Shown here: one piece after another, positions 1-64,000 of the stretch
Numbering within the stretch: the stretch's first letter is position 1
How the letters are laid out: every line of letters starts with the position of its first letter
Made by a program: the position numbers and the translations under genes
Assembly: GCA_020746875.1 (NCBI GenBank)
Contig: JAGTJL010000001.1
Coordinates: 3,534,001 to 3,598,000 of the forward strand
Length of the DNA: 64,000 nt
Direction of reading: 5' to 3'
From: Rhexocercosporidium sp. MPI-PUGE-AT-0058
Taxonomy: Eukaryota; Ascomycota; Leotiomycetes; Helotiales
The notes under the pieces: generated by a model
Seen by the model: only the letters and a program-made list of their open reading frames with translations
What the model was told of the DNA's origin: nothing
Database searches by the model: none

Positions 1-856
1 TGCGTTAGAGATGTACTTTAGTCTGTGATGTACCTTTACTTGGGGGATTAGCATCGGCGTGTGCGACCAGAAATAGAAATGAAATTATCGTATCGTTCAA
101 TTCGGGGATTGACAAACTCAATTCGGAGTATCTAGTCTCACTCGTGCTTTGTTTCTTGTTTTCTATCACAAAAATTGTCTCCTCTTTGTCCCCTGAAAAA
201 CTGAAGATAGCCGCTTTTGACTCAAGCTACCTGATAGTCGTAAGCCTAAGGACATAGCTCTGTCTGTTATAATCTAGCATATCAGCTTGTTTATAAGCGC
301 TCTGACAGTACAGCATCGGACCAGTGTGCTTTTTTGGTGATACCTACATCCTAGGGCTCATGTCGTTCTCAAGCTGGACAATTAGCTCCACCCACCCCCC
401 CCTATTCCAGTTAAGCTTAGCGACCTAGCCTCTGAGACGCATCGCTAAATATGCCGGACTCTACCATTTGTCAACAAAGCCCTAAGTGTATTTTCTACCT
501 TTATTCAGCAACCCAACCATTCGAACCTAGCAGTGCAAAGAACTGAGTTCTAGTTGCTTGTCAACCCGTTAACAAGACCTGTGAAGCTTGAAGCCGGGTC
601 ACGTGTCATCAGCGAGCACGCAAGAAACAAGGCGGATGATGTCAGGTTCCACGGTCAGGTCGACGCACATGAGAATAGATATCGTGCGATTCTATTCGAC
701 GCCCCTAGGCCACGAGACTTGAGTGTGGATGGTGTCTTGCATCCTCCCGAGGAGTGATCCATTCACTCCCAAGGGCCGACTTGCGGCCAGCCTCTACATA
801 TAGTCCATCATGGTAGCGACGTTGGCGTCTAGTAAAATACTCGGCTAGACATCAAA
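1..856. other. Intergenic, no gene recognised
   Basis: No open frame here has a recognisable domain. The short frame at 554-757 does not begin with ATG (it starts TTG) and has no family resemblance. The stretch would contain the promoter of the transporter locus that begins at 857. Confidence 0.5.
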
Positions 857-2896
857 ATGAAACGTTTCAGAAATACACCTTATCAGCGTCTCGACTCAGA
901 GAACTCAGAAAGGGCCTCGAGCGCTGGAGACCCGTCTCCTGGACGATTCGAAGACGAGGACTTGGAGCCAGACAAGGACAATTACGAAGACTCACATCAA
1001 TTTCCCTTAGGTGCACACAAGCAAATAGTAACGGAAGTCCTGCCTTGACATTCCTACTTAAGACTGGAAAGCTATCGGCACTAGGTGTTCCAGGTGACGA
1101 GAGGAGATTTTTCTTCCAGAGGTTAAAAGTTGTGTATGATCCGGATGCCATTGCAACTCAAGCTTCGGTATTCGACGACCCACACAAGTTAGAAGACTAC
1201 CGTCCTGGAGATGACTGGGAGAATGTACACCGCTTCGACCCAGAGGAGAGATGGACATGGGGAGAAGAGCATCAGCTGATTCGCAAAATCGATTCAAGAA
1301 TCATGATTTTTGCCGCAGTCATGTTCATGGCTCTGGACTTGGATCGGTCAAACATTTCTCAAGCCTTGACAGATAACTTCTTGGGAGACCTAGGAATGAC
1401 TACGAATGGTGAGCCTGGCACATGATGGTAGGACAACATGTGCTGAAGTCTGCTAGATTACAATTATGGACAGACGGCTTTCAAGCTTGCCTTTCTGTGC
1501 GCGGAGCTTCCATCCCAGCTTATTGCTAAATGGATCGGGCCAGATGTTTGGATACCGACTCAAATGGTACTTTGGTCTCTAGTAGCTTCGAGTCAATTCT
1601 GGCTCAAAGGGAGAATGTCCTTCTTCGTTACTCGTGCGATTTTGGGGGCCTTGCAGGGTGGCTTTATCCCCGAGGAAAGTTGCCTTTGCTCCTCTCCTGA
1701 ATAGAAATTAATTGTGGAGCAGGTCATCTTGTATTTATCATACTTTTATAAGCATCATGAGCTCTCTCTGAGACTGGGATTCTTCTGGACTGCGTCAGCG
1801 CTTTCCGATGTCATAGGCGGGTTTCTTGCCTTTGGAATTCTCCACATGCGAGGGGTCAATGGTCATGCAGGATGGCGTTGGTTGTTTTTGATTGAGCTAA
1901 ATCATCACTTCCTCACCAAGCTTTCTGCTAAAGTTTAAAAGGCTGTTCTTACTCTTATCGTCGGTTTTCTCGCATTCGTTCTCATGCCGTCAAGTCCAAC
2001 ATCCACCGCAAGCTGGTTCCGAGGTGAAAAGGGCTGGTTCACTGAAAGAGAAGAGAAGATCATAGTAAACCGAATCATTCGAGAAGACCCTAGCAAGGGC
2101 TTAATGCACAACCGAGAGCCATTGACACCTACATTACTTTGGCGAAGCATGATGGATTTCGATCTTTGGCCCGTTTACATCTTAGGTCTCAATTTCCAGA
2201 CTCCCATGTCGACGCCAGCCAATTATCTGACACTCTCATTGAAGAGGCTTGGATTTGACACCTTTAAAACTAATTTACTCGTGATCCCGACGAAGGTTCT
2301 GCATGTGACGACGATGCTGGCTCTCACTTACGCGGCAGAAGTGTTTGGGGAGCTTACTCTCACGGCTTTGATTGGCCAGATATGGGCACTGCCCTTTTTG
2401 ATCTATATCAACCTCGTTGACATCAACAAGATCAATAAGTGGCTAGCCTGGGCGATCATGACAGCTTTGCTATCCTTTCCTAATGGTAAGCCAAAATTGA
2501 ATTACCTGTACCCCAAAATTCAAGGTGGTGCAATGAACTCATGACTCCCTAGCACATCCCATTCAAGTTGGTTGGAATTCGCGAAATTCGAATACAGTAC
2601 GATCCCGTACGGTCTCTGCGGCCCTCTATAACATGTGCGTCCAGACCTCTGGAATAATCTCTGCGAACATTTACCAGGAGGACGATGCACCACGGTACAA
2701 GCGCGGAAACCACATCCTCTTATCCTTGCTCGTCCTCAACATCTTTCTGTACTTGGGAACGAAAGCGTATTATTTGAAGAGAAATGCCTTTCGAGATACG
2801 GTGTGGAACAATATGAGTGAAGACGAGAACTTGAATTATCTGGCTACGTCAACAGACGAGGGAAATAAGAGACTAGACTTTAGATTTGTGCATTGA
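857..2896 (+). pseudogene. MFS transporter, allantoate permease (Dal5/anion:cation symporter) family, probably damaged
   Basis: The pieces line up with fungal Dal5-type permeases, which import organic anions, vitamins or small peptides across the plasma membrane. An acidic cytosolic N-terminus comes first, then [20 protein letters not shown] (first membrane span), [56 protein letters not shown], and a C-terminus ending NKRLDFRFVH. Canonical introns fit after the TTN codon near 1409 and after FPN near 2487. Two other expected phase-0 introns have bad donors: at 1675 the sequence is GAAAGT where GTAAGT is expected, and at 1897 it is CTAAAT where GTAAAT is expected. The matching acceptors end at 1722 and 1941. 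An intron is also needed near 1010-1070 to join the N-terminus. Unless an unusual splice is used, the transporter cannot be made. The family assignment is firm; the pseudogene status is an inference from the donors. Confidence 0.7.
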
Positions 2897-3010
2897 GATA
2901 GAGATTCATACATGAGAACAGGTTTTGGAATATCGTCCATTTCTTTCCTGCCCCTTGAAAGGAGGAGTATAATTCATTTGTCCTTACAGGGGATAAAGCT
3001 TGTCCCAGAT

Positions 3011-3961
3011 TCAGTAATGCTTTACTTCGCTCTCCCCTTTCAGCAACTTCTCCGCCAAAACAGAATAAGACCCCGCCCTAACATCCTCCAGAATATCCAG
3101 GTGCTTCGGCTCCCAACCCAACTCTCTCATCGCTTTCTTGTTCGAAGGTCGATTAGCAAGAGTCAAGATCAAAGCTAAAAGATGACCACCTCTCTCCGTC
3201 GCTTCTTCTCGAGTGATAGATTTGGTGGGTACTTTCATGACCTCCCCAACCACTCCCGCCAAATCTTTTATTGACACTGACTTCGTCTCGCAGCAATTCC
3301 AGACATCTCCTGGCTTGGACTTCTCCACTGCGAGGAGATACATAGCTGCTGCATCGTCCACGTTGACTCCACTCGTATGAGTAGCTCCGTCGTCGATGTA
3401 AACTGCCTCCCCGCTTTTGGCGGCGTTGTCCATGAGCATGGGGATGAAGCCGCTTGCTCCTCGGCCATGAACATATGGGGTGAGACGGATGGCGCTGACA
3501 CGAACTCCTTCTTTGGCCTTACTCAAGGCATAGCTCTCAGAACTATATCTATCCACAATAGGATTTTTCAGCGGCGGAGCATTCTCGTCCGTCTCTCCAC
3601 CTTCTGGATCAGGTTCGACGACCAGAGTTCCAGAGGTTGTCACGAGCGCCTTATCGGTGCCGCGAAGAGGCTCCGCCAACGCATCCATGACCGCTGCATC
3701 AATAGCGAGGATTTCGTCGTAGTTTCGAGTGAAGTCGTGGATGTATGCTAGATGACATACTGCGTCTGCTTCGGCAGCTTCTTTGCGGAGTACATCGACA
3801 GAAGTCAGATCACCACGGACGGGAATTGCTCCTAGAGCTTTCAGTTTCGCGTCACCGGCTTCGTTGCGGGAGAGCCCATGGACTGTGTGGCCTTGAGCGA
3901 TGGCTTGTTCTGTCACAGCACCGCCGACGTAGCCTGTTGCTCCGGTTATGAAGAATCTCAT
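3011..3961 (-). CDS. NAD(P)-dependent epimerase/dehydratase, extended or atypical SDR
   Basis: Single exon of 316 aa. The N-terminus is a Rossmann fold with GATGYVGG (residues 7-14), the nucleotide-binding glycine motif of extended SDRs. An acidic residue in the VRGDLTS segment and a YALSK sequence near residue 143 resemble the YxxxK active site of the family. The body continues with a variable substrate-binding half (GRGASGFIPML, then TSGVNVDDAAAMYLLAVE). The substrate cannot be read from the sequence; fungal relatives are annotated as NAD-dependent epimerases or dihydroflavonol-reductase-like proteins. The ATG at 3961 starts directly at the Rossmann strand, so no targeting peptide is present. 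A TATATA box lies about 180 bp upstream, near 4139-4146. The neighbours give no clear pathway, although an oxidoreductase follows at 5.6 kb. Confidence 0.85.
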   Translation of the reverse strand: MRFFITGATGYVGGAVTEQAIAQGHTVHGLSRNEAGDAKLKALGAIPVRGDLTSVDVLRKEAAEADAVCHLAYIHDFTRNYDEILAIDAAVMDALAEPLRGTDKALVTTSGTLVVEPDPEGGETDENAPPLKNPIVDRYSSESYALSKAKEGVRVSAIRLTPYVHGRGASGFIPMLMDNAAKSGEAVYIDDGATHTSGVNVDDAAAMYLLAVEKSKPGDVWNCCETKSVSIKDLAGVVGEVMKVPTKSITREEATERGGHLLALILTLANRPSNKKAMRELGWEPKHLDILEDVRAGSYSVLAEKLLKGESEVKHY

Positions 3962-5624
3962 GGTGGGTATTGGAGACGATGATGATGAGGCTGCTGTTGT
4001 TAGTCGATGGATCTTTTTGGGCCATTGATGAGAAGGACTTGAACTTGCTTACTTTCTTAATGGCGATTATCAGAAATGGAAAAGAAGGATGCTCGAGCTT
4101 CTGATGACATCCAGATACCTACTACACCAGATCCCCCTCTTATATACTTCTAAGAACCTGCCACTAATCTGGCAAGCTCAGTCCTGGACCCTTGAGAACA
4201 GAGAACACGACCGGACTTAAGTCATTATCTACGAGAAATCCATTACGTGAAGCAATGCAACAGCTGTGCCTTCAACGAGAATATATTCCACTGCAGGTAC
4301 AAAAGTGGAGCTGGCATCCGCAAGGATCTTGAGACCCGCTTATTGGTTCCTGGGCATCGCGAGTATCGCCACATGAGGCAAGACTCGAATTTGCAGAAGC
4401 ATTCTTGACTGATTTGATCATTGAGATATGAAAAGGAGTTGGGAAATAGATGTTGTACTTACAGAGCGGAAATAATGTGTAAAGTCCGCCATAGGCCATG
4501 TTCGGCTGTATAGCACTAACCACCATTGGATTCTCTCTCGTTTTAATTGGATCGATCGGATTCTGGAAACCCGCCCCCGCCCCATAAGAACCCTTGCCTT
4601 TTGCATACGTATCGCTGGAGACGGTTCTCGGAATTGATGTGTGACAGGTGAACAGAAAACAAATCGACATCTAACTATATTTTGATAGACACGAATTGGT
4701 GAAGATCCTGGACATATCAGATATCTTGGTCTGATTTTGAGCTTTAAAACAGCGGAAATTGAAGGCAATTAACGAGCTAGTTGAGCTTGAAAAGTCGCGA
4801 AAGCAAAAGTTGTCACATGAAAGCCAACACTGGACCTGAGATACATCCACCATGAATTCGACTCGGTCCAATCATCGCTCCATGCTTCTGCTTGAAAGCA
4901 ATCAGGAGGAGGGATTGGAATCGAGAAATGATTTGAGATATCAATGGTTGGAGACTAAGAACCGTTCACGGTCTCCTTCACTTTCATCACAAGTTTACCA
5001 GCAAAACTCTGGGCATCTCATAGCCGAGGAGGCTAATCATTTTGAGTGCTGACAGCCGCAACAAACAAGCATCCTGCAGGTCGTCAAATTCTTCTCTTCT
5101 TACCAATCTGCCCGTCTTTAAAGCTAAGCCAGGGACGAGTCTGTTTTTCGATTAGTATTTCTTTATCTATATTGATGAAACTCGTTCTCGGTTCGGGAGA
5201 TGCACCGTCTTGGCAGGGTCGGACATAAATCATCCCGCTGCCATCTTCGTTTTCCGTGATGCCGTCTCGGCTAGCCAATCATGGTCGAGATGCATGCGAG
5301 AAATGTATAAAAGATGGAGCACGATACACGGCAGATATCTGAGAGTTGGATAGGCTATCCTCGATCGCGAGAAGCCTCGGCGTTGTACTCTTGCGTTGTT
5401 GTCTGTTTCGTAATTGCCACGCTATAAATTCCTCCGCAGCCTTGGAAAGTGTCGTCTCCTTACTCTCACCTAACTATCGACACTATTTTAATTATCAAGT
5501 ATATCTTCCCAGTTCTCTGTGAAAAAGAACGAGTCTCACATCACTTCAATCCATTGACTAGCTACTGCTACACTTGCTTCCTGTAGATCAATTCATCCAC
5601 ACTAGACTTCTCTTGATAAACAAG
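3962..5624. other. Intergenic, 1.66 kb
   Basis: This stretch holds the divergent promoters of the epimerase (minus) and the flavin oxidoreductase (plus). A TATAAAT box at about 5423-5429 lies roughly 200 bp before the oxidoreductase ATG. Open frames at 4272-4768 and 4671-5278 lack domains and codon structure and overlap one another in several frames, so they are not called as genes. Confidence 0.5.
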
Positions 5625-7113
5625 ATGCAGCTCTCAGAAAAGATCGAGCTGCCATGCGGTCTAGTGCTGCCAAACAGGTCAGCCTTCTTTCCCTTCTAAT
5701 TCGTGACGTATTCGTCATTTCGCGATATTGTCCTTGATACTCGTGACTTAAAAGTGACTTATTATTCTAACTCTCAACAGGCTGGCAAAGGCTGCAATGG
5801 CCGAAGTCATGGCAAAAGATCATAATCCAAGCGTGGGATTTCCCTCGGCCTACGGCGAATGGGCAGACGGTGGATGGGGAATGGTGATCACCGGTAAAGC
5901 TCATTTTCATAGCGATTCAGACCACACGAGATCTAATTGAAAAATTCAGGCAACGTGCAGGTCTCTGAGCAGTTTCACGGATCACCAGCCGATGTAGGAA
6001 CCTCTGTACGAGGACAATCGCCGGAGCAAAAGGCCCAATGGAAGAATTGGGCAGCTGTCTGCCAGCGATCAGGTACTCCTACCGTAATTCAACTTTGCCA
6101 CCCAGGACGACAGTCGCCCCATGGCGCTGGAGCAAGTGGACTATTTCAGAAGACTGTTGCGCCATCTCCAGTAAAGTTAAACCTCGGAGACTCTTTGATC
6201 GCACGAGCAGCAGTTTCTTTGCTCTTTGGAACTCCAAGAGAATTGACCATCGATGAAATCACTGGCCCAGAAGGAATTATTGCACAGTTCGTAGAGAGCT
6301 CGAAGCAATGTTACGAGGCTGGATTCAAGGGTGTTGAACTCCATGCAAGGTAACAGGTCAGCTCCTCCAGGTATTTTGATATTAAATAACATTCTCGAAA
6401 GTCACGGTTACCTTCTTGCACAGTTCATGTCCTCAATGACGAATTTCAGAACGGACGAATTTGGAGGAACAGCAGCAAAGCGAGTTGAAATTGTTCTCCG
6501 CATTATCCGCGAGGTTCGCAAGCAAACAAATCCAGAGTTCTGCATCGGCATCAAACTCAACAGCGTTGACGCCGCATCATCTGAGTCTCCAGAAGAAGTT
6601 ATGGAGCAGATCAGACTGATCAACGACGCTGGAGTAGACTTTATGGAGATTTCAGGCGGCACCTACGAGAATCCTCGGATGATGCAAGACCCTCACGATG
6701 TCGCCAAAACTCGGACTAGCGAACCCAAAACTAAGCAGAGCACTCTCCTACGAGAGGCATTCTTTCTACAATTCGCTCAAGAAGTTCGAGCTCGTTTCCC
6801 GAACGCGGTGTTGATGGTCACAGGGGGGTTCCGTACTCGCCTTGGCATGGAAGCAGCTTTGATGACTGGCGGGTGCGACCTCATCGGAATCGCCCGACCT
6901 GCGGCAGTACTCCCTAAGTTGCCAAAAGAAATTATACTCAATGAAAAGGTCTTGGACGAGGATGCTCGTGTGATACTTGCTCCTGTGCCGGTGCCAGGCT
7001 GGGTCAAATGGATTCCGATCAACTCATTGGGTGGCGGTATACAGTCGGCATACTACGCCAGCCAGATTCAACGCATGGCCAAAGGACTCTTACCTGTGAA
7101 TTCAAGGATTTGA
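5625..7113 (+). CDS. NADH:flavin oxidoreductase, Old Yellow Enzyme family
   Basis: Four exons: 5625-5677, 5781-5893, 5950 to about 6350, and about 6403-7113. Introns are GT-AG; the third starts GTAACAGG after the GVELHA codons and rejoins at SHGYLLAQF. The protein is an FMN-binding TIM barrel that reduces activated double bonds or related substrates with NAD(P)H. It starts with LPCGLVLPNRLAKAAM, the usual OYE N-terminus. It also has PTVIQLCHPGRQSPHG, then VELHASHGYLLAQF with the conserved His-Gly-Tyr-Leu, TDEFGG, VDFMEISGG, LMVTGGFRTR and GCDLIGIARP (phosphate-binding region). The length of about 410-425 aa is usual for the fungal 2,4-dienoyl-reductase-like or OYE group. The physiological substrate is unknown. 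Confidence 0.88.
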
Positions 7114-9003
7114 GTGAAGGACCAGTCGGACAAAGAGTCTTAATAATGTACGATAGTATGGTCGAGTGTGTATTCTTCTGCAGCACGAGAACGCGGTCTC
7201 GTAAATAGATTTTACTTTCGGAGATAGTTTTGATCTTCCTACTTTACCTGCTTGCGAGCTTCAGTTTATATCATATTTGCAGCCCGTTTGTCTGACTGTT
7301 ACTACTGTACAGAATTTGGTTGGTTTTTGTTCAATCCCCTGACTCGTTATTTTCCTTCCTAGTTTACTTCTCTTAGACCAGACTGCTTTTCTTTCACTGC
7401 AAGATGTCGGATGATCAGGTCAACAGTTTAGCAGATCGAAGATAAGGAAGAGGTTCTTGATCGTTTCTTGGATTCGTTTTCTCCCCCCACAGCTCGAATT
7501 TTTCGAAAACTTACTATCCTTTTCACACCTCCTGATCATTTTAGTTTGATTTCATCAGCCTCGAAGCAAAGCGTCCAATCTACCTTTGTCGGGACCATTC
7601 CAAACTCCATGTTGCTATCAAAACTTCCCGGCTTGAAGAGGGCCAGTCACTGACTCCTTCTGGTCTCCAATACCACATCGAATCGATGCAATTAAACCTC
7701 CCAATAGCTTGCTTTTGCTCACCGTGCAACATGGCTCCCTGCGACTCAAACCTAAGCAGCAGACGTGGTGCCATAGTTACCTACAAAGATCCAGGCAGGA
7801 GTTTTGCCCTATTGGCAGAAAACACATCCTTCGATAATCTATCAAGCAAATTACACCTGCTCAAGTGCTTACAGGTAAAAGTGTATAGTGGCTGAAGTTC
7901 TACGGTTGTACTCTACGCTTGGCATCTACGAGAATGCATCGCAATATGAGAACGGAGCCGAGTGACTCGGATGGACCAATTATTGCATAAACACATGCCC
8001 GCTTACTGCCGGTTTGTGTCGCCGTGTCCAACTACCAACTGGTGATTGACAACAACTCATACCGAGCCCATAGTACTTACGTACGGGGCGTGTTTATTTC
8101 TTACAAGCGAGGTGGTACCCTCGAAATGCCGATGTTCGCACTTGGTAGATTCCGACCAATGGCGAAGCTCATATGATACTTGGCAAGCATGGAGTTTTGT
8201 AATTGAAGCAGCCTTGCTGGGGAATATTCCATCGCTAATCATAAACGAATCCTTCCCATTGCCGTTTTATGTACCGGATTCCCCGCAAATTGGACAGGGC
8301 GATGCCGCGCACTTCTCATTGGTAGTAAGCAAGCACATTCTGCCAAAAAGAGAACAGAAACAGGGCTCTTTCTTTTCCATACAGTACCCAGGACTTCAGT
8401 TCTAATTTTTCCATTCGCTGCTTGCATCTTAGTCTGCGAACGTGACTAACTGCTGCTTTAACCTGAGTTAAGGTTAGGCGTACCTAAGCCGAGGGTGAGC
8501 AGAGTAGAGTTGAGCTTGACCAAGACTGAGTAGAGCCTGAGTATCCTGCGCATATCCTGAGTCTAAGCAGAGTTTGGATCCCGCTTGTCAAATAGCACAT
8601 GACTCGTAAATTAGTCTCATTATTTACTCGCATTATTTTATAAACTATTTGATAATAGGTGTTGGTCCCCCTTATCTCACTCGCTCGAATATAAGGGAAA
8701 GTAAGGTATCGGCGTTTGTATTAAAATCAAATAACATCACAAACAACTTTTCCATATATGAATTTATAAATCTTAAAAGCAGAGTACCTCCTAAATTTAC
8801 TACTTCACATTGTTATAATGCACTTAAATTAATTACCTAGGTAGTCTTCAGTGCGACTAAAGGTGCTCTAGCGAGTCCTACAGCTGCCCGTTGTTTAGTG
8901 AGCTGGAGAACTTCCCGTCGAACCACTGTCACCTCACACTTCCAAGCTGCAGCGCAGACGGCACAACCTGGAGAACCTGGAGAACCTGGCCTGGAGAGGG
9001 AGT

Positions 9004-9127
9004 GGCTCGCTTGTCGCTCTTAACGGGATAGAGAGACCGGTGGCGCTGGCAAGTACTTCGCTTGTCGCACATAACGGAATGGAGATCGCGGGAATGGTTC
9101 GCTTATCGCTTTTAACGGTATGAAGGA
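9004..9127. repeat. Three imperfect direct repeats of about 30 bp
   Basis: The block TCGCTTGTCGCTCTTAACGG followed by a GA-rich tail occurs at about 9004-9033. Variants lie at about 9056-9085 (TCGCTTGTCGCACATAACGG) and 9098-9127 (TCGCTTATCGCTTTTAACGG). Copies are 42-52 bp apart. They look like a decaying minisatellite; function unknown. Confidence 0.6.
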
Positions 9128-9404
9128 ACCGACAACATGGTCGCGACGGCTGGGAGAGGGTTGGGCAGGAAATTCGAGGGGTCCCATGCATTCATTGAGA
9201 TTGGAACTGAGCAGAAGGTGGAGAGTTCTCATATGCAGTACGTAGAGGATGCAGCGTCGTTGCATTCCCCCAGACTGCCCCAGACTCCCCAGACTCCCAG
9301 ATTCTCGGAAATGTAACTTAATTTTGACCACCAACTTCAGTTATTGTACTCTCTTCGAGATCACATCTGTTTGGCAAGAAATCTAGCTTACATCATTCAA
9401 GTGA

Positions 9405-9625
9405 ATTCCTCAAAACAAATAAACAACAAATCCATATTCTTTTGTCGTAGCATGTATGTGACATTGAAGTGACTGCTGCCAAGTAAATACCAATTCCATA
9501 CTCCGTCCCTTGCTATCATTGCGCGTATATGACATTGAAATAACCGACTGAAAAGTAAATGACAAATCCATCTTCTGCTATCATTGCACGTACGTTACAT
9601 TGAAGTGACCGATTAACAACAAGCT
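9405..9625. repeat. Three imperfect tandem copies, about 65-70 bp
   Basis: The same order of blocks occurs three times: AAATCCAT or AATTCCAT, then a GCTATCATTGC-like block, then GACATTGAAGTGAC or GACATTGAAATAAC, then AAGTAAAT. Copies start near 9418, 9488 and 9560. The array lies immediately 3' of the GH32 gene and may form part of its 3' untranslated region or terminator. Confidence 0.55.
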
Positions 9626-9669
9626 GTCCCCATCGCCATTTCGGATCTTTCCTAACATGGTTCCTGTTA

Positions 9670-11277
9670 TTACGCTTCATTCGTATTGGCATACATGAAC
9701 GTGTCGAGTGACAGACTGCCAACGCCCGTCACCATTTGAATGGTCTCGCTGCCTGCATTGGGATATATAAGTCCAGATAGAGAGGCCACGCCATTGATAA
9801 AGACCTCGACCGAGTTCCAGTCCACATAGATTGACAAGGCAACGCTATTGCCGCTCATCGGAATCGTAGCTGTGCGTATGGCGTCGTATGCGCTCTTTGG
9901 AGCGCTGCCCATGGCATCGGTCGCGCTTCCATCATTGTCTCTGACCAAAAATGCCTGGCTTTGTCCGAAGTTGAATCCAATGGTGGTACTGAATGATCCG
10001 CCTCCCTTGATCCTGATTCGAACTTCGTCTCCATTGTCGCCGCTCTTCTTCGACACAATGGTGCGGATCATGTAGGCTCCGCCTGGCATTGCGGGTAGCG
10101 AAGCCGTTGCTGGGTCCATCGTGATGCTCTTCCCATTTACAGTGCTGTTCGTGCCGAAGGTGTTTGCATAGCCGCTTATTGGCGAGTTGACCAATCTCAC
10201 CGCGCCGCCAACCGTCTTCAGCTTGATGTCGCGAACGATACTTTGCTGGCCGGCCCAGCCTCCGTAGTAAGGGAGGTCATTTGCATAGTCCCAGTTGTTC
10301 ATCCAGCCTATGGCGTAGCGGCTGGCGAAGACGGCGTTCCCAGTCAGTCGAGGGTCGGACCAGGTCACTGTTGCATAGAAGTCGGGTCCGTCGTCCATCC
10401 ATTGCGGGAGAACTTGAGAAGTAGTAAAAATTCTACCATCAAAAGACCCAAGCCAATATGCTGTGCCTGTCGTGCGGCTGTAGCGATATCCATTGGCGCC
10501 GGCGGCCAGAACCCATGTGCGCTTGTTGGGGTCTCCATCGACATCAAGCTGGTAAAGGTCGGGACATTCGAGCAGGCCCAGATCAACTCCTGAGTTCTGC
10601 GGGATGAATCCAGATACGTAGATCCAGTTTCTCAGGTTGGGCGAGGTGTAGAAGCCAATCTTGTTGCCTTCCCCCAAAGTCATGACCCATTGATTGCGTT
10701 CAGCGTCCCAGATGACCTTTGGGTCCCGAAAGTCGGCTTTTGCGCTGGGGTTGGGATTGGGCATCATGGGGTTGCCCATCGCTGGTGTGAACCTGTAGCC
10801 ATTATCAGTGGCGTAGAAGAGAGACTGCTGCTGGATCCCGTTGCCGCCTTGGGTGGCAAGGGCAACGACTGCATTGTTCCCGAAGCCTGCGGTGTTTTGC
10901 GTATCAACAACGGCGCTTCCGGATTCAATATCGCCGAGATAGACACCATTCTCGTTTGGCTTGTATTTGTCGATAGCAACGCTGCGTCGAGTCCAGTGGA
11001 CCAAGTCAGTGCTCGTGACATGGTACCACGATGTGCCGCCGCCTGCCCTAGGATTCGCCTCATTGAAGTCGGCATTGAAAAGATAATAAAGATGCCATTC
11101 CCCTCCAAGGAAAAAAGGACGTTGAGGATCGTTCATCCAGTTCGATTCAGGGGTTATATGGTAGTTGGGGCGTGCGGCGTCAACAGCATTGATGAAGGAC
11201 AGAGCAAATTGCCCAGAGATAATCGGTGATAGCAAGCGGAGGCCAAAGAGCCCTCTCTGGAGCAAAGAGAAGACCAT
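9670..11277 (-). CDS. Secreted glycoside hydrolase family 32 (levanase/inulinase/invertase type)
   Basis: Intronless, 535 aa. A hydrophobic leader (residues about 8-33, ending before ARPNYH) suggests secretion. The five-bladed propeller signatures are present: WMNDPQRP with the nucleophile Asp (about residue 49), FRDPK carrying the transition-state-stabilising Asp, and LLECPDLYQL with the acid/base Glu. A C-terminal beta-sandwich follows, with a DWNSVEVFINGV motif typical of GH32. The enzyme would hydrolyse beta-fructosides such as levan, inulin or sucrose outside the cell. WMNDPQRP, rather than the commoner WMNDPNG, together with HVTSTDLVHW and LPYYGGWAGQQSIVRD resemble actinobacterial levanases as I know that family; this and the lack of introns raise the possibility of old bacterial origin. 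A TATATA box lies about 150 bp upstream, near 11430. Confidence 0.9.
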   Translation of the reverse strand: MVFSLLQRGLFGLRLLSPIISGQFALSFINAVDAARPNYHITPESNWMNDPQRPFFLGGEWHLYYLFNADFNEANPRAGGGTSWYHVTSTDLVHWTRRSVAIDKYKPNENGVYLGDIESGSAVVDTQNTAGFGNNAVVALATQGGNGIQQQSLFYATDNGYRFTPAMGNPMMPNPNPSAKADFRDPKVIWDAERNQWVMTLGEGNKIGFYTSPNLRNWIYVSGFIPQNSGVDLGLLECPDLYQLDVDGDPNKRTWVLAAGANGYRYSRTTGTAYWLGSFDGRIFTTSQVLPQWMDDGPDFYATVTWSDPRLTGNAVFASRYAIGWMNNWDYANDLPYYGGWAGQQSIVRDIKLKTVGGAVRLVNSPISGYANTFGTNSTVNGKSITMDPATASLPAMPGGAYMIRTIVSKKSGDNGDEVRIRIKGGGSFSTTIGFNFGQSQAFLVRDNDGSATDAMGSAPKSAYDAIRTATIPMSGNSVALSIYVDWNSVEVFINGVASLSGLIYPNAGSETIQMVTGVGSLSLDTFMYANTNEA

Positions 11278-11946
11278 CTTGGTAATGACAAATTTCAGTC
11301 GTGTTACTGAGAAAAAGCAGAATGACTATTCAATATAGCGATGATTGTCGTTCCCAAGCTTGACTGGCTTAGTTCCACGACGGCATTTCGAGCAACGGCA
11401 AACGAGAAGAGCGACCGAAAACAACAGCATATATAGTCTCTTTTCTTCCTCTTCAAATTTTCCCCTGGTCAGCAGTCATTGCAAAACTAGTGAACAAAGG
11501 ATCAGATGACGCTTCCCTGTTCATGTTGACGATCCACTCGAATACTACTGTGCATGGCAAAATATCGGTCAGATCAAGAAGACCCCAGTAGCAGGTATGT
11601 ATGTGTGGGATTCGGCGAGGATCAAAGCGGGGAAGCTGGGGACTCCACGAGAACGAGGTCTACATGATCGACTCTGCTTTAGGTAGGCTCTAGAAAAGTA
11701 AAACAAACCTAGCGCATACTCATTTTCGTCGTGGGATTGGACCCATCCACAGTGGTGGGCTTGCAAGGGATCTTGGGTTGGGTCAGGCTCTGCATCTTGA
11801 CCCGGGCAGGTTCAACCCCGCAAAGAAAGTGAGCAGGGTAATTTTGTAACAAAGGGTAGAAACTGCGGGTTTTTGGAAGGATGCTGCACAATCATTACGG
11901 CTGCAGTTATTATTATCACTCACTTCCAGATGTCTTCGGGCTATGC
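11278..11946. other. Intergenic upstream of GH32 gene
   Basis: Promoter region of the minus-strand GH32 gene, with a TATATA element near 11430. No further gene is recognised. Frames at 11569-11891 on the minus strand lack any domain. Confidence 0.5.
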
Positions 11947-12315
<369 letters not shown>

Positions 12316-12996
12316 GATTCACATGAAGAAAAGTAGGTAGCTAGTAAAACTTAAGTTGTATCCTGTTTCGCAAGCTTGATTATATTCGAGCCTGGAAAGT
12401 GATATAAAAGATTTAGAGTCAGATCGAGTGCGGTTTAACTAACAAGCGAAAATTCAAAACTCGTGACAACATAGTAAACTTTACATGGAAGGCTTACGCC
12501 TATTCAAGTGAGTTGTTCAAGGTGCCTAGGTGTGTGCTCAGGGCTCAAGCTACTCAGGATGCTCGGGTGAGGTGCTGGAGTTGGTCAAGCGAGCTGCTTG
12601 AGGTGAGGGCGATGAACCCCTGAGCAAAAGCGGCAAGCTCACTAGCCAAACGCGAATACTGAGAAAGAGAAAGGAATCGACAGTTCCTAAACGTTGATTC
12701 GCTGTGTTGCAAGTGAGTAAGCCAACTGATGGATTCTGGAGTAAGCGAGGGACCCAGGATGTGTTTCGAATTACCCTTCGATATTGGATTTCCGGCACTC
12801 AACAACCGGAATTAACACCGAGGCAACGTGATCATCAATATAAATTCGATTTATATTGCTACACCCGGAATAGTTCTCTGGTAAGAGATCTCATCTCATG
12901 TAGTCTTTTCGGGGGTTGAAACACTACATAGTCTGCTTGACCTGTGCCTTTCATCCGTTTTCCTGCGTGAAGCTTTCCAAAATTTCCAGGGCAAAA
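12316..12996. other. Intergenic upstream of tyrosinase
   Basis: Holds the presumptive tyrosinase promoter. Overlapping frames at 12550-12805 (minus) and 12704-12919 (plus) are not supported as genes. Confidence 0.45.
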
Positions 12997-14491
12997 ATGG
13001 CTGTCATCAATTTCAGTATCTCGATGCTACTGTTCTTCTTCGTGTCCAGTATATCATTTGCAGCTCCTTTGTCGAAGAGGGGCCCAGATGACGATCTGGC
13101 TGCTAAAGCACTCGAGAACGCGTACAAAGTGTTGAACGGTTCCTTGTCAGATGGAAGCACGAAGGTAACTTGCACAAAAGACACACTGGCTGTGAGGAAG
13201 GAATAGTATGATTCTTCTAATCCAGTTGAAAAACTTTGCTGATTCTCTATCAAAGTGGCGACTTGACAAACGACGAGAAGGATGACTACGTGAAGTCTGT
13301 CAAGTGTCTGATGGCTGCCCCATCCAGATTGAGTTCAACTCAGTATCCAGGAGCGAAGTCTCGGTACGATGACTTCGTCGTGGTACATATCAACATGACG
13401 ATGGGAGTTCATGACACTGTGAGCCCTGCACTTTAAGAGGTTCTCTGATGTGAACACTGATCATCGAAAGGCAAACTTCCTCCACTGGCATAGGTATTAC
13501 ATCTGGGCTTACGAAGTAGCGTTGAGGAGCGAGTGTGGTTACAAGGGTTATCAGCCGGTGAGTAAAATTGTCTCTTTGTGTTCGAATAACTTCTAAGTGA
13601 TGACAGTATTGGAATTGGGGGAGATACCCAGATCCCACCGTTTCGCCCATTTTTAATGGGGATGCTCACAGCATGGGCGGCAATGGCGAATCGGTTCCGC
13701 ACAAAGGCTATATTCTTGGAATGGCAAACATCATGGTACCACCGGGAAATGGAGGAGGTTGTGTCAAGACCGGGCCTTTCGCAAAGTAAGTCAGCTAACC
13801 ATCATACCTGGGCCCCTTCTCCTAACAATTTCTAGCACGACAGTAAATCTAGGTCCACTCGGGGGCGCCATAGATGCCGCTCTCGAAGTGCCGAAGAATC
13901 CTCGCTCGGATGGCTATGGATACAACCCGCGTTGTCTACGCCGCGACGTCAACAACTACTTCACGTCCCAGTACCTACGTCCTCAGGATATTTCCAACCA
14001 CATCACCTCATCTACAGATATCGAGACTTTCCAGAAAACTCTTCAAACCGACACGACTAAAGCCTTTTCACTTCACACAGGTGGTCATTACAGTATTTGG
14101 GGTGACCCTGGAGGAGACTTCTATGTCAGTCCTGCTGAGCCTGTCTTCTGGTTGCACCATGGGCAGGTAGATCGACATTGGTGGATTTGGCAGAATCAAG
14201 ATCCGGCGAATCGAGTACAGCAGTGAGTAATCCCCGATTTTATGAATGGCATCAATATGCACTCTGCTACAACGCAATTTGGTGTTAAATTTTGAGACAA
14301 TCCCATCATTTACTGACATCGCGTTGCATAGATACAAAGGAGGAACAATCATGATGCAGCCAAACAGCCCGCCAGGCAAAATTACTGACATCCAGAATTT
14401 GTCGGTCACAGCTCCCAAAGGTTACGCCGGCATTGCGAGCAAGGACTTAGTTAGCACACTTGCAGGGCCATTTTGTTACATCTATCAGTAG
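12997..14491 (+). CDS. Secreted tyrosinase (UstQ-like candidate)
   Basis: Six exons: 12997-13205, 13256-13418, 13471-13557, 13607-13785, 13836-14222 and 14332-14491. Total 394 aa, and every join keeps the frame. The start MAVINFSISMLLFFFVSSIS is a signal peptide ending near FAAPLSKR, which also offers a Kex2-type KR site. Type-3 copper sites are visible. CuA residues are in VHDT and NFLHWHRYYIW; CuB residues are in LHTGGHYSIWGDPGGDF and FWLHHGQVDRHWW. The enzyme oxidises phenols such as tyrosine side chains with O2. Tyrosinases of this short secreted type accompany UstYa proteins in ustiloxin, phomopsin and related peptide clusters. Two UstYa-family genes and a repeat peptide lie just downstream. 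An unrelated melanin or defence role is the alternative. Confidence 0.9.
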
Positions 14492-15043
14492 TGATCTCCA
14501 AGTGGCTTGTAGGGGACCCTGCCTTGGCGACGAAAGCGCAGTGTCTCTATTGAAGAGACAGATAGGCGATGGACTTTACATTATAGGTGCTCAAATACAC
14601 TACACCATGCCACCGACGTCATATTGTTGATAAATCAAATTCTCTTTACAAGTCACTCTCTTTTGCCATAATTAGCGACGTTGTATTGTGGAAGTGATGC
14701 CTGAAATACTGGAGCGAGACATGTGATGAGATCTACCAGGACCTTCTTCATACTGCCAACGATAAATCCCAACCAAATCTACGGTGCATCTTTCAACGCA
14801 TAGTATATTATTTCAGGTATCATTGTAACATTTGACTACCCTTTCCCACCCTAAGCTTAGCATTTTCAAGGTACTCGTGACTTGACTGACTGTTGTCCCT
14901 GTCTTGGGTGAAATTGACTCCATCTTACTTCCTCTCCACGCCCTCCTCCCGGCATTCCATTTGCACTGCGACGGCCGAAATCCTTGTACGCTTAAGCCAA
15001 ACCCATGTTGACCCAGCCTCCACCATTTGGAGCAGACATTTTC
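14492..15043. other. Intergenic between convergent tyrosinase and cyclase-like genes
   Basis: Convergent 3' ends. No gene recognised. Confidence 0.5.
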
Positions 15044-16171
15044 TCATTCTGGCCATACCTCCATCATGTCCAGCCACTCAAGGGTAAAGCCTGTAACAAT
15101 TTTGACCCAATCCCGGACGGTGGGAGCATCAAGGCTCGCGCTATCATTTAAAGTATCTTCAGTACTGGGTAGGGGCGAAGGTTGAAGATTAAGGAAGGGA
15201 GTGCCGGCTTCCATGAACGGAACGTAATCGGCAACCACCCCAGCACTCACGTTCGTCTCGCTTCCTTCAGACAAGAACTCAGTCGCTTTGGCCGTCTCCA
15301 AAAGACCAATATTCCGCATCCGAGCTTCAAGACTGGCAATTCTCTGAAATACCCAACTTGTCACAAGACAGTACGAGGGAACCGTGGGGCTAGCGGATCC
15401 GAGAGAATCTAGCAAAGCAAAAATGCGGATCTGGCTCAGCGCGTTTGGATATACCGATCCTACGGGATTGATCATTCTCTCTAAAGTGTTGCTAAGGTCT
15501 CTGTGTCGCGAATCAGTAACAATATTTATCGACAACGCGAAGACTTACCTCGATCCATAAAGAGAAGTTTCAGCTCCGTTTAGAGACTCACTTCCGTCAA
15601 GGAACACCAGCTGAATGCCCATGTCCATCGCTATGGTTCCACCTTCGCCAAGCGCATCCATCTCATCGTGCATTTGGGTCATGTACCCATCAATACTATG
15701 GGCAACATGCATCAAGATGGCGCAGGGAACAGCATTCGTTGCGCCTACATGCCCCGCGGGCATACTCTTACTGTCATAATGAGCAGCTAATGTCAAGAAG
15801 TTGGCTTGACCAGTCTTTGTCCACGGTGGTTCTCTGCTGAATACAAGGCTTGATATTTGAACTTCAACCCCTTTGGTTATTGATACAGTCGAGTTGTACC
15901 ACTGAAGATTCCATTTTGGCAACTGAGTGCTGAAGTAATTGACAAAGTGGTGCTGGACGGATGTATGGCCGGGAGTACCAGGGACACGGGGAATCAAAAT
16001 TGGAGACAAGAGAGCACCGTTGTCGGGTTCGAAGTCTGGACCGCTAGAAGATATGTTTCTCAAGAAATCGTCGGAGAGTGACATATAAGCATGCGTAGCT
16101 AACAGTAGACTTTCCAGAGCGAGGAAAATGATGATGGCATGGTTTCTGAGCCGGAAATGATTGTTCCTCAT
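15044..16171 (-). CDS. Glutaminyl-peptide cyclotransferase-like (M28 fold), probably catalytically altered
   Basis: Two exons, 15549-16171 and 15044-15500, joined in frame after SLYGSR; 359 aa from the ATG at 16171. That start places a hydrophobic signal segment (HAIIIFLALESLLLATHA) at the N-terminus; an upstream ATG at 16315 would add 48 residues before it. Family motifs present are LAAHYDSK (first zinc Asp), the DGxE motif region and SLYGSR. Normal enzymes cyclise N-terminal Gln to pyroglutamate on secreted peptides. Two key places differ: the usual DGEEA reads DGSES (near 15588-15602), so the residue before the zinc Glu is Ser, and the usual WHTLEDN zinc-His motif reads STEDTLND (near 15150-15180), so the His is missing. 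This may be a pseudoenzyme or one with changed chemistry. Its place inside the UstYa/tyrosinase group suggests a peptide-related role. Confidence 0.8.
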
Positions 16172-16951
16172 AGCTCTTAGAGAGATATTCAAATGTGCCC
16201 CAATGGTCGAGACTGCGCGTACTAAGCCGTGGTGTCCAAGGGGTTCATATGCAAGCCTGCGTTTTTGCCGCCTAAATTCATCAGATTTAATGAAGATAAT
16301 CTCATTGTCGGTCAAGCAGATTTTGGTATCAACGATTGAGCAGAGCTTGATGGCTCAGTAAAGATCGAGCCAGGCCACCAAGAAATTGGGTCCCAGTCTC
16401 CTACCCATAAATTGTCTCGTGCTTAGAGTGGCAAACTTTATGCATCCACTTGATGGCTAGACGATGACCAGGTTCCTTCAAAGTGACTTTTGGCCATGCG
16501 ATTGGCATATGAGTCCGTGCGAATTGAATATTGAGACGAGGTGAGAAAGTGAAACGGGTTGCTAGTGCCAAGCTCTTTCGCGTCCAGTTTGGGCTCTTGC
16601 ATGGGGATGCTCGTGGATCGTGCAGGTCGGCGAGCAGACCCGAAACCTTATCGTTTGAAGATCCAAACAAAGATCTACGAAATAAAACATCTTGCAAATG
16701 TATCGCCAAGGCTTTAACGGCCCGGAACTAGGGTGTACCTTGTTGTCTTGAAGTCCGTGATCTTCAAACATCACTTGTCTCTCCTCTAGCCACATCAATA
16801 GGGACGCTACATGTCTTGCACACAGAACCTGCTTTCCGCCATCTGATTTCTCTGCCACAGCTTTCCCGTCGAACCTTTTTTGCATTCTCCGATCTTCGTT
16901 ATCTACTAATTTCAACACGCTGGCGTTGTTTGTTTTCTTCCATTAATCATC
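16172..16951. other. Divergent promoter region between cyclase-like and UstYa genes
   Basis: About 0.8 kb between divergent starts, suitable for shared regulation. Frames at 16401-16918 are not supported. No specific operator is identified by eye. Confidence 0.45.
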
Positions 16952-17914
16952 ATGAGCAGTCAGCAGCCGAAATACGAAAATGTTCAAATGGACGATCGGG
17001 ACGACTCCTCGATCACCGAGGTAGAAGAATCGCTAATTGGAGACGAGAAACACATGAGTGCAGAGGAGTTCAGACAGAGATACGCCAGGAAGTCAAGGCG
17101 AACGACATGTCTATCTGTTCTGAAAGAAGCGCGCTGGATTCTGGATATAGGATTGCTGTTGGTCATCATTGCGCTCTTGCTGCGAAGCCAATCCCAGAAC
17201 GCCATTCCAAAGACCAGTGAGCATGAAGTGGGCGGGGACATGACAGGCGTTGGACCGCATCGTACGGACTTCCAACTCTCTAAATTGATCAATCTGAGAG
17301 CAGACGTCTGACAAGAAGAACAGTTGGAACCCAAGTCACGACCTTCCACATCAATCAAACTTTCGCTCCTTACAATACGACAGAATTCTTCCGAGAAGAA
17401 GTCCTGACAGCATGGAATGAACTGATGCCTCGTAGGACAATCCCGGGCTCTTGAGATGACAATCACTGACTTCTTCATAGATGGGATTGGCTTCCAGTGG
17501 GTCAACGACACACACAGATACCACGATCTACCACATCCTATTATCTGGCCAAACAAGACAGTCTTCACGACTTCTATGACCCATCAACTACATTGTCTAT
17601 TCGCAATCGTTGAGACATATTCTGGCTTGACATCAAATACGACTTTGCCAGAGGATCATCACTGGCACATGATCCATTGTTTTGATTACATGCGGCAGGC
17701 AATTATGTGTTCGGCAGATATGGCTCTGGAAGGATTAGAGACAACATTTCCCGATCACAATGGAGGGTCAGATGGCTGGGATTCCAAGCACGGTAAGTTC
17801 TCGTTGAATTCGTACGAAGTCTAGTGCTGACAACCTCCAGTTTGCAAGGATTACAGTCAGGTCATAAATTACTTGGAAAGCGTCAGGGCGTATGATGATC
17901 AACAGATCTACTAG
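16952..17914 (+). CDS. UstYa-family (DUF3328) oxidase-like protein A
   Basis: Four exons: 16952-17261, 17324-17431, 17481-17792 and 17841-17914; 267 aa, all joins in frame. It is a type II membrane protein: a polar acidic N-terminus, then one span (LDIGLLLVIIALLL, about residue 68). A lumenal domain follows with two His/Cys motifs, THQLHCLF and HWHMIHCFDYMRQAIMC, that define the family. The C-terminal WDSKH...VCKDYSQVINYLE is also typical. UstYa proteins act in oxidative cyclisation of fungal ribosomal peptides and in some other pathways. A second copy lies 0.7 kb away on the other strand, and a Kex2-repeat precursor lies about 3 kb downstream. Exon 2's acceptor was chosen at 17323 because it gives the frame to GTQVTTFHINQTFAPYN. 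Confidence 0.88.
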
Positions 17915-18575
17915 TTGAGCGCGAAAGATACGGGGCGAATGTTTACCTCCTTTCTCAAATCTATCAGAACTCCACGTGAACTCCCAGTTCTGACTCGACA
18001 ATTCTCAATGGCCATCGCCTGGAAGGAATGTGACCCCGACTCTACAACATCGAGGTAAGTATGCCCGTAGAAATTTTGTGATACTGGATTTAAATACCAT
18101 TCATGAAAGTTTGAGAAGGTGCTGCTGGTGATATCTCTCGTGAGGAATGAGGATGTGGTGAATGCGCATGTAAGCAGTGAGCTAGTCGTGGGCTCAATAA
18201 ACAAATATTTGTTAAGGAAAATGTACACACATTGGTAGAAACATTTCATCAGAATGCTTTGACCATGATCTATACTTGCTCAAGTAAATTGGAGAATTAA
18301 TTACCGGTACTTCAACACGATTAGCGAAGATGGCTTGAAGACCTAACCGAAGGGCGCGTAGGACCATGCTTTTGGCGCCCAAGAAAACAATTCTTCGAAG
18401 TTTCTAATGATTGTATCAAGTTTGTTTTCATTTCATCATCAATGGTCTTAATTTGTGATGTCCCGGTCCAAAATATTACTGCCTGTCGAACTCTGGAGCA
18501 GATCCATTCCCTCGGACACCGTTCCTGTAACTCCATGCTTGCTATTGTTCCCTTGTTCGCTCATAAAGAGTTCCT
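17915..18575. other. Intergenic between convergent UstYa-family genes
   Basis: The two genes converge here. Frames at 17911-18249 and 18321-18536 show no domain. Confidence 0.5.
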
Positions 18576-19447
18576 TCAAAATATATCATCGTTTGCGACA
18601 GTATTATCAATTGCCCACTTTCTGACAGCATCGAAGTCTCGACAGACATGCTTTGTGCTGAAATCTGGCCATGGATCTCCAGGCATATCGGCTCTTTCGT
18701 GAAAGGTAATTACGCCTATATCAACCTGGCACATGATGTTCATTCGAAGCATTTCGAGACAGTGATCTGAGTGACTGTTAGATTTCTCGTACCGCGGTTG
18801 TCGGTTAATCTAAACCCCAAAGCCGACGTGGATGAATGCTTACCAAGATGTGTTCGTATTTTGTCCTTGTTATCCTCCTTGAAGTCGTCCTTTCCCATGT
18901 AGAACTCCGGATGTGTGCTCTTTCTGACAAGGTTCAAGCAATGTAATTGATGAAAGACCTCGATACCGATGCGGTACCCTTCCTTGCCTGTCTTAGGATC
19001 TTTCGTCTTGACCGAAGTCTCTGGCTTCTCGACAAGCTTCAACTCCTCCGGGGTGATCATTTGGTCGCCGATGGACCTCGTGACCCAATCCCACATCTCG
19101 TCCGTCTCATTACTGGTGCCAATGTAGCCGGTGGCATCCCCTTGGGTTGCGTTGAAGGTGCCGGTCACATATTTGACAGCTCCCCGGGCAGGCGAGTATG
19201 AAGAGAACTTGTCGAGATATTGAGCCGTTGTTGGGATGCTTCGAATATATGTTGCTGATAGTAGAACAGCAGACGCAAGAAAAAGAGCGAAATTGGCAAT
19301 CATCAAACGCTTGAGACGATTGACTTGCAATATCTTCTCATGCTGGTGCTTCAGTTCGAAGAGATCGACCCCCTCTTCATCATCTGCTATTGTCGAGCAT
19401 GTTCCGTCTGAAGACACCTTGTTATATTCATGTTCCATTACACTCAT
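18576..19447 (-). CDS. UstYa-family (DUF3328) oxidase-like protein B
   Basis: Two exons, 18844-19447 and 18576-18766; 264 aa. The intron is GT-AG with a GTAAGC donor at 18838-18843. The ATG at 19447 gives a 65-residue cytosolic N-terminus followed by one membrane span (ANFALFLASAVLLSATYI), the normal UstYa layout; an in-frame ATG at 19564 would add 39 residues. Lumenal motifs are EVFHQLHCLNLVRK and, restored by the splice, HLDHCLEMLRMNIMC, i.e. both HxxHC motifs. The end reads FSTKHVCRDFDAVRKW. The protein is clearly divergent from copy A. UstYa proteins commonly occur as pairs (for example UstYa and UstYb) in dikaritin clusters. Confidence 0.88.
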
Positions 19448-20693
19448 CTTTGGCAGCACAGCTGTGTCTAACGCTTGAATTTCGATAAGAAGGATTGTGA
19501 AAGATAGTATTGAAGGATAGAATTTGCGTTTTCGCCGAAGTTTGAGCCGTTGCTGAGATGTCAAGTCCGATGTAACTCGGATAGATGCTTTTTCGAGAGC
19601 CGTTGACAGTGGCTAGTTCTCTACTCCGTTAGAAATTCTGACGGCAGATCCTAGAAGTGCTGAATGTAGTTTAACTCGTCGGAGACTCTACCATGCATGA
19701 AATGAGTACAGCCATGTCACAAGCCAAGCTTGTGATATCAGTTCGACCATCTGAATATCCGGAGGAAATCATGTTGTTCGGGGCCTATGTGGGGAAGAGT
19801 GCAAATCAAAACATGCAGCTGACATCCAGTGTTACGAGAAGCACTTCGGAGGCACGGAAGATGCGATAAATGTGGAAATAATCTAGTGGATGCGTTGCGC
19901 TTGGTGTTTCTGCGACTGTTTGGTTTCAAAATCGTGGCTTTTTTACAGATGCGAGGGGGCTCAAGCGACCCCAACACCTCGGAAGTCAAAATCAGCCCTA
20001 GAACAATTTGCGCTAATCTCGTTTGAGAAATGCAATAAATCGCAGGATTCTTTAGTGATGGACTCGGAAGGGAGAGAGCTTCTCCATCACCCGCAGCATC
20101 CAACCATGAGTGCTTGTAACTTGGCACCATACTGCGGTCATTCACCTCGAGTGATGACCAATCGTATCTGATCGTCGGATCAACGCTACCTTAAGCTACA
20201 CTAGTCAGCAAGGGTTTGAATTGACCAAGACTTAGTATGGACCAATATAGATGCTCGTGGTCCCCAACCATGGGATGAAACAGGTATTCTTAGGTGCCAG
20301 GTCCAAACTATGAGAAAGTGACACTTGCATTGAACTTGCATGAATTGAGCAATACCATCTTGGCTGGCTGTCAATGGTCGACTAAGCACGTTGAGACACT
20401 CGTTGACAACTGATCAGCATTCTCTGTTACCAACTCGGCACGGATTTCCATCCGGTTTCGGTTTGAATGGAGGTAAGGCTTTCGTTGTTGTCTGGCAGTC
20501 AGTGGGAAGTAGGCTGTATAAGTAACCCAAGTCTTCCAGATACGTGCTCATTATCTTCTCAATCTTGCTTTGCACAACTCACTTCGAAGCTTGCATTCAT
20601 TCTCTTCTCCATAATTTCTTAGCTTCTTTATACTCATCTGCTGGCCAGTTGCATTAATTCCATCCATCCACTTTACTCCACACATTTTCCACC
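19448..20693. other. Promoter region between UstYa B and the repeat peptide
   Basis: Divergent spacer of about 1.25 kb. A TATAAGTAA element at about 20517-20525 lies roughly 170 bp before the peptide ATG. Frames in 19738-20171 have no recognisable product. A CT-rich stretch with short 5' leader character (ATTCTCTTCTCC) precedes the ATG at 20694. Confidence 0.45.
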
Positions 20694-21214
20694 ATGCAAT
20701 TGACTGCGCTCACACAACTTTTGGCCGTGGCCTTGATGGCTACTATGCCTATTGCTCAAGCTGCTCCAGTAAGTTCAAAAGACTTCAAAGCTAGTACTGA
20801 GACTGACGAATGGAAAAGGTTGATGTAGCTCAAGCAGACGTTGCCTTGGCAGTTCGTCATCACAAGGGCGCTGGTGGTGGGGCGGCGGCTGGTGGAGCTC
20901 CAGCTGGTGGATTGGCTGCTCTGTTCGGAGGTGGCGCAAAAGGCGCTGCTAAGGGTAACAACAAGAGACATCACAAGGGTGCTGGAGGCGGAGCCGCGGC
21001 TGGTGGAGCTCCCGCTGGCGGATTGGCTGCTCTCTTTGGCGGTGGTGCAAAGGGTGCTAAGGGTAACAACAAGAGACATCACAAGGTAAGATTACTTTCT
21101 CAAGTAATTTCAATAACGCTGATATTCTTTCAATAGGGAGCTGGAGGTGGCAAAGCAGCAGGAGCGGCCCCCGCTGGTGGGCTGGCGGCTCTTTTTGGAG
21201 GCAAGGGCAACTGA
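20694..21214 (+). CDS. Secreted repeat protein with Kex2 sites; candidate RiPP (dikaritin-type) precursor
   Basis: Three exons: 20694-20768, 20819-21085 and 21137-21214; 139 aa, both introns 50-51 nt and GT-AG. The first 22-24 residues are a signal peptide (MQLTALTQLLAVALMATM, cleavage after AQA). A short leader (VDVAQADVALAVR) follows. Then come three near-identical repeats of 37, 36 and 28 residues, each beginning HHKGAGGG and containing APAGGLAALFGG. Repeats 1 and 2 end GNNKR, so dibasic KR sites lie between units. Signal peptide plus KR-separated repeats is the layout of Kex2-processed repeat proteins, including UstA, PhomA and AprA precursors. The repeats have no Tyr or Trp; Phe and His are the only ring side chains. 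Codon-level identity is high, implying recent duplication. The alternative is a structural glycine-rich secreted peptide unrelated to the neighbours. Confidence 0.8.
20858..21211 (+). repeat. Coding tandem repeat, three units (37, 36, 28 codons)
   Basis: Unit 1 is 20858-20968 and unit 2 is 20969-21076. Unit 3 starts at 21077 and continues after the intron to 21211. Unit 2 lacks one Ala relative to unit 1; unit 3 is truncated and has Lys and Ala substitutions. Confidence 0.9.
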
Positions 21215-22151
21215 GGAGATACTATGGGCGACTAGTCGAGGGGATGTTTTGCACGCCAACTACAAGATATCAGTTTGCTTTAGATGAGCATATCTTGTGA
21301 TACCATAACGAGCATTAATGAATTCAGCCTTTCTTTACACGACATGATTCTCTTTGTGTGCTTTCATCGCTTTCAATCTAATGATAGCGACATACAATAT
21401 TGTTATCAATTTTGTCGGATCCAAATTCGCCATACACTTTTTCTCCTCATCGCTCCTGTTTTCCCCTGAAGGCTAACATATGATTTGATTTCGTGAAACA
21501 TTAACTCGGTCTTGAATCCCATCCCGGTTAGATTCTAGGTAGTCATAGCAGCAGCCTCGCCAACGAAGTTTGCCTAACATGCTCCCCTCTGTAAGCGAGC
21601 AAAAACAAGGAGAAGGTAAAATCAATCTAAAAACACATAGTAACTAGCCCCCAAAATGATTCACACTCTCTCAGTTCCTTATTTGAGGCCTTACTGTTCA
21701 ACTATAATCACAATCGTATTAGAAATTTGGCTACATAGAAAAATCTATAAGCGCCCTCAAAATCGATCGAGTGTACCGGCTTGTGAAAACTGTATCTGAT
21801 TATACCCCAGTCCAATAATATGAGTCCACGATACGTGTTCAATGAAGCAGTGTAGAACCAACTTAAAAGACAAATGTGCATCTCTCTTTCAATGCTTTCA
21901 CATCAAAATCTAAAAGCCAAATCTGCAATTACCAATTCCACACCACATTTTAAGATCCGAGAATTAGAGTGCAATGAACATCGACAGTAATCCTTCTCAT
22001 TTCTTGTTAACAGGCCAATACTTTTCCAGGGACTGTACTGCACAGTTTCGACGGATCCTTCGTACACAACTTGTCAGCTTTCCATTCCTCATGAAAAATC
22101 CGCCACTGCTTCGCGAACACGTTATGAGACAAGATTTAAATGATTCAGGAC
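21215..22151. other. Intergenic, AT-rich
   Basis: No gene recognised. It separates the peptide gene from the convergent coiled-coil gene. Confidence 0.5.
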
Positions 22152-25100
22152 TCAACTAAACAATCTGTTCCTTTCTGTACAGTCCCTCAAGAAGAGATGG
22201 AAAGAGTGTCTCGAAACCTTCTGACTGAGAAACGCTGCTGGCAGTCCTCGGTTATAGATCCGATCGTACAGCTTCCACTCTAGTTGTGCACTGCTCTCCC
22301 CTTTCATGTCTTGAATAAAATCATAGGTTTTTTTTGTTAGACGTCTATAAGTCGTAGATATCGCTTTTGATATCTCGAAAAAGACGTTCCATCTTTGCCA
22401 GTACAGGAAGGGGGGACGGAAGTTCGTATTTCGTGCCCCAGTCAACCGACCCTATTTTAAACCGTGTGTCAGCAAGCTCTGTCTCAGAGGTGTGATGAGA
22501 AGAGAACAAGACGCTTGGTTTCATCGGATTTGGTATGTTCTGGGATTGAAGCCCTTGGCTATCCGACAACTTACATCCATTGTCAATATGAATAATCTTT
22601 TCTTCCAAAAAGTTGTCATCAGTGACTCTAAGCCTAAGATCAGTGATATCAGCGGTGACTCTGTAATGGATTTGATGTTTTGCGGACGAATGGAACGATA
22701 CTTACGGATTATCATAAACAAAAAAGGTTCCGGTAAGCGACCAATAAATCATGAAGGACGTGAAAGTCTCGTCCTTGATTGCCCTGTCGGAGAAAAAGAG
22801 CCGTATTTTTTTCTTGGGTCGCCAAATGTTGATTCTATCGAGAAGATTTCCCGCAAATCCTTCGCGAGGCTCATCTCTGAAGTCTAAAATATTCTCTAAA
22901 ATCAAGGTTTCGATATCTTCCAAGCCCTTTGGTTTCCGGTAGAGAGCTATTCCTCTACTTCGCAGTGGACCATCGACTGAGTGTTCTTCACAAGTTTCCC
23001 AGCCTGTCACACTGCCCTGGAGAGTCTCGATACGGTTTGTTAAGAATGTAAAGTGGAACAGTTGCCTAAAGCGATGCGAATAGTGAATGAATGCCCCTAG
23101 AACTTCAACTGTGAATAGCGTCGTAACATGATCGTTTACAGTTTCAACAAACTCTTCCAAGGTCCATAACGCCTCCTTGTTTCTAAAGATAGGGAAAACA
23201 TCAGGCGATGTAAAGAATCCCGTAAGCTCGTCATGATAGCATGGTACGCCAAGCCACTGGGTTCGTACATCTCTCCCTTGAGGCTGTCGCTCGAATGTGT
23301 ATTCTGCAGCGAGTATCCCAGTAGCTTCTGCTGTAGACATCCCAGTTCCCAGCAGGGAGAATTTGGGGCGGATCAACTCGCTAGCTCTAGGAGGAATTGG
23401 GATTACCCCTGTTTGAGGAAGTTCTACAACGTCCTTCTTGGTGTAGATAGTCCTAATATGTTCTAGCATATTCTTGTAATCGAGATCCTCTTCCTCGAAT
23501 ATCTTGCGAATACTCTTAATTGGATCAGTAGTGAATCCTCGGAGGTCAATTATGCGGTCTAGCTGCTGTCGAGCTCCTGGTTGCTTTGTATAAAGTGCGT
23601 TGGCTATTTCAAGCATATCACTCCGATTTCTGCCTAGGACCCTAGTGTCATCTCAGAAGTATGATACCAATTCGCGTCTAGGGCTCCTCCTCTGCTTGAC
23701 ATATTAGTATTGTAATTCAAGAGCCTCAGATTCTCGAAGACACAAAAGCGTTAAATCAAAGAAGCAGACTCTCAAGATTCCATTCTCAAGACCTTGAGGG
23801 ATGCTAACTTGATTATGGAGCCGGCAGATTGTATATAGATCATTCAAAAGATCCATGTTATCTAATTCCGAAGCACCTCTTCTTTCGCGCTCAGTGTCCC
23901 GAAGTTTGATCCTTAATCTTGTCAACTTCTATTTGGTCTGAGATCGACTAATGTAAGTGAAAAAAAACTAAAGCCCTAGAGAATTATTTACCAGGATACG
24001 ACAATGGAACCTACAGGAAAGTATATAATCGACGGTGGACGTTCTCACTCTCTCTACTTCCATTAACGTTTTCACGAATGCCATTGTCTCCTTTTTCTTT
24101 GAGAGGACTCTGCCCTTAGCCTTATTATCATACAGTGCAGACGATTCGCGAAGTCGTTCGTTGTATCGTTTGTTCAAAGTAGCTTCAACATCTGCCAAGT
24201 AGTTGGCGTTCCCTGATTTTGTCAGGCTATCTGCATACTCCTCGGCTTGTTGATCTCGACTAATAGAATCTTGAGCGTTTTGGCTCATTTCTTTGTCAAA
24301 CTTTCTTGTCAGCTTTGCAAGCTTTGTTGTTTCATCTGTGTTATCGTAGAGAAGTTCGGCCAATGCTTGAAGATCAGCTTCAACATTCTTCTTCGCACGC
24401 CTGGTCCATCCGCTAAGTCCGTTGTCTCTGTACCAAGCGAATGACTCGACTCTCTTGCAGCCATCTTCGGAATACAGAAATGAAAGTCGCTGTCCTGTCT
24501 GAGGCTCCACAGGCTCGCTAATCGATGAGATATCTTGCGCTAACTAATATGACCGACTTGACGAAGTTCGATTGATCTGGGCTTCTAACTCCTCATACTG
24601 CGCGTAGACTTGCTTCATAAGCAATTGTTAGTTTTGAACCAGTCGAGTAGTGGCTTCTTAGCCTTAGCTTGCTCTTCTATTTGAGGTACTGTACAAACGC
24701 AAAAGTCCTATCATTAGATTGTAAAACATTCGTCCTCACCTGTCTTAGTTGTAGAGTTTCGATCGTTCTTTCAATTTCGTACAATTTTTCTCTGCTCACG
24801 CCACATGGCTTTATTAGCCGTCCACCACTCTCTGATTCCAGTTTTAAAATAGTCAGTACAAAGAAGAGAGAGAGAGAAAATGCTATCGTGACCCGGCTTG
24901 ATTGCCGAGGAGTAGAATATGGGGCGAGATAAAAGGCACCATACATTGTATGTAACTGATCATGTAAGTCTTTGTCGGACTGGATCAGATCTTGCAACGT
25001 CTTCTCCTGCAGTCGCTTCAGTCTCCTGGGTTGTTGGACGTGCTGGGGACGATGAAATAAGAGAGGGTGAGTTTGGTGGCGTCACAATATCTAGATGCTT

Positions 25101-25637
25101 GCTTATGATTTCTGTCGCAGAGGAGACAGGCTCCGTCACAAGTCGATGGTGTATTTCAGAATAACTGGCTACCAACACATCTTCAATTTCGTCATAGGTA
25201 GCATCCATGTCAATCTCATAGTAACTATGATCATCATAACGCTCATCAATACCTATATCTGCCGACGCAACAGAAGATGACCATTCGAAATCAAAAGAAT
25301 TTTGGCTTCCTCGAGATGGTGAAGGGCTGTTTGGAATATTGTTGTTAGAGACGCCTAGTAATCTTGATACGGATGACGGAATTTGGAATCTTGAAAAGTC
25401 TGGTAGCTTATCCCTTGGTGGTAAAACACTGTTCTGGGTTTTTCGGGTGGTCTTGTTGTTTGTAGGTGGTACTCTTGGTGAGGATGGGGCTAGGTTGGGC
25501 TTCAAAGGCTCTGGCCTTCTTGGCGGTGAAGAATTATTCTTGGTAATAATTTTACTACTACCTAGAACTTCCTTTGGTCCTGAAGATCCTTGCCCCCGGC
25601 CTCTCCCCAATAAGAATAGATTCCGTGATGAGCCCAT
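22152..25637 (-). CDS. Unrecognised multi-exon coiled-coil protein (possibly broken)
   Basis: I do not recognise the family. From the ATG at 25637 a Pro/Ser/Asn-rich, low-complexity N-terminus (about 225 codons) is followed by a helical charged region in another frame (24677-25080: QEKTLQDLIQSDKDLHDQ, then EKLYEIERTIETLQLRQ). Next comes a coiled-coil-like exon (23968-24510: NVEADLQALAELLYDN, NKRYNERLRESS), then a folded-looking domain (22702-23616: RPKFSLLGTGMSTAEATGIL, SRHRF-like core) and C-terminal exons (22345-22700 and 22152-22330). The join at about 22705 to FLEEKIIHIDNGCK is a clear GT-AG intron. Other frame changes could be introns or lesions. The last exon ends with YDRIYNRGLPAAF and SRHSFHLFLRD, a motif shared with the next locus. 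Confidence 0.5.
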
Positions 25638-26518
25638 TGTTCGTCCAAGTCTCGGGGCAATAACCTTCGTCGTCAGCCTCCGAATGTAGTTGTAAGAAGA
25701 ATAAATAATAGTAAAGCAGATCAGTTTTACATGTGTTTTGTCTTTGTTAATATTGCAAGCTAAAAACAGGTGCTACGTCCGCATCTAGAGTGGTGCTGTC
25801 CAGATTCATATTGCCCGGTCTGGATCTCATTCACCGTTATTGGAATAGTTCGTTCGTGAAATCATACAAATAACCTCAACCTGAGCCTCAAGCCTTGCTA
25901 CCAAGTTCAAAATTATCAGATTCCAAATCAAGTCAACTCTTATACTATTTTAGAAACGGAAAGGTACTCTGCTGGGTCACTAGGTGAAAATTGGTCTATT
26001 CAAACTCATCTCTGGAAAGTCTAGTATAACAAGGATTCGCAGGAATCACTTCTGCAGCCTCCAGGCTCCCGTTAGAGCATTAAGATACTCACAAAATCGT
26101 ATTCTATTATGAGAGCTTGGGTACTCAGCAAAGCAGCCAGCAAAGCCTCGCTTAACTTTCCTGTCTAAGCATTCAGCTAGCCGAGATCAAAAACAACATT
26201 GAGAATCATAGTATCTATAATATCCATTCTTGAGACACAGTTGATAAAAGTGTTTAACGTATATATTTCATCAATTATACCTTCAGGGAAACAAAGCTAA
26301 GGCAACATTCAAAGAACAGACATTGGCCGGATACTCTCAAAGGAAAGTCTGCAAGTTCAGGACCGCGGCAATATCTCTGAGTATCATAAATCAGCAAAGT
26401 AAGTCATGGTTTTCTCGAGAAACCTGGTCAAATTTTCCCGGGTTCCAATGATCTAAAGTCGAGATCACCGTTCTATTGTGTGCTACGCTATATCATGTTA
26501 GCTCGTCAAACGATATGT
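25638..26518. other. Intergenic, AT-rich
   Basis: No gene recognised between the coiled-coil gene and the related fragment. Confidence 0.5.
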
Positions 26519-27089
26519 TTAAGCAGAGAGCTTATTAGAAATACTGCCTGACTTGAGTAAAAAGCTCAAGAATAAGTGAAAGGCGTGCCTCGGAACATCC
26601 CAGCTGATAATATGAATCCGATTTCCGCGGTTGTAGATTGCGTTGTATATGAAAGGCTCGGAGGTTGTTGCTCTCTGCGTCCGAAGCTCAAGGAGGAGGC
26701 ACTCCAAGTCTGTGTGCATGGCGTCATGCAATATTGTATCCTGCATTTGATGCGTGATCAAGTAATCCCCGAGGTCAGCGAGAGAAGCCCCTTCTCGAAG
26801 ACGAAGTGGTGTTCTTACCAAGATTAATTCTGAAGTTCGGCGAATGTTGACTATAAGTAGTAACTGAACTTCTTCGTCGCCTAGGCGGCGGTGCCCTAGA
26901 ATGGGCGCGAGGACCGCCTCCCAGGATACGACGGTATTGTGAGATGAAGGGATTCAAGGATGTTGATTTGATTGCCGCTCTGTTGATATTCGGCGCCGAA
27001 AACGGTTGCTTGACCCAGATCCGGTGTTTGCAGATTTGCACTGCTTGGTGTATTTTTGCTCCCCTTTGTACCTCGAATATCGATTCCAA
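26519..27089 (-). pseudogene. C-terminal fragment related to the 22.2 kb coiled-coil gene
   Basis: The end of this frame (EPFIYNAIYNRGNRIH, then PRHAFHLFLSFLL) matches the end of the upstream protein (KLYDRIYNRGLPAAF, then SRHSFHLFLRD). Both lie on the minus strand about 4 kb apart. Only the last 100-200 codons are represented, with a frame change near 26820 where a GTAAGA donor sequence occurs. It is either a truncated duplicate or a small independent gene with the same C-terminal motif. Confidence 0.5.
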
Positions 27090-27270
27090 AAAAGGACTCA
27101 GGTCATTCAGGAATCGGAATTAATGAAGGATGTGCTGCAAGCAGCTTGATAGAGATTCATTTACTCATCTACTATTGAGCCTCGTACCATTAATTCTCAC
27201 ATCACGCTTCATCCTAAACTCCCCAGCAAATGCATTGACTCGTTTCACGGCTCATTTCTCATCAAACTCT

Positions 27271-29236
27271 CTATTTTCCAGCATCTTCCTTGAGACTAAC
27301 AATACGATTCAATACAATTTTATCATCAGTACTGTCAGAGTCCATTGCCTAGCAGATATTAGCTCATGCAGAAGTGTTTGCGTAGGGAAATTTGTTACCA
27401 TATAAGCGACACGCATAGCTTGGAATCTGACAGACTCAAGACCTCCCTTACCCAGCTCAGACTCCCCAGCAGCTTCTGGCCATGGTGCACGTCTTTTCAC
27501 CTCATCAAAACCTGATTCGATCATGGCATTTGGCCAGATCTCCTCACTGTTGGGATTGATGTCCTCAAGGAAACCACCTGGCGCATTATCGGGCTTCTCA
27601 CTCTTGAAAAGAGCATTGTGTATCCGGACTTCAACATTCTTCGATCCTTCCGCAACCCAATGGATGTATGTCTTTGGCTTCTTTCCTTCCTTGTCATAAA
27701 CGGCTCGAATCTCGGTGACTTTGTCACCATATTTTGTGAACGACACAGCCTTGATCGGATACGGTACTTGGAGAAGTCCGACTGATTTGCCAGGTGCCAA
27801 ACGGAAATATTCTTTGCTATCGACTTCTCTAAAATCGCTCCGCTCAATGTAGACTGTCCTGGTAAATTTTACTTTGTGGCTTCCCATGGCAGGAATCTTG
27901 GGTGAAAAGGGAAGTTCGAGTTCCAACTCTTCAGCATCCTCAATAACGACTGGAATTGGGTCCAGCACCAACATCAGTCTTGGAACTGTTCGCTCGAGGT
28001 ATCTTCGGATAGTCTGGTCAAACCGAGCAAGCTGAATTGTAGTAGGAGATGTCGTGACTCCAAGCTCGTTGACAAATTCGAGAATCGCTCCAGGTGGAAC
28101 TCCACGTCTCTTGATTGCGATCAGAGTGAAAAGTCTCGGGTCGTCCCAGCCACGTACATAACCACCGGTGACTAACTTCATGATCTTTCGCTTTGACAAT
28201 ACAGTGCCAGTGATGCTCAGACGGCCATACTCTCTTTGCATCGGCTCATAGACACCCAGAGTAGTATTCAGCCACTCGTAAGACACCCGTGATTGAATAA
28301 ACTCGGTCGTGCAAAGCGAGTGGGAGATGTTCTCGAAACTGTCACAGAGACAGTGTGTGAAGTCATAGGTTGGGTAGATCTTCCACTTTGGCCCGGTTCT
28401 GTGATGTTCCGCATCCAGTACTCTGTAGGCAGCCAAGTCCCACATTTGAGGATTCCCATCTTCGATATTCTGCTTCATGCGTAAGAAAGCCTCCCGTGGT
28501 TTGTATTTTCCATCTCGCATAGCACGGAACTTTTCCAAGTTTGTCTCCACCGATTGGCTGGCATGTTCGCAACGGAATCGTGGGCCACGCTCCTCGCCTC
28601 CTCTCTGAGCCTTGATCTCAACATCTAAGGCGGTCAGTATGCAAACACCCCAGATCTTGAGATTACCATACCTCCACAATGGCAGACATATGCCTTGTCT
28701 AGCTTGATAAGTTCTTCAGCCTTTTCGTAAAGCTTATCGAAGTTGTCGCTGGAATATGTGACCTCCTTTGGCTTGAAACCTAGCCAATCCACGATTTCTT
28801 TAATCGCGGTGAAGTATTTCTCCTCCTCGGCCTCCGGATTGGTGTCGTCGAAACGCAAATAACATTCTCCTCCATGGTATCGAGCGAATCCGAAATTGAC
28901 AGCAATTGCTTTGGCATGACCAATATGCAGATATCCATTCGGTTCGGGCGGGAATCGGGTAGTGACTGGATTTACTGGTCGCTCCTTGTACACCTCGTCC
29001 AACCAACCCTGGGCGAACATGTTTGTTGGCTCAACCTTGACCTCCTCGTCCTTCTTATGAGCGGGTTTGGGAGTTGCAGAAGCCGCCTTCGCTGGCGCTT
29101 CTGCTTTGGCCTTTGCTGAAGCTGCTTTCTTTGAACGCTTTGCCAGACGCTTCTTCAATTCCGACTTTGAGACCATCTCCCCCGTCTCCTCGTCCAGCTG
29201 AAGCTTTGCGACATTCTCAGCAATTGCGTCCGCCAT
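27271..29236 (-). CDS. GLN4: Glutamine--tRNA ligase, cytosolic
   Basis: Three exons, 28672-29236, 27399-28624 and 27271-27348; 622 aa, joins in frame ([14 protein letters not shown] and RVAYM/AMDSDS). The protein charges tRNA-Gln with glutamine. A Lys/Ala-rich N-terminal extension comes first. Then class I synthetase motifs follow: [16 protein letters not shown] (HIGH), RFDDTNP, the catalytic-core [20 protein letters not shown], and VLSKRKI (KMSKS equivalent). A C-terminal anticodon-binding beta-barrel ends with [12 protein letters not shown] and a short lysine-rich tail. This is an essential gene with ordinary length and complete motifs. Confidence 0.95.
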
Positions 29237-29584
29237 GATTGGACGTCAGCTCTTTGTGGGCAGTTCGTATCACGGTATTCCTAGAAATTCGAAGATTGCT
29301 GGGGAAATTCGTAGTTCGATCGAATCTGGATTAGGACGAAGAAATTAAGTGTCGCATAGTGAGTCAATACAATATATTATCCAGCGAGGGGTCTTGGGCT
29401 GAGACGCTAAGCCCCTCATTTGCACGTGATCGTAGTATGGCGTGGTGGTCAAAGCTCCCCAGCCTTGCGAATCCATTCCGTCAGCCTTCCAAACTCACAC
29501 TTCTGTGTATGACTTCTTCAATTCCTTCGAGTAGAGCAGACTGAAACAGAGCATCAACAGTCGAATGATCGCGGGCTGAAGAAT
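29237..29584. other. Divergent promoter between GLN4 and macro-domain gene
   Basis: About 350 bp separate the two divergent starts. No specific site is recognised. Confidence 0.5.
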
Positions 29585-30473
29585 ATGACGATCGTTCCAG
29601 TATCAGAGATACCAACGGTGTCCCTCCTCTACCACCTGAGGAAACTCGTTCCAGCTACCTTCAAAAACGAAGTCGATGCACCAAAGCCTTCCCAATCCTT
29701 CAACGATCGCATCGCTCTGATTCGAGGCGACATTACAAAACTTCAAGTCGGAGCTATTGTGAATGCCGCAAACAATTCGCTCCTTGGTGGAGGAGGAGTT
29801 GACGGAGCTATACACCGGGCTGCTGGACCAGGTCTGTTGAAGGAATGTCGCAAATTGAACGGCTGTGATACTGGCTCTGCCAAGATCACTGATGCCTACG
29901 AGCTTCCATGTAAGAAAGTTATCCATGCCGTTGGCCCAGTTTACAGCTCTCGATTTGTGAATGAAAGTGCGGAGGATCTAGCCGGATGTTATACTACTAG
30001 CTTGAAGCTTGCCGTTGCAAACGACTGCAAGAGCATTGCTTTCAGCGCATTGAGCACCGGTGTGTATGGATATCCAAGTAGCGAAGCCGCTTCTGTTGCT
30101 ATCAAAGCAGTGAAGAATTTCCTTGAAGGCGCAGATGGCGACAAGCTTGAGAAGATCATCTTCTGCACTTTTGTGCCAAAGGATGTTGATGCGTACAACC
30201 ACTGGTTGCCGTGAGTCCGTACCGAGCTTCCTGATGTGCATCTCTAACTTAGACAGACGTTTCTTCCCATCTACCGAAGAGCCAGAGACTGACGATTGGG
30301 AGGAAGTTGAGGCTGGAGAAAGTGCAGAGAATGGACCAGTAGCGAAGGAAGAGGGTATTTCCACTACGGAAGAGGCCAAGGTCGCGCTTCCCGATGTGCC
30401 AACCGCTGAGCCAACGGAAGGCGGGCCAGCAACAAAGAAGCTGAAACCGAGCGATGATGATAAGAAGCTTTAG
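29585..30473 (+). CDS. Macro-domain (ADP-ribose-binding/deacylating) protein
   Basis: Two exons, 29585-30210 and 30257-30473; 280 aa. Motifs are those of the MacroD group: IRGDITKLQVGAIVNAANN, the SLLGGGGVDGAIHRAAG loop, TGSAKITDAYELPCKKVIHAVGP, and the FSALSTGVYGYPSSEAA phosphate loop. These proteins bind ADP-ribose and usually remove mono-ADP-ribose or O-acyl-ADP-ribose. The C-terminal exon encodes a long acidic tail ending TKKLKPSDDDKKL, which could act as a nuclear signal. The Asn-Asn after VNAA and the GGGGVDGAIH loop are intact, so activity is expected. Confidence 0.92.
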
Positions 30474-30767
30474 GGGGTCAACAATGCCAATTGGTTTTCA
30501 TATTGCGGGGCGTCTGGGGACTGGGGATTTGGGCGCCATGCAGAGCAATCTCAAGCACTGGAGTTTACCAGGGTAGTTGATTCTTGTTGATAGGAGCTGC
30601 AGGTGAACTCATACGAGGCTATCACCACTAGCGCCTCGTAAGAAATAAATGCGCTGGTCTTTAGAATGTCGTAAATTGATCCTACCTTGTTATATTGCAC
30701 CTTTGTAATCCCGCCTCATCTCTGTCCGTCTACATGCAAACGACGAAACCTCAACTTCATCTGCAAG

Positions 30768-32388
30768 ATGTCCGCACTGGCAAACATCTACAAAGAAGGG
30801 ATTGATTTTGCAGCCCTAGCTCTCCAAGATGCAGATTTTGCGAAAGTGTAAGTTGATATTCCGATTTCGTATTGCGAATCCTACTCTATGTTTGAGAATT
30901 ACCCCTCCTTACCCCTCCTTCCAAAGCACAGAAGATCTCGTCACAACTTCAAGCTTCGTAGCTAACCTCCCACAGACTGAAATCTAATGGCCAACTCGAT
31001 TTCAGTAATCCAGAGTCTGTTCAGCAGCTCACCAAGTCCCTGCTGAAGCGTGATTTTGGCCTTAAAACAACGCTTCCTCCAGACCGACTTTGTCCGCCTG
31101 TGAGTTATTCTTTCCGCTCCATCCTACACATCTAACATATCTCAGGTTCCCAGTCGATTTAACTATGTCCTATGGATCCAGAGGTTATTAGATAGCACTA
31201 GTGATTCCTACACAGATAGCTACGATGCCGAACGAGAGGTTTGTGGTCTCGATGTCGGTACAGGCGCGAGTTGCATCTACCCACTGTTAGGATGTGCTCT
31301 GCGTCCGAAGTGGAGATTCGCCGGTACAGGTATGCTTCCATTGCCCTCATCAAGACCGCTCCTTATTCAGATACAGATATCGATGAGAAAAGTCTCCAGT
31401 TCGCGAAGCAGAATGTGCAGAACAATGGGATGCAAAACAGGATCAAACTACTCCAGACTCAGCTGGATGATCCCCTCTTACCTCTAGATAAAATGGGATT
31501 TGAGAAGTAAGTTTCTAGTTCTGTGTATCTCAAGACCACCTTATTGATAATTCTCTCAAGCATCGACTTCAGCATGTGCAACCCACCCTTCTACACCTCA
31601 ACCACCGAAATGCTCTCCTCGGCATCCCTCAAGCAACGACCCCCATTTACAGCCTGCACCGGCTCCGTTAACGAAATGGTCACTCCCGGCGGCGAAGTGA
31701 CCTTCATCACCCGCATGATCGAGGAGTCTCTCATCCTCAAAGAACGCGTCCAGTGGTACACGTCTATGCTAGGAAAGTTCTCGAGCATAGAACCGCTGGT
31801 CAAGAAGTTAAGGGATGGAGGAGTGGATAATTTCGCGGTTACGGAGTTCGTGCAGGGGAGTAAGACGAGGAGGTGGGGTCTTGCGTGGAGTTTTGATGAT
31901 TTAAGACCCGGTATGGATGTCGCAAGGGGGGTAAGCAGTTTGCAGAAAGCTCTGTTGCCGTTTCCGGGAGAGTATGTGATTGCCGTGAGTACTTTTCCTT
32001 AAGTCAAGTCGTTACAGGGATGAGACATACTTACGAGTCCTAGTCAACCAAAAATCACATTGAAGCTGGGGAGCGAGTCAACGAGACATTGGCACAGCTC
32101 CCTCTGAAATGGATGTGGAAACCTAAGCTCTCTACAGGTATTGGATTCAGTGACAAGGCTGTCTGGTCTCGAGCGGCTCGTAGGCATGTCTCAATAGGAC
32201 GCAATGAAGCTGTGGATGATGAAGACGAAGATGATATGGCTTTTGGCTTCAAGATTGTGGTAGAGCCTAATCAGGGTGGGGTGGGTGGATCGAAGACCAC
32301 GATCAGGTGGTTGAAGGGTCATGATAGTGTGCTATTTGAGAGTTTTTGTGGGATGTTAAAGAGGAAGGTGGAGGAGGGTGAAAAATGA
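30768..32388 (+). CDS. METTL16-type RNA N6-adenosine methyltransferase
   Basis: Six exons: 30768-30847, 30976-31099, 31146-31329, 31377-31506, 31561-31984 and 32044-32388; 428 aa. The N-terminus begins with the IYKEGIDFAALALQDADF segment and KSLLKRDFGL, which match the METTL16/YbiN family start. RFNYVLWIQRLL is followed by the SAM-binding GLDVGTGASCIYPLLG. The catalytic tetrad occurs in MCNPPFY (NPPF). In the family these enzymes methylate U6 snRNA and related RNA hairpins. The acceptor of exon 4 was set at 31376 because it gives TDIDEKSLQFA without extra residues; an acceptor six bases earlier is possible. The C-terminal exon carries an acidic insert and no vertebrate-type VCR is obvious. 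Confidence 0.88.
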
Positions 32389-32841
32389 GACTTGTAGTCG
32401 AGCTGAGCAGTTCTAGAGCCAATGGACGTGAGCTTTCGAGAAAGTTACCAACTTCATGGAGGGCAGCGCTATTGGATCTTCACCTGTGCACCCTTGTACT
32501 TTCCTGCCAATGACACTTAGCTAAAAAGTGAATTGAATTTTAGCGTGGAATCGTAACATAGAGACGTCACTATTGTTCGGAGTCGGAAGTCGACTTGCGG
32601 CGGGTAGGGCAACGGCGAGTGTTGTGAGACTATGGTGTATTAGCTAAATAGAAAAAGAGGACTAATTACTCGCAACCACAAGACTTCCAAGTGTTACCCT
32701 ACTTATACTCATGCGAGCCCATATAAACATACTGGCCCCAATCCGAGAAATATCGGGACTCGACACTCTGGGAATCGCAGAGATCTGTAAAGGTTGAACC
32801 CAACCAGCTGCACTTACAACTTGTCTTTCAAAGTAGCAAAG
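32389..32841. other. Intergenic
   Basis: No gene recognised; 3' end of the methyltransferase gene and promoter of the small secreted protein gene. Confidence 0.5.
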
Positions 32842-33333
32842 ATGCAATACCCATCTAATAAGTATAGCTCTCTCCTACCCCCATCCAATAAAGCCCCCAA
32901 ACCAACTCCACCACAAGCCTTCAGCATCCCTGCCCTCTTCCTCCTCCTCCTCTTCTCCATCCCCGTTACAACAGCTCAAACCACCCCACCGCCACCCCCC
33001 ACAATATCCAAAACCCAAACATCATCCTCCTCCCGATCCACTACCAAAAAAACCCCCCTCCCACTCCTCCATCTACCTCCATCTACCTCCTCAACCACCT
33101 CCAGCTCCTCAACAAGCAAATCCGCCGCTTCAACACCCATCTACGTCCTCCAATGGTCAAAGGAAACAGATACATTGATGTGTGCGAGGGAGCCGAATAA
33201 ATGCGCGTGTCGGAAGGATGCATTATTAGAGTGTGCGATTGAGGGGCCGGGGATTTTGAATGGGTGTGCTGCTGATGGGGCGAAGGGTTGTAGATGTGAA
33301 GGGGTTTGTGCGGGGTTTGGGTGTCCGCTTTAG
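32842..33333 (+). CDS. Small membrane-anchored or secreted Ser/Thr-rich, Cys-rich hypothetical protein
   Basis: 163 aa from the ATG at 32842. A hydrophobic segment (IPALFLLLLFSIPVTTAQ, about residues 27-44) is preceded by 26 polar residues, so it is either a signal anchor or a signal peptide with a long n-region. A Pro/Ser/Thr-rich linker follows, likely O-glycosylated. The C-terminal third is a compact Cys domain with eight or more Cys (MCAREPNKCACRKD, GCAADGAKGCRCEGVCAGFG). No family is recognised; it could be a cell-wall or effector-like protein. Confidence 0.6.
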   Translation: MQYPSNKYSSLLPPSNKAPKPTPPQAFSIPALFLLLLFSIPVTTAQTTPPPPPTISKTQTSSSSRSTTKKTPLPLLHLPPSTSSTTSSSSTSKSAASTPIYVLQWSKETDTLMCAREPNKCACRKDALLECAIEGPGILNGCAADGAKGCRCEGVCAGFGCPL

Positions 33334-33745
33334 TGGGCATGCAAAGGGGGAACGGGATGGCGGTGGGAAATCAGGAAGAAAACTTGGAGTCCCAACATGT
33401 GCTTAATTTTACCAAAGGGAGGGGGGGGGGGAGGGGGGAGAAGGGCGGTCACTATTGTAAGCATCCAAATATTTGCTCTGAAAACATCGTATGTCGCGTA
33501 AACTCAGCTGCGAAAGAAAACACCCCAATATCACTTCCACCCCTCCAACACTGTAACTTCCTCCCTCGCTCCCGCGATTCTCAATCTCCCCTCCCAAGCC
33601 CTCGCCTGCTTTTTTTCCTCGTCCCTTGACTCAGCCGAAGACTCCGCCCTAATATACCTTGTGAAGAGCACTTGGAGAATGACGCTCCGCTGGCCCTCCG
33701 GGGGCCACTGCCGTGGAGGCTGTTCGCTGAAATCGTCTCTCTTTG
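33334..33745. other. Intergenic with G-rich tract
   Basis: A G-run of about 30 bases at about 33417-33447 (G-rich with single A interruptions) has G-quadruplex potential on the plus strand. No gene is recognised. Confidence 0.5.
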
Positions 33746-34505
33746 AAAAGTACTTTTGCAGATGCGTAAGTGAAGACAGCTAGTAACTACAGTCAACTCG
33801 CTTAATTACCTGGAACAACAGACAATCGGAATTTAAGTTTAACAGCAAAGTAGTCTATTCATCTACATACGAATCTTAGCTAAAGCTCGTCCCACCATCC
33901 TTGAGAGAAAATGCATAAACTGCGCTAGATATATGTTTGTAAAAAGTGCTCGAAAAGTACTTCTGCAACACCTCAACGAATAGCCTCGCAATTTGATAAC
34001 CCCATACCCAACTGTTGTAAACATAGACATACTCTAAGCGACACATGTTGCTAATGTAGTTTGAAGGTATGACAGGCGATTTCAGCATCGAGGAAATCGA
34101 CACCGTCGATTCAGTCCCTGTGTATAGACAAATATTCCTCAATCTCGTCCTCCTGGTAATCGTGCTTTTTGGCCAGATGATCCCTCAGTGAGCCTGGTCT
34201 AGTGTGAGTTACGATGATGATACAGCCGGGGACCTGGCACTTCTGAGGTACGAAAGCGGCTTTCTTTCCTGGCATATATTTGTCTTTCTCCTTCCGATCG
34301 TTCAGCCCATGAGTCCCAAGATGGTGGCGATAGGTCATGGCGGTTGCGTATTCGACCTTGGAGGAACAGCCTGGAAACTGACATCGACTGGGTGTGTAAG
34401 GAGACTGGCTCTTTTCCATATGCTTCTTGAGTTCCTTGTACGAGTCGAAAAGTACTTTTAGATCACAATCTTCCTTGCCACAGCTGCGCGGCTTCCATTC
34501 GTGAA

Positions 34506-34570
34506 AGTCTTTGATGTGTGATGTGAGTCTTTGATGCGTGATGTGAGTCTTTGATGTGTGATGTGAGTCT
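34506..34570. repeat. 20-bp minisatellite, three copies plus partial
   Basis: The unit AGTCTTTGATGTGTGATGTG occurs at 34506-34525, 34526-34545 (one change) and 34546-34565, followed by a 5-bp partial copy. It lies in the coding region of the first zinc finger. Two extra units add 40 bp, which is not a multiple of three. Confidence 0.95.
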
Positions 34571-35721
34571 TCCTTGCCTGTTGAAGCTCCTCTTACATCC
34601 AGAACGATCACACGGGAATGGCTTGGCCTTACTCAACTCAGTGAAGGCTTCTCGCGACAGAATCTTGCATGTCCGTTGATGCTCGAGCACTGCTCCATAG
34701 AAGGAATTCTGATATGAGCAGCCAAACTCAGCGTGCTTGCATGGAAAAACCCATGAAGTTACAAGATCCTAGCTATGACACACATAGAAAGATCTAGCTA
34801 AGGCAAGCTGGTCCTTATGGTACCCTTTCTGAGCCAGGACTTGATTGGTGGAGACGTTGATCTTGGAGAAAAAACGAACGAAATCGACACCGTCGATTAG
34901 CAGCTCAGAGATCATTTTCGGGACTGTTTGTGATACAATATCGTCGAAGTATGCCTCTTCTACAGCGGCAGTCGGCGTCTCTGAAGAATCGATCTCAGCG
35001 AGGCCCTCAAAGTCAATCTCTCCAGTAAACAGGCGGGGATCGATATGCAGTGGGCTGGGGGCTTTGGGCAAAGCGTCTTTAGAGCTGCTGATGGGAGTTG
35101 TATCCTCCATGTCAACGAATTGCAGAGCATCCGGGTCTACGCTACCAGGAGGGAGGCAAGAGTCCGTGAACAGCTCGCGACTCTCGGAGGCATGAAAGGT
35201 CGTATCTTGGTACATCACATCATCCTGGACAAGGGCGATATCAACGGCGTCGATTTCGAGAGTATTGAAGAGCATAGCAGCCTTTGGGTCAGATGGCTCT
35301 TCCAATAGGTCGTTTGGTGTTGTTGGGGTATCACCAGTGGTGACAGTCTCTTCTGAAAGTACTTTTGAAAGCGTTAGTCTATGTTAAGCGGGTCCCTTTG
35401 AAGAATGGGTAGTACCTGAAGAGCCGGGTGATGACGGATTATTCGCCTCTGTCGCCCAAGCCTCCCGTGACTCTGCAGTGACCTTGCTGGACATGGCCGC
35501 TCTATTTTTCACGATAGACGGATCCAGACCCTCTTTCTCACACATCTCAGTGATGACCCTGGGGTCAAAGTCTGCGACGCTTTACATAGCGACGGTCTGT
35601 TGTTACAAGATTGAACAGATCCTGGAAATTCTGTTCGACTCTCATGGTGTATACCGAGTCTCTGATGCCTCCAGCATAAAGCTTCGTAGTCTTGGTGTTG
35701 TTGTGGCCAAGGTACTCGCGC

Positions 35722-35972
35722 TCTCCATCGGAGAAATGGGTGGCCGATTTTGACAGCGAGAACACCAAATTCGAACTTGAATAATACTTCATTTCTCGAC
35801 TCTACAAACTTCACGAGTCATAAATAATACAGCGGCATGTCTAAAAATAGCTAAGGTGCGTTCTTATCTAACTTATGTTAACAATAAATACTCCAGCTTA
35901 AAGGAAATCGCAGGTTCTTCTGATTTCACAAGGCTGTCAATATCGGCCACCCATTCCTCCGATGGAGAGTCC
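35722..35972. repeat. 37-bp inverted repeat flanking a 177-bp loop
   Basis: CTCTCCATCGGAGAAATGGG (start of the left arm, 35722-35758) is the reverse complement of the right arm at 35936-35972, with about two mismatches over 37 bp. It sits between the H-x-x-R box and the Tyr box of the recombinase. Confidence 0.85.
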
Positions 35973-38010
35973 GCGACAGCCGCGGTTGCGTGTCCCTTGA
36001 TCTTGCTCTCCAGATTTGCCGCATCCTGGGCAGCACCGCGACGCAGATCATGGGATCGAATGGAGGTCGTTAGAAATCCTGCGAGACGGGCAGCCTGCGC
36101 CATTGTATGGCTGAGCTGGTGACTATTCGCAGGTTTTTCGACCAAAACTCGAGAGACCCCAGGACCAAAAGCACACAGCACCAGCCGCTTCGGATGAACC
36201 CATTGGACTGTCTGGTCATTCCGAGCTGCAGCTTTGCGCAGTACCTCATCGACTGTTACCGCCTGTACGGCGCCAAGTCTCAGGGCTACGATCAACACAA
36301 CCTGATAGGGCAGATGATATTGTTCGCGGCATCCTTCAAGGCCTCGAGCTTGACCTTTCAGTTGCGCTGACCATTGCCCCTAGTCAAGCATTAGCTACTT
36401 CACCAATCTGTTGAAACCCGGCCTAATCGGCAGTGTCGATTTGCCAGGCAATATGAAAAGTACTTTTCGGGAGACTCTTACTTCTGCCCCTTCTCGTTCC
36501 TGATCAATACGTCCGCGACCAAATCGGTGAGCTTGACTCCATTGCTCAGCTTCAGTGTGATGTCCTGGTAGCAGAGGAACGGCAAGTCATGATCATCTAG
36601 CTCTCCGACTGTGAGATCACCTGTACGAGCTGCGAGAGCGGAAGTTAAGACAATTGAATGGATCTTTGCAAGCGTAACATCCCAGCAGCGAGTTCCATTA
36701 TTGAGTGCATCCTCGAATATACCCATAGCGAGTTTGCGGACAAGGAAAACTCCGATATGATGACGCTCAATGGCGGGATCTCTGGTCAATTTCTTCTGAT
36801 GGAAGAGATCATGGAGCGTGGTCTGAATGCGCAAGCTCTCGTGCTTGGACAATGTAAAGTTCCCGTGATAGAAGACAATGCTGTCGACCAGATGTAAGAC
36901 GCCTTGCTGGATCCATTTGTAGGATGGAACTTTATGGGTTCCTTGGGGTTTAATGTGCCCGACAATTGAATAGATGAACCGCTCAATCTGTTCTCCGATG
37001 GGTGTCGTGCTAGGGAGTACTCGAAGAACGGATTCGCGGAAGCCCTGGAATCTATTATACCTTGAAGAAGTCAGCAAAATGTTCCATCGACAAGAGTTTT
37101 ATGGGTAAGCAGTGCAAGTCGGATCCAAAAGTACTTTGCGACACACCAAATCGACACCGTCGATTGTGCTGTACGTACCATAGATGATTGAGGTATTGGG
37201 GCTTTCTGCTGCCATGGGTGAACCCCAGCTGCTTTGACTGCTTCTTGGACTCGAGCCGGGAGTTTACAGCGTTCTAAGAAATAAGATTAGCAAGAGGAGT
37301 CAAATACCTAATATTGGGACGTTGCTAAATGGGCAGACGTCTCTGCGCGGTCTTGCCTTGCTTGCAGACCACTATCAAAGTCATTTAGATGGGTTAGCAC
37401 TTATATCGAGAATATCCGCGATAGTTTTTGCACCTGCAGATGCGAATGGTCTGACAGGCACATCAACCTCGATATCGGACGAGTTGATGTCATCATTATC
37501 CATCTTGAAGGACACAATGGGGCATCCGAATAAGATAGACAAAAAGTACTTTTGGAGAATCGACCGTGGCGATAAACTGCGACGGATGGGTACCCATCTG
37601 GTCAGCAAATGCTCGATTTAAATGTACTCAAAAGTGGTGAGTACTTACCAATCAATGGCAGATTGAAGACGGAAGCCCACGTCTGACAGACTGGAGATGT
37701 TGCAGGTATAAGGCGAAAAGGTGGAAAGGTGAGAAGGTGAAAAAGCGAGGAGAAGATGAAGAGGAGATCGCGTGCTCGTCCGAAAGATGCCTAAAGTGCC
37801 ACGGTATTTGAGCAGGAAGGAAGAACGAGGTGTTCCTTCCCAATAGGGAAAGAACGTTGCTAACCGAGATGCAACCAACCAACCGTGAGACTCAAAAACC
37901 TTAACTTGAAAAGTGTCATTTGGTTCGTTTCTTCTTTCCAATTTAAATGACGATTTTAGGTCTTTCAGCTCTCGAAATCTTCTTTTCTATCGCAATCGGC
38001 GGTGTCGATT

Positions 38011-40230
38011 CGCTTTGCTTTGCGTAACATAAGTGCCTCAGGCCTGCTTTTACAGATGATTTTTGTTTTCTTCGCTAAGAACCCAGACCACCGCCTGTTG
38101 GAAGTAAACGCTCTGAGGTATTCTGCCACCGTCACCAAAGACAGACCCGAATGGGTAGGTAGGAATCTAGGAAGATCACATGACTTGACTTATCTACAGC
38201 TCTACCTAATTCAACCTCCTCGAGGACATCCTATCCATGTAACAGTGTCAGGCTAGGTTATAGTGTATATCTTCACTTGGAGTGGGAGCTGGATGGGGAC
38301 AGGGGAATCGAATATGAACATCAGCATAAGCAATTTGCTCGCTTCGTATCTCCTTGCACCAGATTCCGGTCCATCGTCTGCATACTCGATGTCTCTTGAC
38401 AATTAACAAGAAGAGAGGGGACTTGTACTTTTACTTACAGACTTCAGACTTATATGTCGAAGGTGCTTTCTTGAGTAGACTGTAGCACGGATGCCGTTGA
38501 ATGGTTGCGGACAGTGGAAAGGCCGGCTGCGACACTGCGAAGCGTAGAAAGATTCGTAAATGCTGACACAATAGCACGTCCAAGGCCACCATTCGTAACC
38601 GTAACAACAATGCTCCCTCTCAGCTCGGCTATGTTTGTTTATTTTGATATGAAACCATATACTCGCTTATTACAGCCAAGGTGGTCTTGCCGTGTACAGA
38701 TGAGCTGTGAGTATGTGTGAGCAAACGGAACTCCTTATGATATGGACGCTGCATTTGAGCGGACACGGTTTGGAGAGTCCATGCGTCATGGAATACAAAC
38801 CCAAATAGCGATCGATAGAGATGTGTCCGCCGTCAAGTACCAACTATACTTGGGACATTTAGATTATTGGCCAGCGACTGGTAGAGTGAAGTCTGATCAC
38901 AACATGAGGAGGCGCTCACAGAATTTTAGATCTCGGAAACTCGGAAAGGTTTGAGATGGTTGATACTCGTGGGAGACAAGTGAGTTATCTGGTTGAAAGT
39001 AAAGATATATGAGGTGTGCAGATAAGCCAAAAAAAAGAAAGAAAGAAAAAAACACACACAGCGAAGTTGACAATTTACGGACGGAGACATTAGAAAAATT
39101 TAGAAGTCGAGAACAAGGAATAATACCTGCCTAATCATCCAGAGTGATCTATCAACATTGGACTCATTTTGTATCTCTAAAGGTGCCAAGTCAAAGAAAA
39201 GAGAGAGGGCAAGTTGTTAGATGTACTTCGCAAAGTAACTTTAGCACCTTCTCTGCAGACGTCAACAGCTAACAATCAACACAAGGAGCTTGATATGCAT
39301 GTAAACCCCGAGTATCTGAAAGATCTATTGAAATAAAAATATCGGCAAGCAAGTGGAATAAAGGTTCTAGCCACTTGCATTGAATTGACCTACAAGGTTG
39401 CACTCAAGTTGGGCCTCGAGCACTTGTAGGATTTTCTCTTGAAGAACAAGCTGGCGGAATTGAACACCAAGTACGAGATGTTATATTTAGGCACACTATG
39501 TACCATACTACCAGGAGAGAGTTAGGAAAAGCGAAGAGAAAAAAAGCGGTGACGGTTCATTCAGCCTTGCCAAGAAGCCTCGAGTCAACACCCCGCCAGC
39601 AGCACCCTTTGACCCATGACCCTTGACCCTTGCATCCTGGCCTGGCAAGTTGAAGCACCTGACGGGGATGCCTCACGCTCATGCACCCTCGCCCTCCCAT
39701 CACCCACGCTTCACTCCACCTTATCTTCCAGTCACTCACTCTCAGTTGACACGACCTCACCTTTAATAAATTTATATCGCTTTCACCTTCACCTTCACTT
39801 CGTCCATTGACCCATCACTTGATTTAGCGTGTGATTCGAAAGCCATGATCTAGATTGTTGCTGCGTTTGCCCAACAGCGCTGTCTTCTTCAATAACCTCG
39901 AGCCTTACAGTCACACCGAACTACAGCTACGCAGTTGAGAGTAGGACAGCAACAGTAAGGATATTCCCAGACCTTGTTTGGCAACCTCAAAGCTTCATGG
40001 TTCAAGGAGGCCACTGGGGATTTCTGCAGCCCAACATCTGTGCCTCTTGATCATTCCAAGACCAAAGTTCACCATTGGCAAAGTAAGTCAAAGATGCAAT
40101 TCACCATCCAGGTTCTTCCATTAGCTTGTATCTAACACCATGGCAGCTGGCCTACAGATTCTTGAACATCAAGAGCCACTTAGTTGAAGGAAATCCTCAC
40201 CTCTAAACCTCACACCTTCGAAAGCACACG
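38011..40230. other. Intergenic, 2.2 kb
   Basis: No gene recognised. A purine-rich A/G tract is near 39030-39056. About 39560-39800 is GC- and CT-richer and may be upstream region of the 2EXR gene. Short frames at 38505-38954 show no domain. Confidence 0.5.
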
Positions 40231-41238
40231 ATGTCCAAACAAGAACAGCATCAAGACCCCCACGATGACACGATCTCCATTGCAGACTCCATCCAGTCGA
40301 TCCCCCGCCCTATATCCTCCAAGATCAACAAATTCGTTCAAACATACCATGCCATCAGTCGACCATTCCGCCAGCGGCTCACCTTCCGCAAACCCCTCGC
40401 CTTTCACAAGTTCGGAGAGCTTCCCCTCGAGGTCAGGCTCTTGATCTGGGAGACGGCGATGGTACCCCGAGTCCACGAGTTGCACCCTTGCTCTAAGCTG
40501 TACAACGAACGAATGACCTTCCGATCGAACAGCAGTCGAGCTCCCGCTATCTTCCATATCAACGCTGAGTCCCGTTCCGTTGCGCTGAATAACTACGAGC
40601 TATTCGACTACAGACCTCCAGGATTGCCGGGTGGGAAAGGCATACTGCGGTTCTACTTCAACCCAAAGATGGATACCTTGCTGTTGAATAGCTTGATGGG
40701 CCTCTTCATCATGTTCATGTTATTGGAGGATGATGACGACGAGTATAACGTGATGGGTGGTCTGGGAGTTATGAAGGGATGGCAGTATGTGGCATTCGAC
40801 GCTCAGCGCGCAGAACTCATCTCGCTCCTCTCTGGAGTTGCCGGCCATGCACCTCAACCCCGCTTCAAGGTCCTCTTTCCAGCTCTCAAGCAGTTTATGA
40901 TCGCATTCGACTACAACTCCAAAGGCAAGACCCGCTTCCGCACTTCCGTCTGGCCTGGTGAGAATGGAACACGTCTAATCGATATCAACCTACCACCTAC
41001 GACCCAAACGAACGACTACGAGATTGCCCTCGAGATTGTCAAGATTACCGAGACTATCTACCTTCCTATGCGAGAGTACCTGGAGGCTGATTACAAGGAC
41101 GAGGCTGGTGGGATTCCACACGTTACCTTTGCGAAGGTCAAGAGGAAGAAGTTTATTAGGGGTGATTTGAGGTATGCGTTCAGGAAGACTTGTTCTTTCG
41201 TGGGGCTCAAGCCTAGGGGAGTGTTCAGACGACTTTGA
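40231..41238 (+). CDS. 2EXR-domain protein
   Basis: Single exon, 335 aa. The core LAFHKFGELPLEVRLLIWETAMVPR (residues about 51-75) is the fungal 2EXR domain (F-x-L-P-x-E-x-R-x-x-I-W). It is followed by FHINAESRSVALNNYELF and YFNPKMDTLLL, which are regular companions of that domain. The function of the family is unknown; it is greatly expanded in ascomycetes. The N-terminus is polar and the C-terminus is basic (KRKKFIRGDLRYAFRK). No signal peptide. Confidence 0.85.
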   Translation: MSKQEQHQDPHDDTISIADSIQSIPRPISSKINKFVQTYHAISRPFRQRLTFRKPLAFHKFGELPLEVRLLIWETAMVPRVHELHPCSKLYNERMTFRSNSSRAPAIFHINAESRSVALNNYELFDYRPPGLPGGKGILRFYFNPKMDTLLLNSLMGLFIMFMLLEDDDDEYNVMGGLGVMKGWQYVAFDAQRAELISLLSGVAGHAPQPRFKVLFPALKQFMIAFDYNSKGKTRFRTSVWPGENGTRLIDINLPPTTQTNDYEIALEIVKITETIYLPMREYLEADYKDEAGGIPHVTFAKVKRKKFIRGDLRYAFRKTCSFVGLKPRGVFRRL

Positions 41239-42000
41239 TTTTGGGTCCTTGGAAGGTCAACAGGACGAGGCCGTCCTATAATCCCAGCTTTCAAAGGGGC
41301 ACACATTACTCAGCATTAGTTCTTTTCCAAAGGCCAGCATCTTCGAGGACAACAACGGCCTTTCTTACTTTTCTGCGTGTTCACAAAAGGGTTTTTGTAC
41401 GATAGGCTGGGCTGGAGAATTGTTACAGATATTAGGGAGTTGGAAACATTACGATTCACAGTCTACATCCAGATGGATGGATTCTACAACCGGTCCAGAT
41501 GCTGGCATGAGCTTATTACATATACCATTTCTCAGGAGGTTTTTCGAAAGCGGGGAATTTTTTGGGTCCAGTTGCTGCGAAGATACGAGGAGATGATCTT
41601 GGAGCTCTACTGGTTAGGTTCTTTGATCTTAAATTCAAGCAGCTGGGGTTGCGACACGAGCGAGCTGCGTACGAGCCTTTTTTCTCTAACGATTTCACGA
41701 AGTAGATGAGCATGACGAAACGAGATACCAGATGTGTACTTTCACACACAATACAATGAAAATCAAGCAAGCAAGCCATAAAACCAGTTCAGGTGCAGAT
41801 GCGGATGATATTCAATTGATCGTTTTGTGCATCATTTTCTTTCCAAAAGTCCCTCAAAACTGGTATGGCTATTCACTTTAGCTCGTTTGAATTTTATGCC
41901 GTGCTAAACACATACAAATCCCACCACCAAGAAAATACGCCCTGCACTCCCTCTCCCACTCCCAAGGATATAGACTCCGCAGTTCCCGTTACTCACCAAT
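41239..42000. other. Intergenic
   Basis: 3' regions of the 2EXR gene and the convergent glycolipid transfer gene. No gene recognised. Confidence 0.5.
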
Positions 42001-42841
42001 CTACCACTTCGCCTCCTTCCTATCCAGGAATCCCTTCAGAATAGCTAAGACCTTCTCCAACGCCACAAGCCACACTCTCAGCTCCTCAGCGACCTTTTCC
42101 GGGTCCTCTCCCAGACTGACGTAGAAATCCTTGCGGTAGGGACAGGCGCTCATGGCGGCCGAGAAGATCGGCTTGATCAGGAAGGAGTGGTGCGGTTTCA
42201 GTGTGCTGCCGTAGGCGTTGCGGAAGGAGGCTGCGAGTTCTTCGGAAGGGAGGGCAAGGTTCTGGGAGAGGGCTATACAGGTGAAATCTAATCCGCTGGA
42301 CAGAAGAGAGGGGTGTTAGTGGGAATTTGGAGGAAGGAGTAGACAGGTGAAGTGGAGGGAGCGGAGAGGATATAGGTACCGGACGAGCCAGACCAAGGCT
42401 TCTGTTGCGTTGTGCTTCTTGGTCTTCAATTCGTTGACGACGAGCTCTTGGAGGGTAGCTGATTCAGCGGGGGCAGCAAGTTGTCTATCTCTTATTTTCT
42501 AGTAATGGGGAATATCCATTAGCTGTGCCCGTCTCAAAGTTCTATAATGTGGCAGGGGATGTCAGTAAACACCTACCTTGACATTGCCCAGCATATCACT
42601 CTTCACAGGAGTGAAAGCCCTTGAACCAAGTACATCTGCCACCTATCAGCCAATGTGTTGTATTACATGCATCATAACGAGGTTTCGTACCAAACAAAGT
42701 CGTCAATCCCTCAGCAGCCTCAAGGAACTCGGTGGTCGATACAGCATTATCCTTCTCCTTGTCAACCGGGACAGCAGTGAAGGACACCTTGAGGGTGTCG
42801 AGGAAGGTTCCTCCTGGTGGGTATGCGGTTGTTGCTGCCAT
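42001..42841 (-). CDS. Glycolipid transfer protein (GLTP/HET-C2 family)
   Basis: Four exons: 42691-42841, 42577-42635, 42380-42498 and 42001-42295; 207 aa, all joins in frame. The protein moves glycosphingolipids between membranes in the cytosol. The family pattern is complete: STTEFLEAAEGLTTLFDVLG, FTPVKSDMLGNVKKI (glycolipid-headgroup Asp and Asn/Lys region), NATEALVWLVRGLDFT (Trp of the recognition site), LKPHHSFLIKPIFSAAMSA (conserved His) and the C-terminal VALEKVLAILKGFLDRKE. In Podospora the orthologue HET-C2 controls heterokaryon incompatibility, which is of interest given the NLR/HET-type loci further along this window. Confidence 0.92.
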
Positions 42842-43639
42842 GATTGCGGATTGGTGTTTTTGGGGGATTGAGAGGGTATGGTGTTTAGAGACGGTGAAAG
42901 GAAGAAGTGAAGCTGGACTGGATTGGACTGGACTGCGCTGTAGACGCCCAGACCGTCCACGTACCTGATGCGGGGCATTTTTGAGACGAGTGGAGGGTCA
43001 CGTGGATGAGGGGTTCAGGGGCTGGGCGTTCGAGTCTGGGAAACGAGCAGGAGTTCCTTCTCGACGACTTCAATATATCTCGAATTTTTGGACGCAAGTC
43101 CTCCTCGAGGCATTCATCCTGCTTTGGTGCTCAAATGAGCCTCGGGATTCATAGATTTCAACTTTCGGATATCAGGATTCTGGAAGGGATATTTGAGACC
43201 TCGGAATGTTCTTCTGTTCATTGAACGCCGGATCTCCGACTACAACGAAGCATTTTGACATGGTATCTCAATCCACTTGATACTATGCAGCTTGCTGTAC
43301 AGTACAGCCTTTAGTTCTTATCTATATTTTGCTTGTAAAGCATATTCATTCGAGGTTGTTCCCCAGGCTCTGTTTCATGTTGACTCGATTTTCCCTGCAC
43401 TCGTGTCGATACACATATCTGCGTATCCGCTCGACTTTGCATTTCACATGTCTGCTTCTCTTCTTGCATCTTCGATCTGCTTACGAATTACAACTCATTT
43501 TACGTTTCGCTAATGACTTCTTGTGAATCACTTCATGTGACTGCATTTGCTGGTTTCCTCTATTATCCTGTCCCACGAAGCGAACAATTGTTTCCCCCAT
43601 TGGATTCTTGCCCCAGCTGGGGGCTTGCTTGGACAACCT
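42842..43639. other. Intergenic
   Basis: Divergent spacer between the GLTP gene and the SET-domain relic. No gene recognised. Confidence 0.45.
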
Positions 43640-45640
43640 ATGAGTACCCATGTTTCTCGTGCGGCTCTAACAACACCCCTACAAGATCCTACCTCACCGG
43701 CAATTCCCGAATCCAATGAAGATTCCGTATCTGCTCAGAAAGATCAGGTCACCCCACGAGACAATGACATCGCGGCACCTCCAAGAGCAGGTCCAAGTGC
43801 CTTTGAGATCTCGAGTAGAAAACCATGCTAGATATCTAATCACAAGACGGAAATTTGTTTCTACAATGTTGCATGCCCAGAACTCTCCGAGGCTCCGCGG
43901 CGTTCTCCCACGCTGCCAACATACGAGCTCTTGCAACTACAGAAGATCTCTGGGTTGCACTTGGTGACTCTCTGGCCAAGTGTCACTCCTAATGACTTGC
44001 ATATCCCGGAGTAAGCCCAGGCCTAAGTCAAACGTACATAAGTAGTCCCGCTATAGTTCTTCAGCTTGTAAATGTACCTTATAAATAGCGATGACCGACC
44101 TCACACGTGCTCCCAGCTACCCGGAGACTCAACGGTTCAACTCTACAACTATCCGAATTCGAGTACCCTCCTCCAGAGTCACCACCGGTACAATCTGAGC
44201 AAGATTTGTTATTCGAAGCGGACTACGTGTATTCTCCTGGCAGGTTTCGTGACTGCTCGGAGGTGCTGAAAACTATTTGCAAAGAGCACCGGAGAACAAA
44301 CAAGCCAAGACGGAACTGACTCGAGCTATCTTTCGGCTGTTGGGGCTACAAAGAGGTGGCTATGACTTCAAGACACTATATGCAGAAGTAGCAACGCTTC
44401 GCTCACCACAACTTGGCCATGCCACCTACATTAAGTCTGTCGAGGGGCGAGAGTCTTCGGGCAAGTATCGAGGGCTTTTCACAACCGACCAAGTGAAAGC
44501 TAGTGACTTGCTCGTATACGAGAAAGCATTCTCATATAGCTATTCCGATTACTCGACAAGGACTAAATACACTCTCAGAGAAAAGACGATTCGGAAACTG
44601 ACGGACAACCTGAATCTCATCCCCATCTTCAGCTTTTTGTATCATGGCTCTTACGAGCCTGACTTGGAAGTCGATGGAAAGCCATTCGTCAATTCGTAAG
44701 TTATCTATCATTGTAGATATCATGGTTCAACTGACAGAAATCTCACACAGACACCTGGTTGACTACGTAATCACACTCAACTCCTTCGGTGGCTCCCTCA
44801 CAAGTCTCGACTCTCACGTCTCAGATCCCAATATATCCGGTCACTCAAGCGGAATTTGGATTCTCGCAGCCAGGATAAACCACTCTTGCATAGCGAATTG
44901 CCGACGCAGTTCATCGGCGACATGTTAATCATCCGAGCCTGTCGAGATATGCCCCCTCACACCGAACTCCTCTGGCCATATCGTAACCCTGCAGCTCAAG
45001 ATCACGACTATGAAGCTACGCAGAGATAGTTGGGTGATTATGGGTTCATTTGTGCGTGTGAGCTCTGTGTAGATGCGAAAGCGACGGGCAAGAAGCTTCT
45101 GAAGAAGAGACAGATGCTGAGGGCTGATTCGGCGGCTGCTTTTGCTACTGGTAGACAGAGAGGTGCTTTGATTGCAAGAAGGTCGATACGGCGAGAATTG
45201 AGAGGACGTTGGCTCTGCTAGAGAACACTCACGCCAAGCTGGCGATTGAAGTTCCTCGGACGGGAATGTGGGATCCATATCTAGCCTTGACGCGAATGTA
45301 CGCCGTTCTCGGAAGCTCACAGAATGCCATCTGGAGCACGTTTAAGACCCTTGAGATGCTAGGATTCTCCATACGAGGCGCGGCATTCCCTGCTAGGAAG
45401 GGTGAGTCGAGAGTGATTGTTGTGGAGAAATGGGGATTGGTGGTGGATTATGAGGTCGAGTGCTGGATGATGCTGTGGACTGCGTATGCGGTGGTTGGGG
45501 ATGGGGAGAGGGCTGAGATGGTTAGGAAGCTTGCAGTTGTGAGCTATCGGATCGTTGTTGGTGAGGATGTGACTTTTGAAGGGGTGTATGGTACGAAGGG
45601 GGGCGGGGGCTTGTGTGGAGCAGGGAAGGTTGTGGAGTAG
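43640..45640 (+). pseudogene. SET-domain protein (SMYD-like with N-terminal extension), disrupted
   Basis: The parts follow one protein in order but in different frames: MSTHVSRAAL and SPAIPESNEDSV (43640 on), LPTYELLQLQKISGLHLVTL (about 43910-43970), FRLLGLQRGGYDFKTLY (44330), then YRGLFTTDQVKASDLLVYEKAFSYS (SET start) and ARINHSCIANCR (SET catalytic NHS-C region). ACRDMPPHTELLWPYRNPAA (SET end) and GFICACELC (post-SET Cys cluster) follow, with a helical C-terminus from 45209. Lesions include an in-frame TAG and frame change near 43830, a one-base-type shift after NCR near 44911, a TAG near 45026, and another shift near 45180. The family methylates lysines on histones or other proteins. So many breaks make a functional product unlikely. 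Confidence 0.75.
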
Positions 45641-46093
45641 TCTCTGATGATGGTGAGGCGCGACGTGATTAACAGGAGACTAGAAAAGTGGTGTGGGGTC
45701 TGTTTAGAGTTGTTGATTTAGGCAGAAATACTACGGTATAGACAGATAGAAATACAGTTATGACTTGCGATGGGTATCGTAATCAGCATTTCCACTACGA
45801 GGTGAGTATCATTCACTTCCCTAGTTATTTGAACAAACCATGTTCTCTAGAAACGATGAGTCGGCGGTTATTCTTCAGCACACCTGTCGAATTTAAGGTT
45901 CCGACGTTCAATAAAAAGTAAAAGTCGAAGGTCGGAAAACACAATTCCATTTAACGTAGATTGCGATTAACAATACGCTATCAAAACAATTCCCACGCAA
46001 AATCCATACAAGAAAGCAAAGATGTAAATATTCTCCCTCAACTCCTGTACCTCGTCCCCTCCATATTCAACCTCAACTCACCCTCAACCCTCC
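45641..46093. other. Intergenic
   Basis: No gene recognised. Confidence 0.5.
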
Positions 46094-46450
46094 TCAAGAC
46101 TGCTCCATAACCTGTCTATAACTCGGCAACTCCGCCACATTCCCCCTCCTCTCCTCCTCCCTTATCCTGTCACCCACTTCAACCTTCTCCACATCCCTAT
46201 ACTCCTCACCAACCGTCCCTCTCGTCTGTGGCATCACTTCACCCTCTGGTTCTTGCTGACTAAGACCCCGTTTCTCTCGGCGACTTTGTAGGAAATGCTC
46301 CACAATCATTCTGATAAGACCGGGTTTGCGCTCGTAGACGACAATGGGTCGGACGGGTCTGTTGTTTCGTGCTGCGCAGCGGGTCTCGCGGCGTGCTTGC
46401 TTGTATGCGCGGCGGGCTTCGCGGCGGGCTTGTTTATTTCTGCAGCACAT
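46094..46450 (-). CDS. Small basic hypothetical protein with C-terminal PSYxxV motif
   Basis: 118 aa, single exon. The N-terminus MCCRNKQARREARRAYKQ is Cys-containing and strongly basic. The middle is Arg-rich (FLQSRREKRG), the C-terminal half acidic, ending ELPSYRQVMEQS. I do not recognise a domain, but this arrangement (short Cys/Arg start, PxYxxV-like end) recurs in ascomycete hypothetical proteins; the end resembles an arrestin/WW-ligase-binding tail. Moderate support only. Confidence 0.5.
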   Translation of the reverse strand: MCCRNKQARREARRAYKQARRETRCAARNNRPVRPIVVYERKPGLIRMIVEHFLQSRREKRGLSQQEPEGEVMPQTRGTVGEEYRDVEKVEVGDRIREEERRGNVAELPSYRQVMEQS

Positions 46451-47856
46451 AGTGAATGAGTGCCGTGCTGTGTGTAAGGTTGAGGAGTGGTGGTTGTGAA
46501 GTTTCCGGATTTCAGATATTGATGTGATCTGAAGTATTGTGGTTTGATTTTCCCGTCTAAGGATTCAAATGTATCTTGTTCAAGTGATGGTCTCTTCAAA
46601 GCATTCAGCACAGAAAACACCCCATCCTTATATCTTCCCCTCCCGTCCCCTCCACAACGTAAACATGTCCCAAAAGCAGTAATGCATCATCTCCGTCTCC
46701 ATCACCCATCAACACCAGGGCCGCGTGTCATCATAAGGCGGTGCGAATGCTTAACCACCAACCCCACGAATTCTTTGCCGATTCATCGGCTTCGGCCGTA
46801 AGCCAACCGTATTATGATTGGCTGTTGGCGAGGCGAAGCGAGGGAATGTGACAGGGGTGTTTGGAACACGGGCGTAAGATCTAGTCCAGCATGCTGTTTG
46901 CGATGCTTGTCTGAGGCGAGTGCGATGCGAGACTGCGGGAGCGTTCTTAGATCGATGCACGGTGATGATGGATTTTTGCTGGGTTGAGGTGGGTGCTTGC
47001 GTGGCAGTGTTTGATGTGGACTAGCTGCATTGGGGAATATGGGATGCTGGGCTTTTTGGTGGGCTGGATGCGGATGGGGTGATTTGGCGATCGAAGCGAA
47101 TGCTTTCTTGACTTTCTGTTTGTCTGTGGATTTGTGAGATCAGGTCCCATGATCTCAGAGTTTTTACAGTAATAGTCGCGATTAATGGATGCGCAGATCA
47201 AAATAAAATGTATCTTGAAATTTTTGACACAAAGAAATACCCATAGGAATGCGATCGAAATATGGCAAGTTAGTACTGTACACTCCTGGCTTACCTGTTT
47301 CCCAACCTACGATGTGGTCTATTTTCAGAGAAGGGATATTGAATTCAGGATGCTACCCAACGATCAAGTCTTATTTCATCCACCGGTAGACTTCACGCCA
47401 GTACTATTTCCAGTCGAATCTGTCTCTCTCTACGTTTAATGTCAAGACTACGTACCCCACGGTGGAGGGGGAGGGGGTTGCTCGCTAACGAAGGTATACC
47501 CCTAAGTTACTCGCTTCCAGGGCACTGACCCTGCCCACTGTCCCTCGGACAACAGACGAGCAAAGCTTATTGTCCTATCTGTGAAAAGCTGTGACGTGAA
47601 GGCGCTGACTATTTGACAACGTCTCATCTTGGACTTTGTTGAAAAGCAATGTGTGATTAGTGAGAAGCAATCAATACTTGTGCACACTTGGGCCGTACCA
47701 AACCAAAGCTACCCCGATAACCGTGTATGGCACAGCGAACAGTCTGCACTTGGACCAAATTTCCCGGGCCATCTATCAGCGAGCAGGTAACACGTCAACC
47801 TCTTCAAACTCGGCCATCAAACTTGCTTCAACCTAAGAAATCCTACTTCGAGTAAT
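46451..47856. other. Intergenic, 1.4 kb
   Basis: No gene recognised. A short G-rich tract lies near 47460-47476. Frames in 46544-47439 lack domains. Confidence 0.5.
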
Positions 47857-48623
47857 ATGTTGTCTCTACGGCAGCAAACCTACATTCTTCTCGCATTGTC
47901 CGCGCTCTTAAGCACTTCAGCATGCAATCGTGGAAATCAGCACTTGATGGGCACTGATCACAAGAATCCCTCAATCACAAGGGTGGAAGTCGTCAACGTA
48001 TCTCCGGCTCCAGGAAGTGTGCAGAGATACACTGAGCCTGGCTCATGTTCCTCATCCTTGCCTATCACAACAAATTCCATCACCTACCCCGCGGACGAAT
48101 GCCTGAACCTAAATCCCCACAGCATAGCACAAATCCAGATTCTATCCCCAGCAATCTGTCCCAATGGAACGAGAGCAGTGTTCACTGTTTTCGGATCGAG
48201 TAATTGCTGGGGCTCGGTTTCCGAAACTACGGAGGTCTCAGATCAGGTTGTGGGGAGGTGTATTGATGCTAGCCAGGTGTGGAGTTATGCGTTTGTTTGT
48301 GAGGGATTGCCGGATGGTGTGCCGTGGGGGAAGATCGCTGCTATTGTGGGTGTTGTTGGCGGGCTTGCGGTTGTGGGGTTGGGACTCTTGACGGGGTTGT
48401 TCTTTTGTGGAGGGGGCTTGGTTTTTATTTCTCTTTTGGGACTGTGTCTATGGGGGTTCTGGATCCTGATGGGGTTGGTGAGAGTGAGTTTTAACAATGG
48501 TACCAATTCAAGAAACTTGCTGATCTCATGCAGAAAGGTCTCGGTTTCGGTACAGAGAGCTTGGGAAGTAATGGCACCGTCGATGAAGCACAAGAGGAAG
48601 GAGAGGGGAAGAAAAGTATATGA
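47857..48623 (+). CDS. Secreted or membrane Cys-containing hypothetical protein with one hydrophobic span
   Basis: Two exons, 47857-48483 and 48534-48623; 238 aa. Signal peptide residues 1-22 (ILLALSALLSTSAC). The ectodomain has six or more Cys (GSCSSSLP, ADECLNL, AICPNGT, SSNCWGS, GRCIDAS, FVCEGLP). A long Gly/Val/Leu-rich hydrophobic stretch (about residues 155-208) could span the membrane once or twice. The spliced C-terminus is short and acidic (GTVDEAQEEGEGKKSI), a better ending than reading on into the intron. No family recognised. Confidence 0.6.
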
Positions 48624-48757
48624 ATTGATTGAGAACTTTGAAATGCCTACACGTTTCGCGACTTGCTACTTTGATTACATCTCAAAGATCTAATACTTTT
48701 ATGTCGAAGCTATCATCCAAATTTACCAGTACCGTTCACGGCTACGAGGTCTTGCGC

Positions 48758-49315
48758 TTACTGATACGCAATGATAACACCGATTGCCCTTCGGACTTCG
48801 TCTACATCAACACCCTCATCACACGTATCATTTTCTATCTGTAGCCTCTGCATGATCGAATCTAGGGACTCATCTTGCTTTTCTCGTTGAACGAATCCTT
48901 CGACCCCTTTCTCGCCAGCACGTTCATTTTCCTTCTCCAACAATGATTCTAAGATCCTAGAATGGAGTCCTGGCGTTTTGTGCGTCATGTAATCCAATAT
49001 TTCCGGGCACTTATCCCTCAATTGAAAGGCGCGTGCAAGTAAAGGTTTGTTGTGCTGGCTAAATAAACGGTCTGGGTGGCCGGCCAGAAGAATCTTTGTT
49101 TCGGGTATGAAACCATACTCCACTGCGACTAGGAGGGCAGCGTTTTTCACATGGTGCTTGTAGAATCCACTCCACCATCGTTGCGTACTGGCAATAAACA
49201 GCATATTCTCAATACTGACTACCATACCAGACCTGATGGCAAGTAGAAAGCACTTTCCGACCAGGCTGTTTTGTGCTGAGTCTACAACGTCTATGTCAGG
49301 ATAATGATTTCTCAT
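48758..49315 (-). pseudogene. Ankyrin-like C-terminal segment of the NACHT locus
   Basis: 185 codons with helical pairs resembling degenerate ankyrin repeats (VGKCFLLAIRSGMVVSIENM, ALLVAVEYGFIPETKILLAG). It starts four bases before the stop of the upstream NACHT frame (49312), so the two are probably one gene separated by a frame break. Confidence 0.5.
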
Positions 49316-51655
49316 AAGGAAGTGCGATATTGTCGTAGCTTTTTATCTACGTCCGAAATTGAGGGACAGCCAAGGCTTGTGTGTGAAAGTACATTTTGCA
49401 GTGGGAAAGTTCTGAGAATGTAACGTAACAGTAACTTATCTTCCAAATAGCAAACCATCTCCTGGACGTCGTGATTGGTGGGAGTTTGGTGGCAACACAT
49501 TGTTGGAACGTAAGTCGTGCAGTCTTTTGGAAGAACAACTTTCAGATAACTCATCTTATCTTCATCCACCTTGAGCTTTGCTTCATAGTCTGTGATCGTG
49601 AGGCTTTCTGCATCCTTGCTTGCAAGAAAGTCTTTTGCCGTTTGATGAGTGAGTTGGACCAAGAACGACTCATCGACATCGAAGTCGTGAAATATCTGGT
49701 CTGACAACTGGGAAGACGGCCTAACGACAGATAAAAATGGTCCGCAAAGTTCCTGAAGTGAACGTTGGAAATGTTTCCAGGATCTGACTTGTGGCCTGTT
49801 TGAGCTGACGGGATCTTTCATTGATGCCAAGCCAGTTTCGACGTCCCATGTGATGGAAAATGCATCGAGAAGCTCCTCAAGTGTTAACAGTCTAGTCGCA
49901 CTAGCTCCTATGACCCAGAGTAGTATCCGGCGTGCCTTCACTTGATCATAGTAGCTGTTTGTCTTCTGTAGGTTGAACAAGATCCTCTGGTACATGCCAT
50001 GAATCTCCAAAGGTAGCCCAAGAAGAAGCTCTTTTAGTTCAACAAACGTGAACATGCCTTTCTGGACACGATGTATAAGATCCTGCATGATGAGCGTCAC
50101 CCAGAGAATGACGCCTTGTGCATGCTTCGGGATATAAGTTCGGATAGATGACAGCTCTTCTTCCTCGGATTCTCGAGCTCTGAGAAACATCCTGCCAGCC
50201 CGGGACATTGATCCAGATATAAATATGTTCATTTTGGTACGGCGTGGTGTATGCTTTGTCCCAGGTCGACATGGTCGTCGATTGACCGGTGGCCTTATAT
50301 CCTCTTCATCACTCGAGTCAAAAGACGTCATTGATTTTCGTAACACTCTCAGACCAGCATCGGCAATCATCTCTATGTCCCTGCTATTTGCATATTCTGA
50401 TACAATCCGATGAGAATATTTCAAACCTTTCTCGATCTGTCGGTTTGGGCGACTGAGGACCAGGACTTTAATCCTGGAACCAGGAATATTGACAATAGAT
50501 AAGAAGAGATCCCAGTATCTTCTCAAGATGGCCGGTCGATTTGTTAAGTCCTGGATAGGATGTCAAAGTCGAAGTATTTTGTGACTCGTCTATAGCATCT
50601 ATAACGCACAGAATCGAAGGTGGATCCTCTTTGATCGCGGCCAGACTCAAGAGAACTTCTGGTAGAGAAGCAAGCCACTCCGGAGATCTGTAAAAATCTT
50701 TATAGTACCTGAACAATCTGCGATCTTGTTTCAAAATCTGGAAAAGCAAAGCTCTGAGCATCGATGAGTGAGATGTACTCCGATCTCCGCCTCGTTCGTT
50801 GTAGAACCAGTCTGCAACGTGCCACAAATCATCCTTCGACCCGGATACTAAACGGCCTAGTATGGTTTTTGCGAGCACGGATTTCCCGCTATCAGGCTTT
50901 CCTTGAATCCAAAGAATCCCCGATGTATCATTACACCACTCGACGTATGGTCCGTACGACCAGATCCATTCATTTGTGCCTGATTCGGCATGTGTGACTT
51001 GCTCCCGGCGGGAAAACATCGTGTCGTAGTTGAGGGAATCGAGACATTCTACATGATCGGTCAACATTCAATCAAGGTCTATAGACAACGGGCATACCAG
51101 TAGTGTCAGTGGTCTCATCAATCCTTCGCCCTCGCCAAGATTCCATGCTTCCAACTTCCTCGCTCCACGATGATACTAGTAGGCGAACGTTTTCAGACAA
51201 CCGAGCAGCCTTGAACACAAGCTTACAAGCCAACACAGCAATTGGGTCTTGCGCCTTTTCTAGTACAATCAACAATTGTGCGCTTTAATTATTATCCGTG
51301 GCATCAAGAATATCTTTCAGTCGCAAGCATGCCAGAAGGATGTCTACTAAGTCTTCGTTTTCATATCAAGTCCGGTTAAGTGAAGTCGTCGCAAGAGACT
51401 CCGATATGCCCTGGACAATTGGAGGATTGCTCCGCGCATATCATTGTAATTAACAAATATTTGGCTGATGAGGCATCTAAATATCCCAAGAAGAGACTTG
51501 GGCCGTGTTGCCGTGTAGATTGTATCTGCTATGTTTGAGAAGTGGAGATACACGCCCTGGCCCTTGTGGCCTTCTTTAATCGAAAAAGATCGTTGAATCT
51601 TCTGATACACTTCGGAGGCGATGCTGTCGTGATTTAGTTCTCCGGATCTGGGAGT
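49312..51655 (-). pseudogene. NACHT-type NTPase region of a fungal NLR-like protein, with frame breaks
   Basis: The block at 50468-51067 begins with CLDSLNYDTMFSRREQV, the usual lead-in to fungal NACHT domains. It carries Walker A (IQGKPDSGKSVLAKTI) and Walker B (SILCVIDAIDES). The frame then changes near 50555 to 49312-50526, which continues with IKVLVLSRP (sensor region), VILWVTLIMQDL and the winged-helix-like LLWVIGASATRLLTLEELLDAF. Upstream, 51072-51655 encodes connecting helices (YIWYLITPRSGELN, LGIFRCLISQIFV) in other frames with stops between. The change near 50555 could be a very short intron; the upstream stops look like lesions. Confidence 0.65.
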
Positions 51656-51863
51656 AATTAGGTACCATATGTACTCGGCGTCATCATCTTTCCTCAGCCA
51701 TTTTTAGTACCAGAGGTATTGGTAAACCAAGATAGGGAATCAGAGTCACAATTTAACGCAGAATTCATATTTTCTGACTCCAATATATGACCAGATGCCG
51801 TTAGAGCTTGGTGGCCAATATATTTTGCTGCTTCGATCACAGGCTGGAGGTCTAGAATGGTTG

Positions 51864-52960
51864 TTAGCACAATATCTTCAATGCGATCTGTTGGGTCTCA
51901 CTTTCTCGTGCGATCAGTCGTTTCCCACATGCTTCCACAGCTGAACATACGGTCTCCGACTGGAGATACTTTTGAGTGCATGCACTTATCTGGTCCAGTT
52001 TCGATGTCTCATCTAATCCCACAGATTCAAGGCCCCACAAAACATTAAATCTGAAGTACTGTCGATTCTGCGCCATATGAGAGTGATGCCTGTGGAAATC
52101 TTCGGCGCGTCTTTCTGTGTCAGTTGCTATAGCTGGAAGGGCTTTTCCTAGTCTCAAAGTGTCATCTCCAAACGATCTGATGGCAGGTATTCCAGTTCCG
52201 ATGGAGACAAGACAGAGAATGTTGTCCTCCAGACGCCAATTATCACCTTTCTTGAAAACATCGAAAGCTTCGGTCCACATTTCGCTTATGGGATTATTAG
52301 CAGGTGTAGAGCCATCTATGAAATCAAAATTGCCAATTATAACAGGATCGAAGAACGAGGAAGCCGCTGAAGTTGCTCGTGCAACCTCCCATACTTTTGC
52401 GATGTTCAGAAGATCCGAGCCTCTGCGTCTCGACGGGTAGGTGGACAGAACGACTGTTTCGGCAGCAAGCTTGCTCGTTGCACACACGAATCTTTAGTTC
52501 AGGATCAGTAGCACATCGTCACAAATTGTATCTACCGTACTTACGTCTTACATCCGAGTTCAGAACAGTCTTTCAGCAACTCATCACGATCATAACCTTT
52601 CTCGTCCAGTAGCTCACCCACACCTTCCTCAATTGCAGTGTGGTCAAATCGTCCTTGTACCTGGCCTTTTAATGTCACTCTATGGTGCATTTTCGTGAAT
52701 ATCTTCGGAGAAAGTGCGATGTATGCTTCGATAGCCTCGTCAATCGGCATAGCAAGTCTGCCAAGCATCAGAGCAATCAAACCTCCTGTCGAAATGCCTC
52801 CTATCATATCGAAGTGGTCACACGGCTTCGGTGGTTCTTCGAGATTTATCGACTCCATCAACCTTTTAACGATATGAAGAGACGATAACCCTCGAACTCC
52901 ACCTCCATCCAGACATAGCAGGCGTAGATCCTGCCCTCGCGCTGGGTTTGGATTTGACAT
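51864..52960 (-). CDS. Patatin-like phospholipase domain (N-terminal part of NLR-like locus)
   Basis: Two exons joined by a GT-AG intron at about 52498-52550 (GCKT/FVCATSKLAAE). All patatin signatures are present: DGGGVRGLSSL (oxyanion loop), GISTGGLIAL (GxSxG nucleophile Ser) and DGSTPANNPI (catalytic Asp, DG/A motif). It would be a lipid acyl hydrolase. Patatin domains fused to NACHT or NB-ARC and then ankyrin or TPR repeats are a standard fungal NLR architecture, and the matching NACHT region lies directly downstream on the same strand. The frame ends at 51864 soon after the domain. Either it stops there as a stand-alone enzyme, or a lesion has separated it from the NACHT part. Confidence 0.82.
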
Positions 52961-54232
52961 GATGTTTGGGATGGGTCACGTCTCTGACACAGACTGCTTG
53001 TTATCGCGAGGCTCAAGTTGTCTGCAAGTAAAGCCCTCAGGTTCGGATCAGCGTAAAGTACTACGCGTAGCCAGTTTGGTCTAGGTCTGGCAAGTCAACT
53101 TGAATCTATCGCTTGGCCCGGAAGCTTAAAAAAAAAAGGACTCCCCTAAAAGCTTATTAGGTCGTCTCTGGATGCGAGAGGAAAATCAGAACATTATATG
53201 AGAGAAGAAAAGGCTCATAAGGCTGCCGCTGAGGTAATTAGTAACACGAGCAAGTTGAGTGAGAGCATTTACCTCACTGATTGCCAGCGGTTCGCCGACA
53301 ATACTCAGCCACAACTTTTCGTTCAAAATCTGCCCACCAAAAAGACCGTAGTCAGCCCTCGACGATAAGACGCCCTAGGACGCCATCAATATTCTTTGCG
53401 GTTTTCTAAGCCAGGTCTCTTTTAACAACCCCAAAACCACTGGTGTGAGCACATTCTGGTTTTAATCACGTGAGCATATTCGTACACATGTGGATTCATC
53501 GACGAGGACTTGCCCAGGCGGCGATCGCAAAATTCGCGGTAGGAGTGAGCAGGAGGTATTTTCCCAATATGGCAGCCATATTCTTCACACGCAGTCTGTG
53601 GGAAAAGTTAGTAATATTGTCCATGAGTGCGGAAAGTTAGCCATATCCGAGCTGTCAAAACTTGAAATAGGTATGAGAAAAGAAAGCGGGCAAGGGCCTT
53701 CAGCGACCAGTTTTTATCAAGTCTTTTTAAGCTCCATTCTCTCAGACTAAGGCTATAATGGTGACTTAGCCCATATAAAAAATTCGGAACCGTGAAAGTG
53801 TTTGAGAACGCTATGTATGTCTACACAAGATTTAATCACTGCTGTGCGGCAGGAAATGAGACTGCAGAAAGCAAAGAGACTCAAAAGCGAAGAGAGGTGT
53901 ACTGAGGCGAATGGATTTATGAATTTTTGGTGTCAGTAGGAATGAAGGTTGATTGCGATTTATGGCCGCGAGATTTGAGCGAGTTGAAAGAGCGAAAACC
54001 AAGAGTTTCTTGACTTCTTCCTTTTATTTCTTTTGGGAAATATAGCTTAAGAGCTGCTTCTCAAGACAGGAAAGTGCCAGGGATGATAAAAAGTGTTCCT
54101 TTCGAGACAAAGAAATGGTCTTGGTTGTGTATATAGGTGAGCTCCTGAAAAGTAATCATGCCCATCCTTCACAGCATATTTCAACCATTCCATGCCCCTC
54201 CTACATCTCCTCAACTCGTCCCAACGAAATAT
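52961..54232. other. Intergenic, 1.3 kb
   Basis: No gene recognised. The frame at 53490-53750 has no domain. Confidence 0.5.
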
Positions 54233-54825
54233 TTACAAAAGATTCGCGGCCCTCTCTCTCAAAGCATTTCCGCTATTGATGAACAGAGTCCATATCAATC
54301 CAACACCGGTAACGAACACGACACTCCTCAAGTTGGCAGCAGCTTGAGAGGTATTGTTGATGTAGATATAGTTGTAAAGGATTCTGCTGACGATATAGCC
54401 TCCAGAAAGAGTATTCAGCGTCTGGGCAGAGATGCCAGCAAGGTTTCCAGCTACAACGGCGGGGGCGAAGAGACCAAGGTTCTCGAATCCGTTGGTTTGA
54501 GCACCTTCGGCTCTGATGATGAGGTCCTTCCTTGGTCTACAATATGCATGTCAGCGTACAAATCCGAGCCATTTGGAAAGGCAGAGATATTCCAATATTA
54601 CTTACGGTTCGGTCCTTTTGGAGACTGCCGACGTAGGTTCGAGGAGACAAGTTATCGAACTTCTTGGAGAGTGATACGGCGTAGGGGTGAGGTAAGAAGG
54701 CGATAAGCCAGGCGGCTGGGACCTGGAACCATAGAAATCAGTGAATCGGTTAACGACAAATGGTAGGAGTGATTATTTGCTGTGTAGAAGGAGAATTGGC
54801 GAGTGGTATCAAAAAGGGTGGCCAT
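54233..54825 (-). CDS. MAPEG-family membrane protein
   Basis: Three exons, 54781-54825, 54606-54722 and 54233-54526; 151 aa. The first intron has a GC donor (GCAAAT) and CAG acceptor. The product has four membrane segments as in MAPEG proteins of eicosanoid and glutathione metabolism: AAWLIAFLPHPYAV, GLFAPAVVAGNLAG, GGYIVSRILYNYIYI and SVVFVTGVGLIWTLF. It includes the conserved IIRAEGAQTNGFENLGLF loop, which holds the glutathione-binding Glu/Asn. Using the first AG before exon 3 (54536) would break the frame; the second AG, ten bases on, keeps it but drops about five residues that relatives have between LQKDRT and DLIIRA. Confidence 0.82.
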
Positions 54826-55599
54826 CTTGAGTTCTTGGATTGAAGTGTGTTCCGTCAATTCGAGGATCGTTTCGTTGTGTTTAAGGAAACAATCAAGTCA
54901 GACAGAGGTATCAATGAATGTTGATATCCATCGGCATTCTCGACGACGTCATACCTGCTAATTTGGTAGGAAGTAAACTATGTCGTTCTAGCAACTGGCC
55001 CTCAGCCAATACTGGTTAGTCGATTGCTTCGGCATTTGTGATTACCGAAGATATTCGACGACGACGACAACAAATGAAATCAACAGAGCTATCTCAATAA
55101 ATGGCCACAGAATCATCAGCATCCCCTCAATCAGTATCTTTCTTTCCACACTGGTGGTGATGGTGATACACCGAGAAATTTCGCTAGGAGTTAGTGTATA
55201 GGAGGGCAATTCCGAACTCTTGATCAGAACTTCTTTCATGTCGACTTTGCGCTTCAATCTCAGACTCTCTCGGATTAATTAGTTGCTAGCACTCTAGTTT
55301 CACGATCTATGGGTAAGTAAGAAGGTACCGTCTGATTTCTGTGCGATCTTAGATGAGAACATTAGGAAGCAAGAATTGTTCTGGAATATTCACAAGTCGT
55401 ATATGCCTTGGTATTTCTGAGCACAGAAGACTTCCAGATATGTCTTCGGCCAGCTTCACCTACTCTATTTTCCTTCTCACAACCCTGCGGGACAGTGCCT
55501 TTTCTATCTCAAAGCAATTTGCTCTCGGTACCCTGAGGCTTCTATAGATAGGATAGTATCTCCTCTCCAATAGAAACTTCTTTTGTGCGACGACTCGAT
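54826..55599. other. Intergenic
   Basis: No gene recognised. A minus-strand frame at 55042-55257 ends in a hydrophobic stretch (FIEIALLISFVVVVVEYLR) but has no other support. Confidence 0.4.
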
Positions 55600-57062
55600 C
55601 CGACTGCTGCTACTTCAGCCTTCGAGCAAAAAATCGGCAGAGGTTCGTTGCAACCTGATTCAAACGACATTAGAGGAGTGTAGGGAGGATCTTATTAATA
55701 GTTGTACCATTCTACCCTAGGTAGAGGCGGACTTCAGCGATCTCAGATCGATTTCTGTTGATGGAAGGAAGTTTCAGGTCACTCACAATTTGTTCCATGC
55801 ACTGCGAGACTTAGGGGATAAGGGTAGAGCTTAACCATTATAGATAGATGCGGTTTACACCTATCAAATAGCTATCAAGTAGTCATCAAGGAAAGGGATC
55901 AGCAGGTTTCATTGATAGGTTGCATTTCCAGTCTAGCACAGCATACAGTCATCTACCTTGGTGAGCAGACTATGGAGTCTGAGGCTGCTTTTACTGCCCT
56001 GAAGGCTACGTCGGGAGAAAACGGTTCACTTGTTACTTTCCGCTCGCGTTACTCCGATCTGTCCAAGGACCCCGTTCTAGGGGCAGCTTGGTTTACAAGA
56101 GTCTGTATCATTGAGCTAGTTCTGTCCCGCGACCCTTGGGTTCAGCAAGGTAGAACTCAGATGATGTGAAAAGATTTGTGTAATAGGATGGAGAGGTTGA
56201 AATCGGAAGATTCATTTGGTCAAGCCTGTCCCTGCAGAGCGGCTGATACCACGAGATGAACCTAGCTTTAACGACACCTACAAATTACTCATAGAGATGA
56301 GAAGGATCTGCCACAAATACCAAGCTAGATATTTTGATGAGAGTATTAAGCGTTCGGTGCTGTGAGAGAACCTATTTTCTCGACGAGGATTTAGAGCAAC
56401 AGATCCCAGAGGTACCATCTTTGCTCATCTTGGAATCTCAGAAGTGACAAGGCTTGATGGAGAGGTGACGGTCCATTATGCCAAGTCTATATCTGTGATA
56501 TAATTACACGGATATAGCAAGGAACTTGATCATATCGCCTCAAAACTTGATTTTTGTGTCCAAAATTTCAACTTCCGGTCCGGAGACCCGATCTGCCATC
56601 CTGGGTACCAGACTGGACGATGTGCCTCGATGGCCATCCGATATCTAACTGAGCCAAGACTCGAGAGGAGAAACTGCCACTGCCAGGTCCAGTGAGCCTT
56701 CCTGTCCATCAAATTTCCATCCCCATTCTTCACTTCTTGTATTTGATGGGTTTCATCAAGATAATATTCAAGATCTGAGCCCAATCATCGATCGCAGCGA
56801 CTTGATACGTCAGGATCTTCGTAGCCTCACGGCTGCTAGCAGGCATATAGAACCAGCCAAAGCCCATCACCGCATATACAATGTGTGGTGGGAGAGCCCA
56901 GGGTTCGATCTGTTACCACCTCTCTCAGAAGATGACCAGTCGATCCACACTGAAGCTTCTCGCACGCAGCACAACTTAGACCACAAGTACCCACCAGGGC
57001 CTTACGCATCTCATCGAAGCCGGTCCTTCAAGCTGCCAACACTCCACATCGTTCGTATCTAA
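55600..57062 (+). pseudogene. HET (heterokaryon incompatibility) domain relic
   Basis: Fragments in successive order but with stops and shifts match the HET domain. EVRCNLIQTTLEE is near 55640 and SVDGRKFQVTHNLFHALRDL near 55755-55815. IDAVYTYQ, a decayed IDAICINQ, is near 55842. HTVIYLGEQTMESEAAF is at 55945-56000, GAAWFTRVCIIELVLSRDPW at 56080-56140, and LPSWVPDWTMC near 56594-56625. HET proteins trigger cell death on non-self fusion. No intact frame exceeds 85 codons, so this is a dead copy. Confidence 0.75.
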
Positions 57063-57965
57063 TAGATGGGTCACTCGGTTGAAAAGGGGTGTAATAGGTA
57101 TAGTTCCGTCATCTTGAATAGTAGGTGACCTTGCATGCGTATATTCATTTGGTCTCATCGGCTGAGTCTTCAGGCTGGCAACAGAAGTAGGCGGGTATTC
57201 TGGATAACGATATCCAAACTGCATTTTTCAAGTACTATGGTAATCACGAAAAGCTGTATTATCTGGATGGCATTACGGCGAAAAGTATCAAAGACTTAGT
57301 GATTCAGTTGAAGCACGTTTCGTTTATTGGCGAACGCCAAAGGTATGATCGGTTTGTGACTGATGCAAAGCACTCGAAGTCTCTGAAACGCCAACACCCA
57401 AGTATTTTTATCGTCCACTCGCTAGGATTGGCTCCCCTCTGATCAGGAACCACAGTCGCATTGATTAAGAACTTTTCAAGGCTACAGTCCAGTAGATATC
57501 GGTATCACAGAACTGGATTCCGAGTGCTTTGAGCAACGTCTTTCTTTTGACTAACCGGATTTTCTACTACAACATATGACAATGCTCAGAAGGCAGAACA
57601 ATTGAAACAAGAGTCTGTTCTAGCTATGGAGAAACGGTACCCAGATTGTTGATTCCTACATTTCACGAATACTGGCCCCAGTCCCTTTTTTCTGAGTGCT
57701 CCTGCCGTATTCAAGAACTTGCACTCAGTTGTGGTGCACACTGCCGGCTCTTCACATCATAGCTTCAAGATGGTCGTGCCTCCCAAACTTAGTTCGCGGC
57801 AGATTTGTCTCCTGCAGATTTTGTTCTTTCGGGTTTCCCCTCTCTCAACATCATCTCGCATCTTCATCGCCACCAGCAGCTGTCACACAAGGTCGCTGGA
57901 TATCTCTCTCGGCATCCGTTACGTATCACATTCCCAATTTCTATCATAGAGGCATCTGGATCGTC
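57063..57965. other. Intergenic or remainder of the HET relic
   Basis: A frame near 57230-57430 (LYYLDGITAKSIKDLVIQLK) looks protein-like and may be the decayed C-terminal part of the HET gene. No intact gene recognised. Confidence 0.35.
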
Positions 57966-59125
57966 ATGCTTTTTCCACTTGTCCTCGGGACCGCTGGCAT
58001 GGCGTTCGGATACACAACATATCCCTATCCCGGCATATCAATGAACATCACCAACCAAGGCTGTATCGATGAGCCTGGATTCCTCGTTTGTCAAAGTAAG
58101 ATTAAGCCCAGCAAGAAATTAAACTACAACGACCGAAATTGTGTTGGCCGAGAGGAAGAATTAGCCTGCTTTGCTAGTCACTGCTGGAATAAGGTACCTT
58201 CAAGACAATCAAGTGTGCTGACAATGCTGATTACCATGTAGGTCTACCAGTGCGAATATCAGCAAAATGCTATCAAATTCATCGGCAAATGCAGCCCATC
58301 GACTCAGATTCCATACTTTCCCGCCCCAGCAAACGCCACAAATGGCTGCTCTTGTAACCTTGGAAATGTGTACTTGGCGATCAGCAACACTACATCGAAG
58401 GGGATTTCATGTCAAAAAGAAGTGAGGAAGCAAAACACCACAGACAGAGAAGAAGAGCCTCAAAATATACGTCAAGGTGAGCATTGCAAATGCTGTCAGA
58501 TCAGTGGCTCCTATGCCAGGTAAGTCATGTGTAGCCAAAGAGATATCGCAACCCGACTGAGTCGAATAGTCTTGATGCGATTTGCCCAAACACCAATCCC
58601 CTTGACATCGGGTTCAAGTATGTTGCGCAAATGAATAAAAGGGCCGACCTCGATTTCAACACCTGCGAAAAGTACATCATGCAGAGGAGCTGCGTCCAAG
58701 AGCTCGGATTTCCCGAAAGTGTGGATGGAGCATTCAGGTCAATGACCTATCTCGCTGCCAGCAATCTAATGTCCTTCACCGAAAGTAACACCGCCATGGT
58801 CACAAACAATGTCGGCACAATCCTATCTCCACCCGGAGGCAGCACTTTCACTTGGATGGGTAAGCCGAGGAGTTGGGTGCATGGGAACTCTTGGGAGACT
58901 TCCAAACCAACATATACTGTCACCGCGGTCACTGCTGCTCCAAGTCCCGTGGATGCCGATGTGACAAGGGCTGAGGAGATCACCCCTGCTCCAACCATGA
59001 CGCCATCATACACTCTCAATATTTTTCGCTTGAAGTCTGATGGAGGGGTAATAGGTATGGAGAGAAAGCCAAGGATCTTGATCCTTGCGCATACTGCTGC
59101 CTTTGTGCTGGGTTTCCTGCTCTGA
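57966..59125 (+). CDS. Secreted Cys-rich, probably GPI-anchored hypothetical protein
   Basis: Three exons: 57966-58193, 58242-58519 and 58570-59125; 353 aa, joins in frame (CWNK/VYQCEY and SYAS/SLDAICPN). The ATG at 57966 gives a signal peptide (MLFPLVLGTAGMAFG). The ectodomain has more than ten Cys in pairs (NQGCIDEPGFLVCQ, RNCVGREEELACFASHC, NGCSCNLGN, EHCKCCQISG, CPNTNP, TCEKYIMQRSCVQEL). A Thr/Pro-rich stalk follows, and the C-terminal hydrophobic tail (ILAHTAAFVLGFLL) fits a GPI signal. No family recognised; likely cell-wall or surface protein. A relic of a relative lies at about 62.8-63.3 kb. Confidence 0.7.
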
Positions 59126-60143
59126 TCCAATCCTTTTCGGTCGGAGTCGCGCTTTATATTGATTTCTTGTCTGTTTATCCGAGCTCGGCCAGGAGTGGAT
59201 TCAGCACAAGTGAGACTGTTTCAGTAGTCATTATTGTATTATTAGTTTCCAGTCGATTGATCAGTCCATCAAATAAGCCCATAGGAAGCTGTGTCCTGAA
59301 TCTGTACTTCGTGAGCTTCAACATGACTCCCGTGATTCATTTCTGTAGGATGTAATTATGCTTTCAAAATTTGTATACAACCCATGAGCTGATTCTGCAA
59401 AAGTGATTAAGAACCATGCCATATTACGAGTGACGGAACCAGCAGGATAGAACACATTTCAAGTTTCGTATAATTCGAGATGCGTTGTTTCCTTTGAGGA
59501 GATCGCCTCCCTTAAACTCCAGTATTTCCATACCAGCTTTCACGCACTCCAAATCAGTCTTCATTTCGAAATCACAAGTATCCCTCGCTACAATCGTACC
59601 TGAATTCAACCAATTCAGCAAATTGCTGCCATTTACAACTTATGCATATTCAATATCGGGGATATTGTGCTCAGCAGAATGAATACTCGAGGAACCGACT
59701 AACGTTCAAAGTATTGTGTCCCGCTGCAAACGTGCTACCATTCAATCACTAACAATAAATAAATTGGAATTAAATTCCATGACCATAATTAAGCCAGCAG
59801 ATTCCAGGTTTTCTTAACTCCTAATGAGCTTCTGAAAGAAGAGAGATGTGAATATCCTGGAGTTGTGCCTCGCTGAACCCAAAGTAGTAGCCCGCTCTCC
59901 TTCAGTAATCAGCAATAGTTGAATCATAAAGACATTTCCGTAACTCGGGACCAAAATAACAAATCTCATTTTCTCCCCAACGCCGGTAGACTTTGCAAAG
60001 AGAATAGACGTGAGTAGCTCGACGTTGTCCCTCGCTTAAAATCAGTAGCCGAACCTGGACCTGAACGCACATCCTGCCAATTTTGTCTGAACGAAAACAA
60101 GACTATCTTCTACAAGCAATCCAAGCCCGACTCGAGCAAGAAC
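59126..60143. other. Intergenic, 1 kb
   Basis: No gene recognised. Confidence 0.5.
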
Positions 60144-62474
60144 TCAAGGACCTGCGACAGCTCCCTCGTCATCGCTCCCATGATCCAGCGCCGGTTCCGA
60201 AAGTGCAACTCCAGCTATCAGATCCGCAACTTCCTGTGCCTCAACTGCATCTTGGAAACTACCCGTCGAACTCTCGCTATCAGAGTCCTCATCTTCATAA
60301 GTTTCCCAACTCGCTTCCGACTCGTTTACGTCCTCATTTGATCCTATTTCTCCATCTGATTCGCCCATGTACTCATCCTCGGATAGGTAATCTTCGTCCG
60401 AATATTTCATGTTGGGATGCGGTGTGCCGATATAAAGTGGGGTCCAGCCCAAAATATCACGAGCCTCCAATTCTGCTTTATGACTATACAACGTGTCTAT
60501 AATTGCAGCGCATGCGTGAGGTGGTACCCAATGAAGAGGCGTACGCCCAAACTGGTCACAGATGTTGACGTCTGCTCCATATTGCAATAGAATTGTCACG
60601 CAATCGTAAAACCCTCCATCGACTGCAATATGCAATGCAGTTTTACCTTCGAAATCTGTTGCAGAAATGTCTGCTCGGTTCTTTAGTAAGCACTTTGAGG
60701 TTGATTACGTCTGCGCGCGCTGCAGCCCAAATAAGTGGCGTTCGTCCCTGCCAGTCGACGCTGTCTATGTGAGATAGATCGAGTTCTAGCTGTTGCTCAA
60801 GTGACACTTGCGCGAGTCCAAGAACGATCTTGTGAATTGGGCTTAGCTGGAGCGGATAATCTTCATCTAATTGTGCTACGTGAAAGTTGTATGTCGCATC
60901 ATTGCCTGAAAACCGCTTTTTCCAGATCATATCCCTCGCTGATCTAGACAAAGCTTTTAGCAGAGTATTATCAATCAATGGATAATTCACCGTCAAGAAA
61001 GGCATTACTTGCATTCCAGCATTGTTTTTAAGATCTAAGTTTGCCCCTAGATCTATGAGGTAGGCAAATATCTCTGCTTGCCATAGGTCTTGTGCCCACT
61101 TTTAGAAGCCAGTCAGTTGAGACTATATCCGTGGTATTGATCTTATGGCTCCCGACGTATATTTTATAAAGATAGGCCTTGGCCTGAAATGCGATACATA
61201 CATTCTCATGTGAATGTAGACAACGTACTTAGGAAGTTTACTTACATACAATAGCGTACTGCCTTTGTTATCGATATCAAATGGGCTTATCTCCCGTGTA
61301 GAAAGAATACGTTGAAGATTGGTCAGGTTACCAGCCGCTATTGAAAAGAGCGCAGGATGACTATTATCACACAATCGAGGGATCCGTATTGACCAAGAAG
61401 CACCAGAACCAGTGACGTCTCGCCAAGTGCTTGTGAATATCATAGCTTTTCGTACCATCCAGGTTGGGAAATAATAGCAAAACTGTATTGACGATGCCAT
61501 TGACCGATGACAATGACGATAATTGCACTTCTGGGAATTGAGTATTGGTGTTCCTGCATAGGAGTAAAACAGGGTTCCAACTAGTCCTTGAAGCCATCTT
61601 GGAGTGGCAAGACGTGATGCGATATGGCATTGGCAGTTGCAATATTTCTCGCAATTATTGCTGTTGGTGGAGGTCCTGACTCTCAAGTACGTACGGCCGT
61701 GGTCTGGGAAGGGGGTAGCTATGTGAGAAGTGGTTGGAGTGGTAGGAGTATTTGAGGTTCCATTCTCGACTGTAGTAGCATCGCTGGACTCAAGAAGATT
61801 CTGCAAGAAGCAGGGTGTGCGGCAAATCGTTCAACCATCTGTTCCAAAGCTTCTGCGGACCGAGTGACACGGTCTCGGTCAATAAGCACCACGTCTTGTA
61901 TGCTGAGTAGCATATGTGGGACAATACGACTGAAACTGTTAGAACCAAACTTACTGCGACAGCCCAAGAATGAAGTTTACCTGGTAGATGAGAGCAACAT
62001 GATACCCAGATTCTCTCTGCACTCCTTGATAGAGCCTCGAAACGCTGCGAGCTTCTTGTCTTTGCCGAGCCATGTTCTGCGAGATACTTTCAAAACGCCA
62101 CTTACAGGATTCAGTTCACCCTTCAGTAAATCGCCAGAAACGGAACTGCCTAAGTCCTCGATCGTTTTTGTGGCTCGGTCTATCATGTTGGGTAGATTTC
62201 GTAGAACATCTTGCGGAATCCGAGATCCAAGGCCACGAAGGCTTTCGAGGGATTCGTTCACGCTTGTTAGCACGACTTGAAGATCCGCAAGCTGGTTGAT
62301 GTCAATATCTAGACTCTGACAGCGGGTCTGCAATCGATTACTGACTTCATTCAGTAGAGCCTTCAGCCCCGTGGGAGCATGGCGCAAGGCTTGAAGCTTG
62401 TCTAGACCTCGTACGACCGTCGTCGCTGCTCCGATCAATGCGACGATGCTTGCAGAGATAGATAATGGATCCAT
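60144..62474 (-). pseudogene. Helical N-terminus/ankyrin-repeat protein (NLR-like), probably frameshifted
   Basis: The ATG at 62474 starts MDPLSISASIVALIGAATTV, the characteristic N-terminus of fungal STAND and ankyrin proteins. Helices (LKALLNEVSN, LTSVNESLESLRGLG) follow, then an intron near 61935-61978 joins LLSSTR to FSRIVPHMLLSIQDVV. A linker region at 61123-61806 and ankyrin repeats come next: WQGRTPLIWAAARADV, then, in a different frame, GKTALHIAVDGGFYDCVTIL and FGRTPLHWVPPH. The acidic C-terminus ends at 60144. Near 60685 the two ankyrin frames are offset by one base: deleting one base of CTTACTAAAG would give a normal LLKNRADISATD repeat. A second frame change occurs near 61813. Confidence 0.65.
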
Positions 62475-62819
62475 GGCGACGAAGGACTTCGTCGCATTGT
62501 TTGACAGAGGCGAGAAGACAGGATGGCATGTTTGAAGAAGGACAAAGAGAGGAAGAAAGCTCAACAAGACGACGCGAGGTGCTGTACTTGGCACAGAGCC
62601 AGCCTCGAGGTCACGCATGGCACGTCTCAAAAGGTCATGAGCGAATGAGATATCTGGGGTAAAGGCTTATTTTGAGGCTGAGGCTAGCGAGGGCAGATTC
62701 ACCGCATCTTGCTCATATGATAGGGAATCTTGGGAAAAGTAAGCAACCATGTATGAGAAACCATGAAGAATATCAAATGGCCTTTCGTCTAGACGAAGCG
62801 AATTCCAGTGTACAATAAA
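62475..62819. other. Intergenic
   Basis: Upstream region of the ankyrin gene. A frame extends upstream of its ATG to 62630, but the MDPLSIS start is the family norm. No other gene recognised. Confidence 0.5.
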
Positions 62820-63290
62820 TTCTCTACTCGGTCCCTAGATCGACATCAAAACAGCAAAAACAGCCCCAACGAAGCCCATAAACCAAACCCAGGTAACACT
62901 TTCCCAGAATCACTTCCAGTCACCGGACTCGGCATCAAACTCGGACTCGCAACAATTGTCACGTTCCCTGGGGAATCATGTTATTCAACCCTCCAGCAAG
63001 CGAGCTCGCATTCGTACACTGCCCAAGCTGGTATAAAAGCTTCCAACCAGCGCATCATAATCGCCCTTGCCACATCGGCATCCACGGGACTTGGAGCAGC
63101 AAAAAATCCTTCTTCCTCGCCAGAGAGCGAGCAATCTGCGTGGGTACATTGATTGACTCCTGCATTGATGTCATCGTCGTAGCTGAAGAGGCTGATTACT
63201 TTTCGTTGAAAAGTGCTAAGTCTACAACCGCGCCGCCTGTGAGGCGTGAGTGGATGAAGGGTGGGTTGCTGCAGTTTGATTAAAAAGAGG
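62820..63290 (-). pseudogene. Relic of a Cys-rich GPI-anchored protein gene
   Basis: In one minus-strand frame the sequence reads FAAPSPVDADVARA, matching TAAPSPVDADVTRA in the protein encoded at 57966-59125. It then ends in a Pro/Ser-rich stretch and a hydrophobic tail (GLWASLGLFLLF) resembling a GPI signal. An in-frame stop lies between the two parts and no intact N-terminus is seen. The plus-strand frames here are shadows. Confidence 0.5.
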
Positions 63291-63783
63291 CTATGAGGGG
63301 TGTTGATGTTGATCCGATAACCGAGAGGGGGTACTCAATGGTACCATGATTATAGCAGGATCTTTGAAACCCCCTGCAGTCGTCTTGTAGACCCAGGGGT
63401 AGGGAAATTGGACCACAGATCCTCTCAAGATTCTAATAGCTGGGATAGATGCTCAACTCTATTGCAGGTTACTCCTAGTGTGCCGGCTAGGGTGTAAAGG
63501 AAGGGGCATGAGAAACAACTCGAGAAGAGCGAAAGGCAATTGAATCGGAAACGAGTCGAACTATAGCCAGAGCGTAATAATATATCAGGCGCCACTCATA
63601 GGTAGGACATATTCAAAATATTGTTCCGTCACAAACTGCTTTTCCCCTCCATATTTACAACTTATCAACCAACAAATTATAAATCCGCAGATCGTGATTC
63701 GTTATCGTCCAATGTCCCTAATTCATTCGAAAGATCCATGCAATTTCATATCCAAACACAGCATACGCAAATCGGCAATTGGC
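63291..63783. other. Intergenic
   Basis: 3' region of the minus-strand gene that runs off the window end. No gene recognised. Confidence 0.5.
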
Positions 63784-64000
63784 TTAGGAGCCACTCCCGT
63801 TCGCCTCCCCACCATTCTTCTTAACCAACTGCAACAGCAACTCCTTCAACTCCTGAACCTCGACTCTCAAAGCCTTGACTTCGACCGTCGCCTGGTCTTC
63901 CTCAACATTAGGCTTGACCTGGGCGACTTTCTTGTCCCATCCCTCGGCTTCGAGGTCGATTTCTCCAGCCAGCTGCTCCCACTCCTCAATAGTGTCATCG
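63784..64000 (-). CDS. C-terminal end of an unidentified coiled-coil protein (partial)
   Basis: 72 codons in an open minus-strand frame that runs off the window edge; stop TAA at 63784-63786. It reads IEEWEQLAGEIDLEAEGWDK, then a heptad-like VEVKALRVEVQELKELLLQL and a polar end (KKNGGEANGSGS). Codon use is typical of a conserved gene. The family cannot be named from this piece. Confidence 0.7.
   Translation of the reverse strand, partial: DDTIEEWEQLAGEIDLEAEGWDKKVAQVKPNVEEDQATVEVKALRVEVQELKELLLQLVKKNGGEANGSGS

Follow-up and report, generated by a model that had tools for sequence, protein, structure and literature searches.

Five genes lie at positions 12997–21214 of the window, the analyzed 64-kb stretch of DNA, which comes from Rhexocercosporidium sp. 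MPI-PUGE-AT-0058, a fungus of the Helotiales (Table 1). They encode a precursor with Kex2-type repeats, two UstYa-family (DUF3328) proteins (UstYa A and UstYa B), a tyrosinase, and a glutaminyl-cyclase-like protein. A first-pass annotation of this DNA had proposed the same gene set, and all of its members were recovered as gene models; the introns in all five models are of the GT-AG type. Both UstYa proteins and the tyrosinase exceed the Pfam cut-offs by a wide margin, and the repeat array gave a TRF score of 360. Chance is excluded by this score, by the identity of the repeats within the species, and by the strength of the UstYa and tyrosinase matches.

Table 1. Gene models and the divergent intergenic region at the locus (positions in the window).
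Feature	Position	Strand	Length	Exons or remark
Tyrosinase, secreted, catechol-oxidase-like	12997..14491	+	394 aa	6 exons: 12997-13205, 13256-13418, 13471-13557, 13607-13785, 13836-14222, 14332-14491
Glutaminyl-cyclase-like protein	15044..16171	-	359 aa	16171-15549, 15500-15044
UstYa A, DUF3328 oxidase	16952..17914	+	267 aa	4 exons: 16952-17261, 17324-17431, 17481-17792, 17841-17914
UstYa B, DUF3328 oxidase	18576..19447	-	264 aa	19447-18844, 18766-18576
Divergent intergenic region, UstYa B / precursor	19448..20693		1246 bp	From the start codons of both models
Kex2-type repeat precursor	20694..21214	+	139 aa	20694-20768, 20819-21085, 21137-21214

The precursor has the layout of a KEP (Kex2-processed repeat protein), namely a putative signal peptide, assigned by eye, and tandem repeats with dibasic separators. 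Three repeats of 37, 36, and 28 amino acids are separated by two KR sites. The gene model and TRF bear out the three KR-separated, Tyr-free repeats of the earlier reading, although the third is a shortened C-terminal copy. The repeats are long, Gly/Ala-rich, and basic, without an acidic linker; they contain neither Asp nor Glu, and the whole precursor is devoid of Tyr. Each repeat opens with HHKGAGG and holds one Pro, as in all three species compared, and its single Phe is preceded by Leu. Several splice choices are possible for the first intron, and the chosen model agrees in leader and layout with two database orthologs, P0001 (BLASTP identity 81%) and P0002 (60% over 90%), which come from Leptodontidium and Cadophora and are also Tyr-free. 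These two were the homologs found among 7993 scored candidates; the search scored only those candidates that had the most words in common with the precursor, and low-complexity matches may have displaced relatives. Within one species, the repeat copies are 93–100% identical at aligned positions, whereas second copies are 66–82% identical between species. The repeats evolve in concert. Tyr is absent from the precursor in all three species, and the earlier argument that such a core would need chemistry other than that based on Tyr is supported.

UstYa A and UstYa B match the Pfam UstYa family with 75 bits (8e-21) and 177 bits (5e-52), respectively. Their Pfam matches and motif positions confirm that both are UstYa proteins with two HxxHC motifs each (residues 174 and 202 in UstYa A; 166 and 200 in UstYa B), as had been read from the sequence. 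UstYa B is identical to BKA65DRAFT_18149 (P0003). Among the matches listed, 109 of 120 database relatives (514 found) are of the UstYa A type. In an alignment of 39 UstYa A-type relatives, 55 columns are invariant, and P0004, which is of this type, is 57–90% identical to the 38 relatives aligned with it. This unusual conservation among the aligned relatives suggests that UstYa A acts on one conserved, tyrosine-independent substrate. Searched against solved structures with E values up to 1, UstYa B gave no relative, and the mean pLDDT values of the predicted structures of P0004 and P0003 (54.7 and 57.1) were too low for a fold search.

Linkage in related fungi was read by eye from the contig sizes and locus tags of database representatives in two listings of up to 120 entries each, not from DNA. 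On this basis, the locus tags of the UstYa A and UstYa B entries directly follow one another in Oculimacula (VTL71DRAFT_2402 and VTL71DRAFT_2401), and both entries of Hyaloscypha bicolor lie on a contig of size 2,794,813. The tyrosinase (Pfam Tyrosinase, 190 bits, 9e-56) is identical to BKA65DRAFT_418020 (P0123), and its nearest solved structure is the catechol oxidase 4j3p (E 3e-90). Its entry shares a same-sized contig with that of UstYa A in Rhynchosporium (5,603,676) and with that of the precursor in Leptodophora/Leptodontidium (6,231,909). Among the matches listed, tyrosinase and UstYa A are on differently sized contigs in 24 of 25 other species, including Halenospora and Mollisia; many of the distant tyrosinases listed are only 47–62% identical and may be paralogs. 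Because the tyrosinase homolog is not on the UstYa A contig in Halenospora and Mollisia, the case for the tyrosinase as a core cluster member appears weakened. The repeat precursor placed head-to-head with a UstYa gene is a supported part of the first-pass annotation.

The same head-to-head layout of precursor and UstYa gene recurs at two other places in the genome. The Tyr-containing precursors at C2:2370008-2369439 and C7:1258906-1259296, both clear cases with five copies of which the last is shortened, each stand divergently to a UstYa match at a distance below 1 kb. Of 22 other UstYa loci, the repeat scan, run on 45 sequence records, covered 8 with both flanks and 8 in part; clear repeat precursors were present at two of the eight loci scanned with both flanks, a proportion that refers to UstYa loci only. 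The scan also gave a third, unclassified repeat frame (C6:1440298-1440660). In the window itself, a hidden Tyr-containing precursor was considered and rejected: a six-frame dibasic-repeat scan, which is blind to intron-split repeats, gave only the precursor at 20694. A Pfam search of 59 of the 60 window frames outside the cluster (at least 110 aa; exon pieces can be missed) found neither a fitting methyltransferase nor an S41 peptidase, the only methyltransferase being of an RNA type (31104–31999). The frames at 817–2893 are transporter-like by eye and have no Pfam match. Shared promoter words showed no excess: in sets of 60 random triples, 20, 19, and 14 attained counts as high as those observed.

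The glutaminyl-cyclase-like protein matches Peptidase_M28 (41 bits, 2e-10) and aligns to 3si2 and 8vpl, with homology over about 300 residues. In glutaminyl cyclase, the zinc ligands are Asp159, Glu202, and His330, and the active-site network includes Glu201, Asp248, Asp305, and His319 (PMC10435661). Residue numbers were counted back from His330 in the alignment to 3si2, with a paralog as the control. The locus protein keeps Asp159, Glu202, and Asp248, but Glu201 is replaced by Ser, Asp305 by Ala, His319 by Asn, Trp329 by Glu, and the zinc ligand His330 by Asp. A homolog is present, as annotated, but it lacks several active-site residues of a glutaminyl cyclase; it is a diverged paralog and probably a pseudoenzyme devoid of cyclase activity. 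Cyclization of the repeats by this protein was rejected, since they start with His and several active-site residues are replaced. An intact glutaminyl cyclase paralog is encoded elsewhere in the genome (G000 C23:390817-391906). Both clear Tyr-containing precursors of the genome start with Gln after the basic site, and it is imaginable that the intact paralog serves as their cyclase.

Published surveys provide a place for the Tyr-free precursor. According to Umemura 2020 (PMC7329392), Tyr occurs in 65.6% of the repeats of DUF3328-accompanied precursors, and hence about a third are without it. Two widespread Tyr-free types in that work, G-3 and G-8, combine a di-histidine motif with Pro and have DUF3328 neighbors in 57/64 and 45/49 cases, respectively; the G-3 genera include Cadophora, Rhynchosporium, and Hyaloscypha (PMC7329392). 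The precursor has His-His and Pro but no Tyr, and a DUF3328 gene, sought within 15 genes, is the adjoining gene model (UstYa B). Its repeats begin with His-His-Lys and contain Pro, and one ortholog comes from Cadophora, which is among the G-3 genera; judged by motif, Pro, and genus only, it is therefore probably a G-3 precursor. The genera of UstYa A, among the matches listed, include 9 of 18 G-8 genera versus 10 of 70 others (Fisher p 0.0025) and 12 of 38 genera of both di-histidine types versus 7 of 50 (p 0.043), with no enrichment in G-3 genera alone (3/20, p 0.87); these belong to nine uncorrected, post hoc comparisons confounded by taxonomy. Our literature search turned up no product of these Tyr-free di-histidine types.

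We favor, as the likelier reading of the locus, a Tyr-independent member of the systems that pair a Kex2-processed repeat protein with UstYa enzymes, most likely of the di-histidine type G-3. In the pathway proposed here, the signal peptide would direct the precursor into the ER. UstYa A and UstYa B would be membrane-anchored oxidases, with a dicopper center likely built by the HxxHC motifs, and may oxidize the single Phe, His residues, or backbone positions of each repeat. Kex2 would cut after the KR sites and Kex1 would trim the products, giving peptides of about 28–35 residues that start with His-His-Lys; the monoisotopic masses predicted for them in unmodified form are 2897.48, 2826.44, and 2399.26. 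In this lineage, the tyrosinase may contribute an additional oxidation. We infer the action of UstYa A and UstYa B on the precursor, as well as the modified residues, the peptides released by cleavage, and whatever biological role they have.

The repeat gene could also yield an unmodified linear secreted peptide with a structural, surface-active, antimicrobial, or signaling function, the UstYa genes being neighbors by chance. Its long Gly/Ala-rich basic repeats, free of Tyr and acidic linkers, would suit such a peptide; many repeat-precursor peptides are reported to be linear (PMC9769878), and a DUF3328 neighbor accompanies 22% of repeat precursors, so that 78% are without one (Umemura 2020, PMC7329392). 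This reading is somewhat unlikely in view of the head-to-head position of the precursor and a UstYa gene, seen at two other loci, and of the DUF3328 neighbors in 102 of the 113 published di-histidine cases (PMC7329392). Another explanation, which we regard as improbable, takes UstYa A and UstYa B as a conserved pair for a different substrate, either a peptide or a small molecule, and assigns the precursor elsewhere. DUF3328 proteins are described in polyketide and non-ribosomal pathways as well (PMC12048977), and the high identity of P0004 to its 38 aligned relatives stands against only two precursor homologs. However, relatives of the precursor may have been crowded out among the candidates scored, and the scan of the window, within its blindness to intron-split repeats, offered no other repeat precursor as the substrate.

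The full ustiloxin/phomopsin-type pathway of the first-pass annotation, with the tyrosinase and the cyclase as dedicated tailoring enzymes, is highly improbable. With the window left out, a UstYa locus is found within 15 kb of 2 of the 13 tyrosinase loci (0.15 expected; p 0.0096), and tyrosinase genes have been reported to peak at a distance of two genes from precursors accompanied by DUF3328 (PMC7329392), but the count falls to 1 of 13 within 10 kb (p 0.10). The differing contigs of tyrosinase and UstYa A in 24 of 25 other species among the matches listed, the absence of a Tyr on which known ustiloxin chemistry could act, the cyclase-like protein with its replaced residues beside repeats without an N-terminal Gln, and the 59 of 60 outside frames scanned without a fitting methyltransferase or S41 peptidase all argue against it.

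As an extension of the favored Tyr-independent reading, held with low confidence, UstYa A might be the dicopper oxidase, deeply conserved, that acts on di-histidine precursors throughout the Leotio-, Sordario-, and Dothideomycetes. Its products would be Tyr-independent oxidized peptides of ~30 residues with N-terminal His-His-Lys, possibly copper-binding, and would serve signaling or development, not as a toxin. By 2022, reports of dikaritins numbered only five, against many fungal repeat-precursor types (PMC10512285). The conservation of UstYa A would indicate that a tyrosine-independent RiPP chemistry is widespread, should this enzyme serve di-histidine precursors. The locus is a compact case, with one precursor, two UstYa enzymes, and short peptides of predictable mass.

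The ustiloxin and phomopsin clusters (dikaritins) combine a repeat precursor with at least two UstYa-family proteins and a tyrosinase. The locus shares the repeat precursor and the UstYa/DUF3328 proteins with the double HxxHC motif, and a tyrosinase gene lies beside them here. Unlike in those clusters, Tyr is absent from the core peptide, both in the precursor and in its two orthologs, the long Gly/Ala repeats are free of acidic residues, and the fitting methyltransferase and S41-type peptidase were not found in the window (59/60 outside frames). In victorin, which also derives from a Kex2-type precursor, closure involves the side chain of a Phe and an internal Leu (PMC9233826); each repeat of the locus holds a single Phe after Leu. 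In asperipin-2a, a DUF3328 enzyme with a dicopper site forms a bond at Phe C-beta (PMC12186524), but the bond partner is a Tyr oxygen, which the locus precursor does not offer. The product class, unrecognized in the first reading, has parallels in victorin and in the published Tyr-free precursors beside UstYa genes (PMC7329392). Compared by description only, the G-3 and G-8 types share with the precursor Kex2-separated repeats, the lack of Tyr, His-His with Pro, nearby DUF3328 genes, and an occurrence in Leotiomycete genera, including Cadophora for G-3.

Spliced models were constructed for all five cluster genes, and Pfam matches back four of them: the tyrosinase (190 bits), the glutaminyl-cyclase-like protein (Peptidase_M28, 41 bits) and the two UstYa (DUF3328) proteins, UstYa A (75 bits) and UstYa B (177 bits). 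The precursor has no Pfam match and is recognized by its repeats, and the five-gene set described in the first-pass annotation stands on this basis. In the window, UstYa B matches BKA65DRAFT_18149 and the tyrosinase matches BKA65DRAFT_418020, each at 100% identity; both are proteins from Rhexocercosporidium sp. MPI-PUGE-AT-0058, whose genus belongs to Helotiales. The tyrosinase is followed by two head-to-head pairs. In the first, 780 bp separate the cyclase-like gene from UstYa A; in the second, 1246 bp separate UstYa B from the precursor. The five genes form a real, coherent set, and we lean toward the precursor and the two UstYa genes as its functional core.

The precursor (139 amino acids, three exons) begins with a signal peptide, as judged by eye, followed by HHKGAGGGAAAGGAPAGGLAALFGGGAKGAAKGNNKR, a 36-residue copy, and a 28-residue C-terminal copy without KR. 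A protein search with the precursor gave two homologs at E up to 0.001 (7993 candidates scored): P0001 from Leptodontidium sp. 2 PMI_412, which has 81% BLASTP identity, and P0002, a Cadophora sp. M221 protein with 60% identity across 90% of the query. The leader is nearly identical among the three proteins, and the reported absence of Tyr holds for all of them. Because the repeat copies inside one species are 93–100% identical at aligned positions and the second copies compared between species are 66–82% identical, the sequences display the typical pattern of concerted evolution. No second precursor copy was found outside the window in a genome search at E up to 1.

Of the 22 other UstYa loci of the genome, eight were compared with both flanks and eight more in part. 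A clear repeat precursor was present at two of the eight covered with both flanks, on contigs C2 and C7 (table below). Each has a signal-peptide-like exon (by eye) and lies less than 1 kb from a UstYa match, in divergent orientation, and both contain Tyr and acidic linkers. The window precursor is similar to them in layout but different in composition. In the C2 and C7 repeats, Gln is the first residue directly after the basic site.

A two-sequence UstYa profile retrieved 514 relatives, the best 120 of which comprise 109 UstYa A type and 11 UstYa B type proteins; at least two HxxHC motifs occur in 115 of these 120. Alignment of 39 of the 109 listed UstYa A type proteins gave 55 invariant columns, and the database protein P0004 of this type is 57–90% identical to the 38 others. 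From the organism names, we take the aligned proteins to represent Leotio-, Sordario-, and Dothideomycetes, and the organism-named UstYa B type entries (5 of 11 among the matches listed) to be all helotialean. UstYa A and B are adjacent by locus tags in Oculimacula yallundae (VTL71DRAFT_2402 and _2401), and their entries in Hyaloscypha bicolor have a common contig size of 2,794,813. The main remaining interest lies in an unusually conserved UstYa enzyme with a putative tyrosine-independent substrate.

The tyrosinase had been counted in the core set; its presence in the window agrees with this, but its linkage in other species weakens the case. Among solved structures, the nearest ones carry the names catechol oxidase and tyrosinase-like protein. 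Grouping of matches gave 14 tyrosinase and 23 UstYa loci in the genome. With the window excluded, 13 tyrosinase loci remain, and the distance to a UstYa locus is at most 15 kb for 2 of them (0.15 expected, p 0.0096), at most 10 kb for 1 (p 0.10), and at most 20 kb for 2 (p 0.016). Contig sizes were compared by reading in the 25 other species or strains among the matches listed for both proteins. The tyrosinase and UstYa A lie on a same-size contig in only one (Rhynchosporium, 5,603,676) and on different-size contigs in 24, including Halenospora varia and Mollisia scopiformis, both Leotiomycetes. In Leptodophora/Leptodontidium, a size of 6,231,909 is common to the tyrosinase and precursor contigs. 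The shared contigs are 5–6 Mb long, and therefore even size matches are weak linkage evidence. The link of the tyrosinase to the cluster is at best recent, and the enzyme is possibly accessory.

The cyclase-like protein can be aligned to glutaminyl cyclase chain 3si2 and to 8vpl over ~300 residues. Its frame is open, but five active-site residues are replaced: the zinc ligand His330 by Asp, Glu201 by Ser, Asp305 by Ala, His319 by Asn, and Trp329 by Glu (human numbering, obtained by counting back from His330). Asp159, Glu202, and Asp248 are retained, and all eight residues are intact in a paralog on contig C23. Given the roles of these residues described in the part of PMC10435661 available to us, the window copy is probably a pseudoenzyme without cyclase activity.

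Outside the cluster, 59 of the 60 frames of at least 110 amino acids were scanned with Pfam, the omitted frame being that over a TTTA array. The matches include epimerase, FMN oxidoreductase, GH32, glutamyl/glutaminyl-tRNA synthetase, Macro domain, and RNA methyltransferase; neither an S41 peptidase nor a small-molecule methyltransferase was found in these 59 frames.

Coordinates of features in the window and on other contigs of the source genome (L, stretches of that genome)
Feature	Location	Strand	Description
Cyclase-like gene	window 15044-16171	-	probable pseudoenzyme
Cyclase paralog	C23:390817-391906 (L043)		eight residues intact
Tyr-containing dikaritin-like precursor	C2 (L022 8440-9009)		repeat QGYLIKYPNAEEESSVEKR, five copies, last shortened
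Tyr-containing dikaritin-like precursor	C7 (L037 6907-7297)		repeat QYLAAFAEDEAASKDKR, five copies, last shortened
Repeat frame	C6:1440298-1440660 (L030 7499-7861)		three ~40-aa repeats with VSGYNWK, ~2 kb from UstYa match
(TTTA) array	window 11947-12315		perfect, 92 copies, 0.7 kb upstream of tyrosinase start
Tandem repeat	window 34506-34571		20 nt, 3.3 copies, within frame 34114-34632
Frame	window 34114-34632		sole Pfam match FOXP-CC, sub-threshold
Adjacent frames	window 49315-52975	-	patatin (55.8 bits), NPHP3_N NACHT-type NTPase (85 bits), sub-threshold winged-helix match; perhaps an NLR-like fungal gene

In the parts of the sources consulted, the victorin ring joins a C-terminal Phe side chain to an internal Leu (PMC9233826), the asperipin-2a bond links Tyr-O to Phe C-beta and a dicopper site is described in DUF3328 enzymes (PMC12186524), and DUF3328 proteins are also active outside RiPP pathways (PMC12048977). 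According to the portion of Umemura 2020 available (PMC7329392), DUF3328 genes lie near 22% of 7878 precursors, and Tyr occurs in 65.6% of the repeats from DUF3328-accompanied precursors. Two of its types of Kex2-processed repeat proteins, G-3 (20 genera, DUF3328 in 57 of 64) and G-8 (18 genera, 45 of 49), have di-histidine and Pro without Tyr. Le Marquer 2019 (PMC6339444) does not mention the di-histidine motif in its section 10, and our partial literature search found no description of the product of any di-histidine precursor.

Named UstYa A relatives among the best 120 of 514 matches occur in 9 of 18 G-8 genera versus 10 of 70 others (p 0.0025) and in 12 of 38 di-histidine genera versus 7 of 50 others (p 0.043), in a post hoc test confounded by taxonomy. 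The same matches show no enrichment in G-3 genera (3 of 20, p 0.87), which have none in common with G-8. Two of the nine uncorrected comparisons gave p < 0.05, and the six besides G-3 gave p 0.15–1.0. We regard the association of UstYa A with di-histidine genera as a lead only.

The first-pass annotation had proposed an unrecognized product class here. The Tyr-free precursor fits that view, but Tyr-free di-histidine precursors near DUF3328 genes have already been published (PMC7329392). The window repeats match the account given there of the di-histidine types, and Cadophora, the source of one ortholog of the window precursor, is a listed G-3 genus. The locus adds a new member to a kind of system that is already in print but chemically uncharacterized.
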